A stretch of 55,285 nucleotides of DNA from Bacteroidales bacterium (GTDB lineage: Bacteria > Bacteroidota > Bacteroidia > Bacteroidales > GWA2-32-17): contig JAOAFV010000028.1 in the NCBI GenBank assembly GCA_026416095.1, forward strand, positions 66,121 through 121,405, in the 5' to 3' direction. Under the pieces are notes generated by a model, which did no database searches, had not been told where the DNA came from, and was given only the letters and a program-made list of their open reading frames with translations. Positions 1 to 55,285 of the stretch are shown here, one piece after another. The position numbers were made by a program, and so were the translations under genes. Every line of letters begins with the position of its first letter. The stretch's first letter is position 1.

Positions 1-1
1 A

Positions 2-211
2 GTGATAGTTATGGACGATCCTAAACAAAATATATACCCAACTCCTAAAATTGTAAATGGAAAAAACGAAGTGTTTGTTGGTAGAATTCGAAGAGATTTT
101 TCACTGCCAAATGCTCTTAATTTATGGATTGTTGCAGATAACTTACGCAAAGGAGCTGCAACAAATGCTGTTCAAATAGCTATGCTCTTAAAAGAAAAAT
201 TCTTCAAATAA
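2..211 (+). CDS. asd: aspartate-semialdehyde dehydrogenase, C-terminal fragment
   Basis: The visible 69 residues are the C-terminal end of aspartate-semialdehyde dehydrogenase, which reduces aspartyl phosphate to the semialdehyde that feeds lysine, threonine and methionine synthesis. The segment FVGRIRRD followed by LNLWIVADNLRKGAATNAVQ is the strongly conserved end of the NADP-dependent dimerisation domain. The gene is cut by the window edge, so the first in-frame GTG is simply an internal valine. Its stop overlaps the cmk start by one base (TAATG), so the two are probably translationally coupled. Confidence 0.93.
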   Translation: MIVMDDPKQNIYPTPKIVNGKNEVFVGRIRRDFSLPNALNLWIVADNLRKGAATNAVQIAMLLKEKFFK

Positions 212-912
212 TGAAACTTTTAACTGATATCATAATAGCAATCGATGGTTACAGTTCTGCTGGTAAAAGTACCCTTGCCAGAGCTCTCGCTAATATTTTA
301 AACTACACTCATATTGACTCTGGAGCTATGTACAGAGCTGTAACTTTATTCTGCATAAGAAATAAAATACTTATTAATAATTTTTTTGATGCAAATAAAT
401 TTACTTTATTATCGTCGTTTATTAACCTATATTTTAAAAAAAACAACGATAATTTAAATATTATTTACTTAAACGATGAAAATGTAGACGAAGAGATTCG
501 TAAGCCTTATGTTTCTGAAGTAACAAGCATAGTTAGTCAATTTAAAGAAGTTAGAAACTTTATACTTGAGATTCAGCGCGAAATGGGCAAAAATAAAAGA
601 ATAGTAATGGATGGACGCGATATAGGAACAGTAGTATTTCCCCAGGCCGAATTTAAAATTTTTGTTACTGCTTCGTTAGATGTTAGAGCTAAAAGAAGAT
701 TATTGGAACTCCAACAAAAGGGTATTAATATGTCTTACGAAGAAGTATTGAAGAATATCAAAGAGCGCGATTATATGGATTCGCATCGTGAAATTGCTCC
801 TCTCAAAAAACCCAACGATGCTATTTTGCTAGATAATTCATATATGACAAAAGAAGAACAACTTTCATGGGCTGTAAACGAATTAAAGAAACGTTTTCCT
901 TATGAAAATTGA
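211..912 (+). CDS. cmk: cytidylate kinase
   Basis: Cytidylate kinase phosphorylates CMP and dCMP with ATP in the cytoplasm. The P-loop GYSSAGKS lies at residues 13-20 and is followed by HIDSGAMYRA near residue 35, both diagnostic of bacterial Cmk. The later DGRDIGTVVFP is the substrate-binding segment, and the arginine-rich lid is ERDYMDSHRE. At 233 residues it is full length. It starts inside the asd stop codon and runs 11 bases into ispH, so it sits in one tight + strand transcription unit. The cmk-ispH order is common in Bacteroidota. Confidence 0.97.
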   Translation: MKLLTDIIIAIDGYSSAGKSTLARALANILNYTHIDSGAMYRAVTLFCIRNKILINNFFDANKFTLLSSFINLYFKKNNDNLNIIYLNDENVDEEIRKPYVSEVTSIVSQFKEVRNFILEIQREMGKNKRIVMDGRDIGTVVFPQAEFKIFVTASLDVRAKRRLLELQQKGINMSYEEVLKNIKERDYMDSHREIAPLKKPNDAILLDNSYMTKEEQLSWAVNELKKRFPYEN

Positions 913-1774
913 AATTGATAAAAACAGTGGATTTTGTTTCGGAGTTATAAAAGCAATTAGTAAAGCCGAAGAATTGCTTGAAAAAAATAAATCGCTTTAT
1001 TGCCTCGGCGAAATTGTTCATAATTCCATGGAAGTAGAAAGATTAAAAAACAAAGGTCTCAAAATTATAGATCACAATGAATTTGAAAATCTTAAAAATT
1101 TGATGATCCTAATAAGAGCACATGGCGAACCTCCTATAACTTATCAAAAAGCTAAAGAAAATAATATAGAACTGATAGATGCAACTTGCCCTGTTGTTTT
1201 AAAATTACAAAAAAACATTAAAGATACTTACCTTAAGGCTTTAAATGAAAATGCACAGATTGTAATTTTTGGTAGAGAAGGACATCCTGAAGTTATTGGA
1301 CTTGTTGGACAAACAAATAATACCGCAATTGTTATTAACAACATTATTGATTTAAAAAAAATCGATTTTAATAGACCAATATACCTTTTTGCTCAAACCA
1401 CAAAAGATCCCGATGAATATAAACAAATTATCGAAATTATTTCAAAGGAAACTGCAAAAAATAATGTCTTTTTTAAATATAAAAATTCAATATGTAAAGA
1501 AGTAATAAAACGAAAAAAAACATTAGTAAATTTTGCAAGAAGTTATGATTTAATTATTTTTGTGAGCAGTAAGCATAGTTCTAATGGGAAATCGTTATTT
1601 AAATTATGTAAAAAAAATAACAATAGAACTTATTTTATAACAGATGAAAAAAAAATTAAGATTGAATGGTTTAAAAATGTTAAAAGCATTGGCATTACAG
1701 GTGCAACCTCAACACCATTATGGCTCATGGAAAAAATAAAAAACTATATATCAAATTTATGTATTAATGTATAA
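902..1774 (+). CDS. ispH: 4-hydroxy-3-methylbut-2-enyl diphosphate reductase
   Basis: IspH (LytB) carries out the last step of the non-mevalonate isoprenoid pathway, making IPP and DMAPP with a [4Fe-4S] cluster. All three cluster cysteines are visible: C12 (GFCFGV), C96 (DATCP) and C198 (SICKE). The substrate-binding residues H40, H74, H128, E130 and T166 are also in place. The late conserved loop reads GITGATSTP, against the more usual GITAGASTP, which looks like tolerable drift. It overlaps cmk upstream by 11 bases and era downstream by 8 bases. Confidence 0.97.
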   Translation: MKIEIDKNSGFCFGVIKAISKAEELLEKNKSLYCLGEIVHNSMEVERLKNKGLKIIDHNEFENLKNLMILIRAHGEPPITYQKAKENNIELIDATCPVVLKLQKNIKDTYLKALNENAQIVIFGREGHPEVIGLVGQTNNTAIVINNIIDLKKIDFNRPIYLFAQTTKDPDEYKQIIEIISKETAKNNVFFKYKNSICKEVIKRKKTLVNFARSYDLIIFVSSKHSSNGKSLFKLCKKNNNRTYFITDEKKIKIEWFKNVKSIGITGATSTPLWLMEKIKNYISNLCINV

Positions 1775-2648
1775 ATCGGGCTTTGTTAGTATAATAGGAG
1801 AACCAAATGTTGGAAAATCAACCTTACTAAATGCTTTAGTGGGTGAAAAATTAGCTATAGTTACTCCAAAAGCTCAAACAACTCGTCAAAGGTTAAGAGC
1901 TTTTCTTACTACCGACGAATATCAAATTATATTTTCTGATACTCCAGGTATTGTTAAGCCAGCTTATAAGTTACATGAAATAATGCTCGACGAAATAATA
2001 GAATCTCTCGACGATGCCGATATAGTATTGTATTTAACAACACCCTACCAAAACGTTCAAGATGAAAATGTTTCAAAAATTCTTTCGAAAATAAAATCAC
2101 CTTTAATAATCGTAATTAATAAAATTGATCTTGAAAAAAATCAAAATAAAATTAATCTTTTAATTGAGTGGTATAAAAAAAACTATCCTAATAGTGAAGT
2201 AATTACTATCTCGGCTTTGCATAAACTAAACTTAGATGTTTTGTTAAAGCTAATAGTAGAGAAATTACCAGAACATCCTCCATATTTTGATTCAGATGAT
2301 CTTTCCGATAGATCAATGCGCTATTTTGTTGCCGAAATTGTAAGAGAAAAAATTTTTGTTTTATATAAAGAAGAAATTCCATATTGTTGCGAAGTTGTGG
2401 TTACCGATTATAAGGAAGAAGAAAATATTGTTAAAATATTTGTAACAATATATGTAATGAGAGAAAGCCAGAAGAAAATAATCATAGGCAAAGATGGAAG
2501 TATGATAAAACAAGTTGGTATTGCTGCAAGAAAAGATATTGAAAATTTCATTGGTTCAAAGGTATTTTTATCTTTAAACGTAAAAGTCTTAGAAAACTGG
2601 CGCAACAATATAAATCACCTAAAACGATTAGGTTACATAAAAAAGTAA
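1767..2648 (+). CDS. era: GTPase Era
   Basis: Era is a GTPase that binds the 3' end of 16S rRNA and helps mature the small ribosomal subunit. The G1 motif GEPNVGKS is at residues 11-18, DTPG at 58-61 and NKID at 118-121. The C-terminal third is a KH RNA-binding domain containing IIIGKDGSMIKQVG. Length (293 aa) is normal. It overlaps ispH by 8 bases and is followed 4 bases later by der, giving two ribosome-assembly GTPases side by side, an arrangement also known in other Bacteroidota. Confidence 0.97.
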   Translation: MYKSGFVSIIGEPNVGKSTLLNALVGEKLAIVTPKAQTTRQRLRAFLTTDEYQIIFSDTPGIVKPAYKLHEIMLDEIIESLDDADIVLYLTTPYQNVQDENVSKILSKIKSPLIIVINKIDLEKNQNKINLLIEWYKKNYPNSEVITISALHKLNLDVLLKLIVEKLPEHPPYFDSDDLSDRSMRYFVAEIVREKIFVLYKEEIPYCCEVVVTDYKEEENIVKIFVTIYVMRESQKKIIIGKDGSMIKQVGIAARKDIENFIGSKVFLSLNVKVLENWRNNINHLKRLGYIKK

Positions 2649-2652
2649 TTAA

Positions 2653-3957
2653 ATGGCAGCAATTGTAGCTATAGTCGGTAGACCTAATGTTGGAAAGTCA
2701 ACATTGTTTAATAGGTTAATTGGCTGGAAAAAATCTATTACCGACGAAACTCCTGGAGTTACACGCGACAGAATATACGACATTGCCGAATGGAATGGCA
2801 AAAAATTTTTTGTTATAGATACTGGTGGTTTCTTACCAGACGATGAAAACATTTTTCAAAAAGCTATTACTTCTCAAATAAAAATATCAATTCAAGAAGC
2901 AAGCGTAATATTATTTATGGTCGATGGTCAATCAGAAATCACTGACCTCGATTACCAAATGGCCGAAATCCTAAGAAAAACTTCTACTCCTGTTTTACTT
3001 GTGGTTAATAAAATAGATGATAGTAAACATTTATATAACGTTTATAATTTTTATAAAATTGGGTTTAGCGATGTATATCCTATTTCGGCACTCAACGGAA
3101 GTGGAACTGGTGAACTACTCGATAAAATAACTTCTTTAATCAACGACACTTTTAGAGAAGATTATAGCAACTTACCTAGAATTGCCGTTATAGGCAGACC
3201 AAATGTAGGAAAATCTTCGTTCATTAACACACTATTGGGCGAAGAACGCTCCATAGTAACTCCAATACCCGGAACTACAAGAGATTCTATTGATACACTT
3301 TTCGATAAATTTAACTTTAAATTAATATTAGTTGACACTGCTGGGCTTCGAAAAAAAGCCAAAATTACCGATAATATAGAATATTATTCGACTTTGCGAA
3401 CCATTAACGCAATCGAACATTCCGATGTGTGTATATTGCTTGTAGATGCAACTGAAGGATTTACCAACCAAGACAAAGCAATATTATCTTTAGCAGCTAG
3501 AAGACACAAAGGAATAGTTTTATGTGTTAATAAATGGGATTTAATTAGTAAAACTTCTAAAACTTTCGAAGAATATAAAATGTACATACTCAAAGAAATA
3601 GAACCTTTTAGAAATATTCCAATATTTTTTATATCGGTTTTTCAAAAGCAAAGATTATTAAAAGTTTTAAAAAAAGCAGTGGAAGTATACGAAAATAAGA
3701 AAAAACGAATACGTACTCATGAGTTAAATAAATATTTGTTAGACATCTTAGAAAAATATCCGCCTCCTGCATATAAAGGTAAACACATAAAATCTAAATA
3801 CGTAACACAATTGCCAGTTGAATATCCAGCTTTTGTTATTTTTTGTAATTATCCTCAATATGTTAAGCAACAATATGTTAGATTTATTATCAATAAACTT
3901 CAAGAACAATATAATTTCGAAGGTGTTCCTATAGAAGTCCATTTTAGAAAAAAATAA
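2653..3957 (+). CDS. der: ribosome biogenesis GTPase Der (EngA)
   Basis: Der is the double GTPase needed for 50S subunit assembly. Two complete G domains are present in tandem, with GRPNVGKS at residues 9-16 and again at 181-188. Each has its own DT.G and NK.D motifs (NKID, NKWD). The C-terminal KH-like domain has the family signature around YPPPAYKGKHIK. At 434 residues it is full length. It is the last gene of the asd-cmk-ispH-era-der run; a fresh promoter box lies directly behind it. Confidence 0.97.
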   Translation: MAAIVAIVGRPNVGKSTLFNRLIGWKKSITDETPGVTRDRIYDIAEWNGKKFFVIDTGGFLPDDENIFQKAITSQIKISIQEASVILFMVDGQSEITDLDYQMAEILRKTSTPVLLVVNKIDDSKHLYNVYNFYKIGFSDVYPISALNGSGTGELLDKITSLINDTFREDYSNLPRIAVIGRPNVGKSSFINTLLGEERSIVTPIPGTTRDSIDTLFDKFNFKLILVDTAGLRKKAKITDNIEYYSTLRTINAIEHSDVCILLVDATEGFTNQDKAILSLAARRHKGIVLCVNKWDLISKTSKTFEEYKMYILKEIEPFRNIPIFFISVFQKQRLLKVLKKAVEVYENKKKRIRTHELNKYLLDILEKYPPPAYKGKHIKSKYVTQLPVEYPAFVIFCNYPQYVKQQYVRFIINKLQEQYNFEGVPIEVHFRKK

Positions 3958-3976
3958 AATGTTGCTTAAATTATTT

Positions 3977-3984
3977 TATTTTTG
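3977..3984 (+). promoter_or_regulatory. -7 promoter box for the 4002 lipoprotein/comEC unit
   Basis: TATTTTTG is an exact match to the Bacteroidota -7 consensus TAnnTTTG. Its last base is 17 bases before the ATG at 4002. I see no TTTG at the usual 19-20 base distance upstream, so only one of the two elements is supported. Confidence 0.5.
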
Positions 3985-4001
3985 TTAAACTATTACAAGG
4001 T

Positions 4002-4532
4002 ATGAATATAACCACCCTAAAAAAAATACAACTCAATAAAATCTTAATTATGTTAATGTTTATTATTCTTAGTAGCATTTTTTCTTGTAAGAAACCAGTT
4101 AAAATTTCTGAAATTCCAGAAATTAATTATATATCGTTAGAATTAAAAGATACTGTTGACGACCTGAATAATAAAATACGTAGAGCACTTTTATCGTTTT
4201 ATTTAGTAGATGGAGACGGAGATATTGGTTTAAACGACTACGACACAGTTGACCCTTATTCACCTAATTCCATTTATTATTATAATTTATATATTAACCT
4301 ATACAAAAAAACCGACAGTACTCCTCAAAAATTACCTATTGATTTTAAATATAGAATAAAAAATATCCAACCAGTAGGAATAAATAAAACTTTAAAATGT
4401 ACTATAAAGGTTGCAATGTCGTTTTATCAGCCCTTACCAGCCGACACATGTAATTTCGAATTTTTCGTATTCGACAGAGCCTTACATAAAAGTAATGTCG
4501 AATACACAGGATTTGTTAAAGTATCTAATTAA
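4002..4532 (+). CDS. hypothetical lipoprotein
   Basis: I do not recognise a named family. The N-terminus has a hydrophobic stretch ending in a lipobox (IFSC at about residues 26-29) followed by KK, so the mature protein should be lipid-anchored. The rest is a 150-residue soluble domain with an acidic DGDGDIGLND stretch near residue 70, reminiscent of calcium-binding loops and seen in many Bacteroidota lipoproteins of unknown role. It has its own promoter box and ends 3 bases before the comEC-like gene, so the two are probably co-transcribed. Confidence 0.75.
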   Translation: MNITTLKKIQLNKILIMLMFIILSSIFSCKKPVKISEIPEINYISLELKDTVDDLNNKIRRALLSFYLVDGDGDIGLNDYDTVDPYSPNSIYYYNLYINLYKKTDSTPQKLPIDFKYRIKNIQPVGINKTLKCTIKVAMSFYQPLPADTCNFEFFVFDRALHKSNVEYTGFVKVSN

Positions 4533-4535
4533 TAA

Positions 4536-6632
4536 ATGAGACATGCATTCTATTTAAATGAAAACCCTTTTGTTAAAATTATTATTCCTTTTATAAGTGG
4601 TATTTTATTATTTAGCTTATTCCCTACTAAAATTCCTTATTCGCAGGTTATAATAATTCTTTTATTCATTGTTTTACTTTCATATCATATTTACATTAAT
4701 AAAAACTTTAAGCCATACCACTTGAAATATTGGGGTGCTATTTTTTTTGTAACTCTTGTTCTGATTGGATACAATATTTGCTGTTTTAAATATAAAGATT
4801 ATAAAACATTGGAATATACCAAACAGAATACTTTTATCTATGGTAAAATAATTAAACAACCTGAGATTAAAAAATCTTCAATTAAGTTAACTGTAGAGAT
4901 TGCAGCAATTAAAATAAATAATAAATGGGAGGGAGTAAATGAAAAATGCATTGTGTTTATACCAAATAATCATGAAAAAAAACTTTTAATTGAAATAGGC
5001 GACGAAATATTTTTTGTTCCAGAAAATTCTGAAATATCTAAAACAGTTTTTACTACTAATTCTGTAGTTAACCTATTATTATACCAAAATACCCAAAATA
5101 TTTTGAAAGCAAAAAAATACCACATCATTAAGCAAAAAGGGATTAGCAAGTATTTGAATGATGTAAAAAATTTTATTAGATCATCGTTCGAGAAACACAT
5201 TAAAGATGAGCGTGTTAAAGCCATAGCTAATGCAATTGCTATTGGATACAAACACGAAATGGATTACGAAATAAAGCAAAGTTATTCCAATGCCGGAGCA
5301 TCGCATTTACTAGCTGTAAGCGGATTGCATGTGGGTATTATATACATAGTATTTTTACAGTTTTTCAGATTCATTAAAATAAAAATAATTAAAAGTTTAC
5401 TCATCATTACACTTTTATGGTTATATGCTCTATTAACTGGTATGAGTCCTTCGGTAACAAGAGCAACTTTAATGTTTTCTCTTATATCAATAGGGAAAGC
5501 TCTCAAATATGAGCCCAACATTTATAATATAATTGCAGCTTCGGCTTTTATTATTCTTCTTATAAATCCTTTCACATTATTTAATATTGGTTTTCAATTA
5601 TCGTACCTTGCTGTTATTGGCATCGTGTTTTATTATCCTAAATTTAAAACATTACTTTTATTTAAAAATAAATTTTTAAATAAAATATGGGAATTAATTT
5701 GTGTTACATTGGCAGCTCAGTTGTTTACAGCTCCTTTTTCAATTTATTACTTTAATCAATTTCCTACATACTTTATTTTATCAGGCATTGTGTTGGTTCC
5801 AATATCGCCATTAGTAATATATGGTTATTTTTTAACAGTAATAACTTTTTGGAACGAAACTTTAAATTTTTACCTTGCAAAAGGTGTTGAATTTATAGTT
5901 TCTTTCTTTAATAATTTTATATTTTTTATTGAAAAGTTACCAGGTAGTGTTATTGATAGTATTAGTATAAATCTTGTTCAAGTAATATTAATGTACTTAT
6001 TAATTATTTCATTAACGACAGTTTTTATTACCAAAAGGTCAAAATATCTTTTGTTTTCTGCCTCGATTTTTCTTTTATTTTCTTTTGTTTCTTTTTATAA
6101 TAAATTTAAACAATTAGAGAATAGAAAAGTTATTATTCATAATTTACCCTATTACTCTGCCATTAATTTTATTGATGGTAAAAGTAATTTAGTTTTAACT
6201 AATCAACTAAAAAAATATTCAGAAAAAACTATTCAAACAAAATGGGTTAAACAAGGCTTTGCCAAAGGAAAATTTATCGACATAAACGTGCTAAATAATT
6301 CTTATTTTTTATTACCATACATACTTTTAGATAATCCTAATATCTTTTATAAGAAGAATTTTATTGGGTTTTATAATCAAGTTATTTACATTTTAAATAA
6401 AAATAGTAATAACCATATTTACCATAAAAAATTAAATGTTGATGTTATAATAGTTCAAAATGGTTATAATGGAAACATAGAATACGTTTTAAGATACATA
6501 AATCCAAAAGTTATAGTATTTGATAGCTCTTGCAAACCAACTTTAATACAAAATATGTTACCTTATTTGCAAAGAAAAAATGTTAAGTATTTCATTTGCA
6601 GTTTAAACGGCGATTTTGTGATTAATGTGTAA
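4536..6632 (+). CDS. ComEC/Rec2-family inner membrane channel protein
   Basis: ComEC/Rec2 proteins form the inner-membrane channel through which single-stranded DNA is imported during transformation. The protein opens with two membrane segments and a soluble DUF4131-like region. The competence domain begins at about residue 245 with the hallmark SHLLAVSGLHVG, followed by many membrane helices. The C-terminal 190 residues have no HxHxDH motif, so the metallo-beta-lactamase-like nuclease domain of ComEC is absent or degenerate, as in many Bacteroidota homologues. Whether it supports DNA uptake is inference; no other competence genes are visible here. Confidence 0.88.
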   Translation: MRHAFYLNENPFVKIIIPFISGILLFSLFPTKIPYSQVIIILLFIVLLSYHIYINKNFKPYHLKYWGAIFFVTLVLIGYNICCFKYKDYKTLEYTKQNTFIYGKIIKQPEIKKSSIKLTVEIAAIKINNKWEGVNEKCIVFIPNNHEKKLLIEIGDEIFFVPENSEISKTVFTTNSVVNLLLYQNTQNILKAKKYHIIKQKGISKYLNDVKNFIRSSFEKHIKDERVKAIANAIAIGYKHEMDYEIKQSYSNAGASHLLAVSGLHVGIIYIVFLQFFRFIKIKIIKSLLIITLLWLYALLTGMSPSVTRATLMFSLISIGKALKYEPNIYNIIAASAFIILLINPFTLFNIGFQLSYLAVIGIVFYYPKFKTLLLFKNKFLNKIWELICVTLAAQLFTAPFSIYYFNQFPTYFILSGIVLVPISPLVIYGYFLTVITFWNETLNFYLAKGVEFIVSFFNNFIFFIEKLPGSVIDSISINLVQVILMYLLIISLTTVFITKRSKYLLFSASIFLLFSFVSFYNKFKQLENRKVIIHNLPYYSAINFIDGKSNLVLTNQLKKYSEKTIQTKWVKQGFAKGKFIDINVLNNSYFLLPYILLDNPNIFYKKNFIGFYNQVIYILNKNSNNHIYHKKLNVDVIIVQNGYNGNIEYVLRYINPKVIVFDSSCKPTLIQNMLPYLQRKNVKYFICSLNGDFVINV

Positions 6633-7502
6633 TTTAATGTAATGTTTTATAATAGCATCTTTTTGTAAAAAAACTTTCTTAAAATAATTTAAATTTTGCA
6701 TAATATTTAATAAATCTTACTAAATTAATGAATGTTATATAGTACGTAATAAGTGTGCCTTTTAGAGATCCCTATGCGTATGTTACATGAATGATAGGTG
6801 TTTTTGGTATGTGTACATTCTGGAATATGTATGATTGTTAGGAGTGAAGTCTTCTTAGCTTAAAAAAAATAAAAAATATTTGACACCAAGCATGTAATTT
6901 AGCCTTTATTACTTTTTTCTTCTTGCTATACAGTGTTGTACCGGCTATAAAAATTTTATTGTATAATAAATTTAATTACCAAAATAAAGTGTCAAGTACA
7001 AAAATTTCTTATTATTGGAAATGTGAACATAACTACTTTCGATTTAAAAGAGATAAAACATTCGAAGTTAGATTAATTTTACAGCTACATACATTTATTA
7101 AAAAGAGAAGTGTACCAGAACCTAAAAATAAGGTATTACAAAAAGTATTGAGCAAAAATAAGATATTTAGTAAATATGGCTTCATGTATTTATACAACAG
7201 GTATTTAACAAATAATGTAATTCAGTAGGTAACTGAAATGATGATATAGTTTAAGGTTATAAGATTATAATTTTGTGTAAAGGTAGAATAAGCTATTGAG
7301 CGAAATAAATTTAATATTAAGGTATAAGAATCTTTAAAGAGCAACTACGTTAGCACATTTCTTTATAGGTTAAGAAAGTTAATTAGTTTTAGGTTGAATT
7401 TTGTTATTATAAAAATTTAAGATCGTAGGAGTTAGTTAAACAAAAAAATTTTACGATAGTAAAAGAAAAATGTAGGAAATGGATATAGAGATATGTTTTT
7501 AA

Positions 7503-7519
7503 GGTCAAGTGTTTTGACC
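7503..7519 (+). other. hairpin
   Basis: GGTCAA at 7503-7508 pairs perfectly with TTGACC at 7514-7519 around a five-base loop. No T-run follows on either strand, so it is not a classic terminator. It lies in the G-skewed gene-free region. Confidence 0.45.
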
Positions 7520-7556
7520 AATAGTGTACATTAGAAAAAACAATTGAAAAAGGGCC

Positions 7557-7573
7557 TTAGTAAGAATTACTAA
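7557..7573 (+). other. hairpin with three-base loop
   Basis: TTAGTAA at 7557-7563 pairs perfectly with TTACTAA at 7567-7573 across a GAA loop. A further possible stem TCACA (7576-7580)/TGTGA (7596-7600) follows directly. No T-run follows. Confidence 0.45.
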
Positions 7574-7757
7574 CATCACAGTCGAAAGTTAATTTTGTGA
7601 ATTTTGTTATCAATTTCATTTTTAACAACAAGGTAATTGCTTTTTATAAAGAACAAAATTAAAAAAAATGATTTTTCAATCTTGAAAATAGAGACACTTA
7701 CAAAATCACTATTTTTTTCGAAATTTTATAGTATTAATCGTTAATTTTCAAGAATAT

Positions 7758-9962
7758 TTATTTAATGAATAACATTTCTCTATACTTTGGCAAAGGCCAC
7801 AATTCATTATCAACAATATATTCAATAGAATCTACCTCAACTCTTATTTTTTCTAAATATGGTTTTACCCTATGTGTCAAAAATACTGCTTTTTCTTCAA
7901 TATTCGATATATATTCTGCTTCTCGAATTAAACAATCCATTTCGTTTTTTAAATTAAATACCTTATTAATACCATCATTCAGTTTTTGTAAAAGTTGAAA
8001 GGGAGTTGCAAAATTTATTTCTTTATTTAGATTACTCGATTTTTTAACAATATCTAATAACAAATTTAAATATTTCATAGAGGCTGGTAAGATATGATTA
8101 TCTACAAGATTTCTTAAAACTCTGCATTCTATTAAAAGCTTCCTACAATAATAGTCCAAACGTATTTCGTAACGAGCTTTTAGTTCGTGTGGAGAAAATA
8201 TTTTAAACTTAGTAAACAGATCTATTGTTTTGGGAGTAATATAATTTTTATATGTTTCAACCGCATAAGGCGTAGTACACAAGCCTCTTTTTTGTGCTTC
8301 ATTTTTCCATTCTTCTGAATACCCGTTTCCATTAAAAATAATTTTTTCTGATGAAATATAAAATTCTTGTATAGTTTTAAATAATGCTTCTTCGAAAGAA
8401 TTAGATTTATTAAGATTCTGATTAAATTTTTTTCTGAATTCTATTATTTGTTCAGCTACTGCTACATTTAAAACAATAAGCGGTGGCGAAGGATTAGCCG
8501 ACGATCCAACAGCTCTGAATTCAAATCTATTACCAGTAAAAGCAAATGGCGATGTTCTGTTTCTATCGGTATTATCAACAGATAAAACAGGAATATTTTG
8601 CAAATTAACAGGTAAATTTTTCTTTTCTTTGAAGTCGATATTAGCAAAATCTGAATTTTTTATTTTTTCGAAAATTTCTTTAAGAGTGTCGCCAATAAAA
8701 ACACTAATTATATTTGGTGGGGCTTCACATGCACCAAGTCTAAATTCATTACTTAAAGAAGAAATAGTCGATTTTAATAAAGAAGAATGTTCGTATATAG
8801 CTTTTATAATAATGCTCATTAAACTTAAAAATCGCAAAAACGAAATTGAATCGTTTCCATACGATAACAAGTTAACACCTTTACCTGTCATTATAGACCA
8901 ATTGGAATGTTTTCCTGAGCCATTAATTCCAGCAAAGGGTTTTTCGTGTAAAAGAACTTTAAAATTATGTCGAGATGCTATTCGTTTCATTAATTCCATT
9001 AGCAACATATTATGATCTACCGACAAATTAATATCCTCGAAAATAGAAGCACATTCATACTGATTAGGAGCAACTTCGTTATGACGTGTTTTCAACGGTA
9101 TACCAAGTCTCCACGCTTCGTACTCTAACTCCATCATAAAGTATTTAACTCTTTGTGGTATTGACCCCAAATAGTGATCTTCGAGTTGTTGTCCTTTTGC
9201 AGGAGGATGGCCTAAAAGTGTTCTTCCTGTCATTATTAAATCGGGACGCCCCTCAAATAAATATCTATCAATTAAAAAGTATTCTTGTTCCCATCCAAAA
9301 GTAACAACAATGTCGTCGTTAAAATTTTCATCAAATAGTTTTAAAAATTCTTTCACTTCTTGCCTTAAAACATTCAGCGACTTTAACAAAGGGGTTTTGT
9401 AATCTAACGATTCACCGTTATAAGATAAGAACAACGTAGGAATACATAATGTTTTTTCATAAATAAACGCAGGAGAAGAGGGATCCCATGCTGTATAACC
9501 TCTGGCTTCAAACGTAGAACGCATATTACCACTTGGAAAGCTCGAAGCATCTGGTTCTTGCTGTACCAGCTTATCGGCACTTAAAATTTCTATGGGCTCT
9601 TTATTTTCTGTTAAGTCAAAAAAACTGTCATGCTTTTCGGCACTAGCTTCATTTAAAGGTTGAAACCAATGAGTATAATGTGTTGCACCATTTTCTATAG
9701 CCCAATTCTTCATGGCCATTGCAATATCTTCGGCAATGTCTTTTGTTATTGGCAAATTATTTTGCTTTAGTTCTTGTAGTTTACAGTACGAAGATAATTT
9801 TAAATAGTTTCGTAATTTATTTTCGGTAAAAACATATTTCGCATATTCTTCCTTAGTATTGTAATTTAAATCAACTTCTAATGGTTTATTTTCAATAGAT
9901 TTGAGTAACAATAAGAACCTCAAATTATTCATTTTTTCTTCAAAGGTATTAAATTTTAACAT
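7758..9962 (-). CDS. glnN: glutamine synthetase, type III
   Basis: This enzyme condenses glutamate and ammonia to glutamine at the cost of ATP and is the main ammonia-assimilating enzyme of many Bacteroidota. At 734 residues it has the large GSIII size (about 730 in Bacteroides). The GSIII-specific N-terminal domain contains GYTAWDPSSPAFI. Catalytic-core motifs follow: FGWEQEYFLID, NGSGKHSNWS near residue 345, and NRTSPFAFTGNRFEFR, which carries the phosphate- and glutamate-binding residues. The gene stands alone, divergent from the secreted hydrolase at 10123. Its start codon lies inside one copy of a 25-base direct repeat. Confidence 0.96.
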   Translation of the reverse strand: MLKFNTFEEKMNNLRFLLLLKSIENKPLEVDLNYNTKEEYAKYVFTENKLRNYLKLSSYCKLQELKQNNLPITKDIAEDIAMAMKNWAIENGATHYTHWFQPLNEASAEKHDSFFDLTENKEPIEILSADKLVQQEPDASSFPSGNMRSTFEARGYTAWDPSSPAFIYEKTLCIPTLFLSYNGESLDYKTPLLKSLNVLRQEVKEFLKLFDENFNDDIVVTFGWEQEYFLIDRYLFEGRPDLIMTGRTLLGHPPAKGQQLEDHYLGSIPQRVKYFMMELEYEAWRLGIPLKTRHNEVAPNQYECASIFEDINLSVDHNMLLMELMKRIASRHNFKVLLHEKPFAGINGSGKHSNWSIMTGKGVNLLSYGNDSISFLRFLSLMSIIIKAIYEHSSLLKSTISSLSNEFRLGACEAPPNIISVFIGDTLKEIFEKIKNSDFANIDFKEKKNLPVNLQNIPVLSVDNTDRNRTSPFAFTGNRFEFRAVGSSANPSPPLIVLNVAVAEQIIEFRKKFNQNLNKSNSFEEALFKTIQEFYISSEKIIFNGNGYSEEWKNEAQKRGLCTTPYAVETYKNYITPKTIDLFTKFKIFSPHELKARYEIRLDYYCRKLLIECRVLRNLVDNHILPASMKYLNLLLDIVKKSSNLNKEINFATPFQLLQKLNDGINKVFNLKNEMDCLIREAEYISNIEEKAVFLTHRVKPYLEKIRVEVDSIEYIVDNELWPLPKYREMLFIK

Positions 9963-9971
9963 TCAAAATAA
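9947..9971. repeat. 25-bp direct repeat, copy 1 (over the glnN start)
   Basis: A 25-base sequence identical to 10023-10047 covers the glnN start codon and its first five codons (MLKFN). The two copies are 76 bases apart, start to start. Confidence 0.9.
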
Positions 9972-9975
9972 TAAC

Positions 9976-10038
9976 TTATGCAATTGAAAGTAAATTGTAA
10001 GAAAACACAAACTTATTAAACTTATTAAATTTTAACAT
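9976..10038 (-). other. possible 20-codon upstream reading frame before glnN
   Basis: The upstream repeat copy supplies its own ATG, opening a 20-codon frame (MLKFNKFNKF..., stop at 9976-9978) that begins with the same five residues as glnN. A tandem pair of the nine bases CTTATTAAA lies within it at 10012-10029. The best promoter box (10008-10015) lies inside the frame, so it would be translated only from a transcript starting further upstream. It may be just a by-product of the duplication. Confidence 0.25.
10008..10015 (-). promoter_or_regulatory. glnN: -7 promoter box candidate for glnN
   Basis: Read on the minus strand this is TAAGTTTG, an exact TAnnTTTG match, 45 bases before the glnN ATG. 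No -33 TTTG lies at the right distance. Confidence 0.4.
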
Positions 10039-10047
10039 TCAAAATAA
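10023..10047. repeat. 25-bp direct repeat, copy 2 (upstream of glnN)
   Basis: Identical to 9947-9971 over 25 bases. It contains a duplicate of the glnN start codon and first codons, in the same orientation as the original. Confidence 0.9.
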
Positions 10048-10096
10048 CAAGACTAAAAGCATGACAAAAATCATTTTTTTGAAATTTGAATATTTA

Positions 10097-10104
10097 TAAT
10101 TTTG
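10097..10104 (+). promoter_or_regulatory. -7 promoter box for the secreted hydrolase gene
   Basis: TAATTTTG matches TAnnTTTG exactly and ends 18 bases before the ATG at 10123. A TTTG at 10078-10081 is 15 bases upstream, shorter than the usual spacing. Confidence 0.5.
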
Positions 10105-10122
10105 TTTTAAAAGTTCAAATTT

Positions 10123-11256
10123 ATGAAAAAAATTTTATTGTTTTTTAAACTAATACCAGTTATTGTAATAAGTCAAAATTATCAAATTGGGCATCGTCAG
10201 GTAATATATGTTGATTCGAGCAGAAATAATCGTCAAATTCTTACACACATATATTATCCATCTAACATAGCTGGAGAAAATGTGACTATTGCAAATGGGC
10301 AATTTCCATTAATTGTTTTTGGACATGGTTTTTTAATGGGTTATGATTCTTACTTATGGTTAAAAGATTCTTTAACTCCATTAGGATATATAATAGCATT
10401 TCCCACCACAGAAGGAGGTATGTTGCCAAATCATGAAGAGTTTGGAAAGGATTTAAAATTTTTAAACTATAAAATAAAAAACGAAAATAACAATAATGTT
10501 TCATTTCTTTATAATCACGTATCTAATTACTCTGCCATAATGGGACATTCTATGGGAGGAGGAGCAAGTTTTCTTGCTGCAAGCAATAATAATAATCTTA
10601 CTACGTTAATAACCTTTGCTCCAGCCGAAACAACTCCCAGTGCTATTTCAGCTGCAATGAATGTAAATGTACCAACCTTAATTTTTGCTGGCGAAAACGA
10701 TGGAGTAACACCACCTTCAGAAAATCAAATTCCTATGTATAATTCTTGTGCAAGCAATTGTAAAACTTTAATAACAATAAAAGGGGGTGGTCATTGTTAC
10801 TTTGCAAATTACAATTTCAACTGTAGCTTTGGCGAGATGACAACTACACCTCAACCAACCATAACTAGAGAACAACAAATATCGAGAACATTTAAAGCAT
10901 TATATCCTTACATCCAATATTACTTAAAAAACAATACTCAGGCTTTAAATCAATTTTTAAGTATAATAAATAACTCAAATTTCTATTCTTACCAAAGAAA
11001 CTGCAATAACACTAGCACAAAAGAATTTATAAACGATAATATAAATTTAATATATTCAAATAATCTTCTAGTTGTCGAAAACCCTAAAAAGGGCACTATA
11101 TTTATAAACATATACGATATCGTTGGAAGAAAATACATTTCACACAAAACAAATACCGATGTAACAATCAATACCTCTTCTTTAAATACTGGCATTTATT
11201 TTGTCGAAATAAAATCTCTTGATTTTAATAAACTATTTAAGATATTTATAAATTAA
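10123..11256 (+). CDS. secreted alpha/beta hydrolase with T9SS type A sorting domain
   Basis: A signal peptide (residues 1 to about 18) leads into an alpha/beta-hydrolase domain. The nucleophile elbow is GHSMGGG with S143; the likely acid is D193 in FAGENDG and the histidine is H224 in GGGHCYF. The stretch VPTLIFAGEND, the 31-residue D-to-H spacing and the GGxH ending closely resemble the cutinase/PETase type of dienelactone-hydrolase-like enzymes, as I remember those sequences. The last 70 residues are a type A T9SS C-terminal domain (VENPKKGTIFINIYDIVGR ... TGIYFVEI), so the enzyme should be exported to the cell surface. The substrate is unknown; an ester is likely. It converges on the membrane protein at 11265 with only 8 bases between. 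Confidence 0.85.
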   Translation: MKKILLFFKLIPVIVISQNYQIGHRQVIYVDSSRNNRQILTHIYYPSNIAGENVTIANGQFPLIVFGHGFLMGYDSYLWLKDSLTPLGYIIAFPTTEGGMLPNHEEFGKDLKFLNYKIKNENNNNVSFLYNHVSNYSAIMGHSMGGGASFLAASNNNNLTTLITFAPAETTPSAISAAMNVNVPTLIFAGENDGVTPPSENQIPMYNSCASNCKTLITIKGGGHCYFANYNFNCSFGEMTTTPQPTITREQQISRTFKALYPYIQYYLKNNTQALNQFLSIINNSNFYSYQRNCNNTSTKEFINDNINLIYSNNLLVVENPKKGTIFINIYDIVGRKYISHKTNTDVTINTSSLNTGIYFVEIKSLDFNKLFKIFIN

Positions 11257-11264
11257 TTAAGCTA

Positions 11265-11897
11265 TTAATCGCTTTTTAAACACAATACATTAATTAAACT
11301 ATCTACTTTCTTGTTGTTAATCAATTTTTCAAATGTTTTTTTATTGTGACGAAGGTTTTCTACTAGTGGTTCTTGATGACAATATATATCGGCAACAACA
11401 TTTAAACCATATATATTTATTAAAGACTTTACCAACTCCTTTAAATTATTATTTGTACATTTTTTAAATTTATTATATTTAGCCAAAATACTGGAAGTTT
11501 CTTCTATGAATTTTTCAATGGTATTTTTGGTAGGTTTAGTAAAATCTATCTTAGACAGCGTATGATTTTTTTCTGAATAGTATACTATATACTCATGCGA
11601 TGGAATAATAGGAATACCGATATCGCTTATTACGTAATTATAACTTAATTTCGACGATGTATAGCCCTTATATTTAATATTACCCACAAAATATTCATAT
11701 TCAACATTATTTACCTCAAATTCATTTCTAATTCCCGAAAATGAAACCTTAGTTATAACGCCAGTTGTAGTTTTTTTATGTTTAACTAAAATATAATAAT
11801 CATATAGTTTTACCGAAAAATAAATCAATAAAAAAAAGAGTAGCGGCGAAAAAAGCAACAATATTTTTGATAATTTAATTTTCGAATTTTCTTTCAC
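11265..11897 (-). CDS. single-pass membrane protein with DUF3592-like domain
   Basis: One strong transmembrane segment (about residues 10-35) is followed by a beta-rich stretch in which TTGVITKVSFSG and YEYFVGNIKYKGY resemble the DUF3592 layout of membrane proteins of unknown function. The C-terminal 90 residues are lysine-rich and show no recognised motif. The start is a GTG that overlaps the stop of the PAS gene (GTGA), so translation is probably coupled. It is the last gene of the WD40/PAS operon; its role there is unknown. Confidence 0.7.
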   Translation of the reverse strand: MKENSKIKLSKILLLFSPLLFFLLIYFSVKLYDYYILVKHKKTTTGVITKVSFSGIRNEFEVNNVEYEYFVGNIKYKGYTSSKLSYNYVISDIGIPIIPSHEYIVYYSEKNHTLSKIDFTKPTKNTIEKFIEETSSILAKYNKFKKCTNNNLKELVKSLINIYGLNVVADIYCHQEPLVENLRHNKKTFEKLINNKKVDSLINVLCLKSD

Positions 11898-12292
11898 ATA
11901 TACAAATTTTGTAGTTTAGAAAAATTAGTAAAATATTCGTTATAATCAATTATGACAGCAAGAATACCTACAAACTCATTATTAAGATAAGCTGGAGAAG
12001 CCGATATAATTACATCTTTATGTTTACCATTTTTATCTATAAAGGTGCTTTTATAGACATTAGAAAAACCTCTTTTACGAAGTTTAGTGTTTACCTGAAA
12101 AGTAGAAAATTCCTCACGATTTGTAAATTGTCTTAAATTCTTATTTACAATATCATTGTAAGAATATCCAAGAAACTTAACAAATGCTTCGTTACAGTAT
12201 AATATATACTCATTTTCATCGGCAATAATTATAGAAAACGGATTATGCCAAGTTAACTCTTTAATTGCGTTTAATATTTCGTTTTTTAGCAT
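11894..12292 (-). CDS. stand-alone PAS domain protein
   Basis: The 132-residue protein is essentially one PAS sensor domain: SIIIADENEYILYCNEAFVKF is the N-terminal sheet and helix, LGYSYNDIVNKNL is the turn, and DKNGKHKDVIISASP is the late strand pair. No kinase, cyclase or DNA-binding output domain is attached, so it must act through a partner. It starts 7 bases after the WD40/pseudo-caspase gene and overlaps the next gene by 4 bases. Ligand and signal cannot be told from the sequence. Confidence 0.85.
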   Translation of the reverse strand: MLKNEILNAIKELTWHNPFSIIIADENEYILYCNEAFVKFLGYSYNDIVNKNLRQFTNREEFSTFQVNTKLRKRGFSNVYKSTFIDKNGKHKDVIISASPAYLNNEFVGILAVIIDYNEYFTNFSKLQNLYM

Positions 12293-12299
12293 ATTCTTA

Positions 12300-14315
12300 C
12301 TACTTTTTTACCAACGGAATATATAAACCACGCGTAAAAAAATTAATTTTTTGTTGTTTTTGCACAGCATTTGCAAATTCATTAAAATCAATTAAATTAT
12401 TATAATCAAAATCATTTTGGCCACTTAAAGATTGTTTAAATATATTTCCAATTTGATCAGATTTATCTGTCTTAAAAGATATGTATGAAATATTTTTATT
12501 TACATTTATACTTTCAACAATTTCATTATCTAAATATGTTGATTCTTTTATTGTATAACCCTTAGGTATATGAGTAGTATTTTGAGAAAAATTTAAAAAT
12601 AATGCAGCATATGCTTTTGTTTTAATTAGTAGATTAATTACAGAATCTAACGACAGTGTGGTATTATCAATATTTTTAATATCGGTTTTGTTTAATACTA
12701 TATTTATTTTATTATTTTTTTCAAAAAAATAAGTGTTAAAATACAACAATAACACATCGTAGTATTTTGTTTTTGCGATTAAAGTATCAAAAAGGCTATA
12801 AATGTCGCTTACCTGATGCATTTCATTTAAGTTATAACACACTACATTATTAAACAATTTATTTTTCTGAGACTTAAGAACATTAAACATTTCATCTGCA
12901 TTATCTTTTATAAATTCTTTTTTCCATTTTTTTTCCTTAAAATTATTTCCATCGATATATAAAATATACATAGTTGCACGTTCTTTGAAATTTTCGATAT
13001 CGAAATAAGTTACTTTAATCTCGGGAGTAGTAATAATATCTTGTGTATTAGGATTTACGGCAATAAATTGTATAATATTTTTATCGTAATCTAAATAAAT
13101 TTCGTAATTTACCTCTATTTGAGTTTGACTTTTATATCTTACTGAAAGAGGCTTTACTACTTGTTTTTCATTATTATAAAAACGTGTATATTCGAACTTA
13201 TTTAAAAATAATTGAACTAATGAATACTCTGGTTTATTTATCTCAAAAGTTAATGGTAATATTCTTTTGGTAGATAAGTGATTGATAGAAGTTGGAGTTA
13301 CAACTTTAATTTCAGGGAAATTATATAATACATCTGTATTAGAAGTGAGAAAATATTTAGGTTTAAGATTAAGAGGGCTAAGATCCCATATTTTCACAAG
13401 CTTATCAACAGCACCAGTAATAAGATATTTACAATTCGAAGTAAATACAATCGACCTTATACCTTGCGAGTGTGCAATAAATTTATTAATACAAGTTTTA
13501 GTTTTTAAGTTCCATATTCTTACATAATTATCGTTTCCGCCTGAAGCTAAAAATTCACCATCGGGGCTAAAAGCAATCGAATAAATTGCATCGGTATGGC
13601 CTTTTAGCACAGCAATTAAATTTCCATTTCGAGCATCCCATAATTTTATGTTATTTTCTAAACCTGCTGTAGCAATAACATCACCTTTAGGGCTATAAGC
13701 AATTGTTTCTATAGGAAAAGCAGATGTTTTTACACTAAAAACTTCTTTATTTTTACCTAAATCCCACAATTTAAGATGTTGATCATAGCCGCCGCTTGCA
13801 ATATATCGTCCGTCGGGGCTAAATGCAATAGCTCTAATACACTGAGTATGGCCTTCTAAATTTTTAATGTTAATTGCCGTTGGCGTAAACCACATTCTTA
13901 TAATATTGTCCCACCCTGCACTTGCAATTATTTTTCCGTTAGGATGAAATGCCACATTGCGTGGTGCTTGCAAATGACCATAATATCTATTAACAATTCT
14001 TTTGGTGTTAAAATCCCATAATTTTAATATCTTGTCCCAACCTCCTGCCAAAAGGTAATTATTATCTGGGCTAAATGTTATAGCAATGTCTCCTTCACCT
14101 TTATCTGATAAAACATTAACCAAAGAAAAATCTTCAAGATTATAAACATTTATTTCTTTGCCAGCGTGCAAAACAGCAAGATATTTATTATCATTACTAA
14201 CAGCAGTTTGTATTATTGCTTTTGGAAACGATAAAACTTTTATAACTTTTAATTGACTAAAAGAAGATATATAAAAAAACAACAATAAAAACTTTATTTT
14301 TACTATGAATTTCAT
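12300..14315 (-). CDS. WD40 propeller fused to a degenerate caspase-like domain
   Basis: After a signal-like hydrophobic N-terminus come seven WD40 repeats (about residues 25-330; for example SPDGRYIASGGYDQHLKLWD), enough for one closed seven-bladed propeller. A spacer leads to a C-terminal domain (about residues 450-660) laid out like the peptidase C14 (caspase-like) domains that often follow WD40 repeats in Bacteroidota. At the place of the catalytic FSGHG the protein reads YFNTYF (near residue 525), and at the place of DACHSG it reads NFSQN (near 570), so both catalytic His and Cys are missing. The terminal DFDYNNLIDFNEF matches the usual end of the caspase-like region. Likely a non-enzymatic scaffold or sensor; first gene of a three-gene operon. 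Confidence 0.82.
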   Translation of the reverse strand: MKFIVKIKFLLLFFYISSFSQLKVIKVLSFPKAIIQTAVSNDNKYLAVLHAGKEINVYNLEDFSLVNVLSDKGEGDIAITFSPDNNYLLAGGWDKILKLWDFNTKRIVNRYYGHLQAPRNVAFHPNGKIIASAGWDNIIRMWFTPTAINIKNLEGHTQCIRAIAFSPDGRYIASGGYDQHLKLWDLGKNKEVFSVKTSAFPIETIAYSPKGDVIATAGLENNIKLWDARNGNLIAVLKGHTDAIYSIAFSPDGEFLASGGNDNYVRIWNLKTKTCINKFIAHSQGIRSIVFTSNCKYLITGAVDKLVKIWDLSPLNLKPKYFLTSNTDVLYNFPEIKVVTPTSINHLSTKRILPLTFEINKPEYSLVQLFLNKFEYTRFYNNEKQVVKPLSVRYKSQTQIEVNYEIYLDYDKNIIQFIAVNPNTQDIITTPEIKVTYFDIENFKERATMYILYIDGNNFKEKKWKKEFIKDNADEMFNVLKSQKNKLFNNVVCYNLNEMHQVSDIYSLFDTLIAKTKYYDVLLLYFNTYFFEKNNKINIVLNKTDIKNIDNTTLSLDSVINLLIKTKAYAALFLNFSQNTTHIPKGYTIKESTYLDNEIVESINVNKNISYISFKTDKSDQIGNIFKQSLSGQNDFDYNNLIDFNEFANAVQKQQKINFFTRGLYIPLVKK

Positions 14316-14327
14316 TGAGTTAAGTTA

Positions 14328-14335
14328 CAAAAATA
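14328..14335 (-). promoter_or_regulatory. -7 promoter box for the WD40/PAS operon
   Basis: On the minus strand TATTTTTG, an exact TAnnTTTG match, ends 12 bases before the ATG at 14315. It lies between the queD stop and the WD40 gene, so this operon has its own promoter. Confidence 0.5.
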
Positions 14336-14344
14336 CAAAAAAAA

Positions 14345-14806
14345 TTATATTAACATGTTATTTTCAATGTTCCATTCTACCATTGATGTTTCAGTTTCCC
14401 ATAATTTAACAGAATAAAGCGCAACTTTTTCAGGCAATACCTTTTTTAATATATTTACAAAATGTAAAACAATATTTTCGCAAGTTGGTTGAAAATCAAC
14501 AAAATAACATCTTTCAAAAAGAGGTTTGTTGTTTATATTTGTTGTAATTTTTTCGTCATTATATAGTAATAAAGAATGATCGAATTTTTTTAGAATGTGC
14601 TCGTCTATAAGTTTTTCTAAATTTTTAAAATCAATAACCATCCCATATTCATCGCTACGTGAATCAAGATCAACATTGCCAATAACAGTTACCTGTAATT
14701 TGTAACTATGGCCATGTATACTTTCACATTTACCTTTATAATTCCATAAAGCATGGGCCATTTCAAGACGAAATTCTTTTGTTATCCTTAACTTTGACAT
14801 ATTCAT
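14345..14806 (-). CDS. queD: 6-carboxy-5,6,7,8-tetrahydropterin synthase
   Basis: QueD converts dihydroneopterin triphosphate to carboxytetrahydropterin in queuosine/7-deazaguanine synthesis. The zinc ligands H18, H31 and H33 (MAHALWN, IHGHSY) and the catalytic C27 are present. MVIDFKNL, FDHSLLL, PTCENI and the late LWETETSM are all family motifs. Length is normal for the 6-pyruvoyl tetrahydropterin synthase family. The start could also be the second methionine two codons on. No other queuosine gene is visible in the window. Confidence 0.93.
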   Translation of the reverse strand: MNMSKLRITKEFRLEMAHALWNYKGKCESIHGHSYKLQVTVIGNVDLDSRSDEYGMVIDFKNLEKLIDEHILKKFDHSLLLYNDEKITTNINNKPLFERCYFVDFQPTCENIVLHFVNILKKVLPEKVALYSVKLWETETSMVEWNIENNMLI

Positions 14807-14827
14807 ATATATTTACTTATTTCACAG

Positions 14828-14835
14828 CAAAATTA
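14828..14835 (-). promoter_or_regulatory. queD: -7 promoter box for queD
   Basis: On the minus strand TAATTTTG (exact TAnnTTTG) ends 21 bases before the queD ATG. It sits in the 42-base gap between the divergent genes at 14806 and 14849. Confidence 0.5.
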
Positions 14836-14848
14836 AGGAAAAATTATT

Positions 14849-15826
14849 ATGAAAAAGTGCATAATATTCTTTGTAGGTTTTTCACTCAATGCAAAATATT
14901 ATTTAGCAGGTAATGATTCACTAAAAATAAAGATATACGGTAATATTTTTAGCTATTTTTCCGGTAGTTACCAAAAGCAACATAAGCCTTATTATTCATC
15001 GGATATGCCTACTGCATTAATTGGTTTTAAGAAAGAATTTTTTAATAAAACTCAATTTTACTTAATTTACGATGTTGCAAGAACAACTAGTAACATTGAA
15101 GTAAAAGACTCTGCTAATAAACCTCTTACTGTTTCATTTTTAAAAGGTAGTGATTTTACTGCATACTTAAAACAAGCCGAAGTTGCATACAATTTCTATA
15201 AAAACTTTTACCTTTGTAGTGGACAATTATTAACCGAACAATACTTAACAATACAAGACAAGTTTTGGGGTTTACGTTATATTTGTTTTACTTTTCAAGA
15301 AATGTACAGATTCGGTAACCCTGCCGATTTCGGAATTCGACTATGTTACGATAGACAAAAAGTAAAAACTACTTTTTCAATTTTAAATGGCGATGGGCCT
15401 TTTAATAAACAAGATTCCGAAGGCATCTTAATGTTTGCTTTTTCGGCATTTTTTAAAGAAAATAGATTTTTGCTCAATTTTTATACAGATTACCAAAAAT
15501 ATAATCTCGAAAGAAAAGTATTTTCGTTATTTAGCGGATACGAAAGTAAAAGAATTAAAGCAGGCGTAGAAGGATCTCTGGTATACAACGATAAATTTAT
15601 TAATTCTCACGATTACAAAGGCTTAAGTTCTTTTATTCAATTTAAGGTAAAAGACAATTTAGTTGTTTTTTGCCGCTACGATAATTTAAGAAAATTAAAT
15701 TATTATTCTAATCTTATTATAGGCTATAGCTGGCAAGTAGACCATAATCTTTTTATTTCTAACAACATTAGAGTTATTAATGAAAAAACTTTACAGATTT
15801 TTCTTAATATGGGTTACAAATTTTAA
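14849..15826 (+). CDS. putative outer membrane beta-barrel (porin-like) protein
   Basis: A short signal peptide (about residues 1-20) precedes a chain of alternating polar/aromatic strands ending in a terminal phenylalanine (LNMGYKF), the pattern of outer-membrane beta-barrels. FRYDNL-like segments (VVFCRYDNLRKLNYYSN) and the repeated YGNIF-type strands suggest a porin-like barrel of 325 residues. I cannot name the family or substrate. It is divergent from queD and converges on the next barrel-like gene with 11 bases between. Confidence 0.65.
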   Translation: MKKCIIFFVGFSLNAKYYLAGNDSLKIKIYGNIFSYFSGSYQKQHKPYYSSDMPTALIGFKKEFFNKTQFYLIYDVARTTSNIEVKDSANKPLTVSFLKGSDFTAYLKQAEVAYNFYKNFYLCSGQLLTEQYLTIQDKFWGLRYICFTFQEMYRFGNPADFGIRLCYDRQKVKTTFSILNGDGPFNKQDSEGILMFAFSAFFKENRFLLNFYTDYQKYNLERKVFSLFSGYESKRIKAGVEGSLVYNDKFINSHDYKGLSSFIQFKVKDNLVVFCRYDNLRKLNYYSNLIIGYSWQVDHNLFISNNIRVINEKTLQIFLNMGYKF

Positions 15827-15837
15827 CGAATTATTTT

Positions 15838-16908
15838 CTATCTTAATTTTATTCTGTTAATCTTCTGTGTGAAATTAAATTCATAAAATACACCAAAATT
15901 ATAATCCTTATAATTTCTTTTATAATCGTAATAAACCTGAAAGTAACACGATAAAACATTATAGGCTACAACAGGGGAATAATTAAAACGTATTGTAATT
16001 ATGTTTTTTTCTGGTTCTTCGTAATAAACATATTTTCTCGAAATCGATTGGTATAAAGGCTCTCCTGTTGCAGAATAATAACAATTTCCATACCAATACC
16101 CAACTTGAAAAGTCAATTTTTTGGAATAATTAATCTTAATAAAATTATATAATCCATATCCATTAATATACTGTAACAATTTATAAGGAGATAAATCGCA
16201 ATATTGAAAATAATTCGTCGAAAATATTATATCTGTTTTATTATTTTGTAAATGATAAGAAATACCATTACCTATATTACAAAAAGTTTGCATAGGCGCA
16301 GAACTAGTTTCAACTTGACCACCTTTATGTTTAAAAAGTAATGCAATATTATAATTAATATTTTTTGTAAGTAAGAAGAAGGTATTTGCTCCTGCTATAA
16401 ATTCTTCCTTAAAATTATCGCCTGGTAAAATAAATTTTTGCCAGTTTAACCATATGTCAGATTTGATTTTTTTGTAATCGACTAGAAATTGTATTCCCGA
16501 TTCAGGTCGTTGCAAGTATTCATTATCGTCACAATACATTGGCTCTAAAAGATTGTGCATTTTATGTCCATTAATATTACCAAATAATAACTTAATTCCG
16601 CTTAACAATTTAATATCGGCACAATAATATATATCTCTTATATAAAACTTCTCGGAGCCATTAAAAATTCTTAAATAAGTTCCAAGCTTTATTTTTATTC
16701 CATTATTATTTGAATAACAAAAATATGGAATAATATTTGTACCAATAAAAGTAATTCCATCGTATAAATTATTGAAATACTCATTATTCTTAAAAAAGTA
16801 ATGTTGATTATAGCAAAATGCTAGGAAATTTGAATCGTTACTAATTACTTCGTAAGTGTGACATTTTAATTTATTAACAATTAAAGTTAATAAAATTAAA
16901 AAAAACAT
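15838..16908 (-). CDS. hypothetical outer membrane beta-barrel-like protein
   Basis: I do not recognise a named family. A hydrophobic N-terminus (MFFLILLTLIV) is followed by about 340 residues rich in Tyr, Phe and Asn with alternating hydrophobicity, for example FQVGYWYGNCYYSATGEPLY and the last strands NFGVFYEFNF. This suggests an exported outer-membrane barrel. Unlike its convergent neighbour it ends in basic residues (RIKLR) rather than an aromatic. Its promoter box is only 7 bases from the ATG and overlaps the promoter of the divergent stress protein gene. Confidence 0.6.
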   Translation of the reverse strand: MFFLILLTLIVNKLKCHTYEVISNDSNFLAFCYNQHYFFKNNEYFNNLYDGITFIGTNIIPYFCYSNNNGIKIKLGTYLRIFNGSEKFYIRDIYYCADIKLLSGIKLLFGNINGHKMHNLLEPMYCDDNEYLQRPESGIQFLVDYKKIKSDIWLNWQKFILPGDNFKEEFIAGANTFFLLTKNINYNIALLFKHKGGQVETSSAPMQTFCNIGNGISYHLQNNKTDIIFSTNYFQYCDLSPYKLLQYINGYGLYNFIKINYSKKLTFQVGYWYGNCYYSATGEPLYQSISRKYVYYEEPEKNIITIRFNYSPVVAYNVLSCYFQVYYDYKRNYKDYNFGVFYEFNFTQKINRIKLR

Positions 16909-16909
16909 T

Positions 16910-16941
16910 TTTGTACAAAGTTAACTTTTATTTTATTTTTG
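16910..16941 (+). promoter_or_regulatory. complete promoter for the universal stress protein gene
   Basis: TTTG at 16910-16913, 20 bases, then TATTTTTG at 16934-16941: both Bacteroidota elements at the consensus spacing. It predicts a leader of about 50 bases before the ATG at 17000, much longer than most leaders in this window. The -33 element lies at the start of the divergent gene. Confidence 0.65.
16916..16923 (-). promoter_or_regulatory. -7 promoter box for the 15838-16908 gene
   Basis: On the minus strand TAACTTTG (exact TAnnTTTG) ends only 7 bases before the ATG at 16908, predicting an almost leaderless mRNA. It lies between the two elements of the + strand promoter, so the two promoters physically overlap. 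Confidence 0.5.
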
Positions 16942-16999
16942 TTAAAATATTTTTAAAATAGCAACGTTATTAAAAAATTATCGTCTTAAAATAAAAAAT

Positions 17000-17791
17000 A
17001 TGGAATCTCAAGAACAAATTGTAACCAAAGCTATTATTGTACCTGTAGATTTCACAGAAAAATGCGAATACGCTTTACAACATGCATTGTTTTTATCGAA
17101 AATTTTTAATAGGCCAATTGTTGGATTACACATAATAAAGAAAGATAAATATCTTGAAGAAGCAAAAAATAAACTTAATGAGTGGAAAGAAAATATTGAA
17201 AAAAAATATAATGTTACATTACAAACATACATAAGGAAAGGCAGCATTTTCAAAGGAATAAAAAATTTTTGTAAAGAAATAGATGGTTTAATGATAATTA
17301 TGGGATTGCATAACCCTAAAAGAGCAATGAAAACAATAGTAGGCTCAGCACGACCTTTTTTGGTGGTACAAGACCAATTAAGAAGAGAAAACATTGTAGA
17401 TGTGGTTGTTCCATTTGATTATAAAGAAGATGCAAGAGTTCAATTAAACTGGGCTATTTTTTTATTTAACCATTTTCATTGTAATATTAATATTTTTAAG
17501 CCATTTATTTCGGACAATGCACTTAATGATAAAATGAAAAAAAATATTCTTTTCATAAGAGATATGCTTGATTCAAGAGGTATTGTGTATGGTATTAGAA
17601 CTGCAAAACGTGGTGTAAAGTTTAATGAAGCCATATACGACTTTGCAAAAGAAATAAATGCCGATATGATTTTTATTATGTCTTACGATTTTAAAAAGTT
17701 CATTTTAAAAGCCGAAAAATTTAATATGAAAATACCAGTTCTTTGTGTTAATCCTGCAGCAACAAAGTTTTTACCTGGAAAATTTGTATAA
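17000..17791 (+). CDS. universal stress protein, tandem UspA domains
   Basis: Two UspA-like domains lie in tandem (about residues 10-128 and 132-263). Domain 1 opens with the typical VPVDFTEKCEYALQHALFLS and carries a remnant nucleotide-binding motif, MGLHN ... IVGSARPFLVV. Domain 2 opens with VVPFDYKEDA but has no clear GxxG(S/T) loop, so it is less likely to bind ATP. Such proteins are cytoplasmic and respond to starvation or stress, but the mechanism is usually unknown. It ends exactly one base before the convergent thioesterase gene ends. Confidence 0.88.
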   Translation: MESQEQIVTKAIIVPVDFTEKCEYALQHALFLSKIFNRPIVGLHIIKKDKYLEEAKNKLNEWKENIEKKYNVTLQTYIRKGSIFKGIKNFCKEIDGLMIIMGLHNPKRAMKTIVGSARPFLVVQDQLRRENIVDVVVPFDYKEDARVQLNWAIFLFNHFHCNINIFKPFISDNALNDKMKKNILFIRDMLDSRGIVYGIRTAKRGVKFNEAIYDFAKEINADMIFIMSYDFKKFILKAEKFNMKIPVLCVNPAATKFLPGKFV

Positions 17792-18163
17792 TTAAAACTT
17801 AATTTTTTCTTTACTAATTATGGCTCTTTTGTGTGTTCCTTCTCCAATTTTATTGTTTGAATCGTATGCTTCTACTTTAAAAGTTACCTTGTTTTTCTCA
17901 GTTTCGATAATTATTGCTGTACATTTTATTTTATCGCCAATCTTAGTTGCTTTAAGGTGCTTAACATTTACCTCTATTCCAACCGATACTTCGTTTTCAT
18001 CTAAAAATTCTATTAACAACTCATTACATACTTTTTCCATAAATCCTATCAAAGCAGGAGTACTCAACACATTTACAAACCCTGAACCATAAGATTTAGC
18101 ACTGTGTTGTTCTTCAACAACAAAATTTTGTTCTAAACATTTACCCAATTCAATAGTTTTCAT
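17792..18163 (-). CDS. hotdog thioesterase, FlK-like
   Basis: A 123-residue single-hotdog protein resembling fluoroacetyl-CoA thioesterase and related proteins. The family's active-site residues appear to be present: T35 and E43 in STPALIGFME, and H69 in VNVKHLKAT. The NVLSTPALI and VGIEVNVKHL stretches are the signature. The acyl-CoA substrate is unknown; the FlK name should not be read as fluoroacetate resistance. It starts 5 bases after the DUF3267-like gene and is the last gene of the SPOR/transketolase operon. Confidence 0.82.
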   Translation of the reverse strand: MKTIELGKCLEQNFVVEEQHSAKSYGSGFVNVLSTPALIGFMEKVCNELLIEFLDENEVSVGIEVNVKHLKATKIGDKIKCTAIIIETEKNKVTFKVEAYDSNNKIGEGTHKRAIISKEKIKF

Positions 18164-18168
18164 TTTAC

Positions 18169-18744
18169 TTATATATTAAAAGGATTTTCATACAAGTTTA
18201 CACCTGGCATACTACTATTTTCACTAACAAGATAATTTTTTTTCCAGTATTTTTTTAATTTCATTAAGGTAAGTATATCGTATCCTGAAAAAAATACCCA
18301 AACATATGTTAAAATAATCAGCAATGTATTGTTCAATATTAGTGCCAATATAAAAATCACCAATATTAAAATATTCGGTAAAACAAGCAAACTAAAATAC
18401 GCCATTATATTAATAGGGTACTTACTTTCAACGTAAGGCATAAGCGAATTAACGTTAAATCCTATTTTTTGTTCTTTAAATTTAACGTTTGCTACTATTC
18501 TTAATAATAACGATTTTACGAATTCTTGACATATTATACCTACATAAACAAATAATATAAAAATTACTGGATTTTCGATTATATAACTTATAGACTTTAT
18601 AAAAGAGTGTAATGTTTTAAAAAATAACAAATAAATAAAAAGTGATAACAAAACATAAACCAAAGTAATAATTAACGAAAATATAATTCCTGTATCGTAA
18701 TGAAAAGTTATGGAAGTTTTATAATTTTCATTAAAGTTATTCAT
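18169..18744 (-). CDS. DUF3267-like membrane protein lacking the HExxH motif
   Basis: Four or so membrane segments in 191 residues, with the second half following the DUF3267 (putative membrane zincin) layout: a motif helix, then a KFKEQKIGFNVNSLMPYVESK-type strand region, two helices, and VWVFFSGYDILTLMKL. Where that family has HExxH the protein has QEFVK (residues 73-77). Only the glutamate remains, so it is unlikely to bind zinc or cleave peptides. It overlaps the transketolase C-terminal subunit gene by 8 bases. Family assignment is from memory of the pattern, so moderate confidence. Confidence 0.62.
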   Translation of the reverse strand: MNNFNENYKTSITFHYDTGIIFSLIITLVYVLLSLFIYLLFFKTLHSFIKSISYIIENPVIFILFVYVGIICQEFVKSLLLRIVANVKFKEQKIGFNVNSLMPYVESKYPINIMAYFSLLVLPNILILVIFILALILNNTLLIILTYVWVFFSGYDILTLMKLKKYWKKNYLVSENSSMPGVNLYENPFNI

Positions 18745-19696
18745 TTCCTTTGAGTACTTGTTCTATTTTATTAGCAATGTGGTGCGAAGTTAACTTATAT
18801 TTATCGAGTAATTCTTCAGGTTTTCCAGATTCACCAAAACAATCGGGCATTCCTATTATTAACATTTTTTTAGGACAATTTTGAGATAATATTTCAGCAA
18901 CTGCACTACCAAGCCCTCCATATATTTGATGTTCTTCGACTGTCACAACTAATTCGGAGTTTTGAGCAGTTTGAATGATAATGTCTTTATCGATGGGTTT
19001 TATTGAATACATATTAACAACATTACAAAAAATACCTTTTTTTTCTAAACTATATGCTGCTTGCAATGCTTCCCACACCATATGTCCAGTTGCTATAATA
19101 GTACAATGTTTACCTTCGTTTAATACTTCAGATTTACCTATTACAATCTTGGAATTAATATCTGTAAAACATGGAACTGGTTCTCTTCCAAATCGTATAT
19201 ACGAAGGCAATTTTGTTTGTTCTACTACAGAAAATACGGCGTTAAATGTTTGATTAGCGTCGGCTGGCGATAAAATTACGATATTAGGTAAGGCACGTAA
19301 GGCGGCTATATCTTCCAGGGCTTGATGAGTAGCGCCGTCGGGACCAACCGAGACACCAGCATGAGCACCACCAATTTTTATGTTCATTTCGTTATAACAA
19401 GCAGAAACTCTAATTTGATCCAAAGTTCGCATAACAATAAAAGTAGCATAAGAAGCAACAAATGGAATTTTACCTGTTAGTGAAAGACCACATGCAAAAG
19501 TTATGGCATTTTGTTCGGCAATACCCAACGAAAAAAAACGATGCGGAAATTCCTTAGCAAAAAAATCTACACAAACCGACGACGAAATATCGCTCCCTAT
19601 AACTACTATTTCCTTATATTTCTTTCCGGCTTCAAGAAGTCCTCGTCCAAACCCTATTCTGGTTGCGATTAGTTCTTTACATTCCAATTGTTTCAT
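18737..19696 (-). CDS. transketolase, C-terminal subunit
   Basis: This half carries the pyrimidine-binding and C-terminal domains of transketolase, which moves two-carbon units between sugar phosphates in the pentose phosphate pathway. AEQNAITFACGLSLTG is the pyrimidine-site region with its catalytic glutamate, and the GGLGSAVAEI region is typical of the C-terminal domain. At 319 residues it is complete as a stand-alone subunit. It overlaps the N-terminal subunit gene by 20 bases in another frame, which would favour balanced production of the two chains. Confidence 0.93.
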   Translation of the reverse strand: MKQLECKELIATRIGFGRGLLEAGKKYKEIVVIGSDISSSVCVDFFAKEFPHRFFSLGIAEQNAITFACGLSLTGKIPFVASYATFIVMRTLDQIRVSACYNEMNIKIGGAHAGVSVGPDGATHQALEDIAALRALPNIVILSPADANQTFNAVFSVVEQTKLPSYIRFGREPVPCFTDINSKIVIGKSEVLNEGKHCTIIATGHMVWEALQAAYSLEKKGIFCNVVNMYSIKPIDKDIIIQTAQNSELVVTVEEHQIYGGLGSAVAEILSQNCPKKMLIIGMPDCFGESGKPEELLDKYKLTSHHIANKIEQVLKGNE

Positions 19697-20513
19697 AATA
19701 TTTTTTCAATTCTTCTAAAAATTTTTCAGATTCTTGCTTTGTTGGTGCTTTACCATGCCATTTATAATCGCCTTCTATCGATTTTACTCCTTTACCCATA
19801 ATAGTATTAGCAATAATAACTTTTGGTTTTAAAACAATATTTTCGATTTCTGAAAATGTAATTAAAAAGTCATTTATATTGTTTCCATTACAACTAGCTA
19901 CATGCCAACCAAACGAAGCCCATTTTAGGTTAAGTGGCTCTATTTCCATTACTGAGCTTGTAGGGCCGTCTATTTGGACAAAATTTCTATCGACAATGCA
20001 AAATAAATTATCGAGTTTATAATGAGCTGCACTCATTGCAGCTTCCCATATTGAACCTTCTTGAAGTTCCCCGTCGCCACAAATACAAAAAACTTTTGCA
20101 TTGTTGTTATTAAGCTTTAAGCCCAAAGCAAGTCCGGTAGCAATAGATAAACCTTGCCCTAGACTTCCCGACGATATTTCCAATCCAGGAAGCCCTTTAT
20201 CTTTACCTGGATGCCCTTGTAGGCGGCTTCCAATTTTTCTTAATGTTTTAAGCTCAGCTATTGGAAAATAACCGGCATGAGCAAGAGACGCATACAATAC
20301 TGGAGCTACATGGCCATTAGAAAGTATTAAACGGTCTCTACCCTCCCATTGTGGGTCAGCAGGATTATGTTTCATTATTTTGAAATAAAGAGCAGTAAAA
20401 ACATCAGCTAGCCCAAGTGATCCACCCAAATGACCTGAGCCTGCTTCGGCCAACATTTCTATAACACTCTTTCTTATTTCATAAGATATTCTTATTAACT
20501 CGTCTAAAAGCAT
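19677..20513 (-). CDS. transketolase, N-terminal subunit
   Basis: The thiamine-diphosphate-binding half of transketolase. GHLGGSLGLADVFTALYF, SNGHVAPVLYA and the ThDP/Mg motif GDGELQEGSIWEA (GDG to the later N) are clear, with HGKAPT near the end. It is followed by the C-terminal subunit gene in a 20-base overlap. A split transketolase is a known arrangement in many bacteria and archaea; both halves are intact here, so I do not read it as a frameshifted single gene. It starts 2 bases after the SPOR gene. Confidence 0.94.
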   Translation of the reverse strand: MLLDELIRISYEIRKSVIEMLAEAGSGHLGGSLGLADVFTALYFKIMKHNPADPQWEGRDRLILSNGHVAPVLYASLAHAGYFPIAELKTLRKIGSRLQGHPGKDKGLPGLEISSGSLGQGLSIATGLALGLKLNNNNAKVFCICGDGELQEGSIWEAAMSAAHYKLDNLFCIVDRNFVQIDGPTSSVMEIEPLNLKWASFGWHVASCNGNNINDFLITFSEIENIVLKPKVIIANTIMGKGVKSIEGDYKWHGKAPTKQESEKFLEELKKYYETIGM

Positions 20514-20515
20514 AA

Positions 20516-20938
20516 TTAGTAAGTTATTTTATCTTCGACAATGAATGATGATGGGTAATTTTTCTTCATTTCAATTAATAAAGAATATGCATCGGCTCTA
20601 CGGTAAAAATCGCCTACTCTTACTTTAAAATATGGTTCTTCGTAAATAACATAACATTTTAAGTTAGGATAACTTTTCATGATTTCTGCTTTAACTTCTA
20701 ACGCTTGTTTTTTTGAGTTTTTACCTGCTGAAAAAAAAACTTGTACTCTATAGCCATTTATTGTATTGTTTTTTTTATTCAATTCAATATGTTTAGTAAG
20801 TAATTCTTTGCAATCAATACCTTCACAATTTAAAGTTAAACTACCTTTATGTGTATTAGTAAATATATCGTCAAGAGTTTGAGTTATTGCACATGTTTGT
20901 TTTAATATTAATAATATAAAGACCAAATAATTTTTCAT
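20516..20938 (-). CDS. exported SPOR-domain protein
   Basis: A signal peptide (about residues 1-19) precedes a 70-residue SPOR domain: YRVQVFFSAGKNSKKQAL, then CYVIYEEPYFKVRVGDFYRRADA. SPOR domains bind peptidoglycan stripped of stem peptides at division sites, so a periplasmic wall-associated role is likely. It is the first gene of an operon with the split transketolase, a functional mix that gives no clear clue. Confidence 0.85.
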   Translation of the reverse strand: MKNYLVFILLILKQTCAITQTLDDIFTNTHKGSLTLNCEGIDCKELLTKHIELNKKNNTINGYRVQVFFSAGKNSKKQALEVKAEIMKSYPNLKCYVIYEEPYFKVRVGDFYRRADAYSLLIEMKKNYPSSFIVEDKITY

Positions 20939-20955
20939 TTTCTCTCTAAATTTGG

Positions 20956-20963
20956 CTCAAAAA
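20956..20963 (-). promoter_or_regulatory. -7 promoter box for the SPOR/transketolase operon
   Basis: On the minus strand TATTTTTG (exact TAnnTTTG) ends 17 bases before the ATG at 20938, in the gap behind divIC. Confidence 0.5.
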
Positions 20964-20990
20964 TAATAATAATATTGAAATATAAATAAT

Positions 20991-21320
20991 TTATTTTTTA
21001 TTACAATTCTGTGTAGAATCAATTATGATAAATAAATCTTCGTCTGTTTTTTTCATAAAAAATTCTTCTCTTATAAATTTTTCAAATTTGAATTTATTAG
21101 TTTTCAACTCAAGTAATTTAGTTTTTACACTATCTATTTGTTTTATGTAATACTCTTTTTGTTCTTTTAAATTTTTGTTTATTTTCTTATTAGCAATAAA
21201 TTTAAAAATATTAAATTGCGAAAGAAAAAAAGTAAAAATAACAAACACAATAAAGGCTATCACATATTTATTGTTTATATATTTATTGTTTTTAATAAAG
21301 AGTAAAATTTTTTTTATCAT
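20991..21320 (-). CDS. septum formation initiator (DivIC/FtsB-like) protein
   Basis: A small bitopic protein: one membrane helix (about residues 19-40), then a coiled coil rich in Lys, Glu and Leu (NKKINKNLKEQKEYYIKQID) and the short EEFFMKKTDEDLFII box typical of DivIC/FtsB proteins, which bridge the division proteins FtsL and FtsQ at the septum. Size (109 aa) and layout fit. It overlaps thiS by 4 bases (ATGA) and ends the ffh-folD-thiF-thiS operon. Confidence 0.85.
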   Translation of the reverse strand: MIKKILLFIKNNKYINNKYVIAFIVFVIFTFFLSQFNIFKFIANKKINKNLKEQKEYYIKQIDSVKTKLLELKTNKFKFEKFIREEFFMKKTDEDLFIIIDSTQNCNKK

Positions 21321-21520
21321 CCACCACTTATTAAATGTATAACATCTACTTTATCTCCATCATTTATGTAAGTCGTATCGTAATCTTGTTGTTTAATTGG
21401 TTTACCATTTACTCTTACAACAAGCATTTTAAAAGTAAACTTTTTAATATTAAGTAATTCTCTTACCGTTAAAGTATCTCTATCAATTATTTCTGGTAAA
21501 TTATTTAAAATTATTTTCAT
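21317..21520 (-). CDS. thiS: sulfur carrier protein ThiS
   Basis: A 67-residue ubiquitin-like protein ending in the obligatory Gly-Gly (LISGG), whose terminus is adenylated and thiocarboxylated to deliver sulfur for the thiazole of thiamine. VVRVNGKPIKQQDYD and DGDKVDVIHLISGG are characteristic of ThiS. It lies 3 bases after its presumed activating enzyme ThiF. No thiG, thiH or thiC is visible in the window. Confidence 0.9.
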   Translation of the reverse strand: MKIILNNLPEIIDRDTLTVRELLNIKKFTFKMLVVRVNGKPIKQQDYDTTYINDGDKVDVIHLISGG

Positions 21521-21523
21521 ATG

Positions 21524-22117
21524 CTATAAGTTTAATAATAATTCTATAACTTTATTTGCTTGCATATTTGCAACAATAGATACCTTTGGAGCAAGGCAAG
21601 GATTATTTTCCGATACTTCGGAAATACCATCGCCAAATATATATACATTGTCGAAGCTTGTTTCTTTTATGTTATTAATATTGAAAATGCCAGCAACACC
21701 ATTGCCCATTACTAATGGGATATGCGGAAGGTGTTCTAATTTAGTTTCCAATATTGCTTGTTTCATAAAGCTTTCGTCGAATGCTTCTACTAATACATCT
21801 ACATTTTTATATATTTCAATTATTTTTTCTTTATTTAAAACTACATCGTAAGCAATTACACTACAATTAGGATTTATTTTTAGAATAATTTCTTTTAATG
21901 CGAAACATTTTTTTTGACCAATTTGATCTAGAAAGTAATACTGTCGGTTAAGGTTACTTTTAGAAACCACATCAAAGTCGGCAATTATAAAATTACCGAC
22001 ACCAGATCGAGCAAGCGATACAGCACAATTTGATCCTAAACCACCACAACCTGCTATTCCAACAGTTTTATTTTTTAGTTTTTCTTCTAGTATTTTGTAA
22101 TTAAAACAATATGTCAT
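21524..22117 (-). CDS. thiF: ThiS adenylyltransferase ThiF (short form)
   Basis: An E1-like enzyme that adenylates the Gly-Gly end of ThiS. The nucleotide loop GCGGLGSN is at about residues 23-30, and the NLNRQ arginine motif follows at the usual distance. At 197 residues it is the short form without the zinc-binding C-terminal extension of the MoeB/E. coli ThiF type, resembling the ThiF family 2 group. A cysteine in NNPCLAPKV is a possible sulfur-relay residue; that is inference. Confidence 0.88.
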   Translation of the reverse strand: MTYCFNYKILEEKLKNKTVGIAGCGGLGSNCAVSLARSGVGNFIIADFDVVSKSNLNRQYYFLDQIGQKKCFALKEIILKINPNCSVIAYDVVLNKEKIIEIYKNVDVLVEAFDESFMKQAILETKLEHLPHIPLVMGNGVAGIFNINNIKETSFDNVYIFGDGISEVSENNPCLAPKVSIVANMQANKVIELLLNL

Positions 22118-22119
22118 AC

Positions 22120-22992
22120 TTATAAGTTATTTTTTGCTGCAATAATTGTATTTTTCAATAGTGAAATTACAGTCATTGGACCAACTCCACCGGGCACAGG
22201 GGTAATCAAAGAACATTTTGGAGCAACGTTTTCGAAATCAACATCACCAACAATTTTTGAGCCATCTTTTTTTGTATTATCGGGAACCCGTGTAGTACCA
22301 ACATCTATAACAACAGCCCCCTGTTTTACCATATTTTCCTTGACAAAACGTGGTTGGCCTATTGCCGAAATAAGTATATCGGCCATTTGGGTATATTTTT
22401 CAATATTTTCAGTTTGCGAATGTACTAATGTAACTGTTGCGTTACCTGGATATTTTTTTTGAGAAAGAAGTATGCTTATTGGGCGTCCAACTAGGTTACT
22501 TCGGCCAAGTACAACAACGTGTTTACCTTTTGTTTCGATATTATAAAATTTAATTAATTCTATAATACCTAAAGGAGTTGCTGGTATAAACATATAATCT
22601 TCTGTAAGCAATTTACCTAAGTTTACAGGATTAAAGCAATCAACATCTTTTAAAGGATTTATTTTATTAATAACGTTTATTTCATTAATATGTGGTGGTA
22701 AGGGCATTTGTATAATGTAACCATCAATAGTTTTATCTTCGTTTAGTTTTTTTATATTAAACAACAAATCATCTTCGGTAATTGATGATGGCAAATTAAT
22801 AAGAGTTGTATTTATTCCAACTTCTTTACATTTATTAATTTTGTTATTCACATATGTTTTGCTAACCAAGTCTTCTCCTACCAAAACAATAGCTAAATGT
22901 GGTATTTTGTTTTTCAATTTTAATATTTCTATTTCTTTGACTAATTCAACCTTTAATTTTTCAGCAACAGCCTTGCCATCGATAATATTCAT
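22120..22992 (-). CDS. folD: methylenetetrahydrofolate dehydrogenase/cyclohydrolase
   Basis: FolD interconverts methylene-, methenyl- and formyl-tetrahydrofolate. The active-site region TYVNNKINKCKEVGI with its YxxxK, the QMPLPPH and PLKDVDCFNP signatures, the NADP-binding GRSNLVGRP and the late PVPGGVGPMT are all present. It is full length at 290 residues and follows ffh by 2 bases in a five-gene operon. Confidence 0.97.
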   Translation of the reverse strand: MNIIDGKAVAEKLKVELVKEIEILKLKNKIPHLAIVLVGEDLVSKTYVNNKINKCKEVGINTTLINLPSSITEDDLLFNIKKLNEDKTIDGYIIQMPLPPHINEINVINKINPLKDVDCFNPVNLGKLLTEDYMFIPATPLGIIELIKFYNIETKGKHVVVLGRSNLVGRPISILLSQKKYPGNATVTLVHSQTENIEKYTQMADILISAIGQPRFVKENMVKQGAVVIDVGTTRVPDNTKKDGSKIVGDVDFENVAPKCSLITPVPGGVGPMTVISLLKNTIIAAKNNL

Positions 22993-22994
22993 AA

Positions 22995-24302
22995 TTATTT
23001 TAATTTTGTAAATTTATTAGTAGTTATTTTATACATGGTTTTTTTCAAATCTTCAAACTGTTTTAACAATCTATTAACCTCTTGTACCGAAGTTCCGCTA
23101 CCGTTAGCAATTCTCTTTCTACGGCTGCCATCAATTATAGAAGGATTAGCACGTTCTTCAGGGGTCATTGAAAGTATAATAGCCTCTATGCGTTTAAAAC
23201 TTTTTTCGTCGATATCAATATTTTTTATTGCTTTATTTACTCCAGGTATCAAAGATAAAAGGTCTTTAATATTACCCATTTTTTTTATTTGTTGTATTTG
23301 TGCAAGAAAATCGTTTAAGTCGAATTTTTTTTGTGCAATTTTTTTCTGCAATCTACGGGCTTCTTCTTCTGTTATTTGTTCTTGAGCTTTTTCTACAAAA
23401 GTAACAATATCGCCCATTCCAAGAATACGATCAGCCATTCGGTCGGGGTAAAAAATATCAATAGCATCGAGTTTCTCGCCTGTGCTAATAAACTTTATTG
23501 GTTTATTAACTATACTCTTAATAGAAAGTGCAGCCCCACCACGAGCGTCACCATCTAATTTTGTTAATACAACACCATCAAAATCAAGACGATCATTAAA
23601 TGCTTTTGCAGTATTTACTGCATCTTGTCCTGTCATTGAATCGACGACAAATAATATTTCTTCGGGATTTATTGCTTTTTTTATATTTTCAATTTCAATC
23701 ATCATTTCTTCGTCGACAGCTGTACGACCAGCAGTATCGATAATAACTGTATTGTAACCTCGCAATTTTGCTTCGCTAATTGCTTTTTTTGCTATACTAA
23801 TTGGATCTTGATTAGTTTCGTCGGCAAAAACAGGTACTTGAATATTTCCACCTAATATTTTAAGTTGTTCAATTGCAGCTGGTCTGTATACATCGCAAGC
23901 AACAAGTAAAACACTTCTGGCCTTTTTATTTTTTAGGTAATTCGCCAATTTTGCAGCAAAAGTAGTTTTTCCTGAACCTTGTAAACCAGCAAGTAGGATA
24001 ACAGAAGGATTTTGTTTTAACTTAAGTTCAGATTTTTCGCTTCCCAACAATTCAACTAGTTCATCATGAACAATTTTAATAAAAAGTTGACCCGGGCGTA
24101 CAGATTTAATAACATTTTGACCTAGTGCTTTTTCTTTAACTTTATCGGTGAACGCTTTTGCTATTTTATAATTAACATCTGCATCGATTAAAGCTCTACG
24201 TACTTCTTTTAATGTTTCGGCAATATTTACTTCGGTAATATAACCTTCGCCCTTGAGTATTTTAAAAGCTCTCTCTAATTTTTCGGTAAGATTTTCAAAC
24301 AT
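22995..24302 (-). CDS. ffh: signal recognition particle protein Ffh
   Basis: Ffh binds SRP RNA and signal sequences and targets membrane proteins to FtsY. The N domain (four helices) is followed by the GTPase with GLQGSGKTT (near residue 105), DTAGR and [10 protein letters not shown], then the methionine-containing M domain with [14 protein letters not shown] and the RNA-binding [12 protein letters not shown]. At 435 residues it is full length. It heads the operon ffh-folD-thiF-thiS-divIC and has a promoter box 16 bases upstream. Confidence 0.97.
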
Positions 24303-24318
24303 AAATACATTTTTATTA

Positions 24319-24326
24319 CAAAAATA
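24319..24326 (-). promoter_or_regulatory. ffh: -7 promoter box for the ffh operon
   Basis: On the minus strand TATTTTTG (exact TAnnTTTG) ends 16 bases before the ffh ATG. No clear -33 partner. Confidence 0.5.
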
Positions 24327-24387
24327 CAGAACAAAAGAGATTTTAAAAATGAAATTTACCTTAAATTACAAAGATGTTTTTATTTGT

Positions 24388-26097
24388 TTATTTATTTTTA
24401 CTTGGTGTTGTTTTAATCAGTTTATTATATTCAAAATATGCGTCAAGAATAACTGTACCATTTCTTTCATAATAAACACATCTGCCATGTTTTTGCCCAT
24501 TCTTATATTCGGTGTAACTTTCTATATTTCCCATAGGATAATAAGTTATCCAAGTGCCATGTGGTAATCCATCTTTATTGTAATGCTCTTCTCGCAGCAA
24601 TTCGCCTTTTTCGCTATAATATAGCCACTTACCAATTTTTTTACCATTTTCATATTCTCCAAGCATAGAAGGCTTACCATTTTCGTAATATCGTTCGTAT
24701 TTTCCATGATATTTATTATCTTTTTTATTTTCTATTAACATAATTTTTCCATTTTGCCAATAATAAACTATTTTTCCTTCGGGAATACTATCCTTATAGG
24801 GAATAATATATTTTATTTGCCCATTTTCGTAATAACCCTTCCATGTTCCGGTCATCATTCTTTTTTTGAAGTAACCCTCTTTTTCTAATTGGCCATTTTC
24901 GTACCAGCTACGCCAATAGCCTTCTTCGCAACCGTCAACGAATTGACCTTCTCTTTGTTTTTGTCCGTTTTCGTAATAAACAACTATTGGTCCATGCTTA
25001 ACACCATCTTTATAATTAACTATTTTCCATATTTGTCCATTAGCATACCAATATGTCCATGTACTATCCATTAATCCATTACGATATATTCCTTCGTTGC
25101 CTTTATTACCATCGGTACGCCAATAAGTCCACAGTCCGTTTTGAATATCATTTTCAAAATAACCCTCCATATCTTTTTTCCCATCTTTATGGTACCAAAC
25201 AGCATAGCCATGTTTTAAGCCGTTTTTGAAAGTAATACTACTTTCTATGTTTCCATTTTCATAATATTTTATATGAACTCCATCTCTTTTATCATCAATA
25301 AAATTACCTTCCATTTTTTTGTTCCCATTTTGATAATAAAAAACCCAGTAACCTTGTTTTAAGCTATCTTTTATTGTGCCTTCAAACTCTTTTTGTCCGT
25401 TAGGATAATAAGAAACATTATAGCCATTATCATAATTAAGTTCGTATTTTATTTTACCATCGCTATACCAGCTTATCCACTTACCATAAGGTTTCCCATT
25501 TCGAAAGCAACCTTCTAACTTTTTTTGTTTATTCTCGTACCATTCTTCAGCTTTTCCATTCTCTACACCATTTTTAAATTCAACCCTTTCTTTTATAAAA
25601 CCTGAAGGATAATATTCAACAGTATAACCATTGCCATTAGTTAGTGTTTGCTTACCATCTTTTTGCCAAAACGAAATGGTAATACAGCTATCGAACTTAC
25701 ACTTTTTCTCCGATTTAATTTGTCCGTTATCGTAATAATAAAGCCATAAGCTATCTTTTGTATTTAACTTATAAAAGCCTTTCACCTTAATATTTCCATT
25801 TTCGTACCACTCGGTGTACTCATCTCTTTTCATGCCATACATTATAGTTCCTTCGCTTTGCTTCTTACCGTTTTTATAATAGTAAATAACTTTCCCATGA
25901 ATTATCCCATTAACAAAGTCTATTTCATTAACAAGATTTCCATTTTTATCGTAAAATTTCCATCGCCCGTATTCTGCACCATTATACATTATACCTTCGC
26001 TTGCTTTAACTTTATTCTCATAATAATTTACAACAGTATCTTGCGATTTCAAGAAAATAATTGAAAATAAAAAAAATAGATAAGATACAGCTTTCAT
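24388..26097 (-). CDS. exported YwqK/MORN-like repeat protein, about 22 repeats
   Basis: A signal peptide (residues 1 to about 19) is followed by roughly 22 consecutive units of about 23 residues with the pattern W..YYENGQ....Y..G...G, the MORN-variant repeat found in YwqK-family proteins. The repeat runs to the end with no other domain, so the molecule should be one long beta-hairpin ladder outside the cytoplasm. YwqK-type proteins are often named antitoxins in databases, but nothing here supports a toxin partner. Ligand unknown. It stands alone behind its own promoter box. Confidence 0.85.
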   Translation of the reverse strand: MKAVSYLFFLFSIIFLKSQDTVVNYYENKVKASEGIMYNGAEYGRWKFYDKNGNLVNEIDFVNGIIHGKVIYYYKNGKKQSEGTIMYGMKRDEYTEWYENGNIKVKGFYKLNTKDSLWLYYYDNGQIKSEKKCKFDSCITISFWQKDGKQTLTNGNGYTVEYYPSGFIKERVEFKNGVENGKAEEWYENKQKKLEGCFRNGKPYGKWISWYSDGKIKYELNYDNGYNVSYYPNGQKEFEGTIKDSLKQGYWVFYYQNGNKKMEGNFIDDKRDGVHIKYYENGNIESSITFKNGLKHGYAVWYHKDGKKDMEGYFENDIQNGLWTYWRTDGNKGNEGIYRNGLMDSTWTYWYANGQIWKIVNYKDGVKHGPIVVYYENGQKQREGQFVDGCEEGYWRSWYENGQLEKEGYFKKRMMTGTWKGYYENGQIKYIIPYKDSIPEGKIVYYWQNGKIMLIENKKDNKYHGKYERYYENGKPSMLGEYENGKKIGKWLYYSEKGELLREEHYNKDGLPHGTWITYYPMGNIESYTEYKNGQKHGRCVYYERNGTVILDAYFEYNKLIKTTPSKNK

Positions 26098-26107
26098 TGC
26101 GCAAGTA

Positions 26108-26115
26108 CAAAGTTA
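26108..26115 (-). promoter_or_regulatory. -7 promoter box for the YwqK-repeat gene
   Basis: On the minus strand TAACTTTG (exact TAnnTTTG) ends 10 bases before the ATG at 26097. Confidence 0.5.
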
Positions 26116-26203
26116 ATAAGAAGTTTTGGCCTTTCTAAAAATATTACTTTAACTTATACTTCTACTCACAAAAAATACTGCTAATTAAAAAAAGAAATAG
26201 AAG

Positions 26204-28447
26204 TTAGTTTTTAACAAAATACTTTATAATTTTTTTCCCTTCGCTTTCAAGTATTAATACATAATTACCTGAAGGAAACTCTGAAATATTTATAATGTTA
26301 TTTCCATTATAAACTTTTAATAATTCTCCTTTAATATTACATATTTTTATGGTATCGAAATTAATTTTTGAGTTAACATAAACATAACTATGTGCAGGAT
26401 TAGGGAAAACATCGATTTTTTCGATAGTAACGGTATTAGAATTTAAGAGATTGTGAGCTATCCATATTCCATTATTTAAAGTGCCTAAAATAGCAGTGTT
26501 GTCAATAAATACAATTGAATTAACAATTAAACCAAATAGCCATTGAGTACTATCTGTAATTATTGTCCATGTAGTTCCCCCATCGCTACTTTTGTATATT
26601 CCATAATTTGTCGCAAGCAGCCAGGTGTTATTACCAATATATTTTATTAAATTTATAAAGCAATCGTTGGGTAATCCATTAGTTATTATTTGCGACCATG
26701 AGTTATTGCTTAGGTTATATTTATATAATTTTTCTCCATTATTAGGCCCTTCAAAGCACTCAATAACAAAAATTGCATAATTATTTTCTTCGTCTATATC
26801 CATTAAAGCAGTGCCTTTTTCATAGTTTCCGCTAATATAAAGTCTTTTAATTCTATTTTGTTGATTTATTATTCCATTACTAATATCTATCAAATTAGTA
26901 CCATAATTCTCAACTTTAAAAACATTATCGAAATCGTTGCTTTCACTTTCTGTTGAATAAAAAGCAAAAATATTGTTTTGTGTACCATAAAAGTAAATTT
27001 TGTTATTAAACACCTGTGAGTAAGGGCTATTCCACGAATTTCCATAATCGTTTGTAACAATAAACTTGTATCCATTATTACTGAAATCAAAATAACTTAA
27101 GAACAAGTAATTACCACATACACCACTAAAATAATAATCTGTGCCGTTGGTGTATTCATATGGTAAATTTAAAAGCTGCCAATTTTGGGCTTCGTCGGTT
27201 GATTTATAAAAAGCAAATTGTCCAGAAAAAGGATTCACTAAACAATTAAGAAACAACACATTGTTTATCGAAACTATTTGGTTACAAAAATATAAAGAAA
27301 CAAAAGAAGGTAAATTATTATTGGAAGCGAACCAATTATAACCATTATCGCTTGATTTAATAACACCACTAAATTCTCTACATACGAATAAAGAATTTCC
27401 GTTTTTAACTAGATTTCCAGCAAACATAGCAACATACTGAATTGTGCTAAGTGACCAGTTAATTCCACCATCTGTAGAATAAACAACTTTGCCATCAATT
27501 AAGTTACCAATAAACGTATTTTGATCGATTTCTACAATATTTTCAACAAAGGGAAAATTTGGATAAGGAACATTTATGTTAATTTCTGTAAATAAGTTAC
27601 CAGAGGAATTTGACTTATAAACCTTAAAATTAAAACTTTGATTCATGGCAAATACAAAAATATTATTTTCTGTAACCGAATAACTTATTATAAAATAATT
27701 ACTGTCAATATAAGGAGAAGAAATATTATTCCATTGATTAGACGAAAAATCATATTTATATATAGCATTATCACAATAATATAAGTTACCGTAACTATCG
27801 CAACTCAATTTATCATAATCAATATTTGAAAAACCATTAAAGTTAATTGTATCTAAAATATTTCCGTCGGTAGTGTATAATACATAGTTATTGAGCACTA
27901 TAAAAAGTTTATTAGAATTTAAAGATAATATTTCGCATTTGCCTCCCATCCAAGTACCTTCCATAATCATTGCTTTTTGTTGCCAGTAAATACCATCGGT
28001 AGAAGAATACAAATAAAGGTTAGTTGTTTGAGCTATAACATATAAAATGTTGTTAATTGAACCAATACTTTGGACAAAAGAAAAAGGGCCATTTACAAAA
28101 GACCATGTTTCGCCATTATTTTCACTTACATATAATTGAGGAGGAGAATATGTAGTAGATCGTAATAATGCGTAAAATTTGTTATTCACATTTATAAGTT
28201 TTTCACAACTATTTGTTTTATTATTAAGTTTAGGAGTTACATTAATCCAACTTTGTCCGTTATCATTAGTTTTAAAAATACCTCCTTTTGTTCCAACAAG
28301 TATGCAACTGGAATTTTTAGCGTAAGTTTCTATTCTACCTCCTTGAAAATAAGGATCATTTATTTGCATAATTTGTGAACAAACAATATTACCAACTAAT
28401 AGTAAAACCACAAAACATATACTTTTCATACAATAAAATTTTTTCAA
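26204..28447 (-). CDS. secreted BNR/Asp-box repeat protein with T9SS type A sorting domain
   Basis: After a signal peptide (about residues 1-24) the protein has many Asp-box turns such as TNDNGQSWIN, SENNGETWSF, STDGGINWS, NDYGNSWNS and SSDGGTTWT, the layout of sortilin/sialidase-like beta-propellers. The last 80 residues are a type A T9SS signal (VFPNPAHSYVYV ... FPSGNYVLIL). It should be exported across the outer membrane and anchored or released. No sialidase catalytic residues are evident, so a binding or structural role is more likely than an enzymatic one. Confidence 0.85.
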   Translation of the reverse strand: MKKFYCMKSICFVVLLLVGNIVCSQIMQINDPYFQGGRIETYAKNSSCILVGTKGGIFKTNDNGQSWINVTPKLNNKTNSCEKLINVNNKFYALLRSTTYSPPQLYVSENNGETWSFVNGPFSFVQSIGSINNILYVIAQTTNLYLYSSTDGIYWQQKAMIMEGTWMGGKCEILSLNSNKLFIVLNNYVLYTTDGNILDTINFNGFSNIDYDKLSCDSYGNLYYCDNAIYKYDFSSNQWNNISSPYIDSNYFIISYSVTENNIFVFAMNQSFNFKVYKSNSSGNLFTEININVPYPNFPFVENIVEIDQNTFIGNLIDGKVVYSTDGGINWSLSTIQYVAMFAGNLVKNGNSLFVCREFSGVIKSSDNGYNWFASNNNLPSFVSLYFCNQIVSINNVLFLNCLVNPFSGQFAFYKSTDEAQNWQLLNLPYEYTNGTDYYFSGVCGNYLFLSYFDFSNNGYKFIVTNDYGNSWNSPYSQVFNNKIYFYGTQNNIFAFYSTESESNDFDNVFKVENYGTNLIDISNGIINQQNRIKRLYISGNYEKGTALMDIDEENNYAIFVIECFEGPNNGEKLYKYNLSNNSWSQIITNGLPNDCFINLIKYIGNNTWLLATNYGIYKSSDGGTTWTIITDSTQWLFGLIVNSIVFIDNTAILGTLNNGIWIAHNLLNSNTVTIEKIDVFPNPAHSYVYVNSKINFDTIKICNIKGELLKVYNGNNIINISEFPSGNYVLILESEGKKIIKYFVKN

Positions 28448-28635
28448 ATAAATAAATATATTTTAACACAAACAAAAACATTTTTAATATTAAAAAATTC
28501 TTTCATCAAAAAATTAAATAATATGTCGAACATTTACTTAAATTTAACTAAAAATACAACACGATTAAAAACTCTTTTAAAATTTAAATTTAGGAATAAT
28601 TCAAAGTAAAAAGTAACCCCGAGAATTAATATTTG

Positions 28636-28722
28636 TGCCTCAGGCCGGACTCGAACCGGCACGGCCTTATTCAGGCCACAGGATTTTAAGTCCTGCGTGT
28701 CTACCATTTCCACCACTAAGGC
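28636..28722 (-). tRNA. tRNA-Leu (anticodon UAA)
   Basis: Read on the minus strand it folds into a class II cloverleaf: acceptor GCCTTAG/CTGAGGC, anticodon stem CAGGA/TCCTG with loop CTTAAAA giving anticodon TAA, a long variable arm, and the T arm GGTTCGAGTCC. It is 87 bases without an encoded CCA. It lies 87 bases downstream of tRNA-Gly and is probably co-transcribed with it. Confidence 0.96.
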
Positions 28723-28809
28723 TACCAGCAAAAGGTTAGAATAAATAATTATTAAAATTTACTTAGAACCTAAATTAATTAATATTTAATTATTCACATT
28801 TTATTTTTG

Positions 28810-28882
28810 AGCGGGAAACGGGACTCGAACCCGCGACCCTAACCTTGGCAAGGTTATGCTCTACCAACTGAGCTATTCCCGC
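28810..28882 (-). tRNA. tRNA-Gly (anticodon GCC)
   Basis: On the minus strand: acceptor GCGGGAA/TTCCCGC, D arm AGCTCAGTTGGTAGAGC, anticodon stem TAACC/GGTTA with loop TTGCCAA giving anticodon GCC, and T arm GGGTTCGAGTCCC. It is 73 bases with no encoded CCA. Confidence 0.96.
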
Positions 28883-28894
28883 AAAATTTTTTTG

Positions 28895-28902
28895 CAAATA
28901 TA
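28895..28902 (-). promoter_or_regulatory. -7 promoter box for the tRNA-Gly/tRNA-Leu pair
   Basis: On the minus strand TATATTTG (exact TAnnTTTG) ends 12 bases before the mature 5' end of tRNA-Gly, leaving a very short precursor leader. Confidence 0.5.
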
Positions 28903-28925
28903 ACTTAAAATATTTAAAAAAAAAA

Positions 28926-30149
28926 TTATTTTGGACATAATTTATTTAATTTTTCTTTTGCTGGTATAAAACCTAATTCATCGGCTTTTCGTAAATCGTT
29001 ACAAGCATTTTTTAAATCATTTTGCTCGTAAAATAAAGCTCCTCTGTAATAATATGCTTCGCCACTTGGTTTAATTTTAATAGATTTATTAAGATCATCA
29101 AATGCATCGATGTATCGTTTTTTATTATAAAAATATATTCCCCTTCGTAAATATGCTTCTGCATTACGAGGATTTAGTTCTATCAATTTGTTTAAATCTT
29201 TAACTGCTAAATTTTCTTTAGTTTTGCCAATCTTTAAATATTCTATGGCCCGTTTTAAATATGCCTCCTCATTCTTATTATCTATCAATAAAGCTTTTGA
29301 AAAATCACTTATAGCATTTTGAGGTTTATTTAACCTTGAGAATATTGTACCTCTCATCAAATAATATTTCGGGTTTTTTATTTTTAAATTTTCAATTAAA
29401 ACTGTTAAATCGTTCAAAGCAATTTCATATAAATTAGCATTGTATGCACACTCAGCTCTTAACGAATAAACTTTTTCGCTAATTAAACCTTTGCCAATGC
29501 AAATATTTAAATCCTCTATTGCTTTTTTATAGTCGGTTATTTGCGAATAAAGAAAAGCACGCCAATATAAATATTCAAGAACTTTATTATCATTATTAAT
29601 CGCCTCTGTTACTGTTTGAATTGCTTCTGTAATTTGTTTTTTTTCATACTCTAACTTACTTAATTCATAATATATAAGCGTATTTTTAGATTTCATTTCT
29701 TTAGCTTTAGCTAAATCGGAATACGCAAGTGATTTTTTTTCGGCAACTTTTAAGTAAGCTAAACCTCTTAATTCGTAAGCTTCGACATATTCAGGTTTTT
29801 GGGCTATTATATAACTCAAATCAGAAATTGCTTCATCATATCTGTTCATGTTAATATAAAGCTTAGCTCTTAATATCCTTGCATTTATGTGATTTGGTTT
29901 AATATTAATTAAAGTAGTTAAATCACTAAGAGCTTCAGTATTTTTTTTTAACTGAATATAACATTCGGCTCTATTAATCCATGCATCATAATAATGTTTA
30001 TCTTTATCTATTACCTTACTGAAACATTCTATAGCTTTTAAGCAATTGCCATTATTTTTATGTTTTTCACCTTCTTCGTATATATTGTTAATTGTTTGAC
30101 AATAAATATTAATACAAAAAAGTAAGCAAAAAAAAACATTAATTTTCAT
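28926..30149 (-). CDS. exported TPR repeat protein
   Basis: A signal peptide (about residues 1-17) precedes roughly ten tetratricopeptide repeats covering the whole 407 residues, for example AEAYLRRGIYFYNKKRYIDAFDDLNKSIKIKP. TPR solenoids bind partner proteins; this one should be periplasmic or surface-exposed. Residues CN...C near the end may form a disulfide. It overlaps the pepD gene by 11 bases and is the last gene of the sucD-fabG-pepD operon. Partner unknown. Confidence 0.88.
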   Translation of the reverse strand: MKINVFFCLLFCINIYCQTINNIYEEGEKHKNNGNCLKAIECFSKVIDKDKHYYDAWINRAECYIQLKKNTEALSDLTTLINIKPNHINARILRAKLYINMNRYDEAISDLSYIIAQKPEYVEAYELRGLAYLKVAEKKSLAYSDLAKAKEMKSKNTLIYYELSKLEYEKKQITEAIQTVTEAINNDNKVLEYLYWRAFLYSQITDYKKAIEDLNICIGKGLISEKVYSLRAECAYNANLYEIALNDLTVLIENLKIKNPKYYLMRGTIFSRLNKPQNAISDFSKALLIDNKNEEAYLKRAIEYLKIGKTKENLAVKDLNKLIELNPRNAEAYLRRGIYFYNKKRYIDAFDDLNKSIKIKPSGEAYYYRGALFYEQNDLKNACNDLRKADELGFIPAKEKLNKLCPK

Positions 30150-31596
30150 CAGGTATAGCCTTTAATAATTCGGTTAAGAAGTTCCAGAATTTAATAGTAC
30201 TTGAAATACTAAGTTGTTCGTTAGGGCTATGAACGTTTTTAATTGTAGGCCCCACGGAAATCATATCGAGGTAAGGATATTTTTCTAAAAATAAACCACA
30301 TTCTAAGCCAGCATGAATGGCCTTAACTTTAGGTTCTGAGTTAAACATTTTTTTGTAAACATCTTTTGCGATGTTCAAAATTTCGCTATTTACATTAGGT
30401 TTCCAGCCGGGATAGCCATCGCTATGAGAAACTCGAGCGCGAGCCAACTTGAAAACAGAAGCTATTGAATTAGCAGCAAATTTTTTAGCAGAATCAATAG
30501 CACTTCTCTGACTTGTTTGTATAACTATTTTTCTTTTATTTATTCTAATCGATGCAAGGTTAGAAGATGTTTCAACTAAATTTGGAATTTCTTTACTCCA
30601 CTCAATAACACCATTGTCGCAAGCATGTAAAGCATAAATAAGTCGTTTTTTAGTTCTATCATCAATTATTTTTTCATACCTATCAGTTTCGGAAATATTA
30701 ATTACCATTTCGGGTTCAGTTATGGCAAATTCTTCTTTTATAGCCAATGCTAATTTATTTGTAAATTCTTTGACCTTATTAACCTTTTCATGAGTAACAT
30801 AAAATACAGCAAAAGCTTCGCGTGGTATTGCATTTCGTAAATTTCCACCTTCAATATATGCAAGCTTTATGCTAAAGCTTTCATCTAACAAGTATAAAAT
30901 TCTAGTAAGAACTTTTATTGCGTTTGCAAAACCTTTATGAATATCATCGCCCGAATGGCCGCCATGCAAGCCCGTAACTGTAACTTTTAGAGGTTTAATT
31001 TTTTTAGGGGCTCTTCGAAAATCAAATTTCAAAATAGCTGTTGTGTCGATGCCACCTGCACACCCAATAAATATTTCACCTTCGTCTTCTGAATCTAAAT
31101 TAATGAGAATTTTACCATTAAAAAAACCTTCTTTTAATTTGGAAGCCCCAGTTAATCCAGTTTCTTCGTCTACTGTAAATAAACATTCAATAGGACCATG
31201 TGAAATATCGTGAGCGGCTAAGATAGCTAATTGAATTGCAACTCCAATTCCATTATCTGCACCAAGTGTAGTACCTTTTGCTTTAATCCAATCGCCATCG
31301 ATATATGCTTGTATTGGGTCGGTATCAAAATTATGCAAACAATCTGAATTTTTTTCGCACACCATATCAACATGGCTTTGCAAAACAATAGTTTTTTTGT
31401 TCTCAAAACCTTTCGTTGCTTTTTTAGTTATTAAAATATTACCAGCTTTATCAATTTTATATTCTAAATTATGCTGAACAGCAAAATTTTTAAGATACTC
31501 AATTATTTTTTCTTCTTTTTTAGAACAGCGTGGAATAGAAAGTATTTGCTCAAAGAAATACCATACTTCTTTTGGTTGCAAATCACTAATCTTCAT
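30139..31596 (-). CDS. pepD: cytosolic beta-alanyl-histidine (Xaa-His) dipeptidase
   Basis: PepD is an M20 zinc dipeptidase that splits Xaa-His and other dipeptides in the cytosol. The metal ligands are visible: H75 with D77 (QSHVDM), D114 (LGADNG), E144/E145 (VDEETGLTG) and D168 (NLDSEDEGE). The lid domain HGGHSGDDIHKG and the late GLECGLF region are typical of PepD. It is 485 residues, the family's usual length, and lies 12 bases behind fabG. Confidence 0.95.
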   Translation of the reverse strand: MKISDLQPKEVWYFFEQILSIPRCSKKEEKIIEYLKNFAVQHNLEYKIDKAGNILITKKATKGFENKKTIVLQSHVDMVCEKNSDCLHNFDTDPIQAYIDGDWIKAKGTTLGADNGIGVAIQLAILAAHDISHGPIECLFTVDEETGLTGASKLKEGFFNGKILINLDSEDEGEIFIGCAGGIDTTAILKFDFRRAPKKIKPLKVTVTGLHGGHSGDDIHKGFANAIKVLTRILYLLDESFSIKLAYIEGGNLRNAIPREAFAVFYVTHEKVNKVKEFTNKLALAIKEEFAITEPEMVINISETDRYEKIIDDRTKKRLIYALHACDNGVIEWSKEIPNLVETSSNLASIRINKRKIVIQTSQRSAIDSAKKFAANSIASVFKLARARVSHSDGYPGWKPNVNSEILNIAKDVYKKMFNSEPKVKAIHAGLECGLFLEKYPYLDMISVGPTIKNVHSPNEQLSISSTIKFWNFLTELLKAIPDEN

Positions 31597-31608
31597 AAGG
31601 AAAAATTT

Positions 31609-32352
31609 TTATAACATTCCACCACAAACACTTATAACTTGCCCATTAATGTACGATGCCAAATTGCTTGCTAAGAACACAACAACATTAGAAACTTCAT
31701 CTGGCAACCCTGGACGTTTCATTGGTATTTTTTCAATCCAGTTTTTAACAACATTATCGGGCAGGGCTTTTGTCATGTCTGTTTCTATAAAGCCTGGGGC
31801 AACTGCATTACAACGTATGTTGCGACTTCCAAGTTCTTTAGCAACAGTTTTAGTGAATCCAATAATACCTGCTTTTGAAGCAGCATAGTTGGCTTGACCT
31901 ATATTTCCAGATATTCCAACTACAGAAGTTATGTTGATTATAGCTCCTTCTTTTTGTTTTAACATATACCGTTGAACAGCCTTGGTCATGTTAAAAACCG
32001 ATTTAAGATTGACAGAGAGAACAACATCCCATTGTTCTTCGGTCATTCGTAAAAGTAGTGCATCACGTGTAATACCAGCATTATTAACTAAAACATCAAT
32101 ACTACCAAATACATTATAAATTTCATCAACAGTTGATTGACATTCATTATACTTTGAAGCATCGGAAATATAACCTTTTACTTTTACTCCATATTTTTCT
32201 AATTCTGAAATTAACGAATAAAAATTATCATCTTCTTTAATATCGGTGAAAGCGACATTTGCACCTTCAATGGCCATTTTTTTGGCGATAGATCTGCCAA
32301 TACCACGAGCCGCACCTGTTACTATTACAACCTTGTTTTCTAAAAGTTTCAT
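31609..32352 (-). CDS. fabG: 3-oxoacyl-[acyl-carrier-protein] reductase
   Basis: FabG reduces 3-oxoacyl-ACP with NADPH in fatty acid elongation. The nucleotide motif TGAARGIG is at residues 12-19, NNAG at about 90-93, and the catalytic S143, Y156 and K160 are present (YAASK). The length of 247 residues and the final INGQVISVCGGML are typical for FabG, though other short-chain reductases look similar. It lies 3 bases behind sucD. Confidence 0.93.
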   Translation of the reverse strand: MKLLENKVVIVTGAARGIGRSIAKKMAIEGANVAFTDIKEDDNFYSLISELEKYGVKVKGYISDASKYNECQSTVDEIYNVFGSIDVLVNNAGITRDALLLRMTEEQWDVVLSVNLKSVFNMTKAVQRYMLKQKEGAIINITSVVGISGNIGQANYAASKAGIIGFTKTVAKELGSRNIRCNAVAPGFIETDMTKALPDNVVKNWIEKIPMKRPGLPDEVSNVVVFLASNLASYINGQVISVCGGML

Positions 32353-32355
32353 ATT

Positions 32356-33228
32356 TTATAAATTTAAAGATTCTTTTATAGTTTTGCCTATATTAGCAAC
32401 ATTTTCTATAACGTTTATATTACACTTTCTCATATATTCCATTTTAGCAATGGCAGTATCGTCTTTTCCACCAATAATAGCACCAGCATGTCCCATTCGT
32501 TTACCTTTAGGAGCAGTTTTGCCAGCAATATAAGCAAAGACAGGCTTTTTATTATTTTCTTTTATCCAATCGGCAGCTTCGTTTTCCATTTTGCCTCCTA
32601 TTTCCCCAATAATAATAATTGCTTTTGTTTCATCATCTTCCATGAATAACTTAACAGCATCGAGAATTGAAGTGCCAACAATTGGGTCACCTCCTATGCC
32701 AATGCAGGTACTCTGTCCTAAATTTAATTCAGAAATTTGATTGACAGCCTCGTAAGTAAGAGTACCACTTTTGCTTATAATACCTATACATCCTTTTTTG
32801 TGTATAAAGCCAGGCATAATTCCTAACTTACATTCGCCGGGGGTAATGATGCCCGGACAATTTGGACCAATTAAACGGCTACCTTTTTGCATTACAAATT
32901 TCTTAACTTTAATCATATCGTTTATTGGAATTCCTTCGGTAATTGCAACAATCAATTTTATTCCAGCATCGGCAGCTTCAAGTATTGCATCAGCAGCATG
33001 TTGAGCAGGAACAAAAATAATCGACGCATCTATTTCTTCGTTTTTTACAGCTTCTTCAACAGAATCGAATACAGGTATATTAATATGTTTTATGCCTCCT
33101 TTACCCGGCGATACACCTGCAACAATCTTTGTACCGTATTCTATCATTTGAGTTGTATGAAAAGTTGCTTCCTTCCCCGTTATACCCTGTACAACCACAC
33201 GAGTATTTTTATTAACTAATATGCTCAT
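32356..33228 (-). CDS. sucD: succinate--CoA ligase, alpha subunit
   Basis: The alpha subunit of succinyl-CoA synthetase binds CoA and carries the phosphohistidine. [14 protein letters not shown] opens the CoA-binding domain, [13 protein letters not shown] is conserved, and the phosphorylated histidine is H247 in GHAGAIIGG. It is full length (290 aa). Its beta-subunit partner sucC is not in the window, so the two genes are unlinked here. It has a two-element promoter and heads the operon with fabG, pepD and a TPR protein. Confidence 0.96.
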
Positions 33229-33241
33229 ATTTACATTTTTT

Positions 33242-33272
33242 CAAAAATATATAATGGAAATATAATTTCAAA
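33242..33272 (-). promoter_or_regulatory. sucD: complete promoter for the sucD operon
   Basis: On the minus strand TTTG (33269-33272), 19 bases, TATTTTTG (33242-33249): both Bacteroidota elements at consensus spacing. The box ends 13 bases before the sucD ATG. Confidence 0.65.
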
Positions 33273-33436
33273 ATTGAATTTTACTCATTAACGTCCAAAA
33301 ATTTTACATTTAATTTAAACTAATAACTTTAATTGATTTGATAACTTTTTTATAGAAACAATTAAGAATTTATTATGCCACGATAGCCTCAGACTACTTA
33401 AATGCTTTAAGTTTTTTATTTCTTTTAAAATAGGTG

Positions 33437-33510
33437 TGATTCCGGCGGGATTCGAACCCACGACCCACAGCTTAGAAGGCTGTTGCTCTATCCAGCTGAG
33501 CTACGGAACC
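33437..33510 (-). tRNA. tRNA-Arg (anticodon UCU)
   Basis: On the minus strand: acceptor GGTTCCG/CGGAATC, D arm AGCTCAGCTGGATAGAGC, anticodon stem ACAGC/GCTGT with loop CTTCTAA giving anticodon TCT, and T arm GGGTTCGAATCCC. It is 74 bases with no encoded CCA. It reads AGA, the most used arginine codon in an AT-rich genome. Confidence 0.96.
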
Positions 33511-33516
33511 AGTTCA

Positions 33517-33547
33517 CAAAGTTATATTGCTTTTAATTTTTTTCAAA
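33517..33547 (-). promoter_or_regulatory. complete promoter for tRNA-Arg
   Basis: On the minus strand TTTG (33544-33547), 19 bases, TAACTTTG (33517-33524). The -33 element lies inside the last codons of the glycosyltransferase gene that ends at 33533. Its box ends 6 bases before the mature tRNA start. Confidence 0.6.
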
Positions 33548-34576
33548 ATTTTTTTTCAATTTTTGTGTTGCTACTTCAATTAGAAAATTGGCAATCTCTT
33601 CGGGGGCAATAGATTGAATACACTCACAATAATCAGAATTTTTGCATTTATTACACTCAATATTTTTACAATATACTTTCGTATTTTTTCCAATTGGAGC
33701 CCATCTTTGCGGATAAAGGGGTTTTATAGGTGAATATAATCCAATAGATAATTTTCCTAATGCTGCAGCAATATGTAATGGACCTGTACTACAAGCAAGC
33801 AGTGCATCGCTATAACCAATTAACTCGATTAATTCAGTTAAACTCAATTTTCCAGTAGTATCTTTTACCTTATTAAAATTCACCTTTAAAAAGTATTCCA
33901 TTTGAGAAGCTTCTTTTTCTGTACCGGTAATAATAATATTAAACAGATTTGCAGGAAGTAATTTAACAAGTTTTGAATAATTATGTAGTCCCCATTCACG
34001 TGCACTTCCTTTTGATTTAGGATGAATTATTAAGTTAAACTTATGAATATCAATATATTGCTTTATGGAATTATTCGATTTATTCTTTACCTTAATGCCA
34101 TAATATTCAGGTAAAATTGTCAATTCAGGTAATCTGAAGTCAGGTATTATGTTTTTAACAAGCATAATATTTAATTGAGCTTCATGTAAGGTAGAATTTT
34201 TTCTTCCAAGATTAATTAGCTTATTGCAAAAAAGTAAATGATACCATCTATGCGAAGTGCCAATACGATAATTAATACCAGCAATCATCGAAATTAAAGA
34301 TATAGAAAATTTTGGATATACGTGAATTATTACATTGGCATGTAAATTTTTAAAAAAAACTATTCTTCTTTTAAAAGGTAATTCTTTAATTTTATCCCAT
34401 TCGATTATTTTATCAACATTTTCGCAACATTCAAGAAGCGGACGAGTATAAGAACTTCCTAAAAAAATTATCTCAACATTATTTATTTTTTTTTTCAAGT
34501 ATCCAACAAGTGGTAACGTTAAAACAACATCGCCAATACTATCTGTACGACTTATTATTACACGTTTATATTTCAC
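33533..34576 (-). CDS. glycosyltransferase family 9 (heptosyltransferase-like)
   Basis: Family 9 enzymes add heptose or related sugars to lipopolysaccharide core at the inner membrane. The N-terminal ISRTDSIGDVVLTLPL, the central HPKSKGSAREWG and the nucleotide-sugar site ACSTGPLHIAAALG are diagnostic. A cysteine-rich tail (CKNIECNKCKNSDYCEC) is also common in this family. The start is a GTG overlapping the stop of the PKD gene, so translation is coupled. The heptose pathway enzyme hldD is elsewhere in the window, consistent with heptose use, but the acceptor is unknown. Confidence 0.88.
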   Translation of the reverse strand: MKYKRVIISRTDSIGDVVLTLPLVGYLKKKINNVEIIFLGSSYTRPLLECCENVDKIIEWDKIKELPFKRRIVFFKNLHANVIIHVYPKFSISLISMIAGINYRIGTSHRWYHLLFCNKLINLGRKNSTLHEAQLNIMLVKNIIPDFRLPELTILPEYYGIKVKNKSNNSIKQYIDIHKFNLIIHPKSKGSAREWGLHNYSKLVKLLPANLFNIIITGTEKEASQMEYFLKVNFNKVKDTTGKLSLTELIELIGYSDALLACSTGPLHIAAALGKLSIGLYSPIKPLYPQRWAPIGKNTKVYCKNIECNKCKNSDYCECIQSIAPEEIANFLIEVATQKLKKNFEKN

Positions 34577-35400
34577 TACCTTATAAGTAATATCTTACCG
34601 GATTTATTATAGCCTTTAACTTCGGAAGAAGTTATATGATAATAATAAATACCAGCTGGCATTTTAACACCAGCCGAAGAATATCCATCCCATTCTATTC
34701 TTCGACCAACCTTAGAATATATAAGCTCTCCCCAACGATTGAAGATTTCAATTACAAATTCATTATAACCGTTAGTTTTTACATAAAAAATATCATTTAA
34801 ACCATCATTATTAGGTGTAAAAATATTAGGTGCTTCAATTAAATCTGTTAGTTCTATTTTTTTTTCAACAGTATCGTAACAACCTGCCCCAGCTTTTACT
34901 ATAAGAGAAATAGTATGTTCACCATCGGAGTCGAATAAATATGTTAGTAATGAATCGTTTTGTTTATATCCATCGTTATCGAATTTCCAAAAGTACCAAT
35001 ATTTTCCACCATCTCTATTGTTAATTTCGGCTTTACAAAAAACCATGTAAGAAGGTAAAAACAAAGTATCGGTACAAAAAAAATCTGCATCGGGTGTATC
35101 ACGAACAATTATAAAATTGAATTTCGTAAGAATAAAAAAATTACTCTGATTCCAAACCTTCAACGTAACGTTATACTTTCCAGCAGCAGAATAAATATGA
35201 ATAGGATTTTTAACAGTATCTGTTGTACCATCGCCAAAATCCCATAACCATTTAACAATGGTATCGCCATAACTATTATCATAAAACTTTACAGGATATC
35301 CAGTACATACAATATTTGAATCGACACTAAAAGAAACATTAACTTGCGGTTTAGCAAATAATCTTATAAAAAGTAATATTATAGTTAAATATTTTTTCAC
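34576..35400 (-). CDS. PKD-domain surface protein with T9SS type B (gliding-motility-like) C-terminal domain
   Basis: A signal peptide (about residues 1-19) is followed by a PKD domain with WLWDFGDGTTDTVKNPIHIYSAAGKYNVTLKVWN, a second PKD-like stretch, and from about residue 193 the type B sorting domain NIFTPNNDGLNDIFYV ... IEIFNRWGELIYS ... MPAGIYYYHI. Type B cargo is exported by T9SS and usually needs a PorP/SprF-type barrel; no clear one is adjacent. The start codon is GTG. It overlaps the glycosyltransferase start by one base. Confidence 0.88.
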   Translation of the reverse strand: MKKYLTIILLFIRLFAKPQVNVSFSVDSNIVCTGYPVKFYDNSYGDTIVKWLWDFGDGTTDTVKNPIHIYSAAGKYNVTLKVWNQSNFFILTKFNFIIVRDTPDADFFCTDTLFLPSYMVFCKAEINNRDGGKYWYFWKFDNDGYKQNDSLLTYLFDSDGEHTISLIVKAGAGCYDTVEKKIELTDLIEAPNIFTPNNDGLNDIFYVKTNGYNEFVIEIFNRWGELIYSKVGRRIEWDGYSSAGVKMPAGIYYYHITSSEVKGYNKSGKILLIR

Positions 35401-35408
35401 TTTGCTTG

Positions 35409-35416
35409 CAAATGTA
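35409..35416 (-). promoter_or_regulatory. -7 promoter box for the PKD/type B gene
   Basis: On the minus strand TACATTTG (exact TAnnTTTG) ends 8 bases before the GTG start at 35400. Confidence 0.5.
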
Positions 35417-35530
35417 ACTAAAAATTTTTAAAATAAGTTTTTCCTAAAAGTATTTTTTCCACATTGCATGTTTAAAATTATACAGTAATTTTCTATTAAA
35501 AAAAATTTTTACAGATTTTTTTAAAGTATA

Positions 35531-35538
35531 TATCTTTG
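35531..35538 (+). promoter_or_regulatory. -7 promoter box for the PKD lipoprotein gene
   Basis: TATCTTTG (exact TAnnTTTG) ends 12 bases before the ATG at 35551. The box contains the TTG at 35536-35538 that would otherwise look like an in-frame start, so transcription should begin after that TTG. Confidence 0.5.
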
Positions 35539-35550
35539 AAAAAAATAAAA

Positions 35551-36546
35551 ATGCATGCTTTTATAAAATATTTAATTTGTTTATTTTTTTTAATACTCTT
35601 TGCATGCAATAAAGATAACATACAGGGATGGAAAACGTATATTGCTTCGCCTCCACCACCAAAAATAAAAAAAGTATGGGCAGTTATTAGAAACTGTGTT
35701 CCACCCTACCCCGTATCATTTTATCAGGAAGTAGAAAACATTCTTGGCACAATGCGTTACAAATGGTATTTTGGAGATGGTCAAACTTCTACCGACTTGT
35801 ACCCCTCGCACATATATAACGATACTGGTCATTATATAATAATGTTTGTTGTATGGAACGAAATTGGTTCAGATACAGAATATATTTATTTACCTGAGCT
35901 TTCACAGCCAAGTATTCCTGTTGTTTCTAATTTTACCTATTCTCACTATAATAACAATAATTTTGCCCCCAACAAAGTGATATTTACTAATAAATCGACA
36001 GGTGCAAATTTAGCATACTGGTATTTTGGCGACGGAAACGAGACAGATAACTATAACCCTACTCACATTTTTCAAAACAGTGGAAACTATGTAGTTAAAT
36101 TAAAAAGTATTTGCTCAAATGGAAACTACGATGAATACACTCAACAGATATTTATATCACCACCTCCAACACGTATATTTATTGATTCCATAACGCTTAT
36201 GTTACCGAAACAATATAGAAATACAAATATTTATGTTGAATTTTATCATAACACAACTTTTGTAGGCAGGACCATCACAAAATCGGGTTACTTTCCTATA
36301 AAATTTAAAAAGCCTTATGATTTCAAAACAAACTTTTATTACGATAATGTGCAATTTACGAGTAATGAAGTATTTAAATTTGTAATATTACAAGATAACG
36401 GCTCAGAAAATCAACCAACTTTTATCGACGAAATTGTACTTGCTACCGTTGATATTAAAAATAACTTTTACCCGCGCTCATATATAAACATTCAAACCGT
36501 TCCTCCCAAAGGTGATACTTTTATTGATTTATATATAAGTTATTAA
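35551..36546 (+). CDS. PKD-domain lipoprotein
   Basis: I start this gene at the ATG at 35551, not at the in-frame TTG at 35536, because the TTG is part of a promoter box. The N-terminus is then MHAFIKYLI... with a lipobox ending at FAC, so the product should be lipid-anchored. Two PKD domains follow, WYFGDGQTSTDLYPSHIYNDTG and WYFGDGNETDNYNPTHIFQNSG, then a beta-rich C-terminal third with no recognised family and no T9SS signal. It is divergent from another PKD protein and 11 bases upstream of a barrel-like gene, probably an operon. Confidence 0.82.
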   Translation: MHAFIKYLICLFFLILFACNKDNIQGWKTYIASPPPPKIKKVWAVIRNCVPPYPVSFYQEVENILGTMRYKWYFGDGQTSTDLYPSHIYNDTGHYIIMFVVWNEIGSDTEYIYLPELSQPSIPVVSNFTYSHYNNNNFAPNKVIFTNKSTGANLAYWYFGDGNETDNYNPTHIFQNSGNYVVKLKSICSNGNYDEYTQQIFISPPPTRIFIDSITLMLPKQYRNTNIYVEFYHNTTFVGRTITKSGYFPIKFKKPYDFKTNFYYDNVQFTSNEVFKFVILQDNGSENQPTFIDEIVLATVDIKNNFYPRSYINIQTVPPKGDTFIDLYISY

Positions 36547-36557
36547 TTATAAATGAT

Positions 36558-37292
36558 ATGAAAAGAAGAAGAAAAATAATAACATTTTTAACAACCTTTA
36601 TTTTATCGAAGTTGCTAATATGTCAACCACATTTAACATTTCTCGATAAGAAAGCTAATCTTGATATATATGGAGGTACACATTATCCTAATGAAGATTT
36701 AAAGAAAACCGATGAAACTGGTTTTTTTGCAAAAAATGGCTACAATATAGGTTTTAATATTAATTATGTAATTAAATATGGTATATTTGTTGGTTTTAAT
36801 CTTGAATATAATCACTTGTTCTTCAACGATAAAGCTTTTAAAGAATACAGTAATGCAGAAACTATCAAAGCACGCGATGGTTTTAATTCAACACGGTACG
36901 GAATAAATGGTGGAATCAATATTCCTATAATAATAGACAAAGAAACTTTTTGCATAAGTATTTACGGAGAATTTAATAGTGGATTTAGATCTTTCAATAT
37001 TCCTAGAATCGACTTAACATATAACGAATTACTTAATAAATATGTAGAAGTCATTTATCGTCCGCGTGGTAACACTTTATTCTATTATGGTTACAGTGGA
37101 GGAATAAATTTTATCTTTAAGAAAAAATTTTTGGTTAATATAGCTTACAATAATATCCAACCCACAAAACATAGCATAAGGTATTATACACGCACATCTG
37201 ATGCTTTTAATAATATTCAAGAATACGAAAATCATTTAACAAATTACTTAGATTCGTGGGAAATCCAATTTGGTTTTGGTTTTTATTTTTGA
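36558..37292 (+). CDS. small outer membrane beta-barrel-like protein
   Basis: A signal peptide (about residues 1-22, MKRRRKIITFLTTFILSKLL) precedes about 220 residues of alternating strands such as YGIFVGFNLEYNHLFF, NIPIIIDKETFCISIYGEFN and KKFLVNIAYNNIQP, ending WEIQFGFGFYF with a terminal phenylalanine, typical of 8-stranded outer-membrane barrels. Family not recognised. It probably shares a transcript with the PKD lipoprotein and could be its membrane partner; that is inference. Confidence 0.7.
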   Translation: MKRRRKIITFLTTFILSKLLICQPHLTFLDKKANLDIYGGTHYPNEDLKKTDETGFFAKNGYNIGFNINYVIKYGIFVGFNLEYNHLFFNDKAFKEYSNAETIKARDGFNSTRYGINGGINIPIIIDKETFCISIYGEFNSGFRSFNIPRIDLTYNELLNKYVEVIYRPRGNTLFYYGYSGGINFIFKKKFLVNIAYNNIQPTKHSIRYYTRTSDAFNNIQEYENHLTNYLDSWEIQFGFGFYF

Positions 37293-37307
37293 AAATTACA
37301 AAATATA

Positions 37308-38231
37308 CTATACTTCAGGTCTATAATTTTTACCTTGATATACACCCAACTGACACATTCTTTTCCTTATTAGCTCTGTTATTTGATAATTTTTAATTCT
37401 ATTCCATTTAGGAGCAATAAGCTTATTAGAATCAATTTCACTTGTAAATCGCTCTAGGTAAATATCGTTTCTCAAATATGAAAGGTATTTTATAATAAGG
37501 TCAATATATTCATTAAGACTTAGTAAATTTATTTGTATAGCATTACTTTTGTATAATTCTGCCAAACGAGTCCCTTCAATAATTTGTAACTGATGAAATT
37601 TAATGCAATTAATAGGTAGATTATTTATAACATTTATTCTCTCTTCAACATTAAAGTAATTATCGTAGGGTAATCCAATTATTAAATGTAAGGTTACCCA
37701 TAACTTATATTCAGCTGTGAGCTTGCAAGCATTTACAATATCGCCATAGGTATGGCAACGATTAATAAAATTTAATACATAATCGTTTGTTGTTTCGGCC
37801 CCAATTTCAATAAAAACTTCTTTTTGCTGATTTATTTCACTTAATAATTCTAACACTTCTCGCGATATGCAATCGGGACGTGTAGCAATAGATATACCAA
37901 CAACATTATCGTTGTTTATAGCTTCAAGATATTTTTCTTTAAGAATACTTATAGGAGCATAGGTATTTGTATAATTCTGAAAATAAACAATATATTTTTG
38001 AGTAGGGTACTTCCTTGAAAAATAATTTATTCCTTCTTCTATTTGTTGGGTTATCGATTTTCTTTCCGAAACATAACTTGGGGTAAAAGAGTCGTTATTG
38101 CAATAAATGCATCCACCAAGCCCCTTTTTTCCATCTCTATTTGGGCAAGTAAAACCTGCATTTACAGATATCTTTTGTACCCTCGTACCATATTTGTTTC
38201 TCAAGTAACTTGCAAAACTTCTAAATAGCAT
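37308..38231 (-). CDS. radical SAM protein, TIGR01212 (YhcC-like) family
   Basis: The iron-sulfur cysteines lie at C29, C41 and C44, in CPNRDGKKGLGGCIYC, the unusual spacing of the TIGR01212/YhcC family rather than the CxxxCxxC of most radical SAM enzymes. FIEIGAETTNDYVL and TLHLIIGLP are further family features. The reaction is not known with certainty, although the family resembles Elp3-type tRNA-modifying enzymes. It follows the DAHP synthase gene by 11 bases, so it is probably co-transcribed. Confidence 0.9.
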   Translation of the reverse strand: MLFRSFASYLRNKYGTRVQKISVNAGFTCPNRDGKKGLGGCIYCNNDSFTPSYVSERKSITQQIEEGINYFSRKYPTQKYIVYFQNYTNTYAPISILKEKYLEAINNDNVVGISIATRPDCISREVLELLSEINQQKEVFIEIGAETTNDYVLNFINRCHTYGDIVNACKLTAEYKLWVTLHLIIGLPYDNYFNVEERINVINNLPINCIKFHQLQIIEGTRLAELYKSNAIQINLLSLNEYIDLIIKYLSYLRNDIYLERFTSEIDSNKLIAPKWNRIKNYQITELIRKRMCQLGVYQGKNYRPEV

Positions 38232-38242
38232 TCAAAAAGTTA

Positions 38243-39301
38243 TTAACTTTCTTTGTGCATTCTTATCGATTCTAAATGAATAAGATTTAACAATTTAAAA
38301 AGAAAATCTTTATTCAACTTTAATCTTACACCTTCTTTTATTCTCGACTTTACAATCTGCTCCCATCTTTCTCGCTGAAAGGCAGGCTGATTAATTTGTT
38401 TCTTAATTTTTGCAAGTTCCTTAACTACACTCATCCTTTTCGATAACAATTCAAGCAATTGACTATCAATAGAATCGATATTTTCTCTTAACATAATTAT
38501 CTGAAAATTTTGACTTAAATTATTATTGTAACAAAATTTAATGTTTTCTGTAATTTTTTTTAGCTGTAAAGGTGTTATTTGTTGATCAGCATCGCTTAAA
38601 GCTTTTTTTGGCATATTGTGCACTTCTACCATGTAACCATCGTAACAAAAATCGGCCGATTTTTCAAATATTTCTCTTATATACTTTCTATTGCCAGCCA
38701 TGTGACTTGGATCACAAAAAATAAGAAGATCTTTATACTTACATTTAATATCAATAATTACTTCCCATCGCGGAATGTTTCGGTACTTTGAAAGTTCGTT
38801 GGGGAAAAAACCACGATGTATTAGTGCAACTTTAGAAATTCCACTATTTAAAACTCTTTCTAAAGCTCCTAACCATAATTTTATATCGACAAGAACAGGG
38901 TTTTTAAGCAATACAATAAAATTTTTATTCTTAAAATTATCTGATATTTCTTTTACAAGATACGGATTTGTTACCGTACGAGCTCCTAACCATATTATAT
39001 CTACATTATATTTTTCGCATAACACAACATGTTCTGGTGAAAGAACTTCTGTTGCAATAGGAATATTATACTTTTCTTTAATTGCCTTTAACCATTTTAA
39101 TGCTGTAATGCCTTTACCCTCAAAAGAATTTGGATCGGTTCGTGGCTTCCATACTCCTGCCCTAAATGCAGAAACAAGGTTTAACTTAATAAGCTTGTTT
39201 GCAACTTTATCAAGTTGTTCGAAACTCTCGGCACTACAAGGTCCAGTTATATAAAACGGTTTAGCGGTCAACCAACTATTATCAATTTTATAATTTTTCA
39301 T
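38243..39301 (-). CDS. bifunctional DAHP synthase / chorismate mutase (type II)
   Basis: The N-terminal two thirds (about residues 10-255) are a 3-deoxy-7-phosphoheptulonate synthase, the first step of aromatic amino acid synthesis, with YITGPCSAES, AFRAGVWKPRTDPNSFEG and FCDPSHMAGN. The C-terminal 85 residues are an AroQ-type chorismate mutase (LRENIDSIDSQLLELLSKRM, AFQRERWEQI). This fusion is typical of Bacteroidota and lets prephenate-branch signals control the entry enzyme. It lies 6 bases behind the GT51 gene in the hldD unit. Confidence 0.95.
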   Translation of the reverse strand: MKNYKIDNSWLTAKPFYITGPCSAESFEQLDKVANKLIKLNLVSAFRAGVWKPRTDPNSFEGKGITALKWLKAIKEKYNIPIATEVLSPEHVVLCEKYNVDIIWLGARTVTNPYLVKEISDNFKNKNFIVLLKNPVLVDIKLWLGALERVLNSGISKVALIHRGFFPNELSKYRNIPRWEVIIDIKCKYKDLLIFCDPSHMAGNRKYIREIFEKSADFCYDGYMVEVHNMPKKALSDADQQITPLQLKKITENIKFCYNNNLSQNFQIIMLRENIDSIDSQLLELLSKRMSVVKELAKIKKQINQPAFQRERWEQIVKSRIKEGVRLKLNKDFLFKLLNLIHLESIRMHKES

Positions 39302-39307
39302 TTTATT

Positions 39308-41272
39308 TTACTCATTATAATAAAGTTTTAATTGTAAAGTATCGACACTGTTTTTAAAAAATTCTTTTGCCTTACCTCGAATAATTACATTTGAGGGATT
39401 AAAAGCATTATATTCTTCTTCTGATATCATGTTTCGCATGTACATTCTTTCTGCTATTATATTAAAGTACCTTTGAAAATTTTTTTTTACTTTAAGAGAA
39501 TCATCGAACATACTTGTAAAATATTTTGGAAAAGGTATTATAGAAGCTAAAAATATTGCTTCATTCAAATTTAGCATAGAAGGCTTTTTCGAAAAATAAA
39601 ATTGTGTTGCTTTACTTATACCATAAATTTTTGGACCAAATTCAATAATGTTAAGATAAAGTTCAAATATTCTTTCCTTAGAACATAACTGCAAATTTTC
39701 GATTAACCATGTTATAAGTATTTCTTCGAGTTTTCGGCTAATTACTCTATGTTTGTTTAAAAATAAGTTTTTAACGAGCTGCATAGTGATGGTGCTACCT
39801 CCTCTAACAATTTTTTTTCGTTTTAAGTTTTCAATAAGCGATTCTTGAAACGATTCCATTATAAAACCACGATGTACAAAAAATGAAGGGTCTTCTGTAC
39901 ATAAGATTGCATTAATCAATAGTGGACTTACTTCGTTAAAACTAACATAATATGGATTCCTTTTACTTAAAAGAATCGAATCAATCAATTCACCTTTTTC
40001 AAAAACTAAATGATAAAATTCGCTATTTAATTTACTTAAGGGGAAATTACCCCACGCCTCAACATAAAAATTATGAGGTTTAAGTTGCCAATTAAATATT
40101 AAGTTATCGAGATTGTTAAAGTCGATTATTAGGTTTAAATTAAACGAAAGAAATCCTCTTGTTTTTATATTTTGTAAATTATTAAATAATCCGTCTGGCA
40201 ATGAAGAAAACAAATCTTGAGCAAAAAATTTTTCTCGAAAAACATTAATTGAAATTTTTAACGATGTATCTTTTATTATTTTACCTGCTATATTAAAAGT
40301 CATATTATTCACTTGAAGTATACTATTTTTATGAATGTTAATTTCTTTGTCGGAAATAAAAAACACAATACCCGCTTTTTTATAATTAATTGCCACGTCT
40401 TTATACGAAATGTAAGGATAAAATAACCTAAGATTTTTCAATTCTCCATTTATTGACAGCCGTAAAATATCATTTATTTGGCTGAACCCTATAACACAAT
40501 TAATAGTATCAAAAATAAGTTTTAACTCTTTAGTATGAAACCCCGGAAAATATTTTATTTTCTCATTATTTCCAGACGATATTAATTTAAAAAGAAAACA
40601 CTCTGTAGAAAACCTCTGAAGCGTTAATAAATAATTTTGCTCGTTATTCTGTAAATCATATAGTTTTATATTAGTTTTAATTAAATCGTTAAACGAAGTA
40701 AGTGTATCAACTTTTATATATTCTAACAACCATTGATTATTTGTTAACTTAACTAAAATATTTCTAAGTTCTGCTTCTGTATTAAAAAGAAACTCAAAAT
40801 AAAATTTTAACTTCTCAATTATTTTTCTATATGAAAATTTTATATTATTACTTCTATTCTTTTCTTTAGCAGAAGTTAAAAAAGTTGAAATATTCCATAA
40901 AGAATTATTTTTTTGAATATTTAATAGTACATTATCCGAAAATAATTTTTTAATCTTTATTTTACCAAAAATTGCTTCAAAAAAACTTATATTAACACTT
41001 ATAGTATCTGCAAATAATATAGTATCGATTTTGTTCTTGGTTATAATAAAATCAGTAAAACTTACATTACTAAGAGAGTTTAAGCGAACTTTTTTATAAT
41101 TGATTATAACTGAATACCTTTTTTCAATATAATTAATCTTTTTAGCTAAAAAAGCATTAAAAAGGTAATTTTTATTCAACACAAAAAAAATAAAAAACGA
41201 AAAAATAATAATTAATAAAGCATAAAAAATACCTTTTAAATAATTTTTGTTCAATAAAACTTTTGATTTCAT
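39308..41272 (-). CDS. peptidoglycan glycosyltransferase (GT51) with long AsmA-like N-terminal region
   Basis: A membrane anchor (about residues 12-33) is followed by 400 residues of beta-rich sequence resembling AsmA-type periplasmic proteins, then a GT51 transglycosylase domain from about residue 445. The catalytic glutamate is in CTEDPSFFVHRGF near residue 458, followed by GGSTITMQLVKN, RKLEEILITWLIE and ELYLNIIEFG. There is no transpeptidase domain, so it polymerises but does not crosslink glycan. It is much larger than a normal monofunctional enzyme. It overlaps hldD by 4 bases. The AsmA comparison is by general pattern only. Confidence 0.85.
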   Translation of the reverse strand: MKSKVLLNKNYLKGIFYALLIIIFSFFIFFVLNKNYLFNAFLAKKINYIEKRYSVIINYKKVRLNSLSNVSFTDFIITKNKIDTILFADTISVNISFFEAIFGKIKIKKLFSDNVLLNIQKNNSLWNISTFLTSAKEKNRSNNIKFSYRKIIEKLKFYFEFLFNTEAELRNILVKLTNNQWLLEYIKVDTLTSFNDLIKTNIKLYDLQNNEQNYLLTLQRFSTECFLFKLISSGNNEKIKYFPGFHTKELKLIFDTINCVIGFSQINDILRLSINGELKNLRLFYPYISYKDVAINYKKAGIVFFISDKEINIHKNSILQVNNMTFNIAGKIIKDTSLKISINVFREKFFAQDLFSSLPDGLFNNLQNIKTRGFLSFNLNLIIDFNNLDNLIFNWQLKPHNFYVEAWGNFPLSKLNSEFYHLVFEKGELIDSILLSKRNPYYVSFNEVSPLLINAILCTEDPSFFVHRGFIMESFQESLIENLKRKKIVRGGSTITMQLVKNLFLNKHRVISRKLEEILITWLIENLQLCSKERIFELYLNIIEFGPKIYGISKATQFYFSKKPSMLNLNEAIFLASIIPFPKYFTSMFDDSLKVKKNFQRYFNIIAERMYMRNMISEEEYNAFNPSNVIIRGKAKEFFKNSVDTLQLKLYYNE

Positions 41273-42237
41273 AAATAAGCATTATACATAAGATATTCAG
41301 TTACATATTCGTGAACTGCATCTTCTAATGGAGTAAAACTTTTATTGAAGCCTGCTTTTCTTAATTTTGATATATCGGCCTGAGTAAAATACTGATATCT
41401 ATCTCTTATATCAATAGGTGTATCAATATAAGTTACATTAATTGGCATGTTTAAAGAATTGAATATACATTTAGCCAGATCATTGAAAGAACGAGCAATT
41501 CCTGAACCTAAATTATAAATACCCGAATTTTTACGGTTATTTAAAAAGAAAAATAAAACATTACAAACATCTTTAACATAAATAAAATCGCGTTTTTGTT
41601 CGCCATCGGCATAATTCGGATTATGCGATTTAAACAACTTTACATTTCCTGTTTGTTTTATCTGGTTAAAAGCATGAAACACAACCGAAGCCATACGTCC
41701 TTTATGGTATTCATTAGGGCCAAACACATTAAAGAATTTTATACCTACCCAGAAATAAGGCTTTTGAGGATTAGATAATGCCCACTTATCAAACTCATTT
41801 TTAGAAACACCATAAGGGTTAAGAGGTCTTAATTTATATATAACGTTTATATCTTCATCGCTAAATCCAAATTCACCATTACCATACGTTGCAGCACTCG
41901 ATGCATAAATTAAAGGTATTCCGAACTCAACACATAAATTCCATATTTCTTTTGAATAATTTAAATTAAGTTTTTCGAACACAGTATAATCGAATTCAGT
42001 TGTATCGGTACGAGCACCTAAATGTACAATAAATTCTATATACTTCTGATTTCTCCTTGCCCATTCAATAAATAGAGAACGATCTATTTTTACCGAAAAA
42101 ACTTTATTTTCAAGATTTTTGTTTTTCCTTTCATTAGAAAAATCGTCAACTAATACTAAATCGTAAAAACGCTCTTTATTTAAAAAACTAACAAATGCGC
42201 TACCTATAAAACCAGCTGCTCCTGTTATTACTATCAT
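41269..42237 (-). CDS. hldD: ADP-L-glycero-D-manno-heptose 6-epimerase
   Basis: HldD epimerises ADP-heptose for the lipopolysaccharide inner core. The Rossmann motif GAAGFIG is at residues 6-12, VDDFSN follows as in HldD, the catalytic Y..SK is YGVSKNEFDKW, and WVGIKFFNVFGPNEYHKGRMASV is the HldD-specific segment. At 322 residues it is full length. It heads a minus-strand unit with the GT51 protein, DAHP synthase and radical SAM genes. Confidence 0.94.
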   Translation of the reverse strand: MIVITGAAGFIGSAFVSFLNKERFYDLVLVDDFSNERKNKNLENKVFSVKIDRSLFIEWARRNQKYIEFIVHLGARTDTTEFDYTVFEKLNLNYSKEIWNLCVEFGIPLIYASSAATYGNGEFGFSDEDINVIYKLRPLNPYGVSKNEFDKWALSNPQKPYFWVGIKFFNVFGPNEYHKGRMASVVFHAFNQIKQTGNVKLFKSHNPNYADGEQKRDFIYVKDVCNVLFFFLNNRKNSGIYNLGSGIARSFNDLAKCIFNSLNMPINVTYIDTPIDIRDRYQYFTQADISKLRKAGFNKSFTPLEDAVHEYVTEYLMYNAYL

Positions 42238-42248
42238 TTTAATTTTAG

Positions 42249-42256
42249 TATTTTTG
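42249..42256 (+). promoter_or_regulatory. mtgA: -7 promoter box for mtgA
   Basis: TATTTTTG (exact TAnnTTTG) ends 15 bases before the ATG at 42272. It includes the TTG at 42254-42256 that would look like an earlier in-frame start. Confidence 0.5.
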
Positions 42257-42259
42257 CTT

Positions 42260-42267
42260 CAAATTTA
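42260..42267 (-). promoter_or_regulatory. hldD: -7 promoter box for hldD
   Basis: On the minus strand TAAATTTG (exact TAnnTTTG) ends 22 bases before the hldD ATG. It is only 3 bases from the mtgA box on the other strand, so the two polymerases would compete for the same DNA. Confidence 0.5.
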
Positions 42268-42271
42268 CAAA

Positions 42272-42970
42272 ATGTGTATTAAAACATTTCTGAATATCAA
42301 AAAAATTTTGAGAGCTATTGGCAAAATAACCAAGTTTTTTTTTATAATTAGCATAACTTCTGTAATATTATTAAGATTTGTACCCATTAAAATTACCCCT
42401 TTAATGATATTACGTACCATTCAACAAATATTTAAAGGCGACAGAATAAAGCTACAACAAGATTGGATTAACATAGAAAAAGTATCGCCACATTTTATAA
42501 GGGCAGTACAAGCAAGTGAAGATCAGAAATTTATTAAACATAAAGGTTTCGATTTTCAAGCAATGAAAAAAGTGTATCAACTTAATAAGAAAAAAAAACT
42601 AATAAAAGGTGCAAGCACTATATCTCAACAGGTAGCGAAAAATGTGTTCTTATTACCAATTAGGTCGTACTTACGTAAAATTATAGAAGCATATTTTACA
42701 ATATTAATTGAAATATTTTGGGGTAAAAATAGAATTTTAGAGGTTTATATAAACGTAATTGAGCTTAGTAATGGTGTTTACGGTATAGAAGCTGCCTCAC
42801 AATATTACTATAACAAACCAGCCTCTAAACTAACCAAATACGAAGCAGCATCGCTTGCTGCTATTTTACCGAATCCACTAAAGTATAACCCTAAAAGTAA
42901 AAAAGGTTACGTAAGCAAACGCAGAAGTTTTATACTTAAATACATGAGTTTTATGCCCATACTTAATTAA
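42272..42970 (+). CDS. mtgA: monofunctional biosynthetic peptidoglycan transglycosylase
   Basis: I start at the ATG at 42272 (232 aa) rather than the in-frame TTG at 42254, which is part of the promoter box. One membrane helix (about residues 20-42) is followed by a GT51 domain: ASEDQKFIKHKGFD with the catalytic glutamate near residue 83, KGASTISQQVAKN, RKIIEAYFTILIE and LEVYINVIEL. It polymerises lipid II into glycan strands at the inner membrane. Size is normal for MtgA. It is divergent from hldD and a second GT51 gene. Confidence 0.94.
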   Translation: MCIKTFLNIKKILRAIGKITKFFFIISITSVILLRFVPIKITPLMILRTIQQIFKGDRIKLQQDWINIEKVSPHFIRAVQASEDQKFIKHKGFDFQAMKKVYQLNKKKKLIKGASTISQQVAKNVFLLPIRSYLRKIIEAYFTILIEIFWGKNRILEVYINVIELSNGVYGIEAASQYYYNKPASKLTKYEAASLAAILPNPLKYNPKSKKGYVSKRRSFILKYMSFMPILN

Positions 42971-43025
42971 TTAAAGCAAAAAAATTTTTATTATTAATAT
43001 ATTTTTTTATTAAAATAAAAACATA

Positions 43026-43033
43026 TAATTTTG
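43026..43033 (+). promoter_or_regulatory. -7 promoter box for the 43044 lipoprotein gene
   Basis: TAATTTTG (exact TAnnTTTG) ends 10 bases before the ATG at 43044. The expected -33 position is only T-rich. Confidence 0.5.
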
Positions 43034-43043
43034 AAAAAAAACT

Positions 43044-43865
43044 ATGAAAAATTTATTCTTAATTTTTATTACATTTTCATTTTTAATTAGTTGCAAGAAA
43101 GACAAGGAAGAAGATACACCAACTCCAACACCTACTCAAACAGCAATATCCATAACTGCAAACGACTTTTTTAGTGCAGGCGATATTATTTATTCTGGAG
43201 TTATTAACGATACTTCAAAATTAGCCTCAGTGAATATAGGTTCTGCAGGAGCTAATGTTACATGGAACTTTTCGCATTTAGTAAAAGATACAATCGATAG
43301 TATGGTTACAACTAACCCAGCAAACACACCGGGTGCTGGTTACATTACAAATACAAATATTGCAATAAAAGTAGGCGATAATTTTTATTTGTACCTGAAC
43401 AAATCTACAGATAAAATAGAGATGGTTGGTCTTTATTTAAACGATGGCGTTGCTGAAATAAAAGCAAATTTTGATAATAATTTAACATTAATTAAGTTTC
43501 CTTCAACTTACAACACAAATTTTATTGATGATGGGTTGCTTGAGCAAATAGTTAATTACTCTGGCACTTGGGCAAAAGTTCGACATAGGGTAAAAGTAGA
43601 TAGCAAAATAGATGCATGGGGAACCATTAAGTTACCAGAAAATTTAAATTTTCAATGCATAAGAGAAAAAAGAATTGAGTACAGGAGCGATTCAATTTTT
43701 GTTGGATTATCGCAAAATGGTCCCTGGCAATTTTACTATGCTCAACACGATACTGTTTATAGCTATAATTTCATGGCTAAAAATGCTAAGTACTATGTAT
43801 GTACCATAAATGTAAAAGACTTTAATACAAATAAAATTCAACAGTTCGCTTACAAAAGACCATAA
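43044..43865 (+). CDS. hypothetical lipoprotein
   Basis: I do not recognise a family. The signal peptide ends in a lipobox (FLISC at about residue 17) followed by KKDKEEDTPTPTPTQT, a charged and Thr/Pro-rich linker that would lift the domain off the membrane. The remaining 230 residues are beta-rich, with NVTWNFSHL and later RVKVDSKIDAWGTIKLP, a segment often seen in Bacteroidota lipoproteins that precede T9SS cargo. It stands alone with its own promoter box. Confidence 0.72.
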   Translation: MKNLFLIFITFSFLISCKKDKEEDTPTPTPTQTAISITANDFFSAGDIIYSGVINDTSKLASVNIGSAGANVTWNFSHLVKDTIDSMVTTNPANTPGAGYITNTNIAIKVGDNFYLYLNKSTDKIEMVGLYLNDGVAEIKANFDNNLTLIKFPSTYNTNFIDDGLLEQIVNYSGTWAKVRHRVKVDSKIDAWGTIKLPENLNFQCIREKRIEYRSDSIFVGLSQNGPWQFYYAQHDTVYSYNFMAKNAKYYVCTINVKDFNTNKIQQFAYKRP

Positions 43866-43969
43866 TTAGTTTATACTTCTAAATTACTTTTAACAACAAA
43901 CAAATTCCATTATACTTAAAAAATTCGAATGTTTTTTGAGATTACTGAGATAATGTTATATTATGCTCA

Positions 43970-44614
43970 TCAATAATAAATGTATCTTACTATAGTATCA
44001 GCAAATAGGATATGAATGGTATCGCTATGAACATTATTATTAAATGCCCACAATAATATTACATTTGAATAAGCATATAACGGACATATCCAAGATGTAT
44101 CGACATTAGCACCAATAAATGCTTTATTTACAATATTACAACATTCTCCACAAGAATAATTGTAATTCAAGATATATAATAAATTATCATTATTACTACA
44201 AGGAGGTTGATTTTTAATTATCGATTTTAACCAACCTTTTGCATGAACATTTAAAGTAAGTGTATATGTTTTAGTAGCAAAAACATTATCTGGATTAAGT
44301 ACTTGCTGATAAGTAAAAAAATTATGTTTCAATACTTCAATTTTCAAAGAAGTATATTGCTTTTTTTCTAAACTAAACTCAAAATATCCATTCGATGATG
44401 TGATATAAGAACCAATTTTTTCGTAATTTCCTTGGTATACACCCGTTGCTACACTTTGAAAATACAAATTTACAACAGCATTATCTACAGGCTGCTTATT
44501 TTCTGCAATTAAAACATAACCTTTAATAAAAGTTTTTTCTTCTTTTTTAGTACACGATGAAAAAATTAAAACAAAAAAAATTTGCACTAAAAAAATTAAA
44601 GATTTAAAATTCAT
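43970..44614 (-). CDS. hypothetical lipoprotein with carboxypeptidase-regulatory-like domain
   Basis: A lipobox (FSSC at about residues 18-21) follows the signal peptide. The first domain, with [24 protein letters not shown] and [12 protein letters not shown], resembles the CarboxypepD_reg-like Ig fold found in many Bacteroidota surface proteins. The second half has paired cysteines (CGECC, later C), perhaps disulfide-bonded, and no recognised family. It overlaps the enolase gene by 4 bases and is the last gene of a seven-gene operon. Confidence 0.75.
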
Positions 44615-45891
44615 TTATTTTTAAATGCTCCAATACCAGCAAACATTGTATTTCCTTTTAGTTCATGTTCAATCCACAAGAGTCGATTAAATTTTTCAAT
44701 TCTTTCGCTTCTACAACCACTTCCTGTTTTTATTTTACCTGCATTAGTTGCAAAAGCTAAGTCGGCTATAAAAGTATCGGCTGTTTCGCCACTACGATGC
44801 GAAACAAATATATTATAATTATTTCTATAGGCAAGTTTTATTGTATCAAGCGTTTCCGTAACAGTTCCTATTTGATTTAATTTTATAAGAATTGAATTTG
44901 CAACTCCTTTTTTTATTCCTTCCATAAGTATTTCGGGGTTTGTACAGAATATATCGTCGCCAACAAGCTCAATTGTATTTCCAAGTTCTTCGGTAAGATT
45001 TTTCCACCCTTCCCAATCATTTTCTGCTAGTCCATCTTCAATAGATACAATAGGATAATTTTTTACCCACTTTTTATATAACTCAATCATTTTGTCGGAC
45101 GAAATTCTTTCTTTTGTACTTTTAAAAAATACATAATCTCCATTATCCCACATTTCACTAGCAGCAGGATCTAAACAAATGCTAATATCATCACCAGGTT
45201 TATATCCAGCTTTTTCGATAGCTTTTAAAATAAGTTCAATAGCTTCTTCGTTAGACTTTAAGTTAGGGGCAAAACCACCTTCATCGCCAACACCAGTAGT
45301 ATATCCTTCATTATGCAAAATTTCCTTTAATGTATGAAAGACTTCGATACCCATTCTTATTGCTTCACTGAACGAATTAGTATTATGGGGGGCAATCATA
45401 AATTCCTGAAAATCGATATTATTGTCGGCATGTTTACCACCATTAATAATGTTCATACAAGGCACTGGTAAAATATATCCCCACTGGCCGGTTAAATACT
45501 GATATAAGGGAACATTTAAACTTTCGGCCATAGCACGTGCAAAAGCCATAGATACAGCAAGTATTGCATTAGCACCAAGTGCCGACTTAGTTTTTGTACC
45601 ATCAAGCTCTATTAAAAAATTATCTAGCTCTCTTTGAGTATTAAAATCATGGTCAAAAATTTGCGGTACAATAATATTGTTAATATTATTTACAGCTGTA
45701 AGTACCCCTTTACCTTTATAACGTTTCGAGTCTTTATCTCTTAATTCCAATGCTTCTTTTTCGCCTGTCGATGCCCCACTAGGCACCATTGCATAACCCG
45801 AACTTCCATCTTCTAATGCAAGGCTCACACTAACAGTTGGGTTCCCTCTTGAATCTAATATTTCAAGTGCTTCTAAAGCTACAATATACAT
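44611..45891 (-). CDS. eno: enolase
   Basis: Enolase interconverts 2-phosphoglycerate and phosphoenolpyruvate. [11 protein letters not shown] near the start, [15 protein letters not shown], the catalytic E in [10 protein letters not shown], the metal ligands in [14 protein letters not shown] and VGDDIFCTN, and [10 protein letters not shown] with the catalytic lysine followed by SHRSGET are all in order. At 426 residues it is full length. It lies 3 bases behind a PAP2 phosphatase gene in a mixed operon. Confidence 0.97.
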
Positions 45892-45894
45892 AGT

Positions 45895-46473
45895 TTATTC
45901 TTTTAAAATTTTATTCAAAGTTACTTTATTTACAATAAAAATAAAAATAAATCTTACAATTATTGCAATAATAATACCAACAAAAATGCCACCAATAATG
46001 TCGGAAGGGTAATGTAATCCTAAGTAAATTCTACTGTAACAAACTAAAAACACCCACAGTGTTAATAACCACAAGTAACGTCGCATAACAGGTATTAAAG
46101 ATAAAAAAAAGGCTACTCCTGCGGTGTTTGCAGCGTGCGAAGAAACGAAACCATATAAGCCTCCTCTTTCATTTTTATAGGTATGTACACTATTTTGTAT
46201 TTTTAAATTATGAGATGGTCTATACCTTTTAATTGTATTCTTTATTAAAACAGAAGTCTGATCGGTTGCTCCCAAAAGCAAAGCAATCAAAGCAAATATT
46301 ATAAAACTTTTCTTTTTAAATTGCTTAATTAAAACAAAAGCCAAAAACAAATATAATGGCAGCCAAAATAAGGTTTTGCTAAAATAAAACATTATAATAT
46401 CGAAAAAAATTGAATGGTTACTATTTATAAGTTTGAATAAAATTAAATCGTAATTTTCAATTGCTTCCAACAT
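45895..46473 (-). CDS. PAP2-family membrane phosphatase
   Basis: A polytopic membrane phosphatase of the PAP2 family. The three motifs are KNTIKRYRPSH, SSHAANTAG and SRIYLGLHYPSDIIGG, which together hold the phosphate-binding lysine and arginines and the catalytic histidines. Members act on lipid phosphates such as undecaprenyl diphosphate or lipid A phosphates; which applies here cannot be told. It overlaps its neighbour, a second PAP2 gene, by 17 bases. Confidence 0.9.
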   Translation of the reverse strand: MLEAIENYDLILFKLINSNHSIFFDIIMFYFSKTLFWLPLYLFLAFVLIKQFKKKSFIIFALIALLLGATDQTSVLIKNTIKRYRPSHNLKIQNSVHTYKNERGGLYGFVSSHAANTAGVAFFLSLIPVMRRYLWLLTLWVFLVCYSRIYLGLHYPSDIIGGIFVGIIIAIIVRFIFIFIVNKVTLNKILKE

Positions 46474-47050
46474 ATTTATAAAAGCGATTATTAAAATAGC
46501 TATGAGTAACGACAGAAATAGCTGATGCTAAAATAATACCTACCAGTACATCAGAAGGAAAATGTACCCCTAAATGCATACGCGAGTAGGCAATTAGTGA
46601 TGCCCATAATACGGAAGGTGTAATAATGTACCATTTAGATGAATAAAAAGAAACATTAAAAGCTAGAAAAAAAGCTTGAGATGTATGACCCGATGGCATA
46701 GAAAAACCATAATCATTTCCCACTTTCTCTATAAAATTGTATTGTACATATGGTCTTTCTCTTTTAATTATGAATTTCAATCCTTGAGTTGTTAAAAATA
46801 CCGACCCCGAGCCAATAATAAATTCTTCGAGGCGATATTTTGCAATTATAGACTTGCTTCTAAAATAATCATAAGTATAATAAAGACCAGTTGCTATAAT
46901 AGGAATAGAAACCGTATTACTTAAAATGTTAAACTCGTTGTCGAACGATTTATTACGGTTATTATTTACCTTTCTCAAAATGTTAACATCTAAATTTTGA
47001 GAATAAAAATTCATGCTCATTAACAAAAAAATAAGTATAAATATTTTCAT
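46457..47050 (-). CDS. PAP2-family phosphatase, second copy
   Basis: A second PAP2 protein with KFIIKRERPYV, the classic PSGHTSQAF and SRMHLGVHFPSDVLVG. It has an N-terminal signal-like helix (MKIFILIFLLMSMNFYSQ), so its active site should face the periplasm. It is clearly diverged from the downstream copy, so the pair is not a recent duplication. It overlaps the esterase/TPR gene by 4 bases. Confidence 0.9.
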   Translation of the reverse strand: MKIFILIFLLMSMNFYSQNLDVNILRKVNNNRNKSFDNEFNILSNTVSIPIIATGLYYTYDYFRSKSIIAKYRLEEFIIGSGSVFLTTQGLKFIIKRERPYVQYNFIEKVGNDYGFSMPSGHTSQAFFLAFNVSFYSSKWYIITPSVLWASLIAYSRMHLGVHFPSDVLVGIILASAISVVTHSYFNNRFYKYVGSN

Positions 47051-48426
47051 CGCTTTTTAATTTTTTCTACTATTTCGTTAAATTTTTGATTATTTCGCAA
47101 ATATACAAAAGAGCTTTCTGCCTGAATTTTAAGTAAGTTATTAAAACCAAATTTTACTGCTTCTTCTAAATAGTATAAGCTTTTTGCTGCATTATTCAAT
47201 TTAGCCCAATAAACACTCCACATATAAAACATATCGGCATTAGAAGGATCGGCTTCGCGATAAATTTTTAATATTTTATATGCATTTAAAAAATCATTTT
47301 GAGAAAGAAAATTATTGGCCATTGAATAAGAAACTAAAGAAATGTAATTCAATATTCTTATATCCTTATAATCTTTAGGTGAAAGTAGTTCTTTTTTAGT
47401 AATTGTAGTCAATATGCCAATATATTTCTGCCACCATAAAGTGTCTTTTTCAATAATATTTTTTATTATGTTTTGCTGCTCCACTTGTTCTTGTTTCAAA
47501 AACTCTTTGAAATCTTTTAACAGTTTTTTGGTTTTATATAAGTTAAGAAAGTTATTTAGTTCATTAAAATTTTTTCCATAATATTTTGTAATAAGACAAA
47601 GATTATATAGAGATTGAACATAAAGCGCCTTTTTCCATTCATCGCGAACAGGAATTTTTTTTAAATAATTACACCAATTATTAAAAAATTGATCTTTATA
47701 TTTGGGAAACCTACTTGCAAAAAAGCAAAGCAATGGGTATTCTAAAACAGTATCAACTGGCCATGAGTGGTCGTTATCGTAAAAAAAGCCTGTATACAGT
47801 AAGCTTACATTTCGTTGAATTTGACTACTCAGGTATGTTTCGGCAAAATTCATATCTTTAAATCCTGCCATTTGAATTATACAAAATGAAGAATCTTTCC
47901 ACGGCAATGGCTTATCGTAACCTGCACCAATTGATATAATGCCCTTATATCTTTTTAGATTTGTCCCTAATAAGTACGATACTCTTGCCATTCCACTAAA
48001 ACCAGCAATGTAAACACTATTTGTATCGATGCTAACTAAACTAGCACATTCAGTAAGTATTTCATTTATTATATTATTTATTTCGCCAACCGACTTACCA
48101 TTCGCAATTGCTTTAGTACTAATAAGTACAACCTTATATTTTTCAGATAAGTGCTGATATAGCGATATAACATAATTACTATTACCATGAGGATCTAAAA
48201 AAAATATTAATGGTAATTCCTTTAAATTAGTATCGCTTGGTAAATACAATGAATACTCAAGATTCGACTTTTCAGTGTTTAAAACATTAATTACTCCATT
48301 AATAATTTTTATTTCTTCTTTTTTTTCTTCTTTTTCTTCTTCCTTTATTTGTTGCTTACCTTGCGGAACATTGCACGAAAGAAATAATAATAAAAAAACA
48401 AAACAATTATAAAAAATAAATTTCAT
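47047..48426 (-). CDS. lipoprotein with esterase-like domain and TPR-like C-terminus
   Basis: The signal peptide ends in a lipobox (LSC at about residue 18), followed by a lysine/glutamate-rich linker. Residues 50-250 look like an alpha/beta-hydrolase: PLIFFLDPHGNS resembles an oxyanion strand, and AGFSGMARVSYLLG resembles a GxSGG-type nucleophile elbow; a possible His is in DNDHSWPVD. The last 150 residues are helical with a TPR-like unit (FYMWSVYWAKLNNAAKSLYYLEEAV). Activity unproven. It lies in the aminotransferase-to-enolase operon. Confidence 0.68.
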   Translation of the reverse strand: MKFIFYNCFVFLLLFLSCNVPQGKQQIKEEEKEEKKEEIKIINGVINVLNTEKSNLEYSLYLPSDTNLKELPLIFFLDPHGNSNYVISLYQHLSEKYKVVLISTKAIANGKSVGEINNIINEILTECASLVSIDTNSVYIAGFSGMARVSYLLGTNLKRYKGIISIGAGYDKPLPWKDSSFCIIQMAGFKDMNFAETYLSSQIQRNVSLLYTGFFYDNDHSWPVDTVLEYPLLCFFASRFPKYKDQFFNNWCNYLKKIPVRDEWKKALYVQSLYNLCLITKYYGKNFNELNNFLNLYKTKKLLKDFKEFLKQEQVEQQNIIKNIIEKDTLWWQKYIGILTTITKKELLSPKDYKDIRILNYISLVSYSMANNFLSQNDFLNAYKILKIYREADPSNADMFYMWSVYWAKLNNAAKSLYYLEEAVKFGFNNLLKIQAESSFVYLRNNQKFNEIVEKIKKR

Positions 48427-48447
48427 TATAAAATTTTGTTTGCAATA

Positions 48448-50178
48448 TTAATTATTTTTTCTTTTAAAGTTGTCGTACCAGAAAAAAAATTCTTTTTGTT
48501 TTCGTTTTTCTTCAATTGTAGAAGGCACGTAAATATTTTCAAAAGTATAAGGGTTCATTTTTGTATAATACATAACAGAAGACAAGGTCATTGGCGTTGG
48601 AGTATAATCCTGAACAAGTTCTGGTTTTATATTTAAATCAATTAACTTTTTTCTTAAATTTTTCATATCTTGCATTTTACAGCCAGGGTGACCTGAAATA
48701 AAATATGGCATAATTCTATTGTTCAACTTATTATTTTTACAAATATTATTAAAAATCTCAAGTAGTTTTACATAGTAATCAAAAGATGGTTTACGCATTA
48801 ATTTTAAAACATTGTTTTCGGTATGTTCGGGCGCAACTTTAAACCATCCTGATGTATGATATTTAATAACATTTTGTAGATATATTTTATTTTTTACATC
48901 TTTTTCTAATAACATTAAATTTATATCGTATCTTATGCCACTACCTATTGTTAGTTTTTTTACTCCCTTTGTATTTTTTACAACATTGTATAAATCTAAC
49001 AAAGGCTTAACCGAAGTATTTAAATTACTACAAATAGCAGGGAATATACATGAAGGTCTGGAACATATATTACACTTTTCAATATTAATAGGCGACATCA
49101 TGTACATATTTGCCGAAGGGCCGCCTAAATCGGTAATATGTACATTACTATTTCTCTTTGTTATTAGTATTTCTACCTCTCTTAAAATTGAATTCAAGGA
49201 TCTGCTTACAACAAATTTCCCTTGGTGTACTGTTAAAGCACAAAAACTGCATCCTCCAAAACACCCTCTATGAATTGTGATAGAATTTTTAACTGCTTCG
49301 TAAGCAGGTATAGATTTCTTTTTTTTATATTTAGGATGTGGTTCATAAGTAAATGGCAAAGAATATATTTCATCAAGTTCGGCTTGGTTATATCTAACAG
49401 GTGGGTGTACAATTAAATATTTTTCAAAATGAGGCTGAATTATTATGTCGGGTGTATACTTTGAATAATTTTTTTCAATTTCTACAAATGCTTTAGCAAA
49501 TTGGTACTTATTGCTTAAACACTCTTCATAAGAAGGAATTTTAATGTATTTATCAACAGTTATTTTTTCAGATAGTACAGCACTTTGCGGCAGATTTTTC
49601 GAAGCAGTAAAAAAATCATTATTTGCTATTAATCGCTGAAGAAGAATTTTTAAAGGCTTTTCGGCCATTCCATAGATAAGTAAATCTGCTTTACTAGTAA
49701 ACAATACAGAAGGCATGACTTTATTGCTCCAATAATCATAGTGTACAAACCTGCGTAACGATGCTTCTATACCACCTATTACAATTGGCACATCGGGGTA
49801 AAGTTTCTTTAATATATTACAATACACATTAACAGCATAATTGGGCCGAAAACCATGTACATTACCTGGGGTATAAGCATCATCATTTCGTAATCGTTTA
49901 AAAGAAGTATAATGGTTAACCATTGAGTCTACATTACCTGAGGTAACACCAAAAAAAAAACGTGGCTTACCAAATTTTTTAAAATCGCGTAAATCGTCTC
50001 TCCAATTGGGCTGTGGAACAATAGCAACTTTTAAACCGCAAGATTCAATGATACGAGCAATTATAGCAACACCAAACGAAGGATGATCTATATATGCATC
50101 GCCCGTAAAAATTATTACGTCTATAATATCCCACCCCAGTTTTTTTGCTTCCTCTATTGTAACGGGTATTATATTCAT
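48448..50178 (-). CDS. YgiQ-family radical SAM protein
   Basis: The first 280 residues match the YgiQ N-terminal domain (GVAIIARIIESCGLKVAIVPQPNW, FRPNYAVNVYCN, VIGGIEASLRRFVHYDYWSNKVMPS). The radical SAM cluster motif RGCFGGCSFC is near residue 303, followed by KVAPEHTENNVLKLMRKP. It lacks some of the C-terminal length of the E. coli protein (576 against over 700 residues). Biochemical role unknown; an iron-sulfur, SAM-dependent modification is expected. It overlaps the aminotransferase gene by 4 bases. Confidence 0.92.
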   Translation of the reverse strand: MNIIPVTIEEAKKLGWDIIDVIIFTGDAYIDHPSFGVAIIARIIESCGLKVAIVPQPNWRDDLRDFKKFGKPRFFFGVTSGNVDSMVNHYTSFKRLRNDDAYTPGNVHGFRPNYAVNVYCNILKKLYPDVPIVIGGIEASLRRFVHYDYWSNKVMPSVLFTSKADLLIYGMAEKPLKILLQRLIANNDFFTASKNLPQSAVLSEKITVDKYIKIPSYEECLSNKYQFAKAFVEIEKNYSKYTPDIIIQPHFEKYLIVHPPVRYNQAELDEIYSLPFTYEPHPKYKKKKSIPAYEAVKNSITIHRGCFGGCSFCALTVHQGKFVVSRSLNSILREVEILITKRNSNVHITDLGGPSANMYMMSPINIEKCNICSRPSCIFPAICSNLNTSVKPLLDLYNVVKNTKGVKKLTIGSGIRYDINLMLLEKDVKNKIYLQNVIKYHTSGWFKVAPEHTENNVLKLMRKPSFDYYVKLLEIFNNICKNNKLNNRIMPYFISGHPGCKMQDMKNLRKKLIDLNIKPELVQDYTPTPMTLSSVMYYTKMNPYTFENIYVPSTIEEKRKQKEFFFWYDNFKRKNN

Positions 50179-51509
50179 CCACTATGATGCTGGTTAAATA
50201 ATTTTAATCTCTTTTCAAGTTCCGCTATCATTTCATCGGAAACTTGCGAAACACATGCACGCATTCCATCTTTACGCTCACTCCCTGTTATTGATAAAGA
50301 AATAGCACTAACTCCGTAATAAAGCAAACGCTCCAGCAATTCTTCTGAAGTAAAGCCAGGATAACCAAAGGTAAAATAAAATCCATCGGCTATTGGTACA
50401 TCTATATCTTTATCATACACAATATAAAAACCGTTGTCTGTAAAAATTTTTTTCATAATATTTGCTCTTCTCCCATATTCTTTTACATCTTGTACAAAAT
50501 TATAATTGCCATCATTTACTGCTTTTAAAAGTGCTGCAAGCCCATATTGGACCGAATGAGCAACACCAGCTGATAATGAATATATTATTTTATAAATTAA
50601 ATTATATCCAAATTTTTCGTTACCAAATTTTCTTAATAAGTTATCGAAACTTCTATTAAATAATGTAGGCGAAACTGCAATGATTCCTATTCTTTGTCCT
50701 GCGTAGCTGAACATTTTGGAGCTAGAAACAAGTAAAATATAATTAGATGTATAATTAGCAACCGATGGTTGATATGGTGGCATACCAGGGTGCGACAAGT
50801 CTTTTCTGAAATCCATGGCAAAATATGCTAAATCTTCTACAACAATAATATCATACTCATTTGCAATATCTCCAATTATTTTTAATTCGTCGTCGGTGAA
50901 GCATATCCATGCTGGGTTATTTGGATTAGAATATACAATACACGAAATCTTGTAATTGTTACTTTCTAAAATTTCTAATATTTTATCTTTTAATTTGTTT
51001 CCTCTATAATTATACACATCAAAAGTTACATATGGAATATCAAGAACCTGATGTTGTTGTTTTTGTACAGGAAATCCTGGATCAATAAATAATGTAATAT
51101 TTTTATTTTCATATGCCTTGCTAACAATCATAAATGCTGCAAATGCTCCTTGCATACTACCAACAGTTGGTATACAACACTCAGGCGGTATTGTAATATT
51201 TGCAAAAAGTTTTAAAAACCTTGAGAATTCTTTTTTCAATTCATCTACACCTTCTATCATTGGATAAACAGAAGCTACACCTCTTTTTAAAGCATTGTAT
51301 TCGGCTTCTACAGCAATGTCAGAAACAGGGAGGCCTGGTACTCCCATTTCCATCCTTACAAACTTTATGCCTGTTTTTTGTTCTATTACATTAATTAACC
51401 TAACAAGTTCACGTATACTTGCTTTGCCTATATTCTTTATTCCTATTTCTTTTATTGTTTCCTGTACAACATTATAAGCAACAGGAGTTTCTAAATGTTT
51501 TATTTCCAT
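50175..51509 (-). CDS. pyridoxal-phosphate-dependent class I/II aminotransferase
   Basis: I start at the ATG at 51509 (MEIKHLETP, 444 aa); the in-frame TTG at 51521 lies in a promoter box. The fold-type I signature is clear: SNPNNPAWICF before the cofactor aspartate region, VVEDLAYFAMDF, and the PLP lysine in VSSSKMFSYAGQRIG near residue 264, with a final R in GMRACVS. The substrate cannot be assigned from sequence. It heads a seven-gene operon through enolase. Confidence 0.88.
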   Translation of the reverse strand: MEIKHLETPVAYNVVQETIKEIGIKNIGKASIRELVRLINVIEQKTGIKFVRMEMGVPGLPVSDIAVEAEYNALKRGVASVYPMIEGVDELKKEFSRFLKLFANITIPPECCIPTVGSMQGAFAAFMIVSKAYENKNITLFIDPGFPVQKQQHQVLDIPYVTFDVYNYRGNKLKDKILEILESNNYKISCIVYSNPNNPAWICFTDDELKIIGDIANEYDIIVVEDLAYFAMDFRKDLSHPGMPPYQPSVANYTSNYILLVSSSKMFSYAGQRIGIIAVSPTLFNRSFDNLLRKFGNEKFGYNLIYKIIYSLSAGVAHSVQYGLAALLKAVNDGNYNFVQDVKEYGRRANIMKKIFTDNGFYIVYDKDIDVPIADGFYFTFGYPGFTSEELLERLLYYGVSAISLSITGSERKDGMRACVSQVSDEMIAELEKRLKLFNQHHSG

Positions 51510-51518
51510 ATTTTTTTT

Positions 51519-51526
51519 CAAATTTA
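51519..51526 (-). promoter_or_regulatory. -7 promoter box for the aminotransferase-to-enolase operon
   Basis: On the minus strand TAAATTTG (exact TAnnTTTG) ends 9 bases before the ATG at 51509 and contains the TTG that could be mistaken for the start. Confidence 0.5.
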
Positions 51527-51639
51527 TGAAACAAATAATAAATAAAAAAACTAAAAATTCATCGCACTCTTTAATATTAATACTTCTTAAAAAATGTTAT
51601 GCTGGGATTAAAGTTAAAACTATGATAATTAAATAATTA

Positions 51640-54600
51640 TCACTTTCTAATAATCAACTTTTTATTAAGTGTAAAATTCTTCGTAGAAGCAATAACATAA
51701 TAAATTCCAGGTGATAATAAATCGTATGGATCGGTAGCTTCGATTAGGTTGCCATCTATATCTGTTATAACTACTTTTGAATACATTATTTCACCAAGAG
51801 CATTTGCAACAACAATTAAAACTTCTTGAGTAGGTGGAAAAGAATTCAGTTTTACATACAATGGATTTGATGTCAATGGATTTGGATATATTTCTAATAA
51901 AGGATTAGTTATTGCATTGACCGATTGCTCGAAAAGCACAGCAACAGTATCGCTGTAAGTATATTTTCCATCAAAATCAACTTGTTTTAAACGATAATAC
52001 GAAACTCCTGGTATGGGATAATTATCAATAAGTTCATATTTATTTATTACACTTGAGAAGCCAGCTCCTTTAACTTTACCAACTTCAATAAATGTTTGTA
52101 AGTCGGTAGATTTTTCGACTACAAAATAATCATTGTTATATTCTGAATAAGTTACCCATTCGGTTTTAACAAATTTTCCGTATGGGTATGCTTTAAATTC
52201 TGCAAGTTCAATTGGCAAAGGATTAGTTGTTAATTGCGAGCTAGCAAGAGCAAATTTACTAAAGCTGGTAAATGGTATAGTAGATTTAATAGCCCCGTCG
52301 GTTGCAGGTATAATTACGTTGCCACCTAAATCAACCCACGCAGAAGGATCGCCTTTTGCTACCCTTAACGTTGTAAAATCGGTTATTCCATCAAAATTAG
52401 TATTGAAATAAAGAGTTACATAAGCTTGAGAAGGATTAGAGCCTCCACTTCTTTTTATTTCCCAGTGATTTATATCAGACACTCTAGTAAGTGTAGGAGG
52501 CAACGACCAGCCCAAATCGCTAGCAGATGATAAAAAGAATTCTCCAATGTAATTTGTGGAAGATGCTGCTCCATACGTAACCTGCAAGTCTATTCTGTGA
52601 TATACAGTATCTTTGCCAACAGGGAAAATTCGTGTAGTTGTCCCCGCTGCATTAATATTATGTTGCATTGGCCCTTTAATAAAGCTTAATCTCTGATTAC
52701 CCCCTGGCGAGCTTAAATTAACTGATGAACTAGAACCCATTGATAAGATATTAGTTGATGTTGTAACAATTTGTCCTCGAATTAATGTTAAAGTTCCATT
52801 TATTGTTATTGGCTTATTTAAAATTATTGCATTCGTTATACTTGTATTATCTATTGTTAAATTAGTAAACGTTGGAATGGCAGAAGAACCAGAAATTATT
52901 TGTTGTACATTACCATCTAAGTATACATTTTGGCTCATTGTCCATGTTCCTGTTGAATTATTTGTAATATTTTTTCTTAAATACAAATTAGTTATATTCG
53001 TTCCATTAAACTGTGAGTTTCCTTCTAACGTAAAATTTCCATTTACCCTCATTGTAGTATTTCCATTAGATGATGAAAATGTACTGTTATACTGTGTATA
53101 ATTACCTACCTCTACAAAATTGGTAGAACCGCTAATAGTTACATTATTTCCAGTTTTATTAATTACAACATCATTAAATGATTGATATGTTGCAGTACCA
53201 TTTATGTTTTGATTATTTCCACCTGTAAAGTTTAATGTTGAATTAGTATACACAAAAGTACCACCATTATTTGTCCAGTTGCCGTTAAAAGTTATATTAG
53301 AATTTGTACCATTTAATATTCCATTTGCCTGAATTGTAACATTAGAAATCCCAAGGTTTGTAATATTTATAGTTGGAGGTAACACAAATTCGCCTTGAGT
53401 AACAGTAATACTAGCCGTATTTAAGGTGTTAGTGCTTCCTGTAACAGTTACCTTTGTACCTATTGGTTTGTTAATTTGAATTAAAGGGAACGATTGCGAC
53501 GAAACTGTTCCTGTAATTTGCTGGTCACCACTACCATTAAAAATAACTGTAGTTGCAGTTAAGTTTACTGGAATAATTGAAGAATGATTGATCCAATTGC
53601 CACCAACAGTAAAATTTCTTGTTAAATTACTAAACATCAACGTTGTATTAGAATTTATAGTTACACTACCAGAACAATAAACGTCAGGATCATTAAATGC
53701 TATATCTAATGTTGAACCATTAGGTCCACCTATTATTAAATTTCCTGCTATTGTGATATCAGTCGCTGGAAAACGTTGCGTTACATTTGTTGCAGGAATA
53801 CAATATAAATTACCATAGGTTGTTCGGGTAATTGTCAAATTATTAGTTGTTTGCATATATTCCACATTAGAATTAGGTTCAAAATCGTAACTAAATGTTG
53901 TTGGGAACGTAGCTGTTCCTGTCATTCTGAATGTTGCGCCGTTTTTAACTCTAAAAAATCTTCCGGCATTGCCGGTGGCGCTTAAATTATTATAATAAAA
54001 CAGGCCACCTTCTACAACCACATCGCCTGTAACATTTGTTGCCGTTATATTAGATGGTATTGTTACTCCACTACCAGAAGTATTGTTAAAATACAAATGT
54101 CTGTAATTAACATTAAAATTAACAGTTTGCCCAACAGACGATCCACAATAACAAAATATTCCATTAGTACCAGGATTAAAAGTTCCTTGGTTATTTGGAC
54201 TTGCATTAATAATAAGTGTGTTTGACAAATTAACTCTCCCATTACCTGTTATATTAAGATTTGCAGCGGCAGCATTGGCAGAATTAAAAACAATATTTGT
54301 ACCAACATTTATCGTCCCATTTATGAGATTAACTGTACCTATTCTATTTGCACTCCCATTTCTACCAATTATTAAATTTCCGTTTAAATTTAATATACCA
54401 TTATTAACATTTATAGAATTTGTATTTGTTGCGGTAGATGGAACATTAAGATTAACATTTGTAGTAACATTTAATGTTCTGCCATCATTAAAAGTAACAG
54501 AATTTGAGCGAGCCATAGGAGTAAATTGTAACATGTGAATATTTGCATCTATATCTAAAACCACATTTACATTTGCCGAAGAAAGAGGCATAAAGCCAAT

Positions 54601-55285
54601 ATTTACAATATCATTTATTTCTGGTAACTTTTTCCTACCATAAGAAGCGTTGGTAGCATTTTGTAAAGCATTTGTTGTTAAAATTAAAGTATTATCATTT
54701 ACAATAGAAGCTACTATTCCTAGGTATGTTGTAGGATTACTTTGAAGGGCAATTTTATCGCCAACATTTAATTCTGTTGTAAATAAGGTACTAGTACCAG
54801 TTACTATGTTGCTCGAAGTACTTGCACTTATTGTACCTGTACGAATTTGTATCCAATTATCTGGATTACTCCATAAAATATTTCCAGTATTAGCATTATA
54901 AACAAATTCAGGATTATATTTTTCGCCAATTATATAATCGCCGTAGATGTTTGTTATTCCTGTTATTTGGGTTTGTGTGTAAGTAGGAGTTGTTGAAGGA
55001 TTAATATATGAGGCATCGGGTAAGACATATTGAGCAACCTTAAAATTATTTGGGTCGGCTATAGCATCTACTGCAGTTGAAGGATAATTAAACGTAATAT
55101 TTGTAGTGCCTCCTACACTACTGTTTATCTTCCAGTAAATATTAACTGTTTTGTTGGGGTCGATATCGGTACTGTAAATATCGGGATGATCGCCTTCAAT
55201 GGCACGACATCTTAATGTTCCCCCTGATATTCCCGTAAAAGAAAAATTTATTGGTGAGTAATAATTAGTTGTACCAATGTAATAT
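51640..55285 (-). CDS. large T9SS type A surface protein, 5' end outside the window
   Basis: The frame is open from the stop at 51640 to the end of the window, giving 1214 visible residues; I checked codon by codon that 54592-55285 continues the same frame with coherent protein sequence, so the ATG at 54591 is internal. The middle is built of beta-rich Asn/Thr/Gly repeats of the kind NINGTATYQSFNDVVINK and QQITGTVSSQSFPLIQINK, probably a long beta-helix or filament. A C-terminal fibronectin-like region (ELAEFKAYPYGKFVKTEWVTYSE) leads to a type A sorting signal (EIYPNPLTSNPLYV ... SPGIYYVIAS). Adhesin-like role is inference. Confidence 0.88.
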   Translation of the reverse strand, partial: YYIGTTNYYSPINFSFTGISGGTLRCRAIEGDHPDIYSTDIDPNKTVNIYWKINSSVGGTTNITFNYPSTAVDAIADPNNFKVAQYVLPDASYINPSTTPTYTQTQITGITNIYGDYIIGEKYNPEFVYNANTGNILWSNPDNWIQIRTGTISASTSSNIVTGTSTLFTTELNVGDKIALQSNPTTYLGIVASIVNDNTLILTTNALQNATNASYGRKKLPEINDIVNIGFMPLSSANVNVVLDIDANIHMLQFTPMARSNSVTFNDGRTLNVTTNVNLNVPSTATNTNSINVNNGILNLNGNLIIGRNGSANRIGTVNLINGTINVGTNIVFNSANAAAANLNITGNGRVNLSNTLIINASPNNQGTFNPGTNGIFCYCGSSVGQTVNFNVNYRHLYFNNTSGSGVTIPSNITATNVTGDVVVEGGLFYYNNLSATGNAGRFFRVKNGATFRMTGTATFPTTFSYDFEPNSNVEYMQTTNNLTITRTTYGNLYCIPATNVTQRFPATDITIAGNLIIGGPNGSTLDIAFNDPDVYCSGSVTINSNTTLMFSNLTRNFTVGGNWINHSSIIPVNLTATTVIFNGSGDQQITGTVSSQSFPLIQINKPIGTKVTVTGSTNTLNTASITVTQGEFVLPPTINITNLGISNVTIQANGILNGTNSNITFNGNWTNNGGTFVYTNSTLNFTGGNNQNINGTATYQSFNDVVINKTGNNVTISGSTNFVEVGNYTQYNSTFSSSNGNTTMRVNGNFTLEGNSQFNGTNITNLYLRKNITNNSTGTWTMSQNVYLDGNVQQIISGSSAIPTFTNLTIDNTSITNAIILNKPITINGTLTLIRGQIVTTSTNILSMGSSSSVNLSSPGGNQRLSFIKGPMQHNINAAGTTTRIFPVGKDTVYHRIDLQVTYGAASSTNYIGEFFLSSASDLGWSLPPTLTRVSDINHWEIKRSGGSNPSQAYVTLYFNTNFDGITDFTTLRVAKGDPSAWVDLGGNVIIPATDGAIKSTIPFTSFSKFALASSQLTTNPLPIELAEFKAYPYGKFVKTEWVTYSEYNNDYFVVEKSTDLQTFIEVGKVKGAGFSSVINKYELIDNYPIPGVSYYRLKQVDFDGKYTYSDTVAVLFEQSVNAITNPLLEIYPNPLTSNPLYVKLNSFPPTQEVLIVVANALGEIMYSKVVITDIDGNLIEATDPYDLLSPGIYYVIASTKNFTLNKKLIIRK

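Follow-up and report, generated by a model that had tools for sequence, protein, structure and literature searches.

The locus and its genes

The window, by which we mean the whole stretch of 55,285 nucleotides that was analysed, contains three tightly packed genes on the minus strand. These genes, the segments recognised in the product of the first one and the gene next to them are:

12300..14315, minus strand: WD40 propeller/beta-rich linker/pseudo-caspase protein, probably exported (ORF of 671 aa, ATG start)
14256..14315, minus strand: signal-peptide-like segment, residues 1-20 of this protein (by eye in a 12-member alignment; helix 2-19 in the model)
12330..12977, minus strand: caspase-like (p20) domain, residues 447-662 (profile-profile match; beta-alpha order in the model)
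12378..12413, minus strand: EF-hand-like loop D-x-D-x-N-x-x-I-D-x-x-E, residues 635-646 (12-member alignment)
11894..12292, minus strand: short PAS protein without output domain (ORF of 132 aa, ATG start)
11265..11897, minus strand: one-pass membrane protein (ORF of 210 aa, GTG start)
14345..14806, minus strand: queD-like gene (PF01242; Pfam)

The spacing reported in the initial annotation is correct: the ORFs are confirmed, 7 bases separate the WD40 stop from the PAS start, and the PAS and membrane genes overlap by the 4 bases GTGA. The promoter box which was placed ahead of the genes is present as TAnnTTTG, 13-20 bases before the WD40 start, but 66 such boxes are found on the same strand of the window. 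The full promoter, TTTG-(17 to 23)-TAnnTTTG, has three matches on the minus strand of the window, none of them near the WD40 start. Transcription may begin before queD, since the queD-like gene is on the same strand and only 29 bases upstream of the WD40 gene. A queD-like ORF is found upstream of the WD40 gene also in the sister genomes G001 and G003, with a TPR-histidine kinase gene in between, and none was seen by eye beside the loci of genus g2. The queD-like gene is probably a neighbour in the window's genus which lies outside the module discussed below.

Recurrence of the three genes

A search for the three genes as a conserved neighbourhood had been proposed as a check. Such a neighbourhood is indeed found in the ten genomes sampled from the window's family (G000-G009), in seven of which all three genes form a single run on one strand. 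The membrane gene is present in all ten, the WD40/pseudo-caspase gene in nine (not G002) and the short PAS gene in nine (not G005). The three genes follow each other with nothing between them in four genomes, the window's own, G004, G006 and G008, the WD40-PAS gap being 77-105 bases in the latter three. G007 has a 585-base stretch without ORFs between the PAS and membrane genes. The run is longer in G001 and G003, where the order is queD-like, TPR-histidine kinase, WD40/pseudo-caspase, degenerate PAS hybrid kinase, short PAS, asparaginase-like and membrane gene (gene identities from a Pfam scan of G001). As to the other genomes, the membrane gene of G009 is on a different contig, near a contig end, and the family genes of G005 lie apart; in G002, where no WD40/pseudo-caspase gene was found, the contig begins about 170 bases before the pseudo-kinase gene. 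The hosts of the trio are a small group of uncultured Bacteroidales bacteria.

The PAS and WD40 genes are not found apart as often as together, which would have spoken against the trio: eight of the nine short PAS genes lie directly downstream of the WD40/pseudo-caspase gene or its pseudo-kinase, and the ninth is that of G002, where the contig starts shortly before the pseudo-kinase gene. The PAS alignment was also used to scan a collection of 84,980 species (two peptide patterns), from which the nearest records to that of the window may be omitted. The scan found 17 loci, six of them close (E < 1e-20). All six are from Bacteroidales or Bacteroidetes MAGs, and they do not count as new cases because they are the same records as G001, G003, G004, G006, G007 and G009. 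These data support that the three genes belong together.

Outside the window's family the exact trio was not observed; the pair of a WD40/pseudo-caspase gene and a PAS gene is more widespread. A profile of the caspase-like domain matched 53 of 393 genomes of the order at E 0.001, many of them on ordinary caspase frames; three more families had strong matches of nearly full length, and G165 had a contig-end fragment. In a sample of the whole phylum the domain was found at E 1e-20 in one of 395 genomes, namely the window's own. It should be noted that in both searches only the best five candidates were scored in many genomes, and that copies can be missed. Among the 17 WD40/pseudo-caspase loci, from 16 genomes and four families, 14 have a PAS gene directly next on the same strand. 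The PAS content of this next gene was established by Pfam in G000, G001, G056, G165, G155, G073, G269 and G177, and by PAS searches in G003, G004, G006, G007, G008 and G009. The gap is 2 to 393 bases in the 13 loci where it was measured; the widest gaps, 183 bases in G009 and 393 bases in G056, are wide for an operon. The unpaired loci are the one of G042, followed by a beta-lactamase-like gene, and both copies of G005, of which one precedes a STAS gene and chemotaxis-like genes, the other a gene without Pfam match.

As a control we used the genes downstream of ordinary caspases (PF00656) in six of the same genomes (G004, G005, G006, G008, G042 and G056). The 24 PF00656 matches represent 23 loci; one locus had no assignable gene and one ended its contig, which left 21 downstream genes, and PAS was found in none of them. 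The 13 on the same strand had no PAS Pfam match at E 0.001. For the eight on the opposite strand only the short-PAS profile was used, which is insensitive to some PAS domains and matched none of the 21 controls. Orthologues were counted separately in both the pair and the control set, neither of which consists of independent events.

Twelve genomes gave a match to the membrane protein, and the WD40/pseudo-caspase genomes of the other families are not among them. A membrane-protein linker is thus not a general part of the pair.

The WD40/pseudo-caspase protein

Six WD40 stretches are recognised in the first protein (Pfam PF00400, E 1.1e-61). In the AlphaFold2 model (mean pLDDT 81) residues 23-311 form 28 strands, the number expected for seven four-stranded blades, and the propeller is followed by a beta-rich linker (336-437) and a domain with alternating beta-strands and alpha-helices (448-662). 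Judged by eye all 12 aligned proteins start with a signal-peptide-like segment, and 11 of the 12 have Gln at the expected mature end; the mature window protein would start at Gln21. The N-terminal hydropathy is above the threshold in nine of the 12 orthologues, the window protein being among the three below. The protein is probably exported, as judged from these alignments.

The label pseudo-caspase given to the C-terminal domain turned out to be right. Compared by hhalign, an alignment of 12 C-terminal domains matches 17 caspase frames with a probability of 97.6 (E 3.6e-12, 291 columns). These frames came from 17 of 20 PF00656 loci (L145-L164) and were chosen for having both catalytic motifs; several are near-identical orthologues. 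The profile of the domain also finds frames which themselves have PF00656 matches, e.g. G006:C381, G006:C380 and G042:C98, and the Peptidase_C14 family (PF00656) gave no Pfam match in any of the seven C-terminal domains scanned (limit E 10). The catalytic Cys is absent from the aligned position and from the one before it in all 12 rows, and the catalytic His is absent in 11 of them, G056 being the sole exception. In the window protein Tyr529 takes the place of the His, and Gln578 that of the Cys; with the register shifted by one position the latter residue is Ser577 instead. As the His-Cys dyad is missing the protein is not an active caspase. NCBIfam has no family for this domain or for the membrane protein, and a PADLOC search for anti-phage defence gave a match only within the propeller and none for the PAS or membrane protein.

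The five residues Asp635, Asp637, Asn639, Asp643 and Glu646 of the EF-hand-like loop are invariant in the 12 rows. Three of the seven C-terminal domains scanned have EF-hand scores in Pfam, all below threshold, and the model has low confidence at 634-638, inside the loop.

The window protein is 32% identical to that of G056 and 29% to that of G042. Compared to the sister genomes G001 and G003 the identity is 44%, against 49-51% for the neighbour QueD; a divergence this close to that of QueD suggests that the WD40 protein is under constraint. A tree of 15 WD40/pseudo-caspase proteins groups the family together; within it the window is joined with G001 and G003, and g2 lies outside this group.

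The PAS protein and its relatives

The short PAS protein consists of a PAS domain alone (PAS_9, Pfam E 3.2e-13) and is 39-41% identical to those of G001 and G003. In a nine-member alignment it is without about 35 N-terminal residues which are found in its eight orthologues (163-170 aa) and which look coiled-coil-like by eye. Hydropathy gave no membrane segment in any of the nine proteins.

The initial annotation described a PAS protein with no output module. This holds for the window, where the PAS domain stands alone and none of the domains of a hybrid histidine kinase (HisKA, HATPase, receiver) is present in the 132 aa, but it does not hold as a separate design, since the relatives have larger proteins at the same position. 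The partner has the Pfam domains HisKA, HATPase and receiver in G056, G073 and G165 and is a hybrid histidine kinase in these genomes, the frame of G056 ending within the receiver (75 of 111 positions). The partner of G177 has HisKA and its frame stops before a full ATPase domain; that of G269 is cut by the contig end after PAS and GAF domains. In G155 the partner has PAS and receiver and no kinase Pfam match, and its alignment with the intact kinases is limited to the receiver. G001 and G002 have a partner with three PAS stretches and a C-terminal half which is unrecognised by Pfam at E 0.1. Taken together, the C-terminal parts of G001, G002 and G003 can nevertheless be aligned with the intact kinases over 319 columns, which begin just behind the H box and include the receiver (probability 97.5, E 7e-12). 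By the patterns used, none of these three pseudo-kinases has the receiver motif or the motifs of the H, N and G boxes. The protein encoded beside the membrane gene in G005 is hybrid-kinase-like and divergent: HisKA is barely over the cut-off, HATPase under and receiver over, and none of the kinase motif patterns matched. Genus g2 and the window have the short PAS only, with no kinase partner.

Because this position is occupied in relatives by a hybrid kinase, a PAS-receiver protein without kinase or a pseudo-kinase, the window's PAS protein is best read as a reduced form of the kinase partner. The short PAS may be a cut-down kinase, or it may be a separate gene which outlived one. Within the genomes of G056 (2.6e-19, next 1.9e-11) and G165 (1.5e-22, next 1.6e-10) the kinase adjoining the WD40 gene matches the short-PAS profile best, and in G005 the protein adjacent to the membrane gene does so (7.6e-14, next 6.8e-6). 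In G155, G073, G269 and G177 the best match is not the WD40-adjacent PAS gene, and the short PAS therefore need not descend from such kinases; in G155 it is a 971-aa PAS protein without an adjoining WD40/pseudo-caspase, which counts against a one-to-one descent of PAS. Trimming of one gene can also not account for both the short PAS and the pseudo-kinase, as they coexist in G001 and G003. As g2 branches outside the group of the window, G001 and G003, the additional genes may just as well have been acquired in G001-G003.

The membrane protein

The membrane protein is 29-30% identical to those of G001 and G003, and the window protein has nothing above the curated cut-off in Pfam. It has one membrane segment (residues 11-29 by hydropathy), and its AlphaFold2 model (mean pLDDT 86) consists of one helix, a small beta-barrel (41-122) and a helical tail. 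Searched for structural relatives, the model matched nothing but generic small beta-barrels (best Foldseek E 0.036, best Z 5.8); none of these is claimed as a relative, and the fold may be a different one.

The N-terminus is probably inside, as the 15-residue flank before the membrane segment is net positive in all ten aligned rows. The flanks of the window protein itself carry +2 before and +3 after the segment and do not indicate the inside end; since its own after-flank is the more positive one, its topology rests on the orthologues. An inside N-terminus is also supported by distant homologues, from five genomes of two other families, in which the same membrane segment is preceded by a J domain (tested by Pfam in one of the five and read by eye in four). 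DUF3592 is found below the cut-off of 25.3 bits in the G001 protein (18.9 bits) and in a J-domain homologue (20.8 bits), and the window protein has no match to it in Pfam.

A model for the function of the trio

The earlier proposal of a small signalling complex, if taken as a soluble one of propeller scaffold, PAS protein and membrane anchor, is not in agreement with the signal-peptide-like start of the 12 aligned WD40 proteins and the lack of a membrane segment in the nine short PAS proteins. These features place the WD40 and PAS proteins probably on opposite sides of the membrane, and a direct scaffold-PAS complex is therefore unlikely; export of the propeller protein, if it occurs, excludes a simple soluble propeller-PAS complex.

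The model which we favour, tentatively and at somewhat less than an even chance, is that the trio is a reduced envelope-spanning sensory module. The exported WD40/pseudo-caspase protein would be a periplasmic binding subunit which does not cut its ligand, and its EF-hand-like loop probably binds Ca2+. The membrane protein would have its beta-barrel and helical tail in the periplasm and either anchor the WD40 protein, by physical contact, or relay its state at the inner membrane. The PAS protein, in the cytoplasm, would be the inner end of the module. In other Bacteroidales families the module would have its wider form, in which the WD40/pseudo-caspase protein is combined with a PAS hybrid histidine kinase; if the direction of change is from kinase to bare PAS, the kinase would in the window's family have decayed to a pseudo-kinase or vanished, leaving the short PAS. 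The output would then be given in trans, the short PAS most likely binding a partner such as the PAS or coiled-coil part of another kinase. The linkage of the genes, the homologies, the lost caspase dyad and the series of partner forms are observations, whereas export, topology, Ca2+ binding, contacts, the direction of change and an output in trans are inferred. Our confidence in the model was lowered slightly because the charges of the window's membrane protein leave its topology unfixed and because the G005 kinase is divergent. In its most specific version, where a Ca2+-binding pseudo-caspase propeller is exported and serves as the periplasmic input of a PAS-kinase pair, and where one family has become kinase-less and signals through the PAS and membrane proteins without phosphotransfer, the model is doubtful.

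The exported WD40/pseudo-caspase protein could instead be a binding or structural protein of the envelope which is merely co-regulated with the PAS protein, the latter answering an intracellular cue with no signal passing between the two. The probable position of the WD40 and PAS proteins on opposite sides of the membrane fits this explanation, four of the five partner proteins tested from other families are without a membrane segment, and the genomes of these families gave no match to the membrane protein. Mere co-regulation does, however, not readily explain that the pairing has been kept in four families despite a WD40 identity of only about 30% where measured, or that a membrane protein has been added to the same run in the window's family. 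We consider this explanation somewhat less likely than the sensory module.

It is improbable that the module regulates cell death or stress, with the pseudo-caspase restraining or recruiting active caspases as has been proposed for pseudo-orthocaspases elsewhere. Deletion of a pseudo-orthocaspase in Synechocystis raised the tolerance to oxidative stress (PMC7889975), and PF00656 caspases are present in the six genomes of our control set; no PF00656 match was, however, obtained in the window genome or in those of its sisters G001 and G003 (0/3), which thus have no recognisable active caspase to regulate. The cell-death reading was lowered for the window genome on this account, and confinement of the PADLOC match to the propeller also goes against it. 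A decaying remnant without function of its own might be suspected from the genes of the sister species which are missing in the window and from the PAS protein without its N-terminal stretch. This is improbable in view of the three window ORFs, which are intact and tightly packed, of the same three-gene set standing intact in G004, G006 and G008, and of the WD40 protein having diverged to about the same extent as QueD.

Relation to known systems

Previous work has dealt with caspase homologues of prokaryotes that contain WD40 repeats, as well as with pseudo-orthocaspases and with operons in which signalling domains occur (PMC3501461, PMC6426788, PMC7889975, PMC8195603). Among the accessory domains of prokaryotic caspase homologues WD40 is the most frequent one (10.9% of the sequences), and 23 caspase operons contain signalling, sensor and regulatory domains (PMC3501461). 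The window locus resembles these homologues by its WD40 repeats and signalling neighbours; the pair of a WD40/pseudo-caspase protein and a PAS kinase is not described in the part of that paper which was consulted. No description of the pair or the trio was found in searches of open-licence papers, and it is made up of parts already known in a new arrangement.

The pseudo-orthocaspases discussed in the work consulted are mainly cyanobacterial and alphaproteobacterial. The window domain is likewise caspase-like with a lost dyad; the His is replaced by Tyr and, in one register, the Cys by Ser, which is given as the commonest substitution (PMC6426788). It differs in that the protein has a signal-peptide-like start, in that the domain is C-terminal to a WD40 propeller and has no PF00656 match, and in being from Bacteroidales. 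PAS hybrid histidine kinases are the partner in G056, G073 and G165, whereas the window has the PAS part only. The distant homologues of the membrane protein, with J domain, membrane helix and sub-threshold DUF3592, resemble DUF3592/J-domain membrane proteins, but the window's family is without the J domain and the window protein without DUF3592.

The conserved gene order ties a bacterial pseudo-caspase, a class to which few roles have been assigned, to sensing of the two-component type. The series from kinase over pseudo-kinase to bare PAS beside the same partner is a natural one, which allows one to ask what a kinase-less sensor does.

Caspase genes and their propeller neighbours

Some of the ordinary caspase genes, those matching PF00656 and used as the control set, are followed by a gene for a propeller protein. 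At L179 (genome G006), L181 (G004) and L186 (G008) the gene 3 bases past the caspase gene encodes a two-component-regulator propeller that also contains a SpoIIE domain, and this combination is a further caspase-signalling pair. At L183 (G008), L184 (G004) and L185 (G006) the caspase gene precedes a gene for a PD40 propeller protein, which at one of the three loci also matches TPR.

Genes around the WD40/pseudo-caspase loci and the trio

L080 (G005:C40), 1-7163, same-strand run, one WD40/pseudo-caspase copy first
Window, 10123-11256, plus strand, alpha/beta hydrolase gene, convergent with the trio
L166 (G073), 11102-14001, ORF near the WD40/pseudo-caspase locus

In the G005 run the WD40/pseudo-caspase gene is followed on one strand by STAS (identified by Pfam) and by CheY-, CheA-, CheW- and chemoreceptor-like genes, which were read by eye. 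In the window, the Pfam scan matches the hydrolase to PF12740 (PET-hydrolase-like, E 3.7e-21) and, at its C-terminus, to the secretion sorting domain PF18962 (E 5.5e-8).

Homologues of the membrane protein at L169, L170, L171, L172 and L173, in two other families, carry an N-terminal J domain; the Pfam scan covered L169 only. At L077 (G007) the PAS and membrane-protein genes are separated by 585 bases without an ORF (4539-5123), a stretch in which short motifs are seen by eye to be repeated.

The WD40/pseudo-caspase frame is broken at L168 (G177, 6403-8297), and a contig-edge fragment of the gene at L175 (G165, 1-231) has an in-frame stop; each may reflect assembly error or decay. By eye, the start of the L166 ORF resembles a Cas9 protein.
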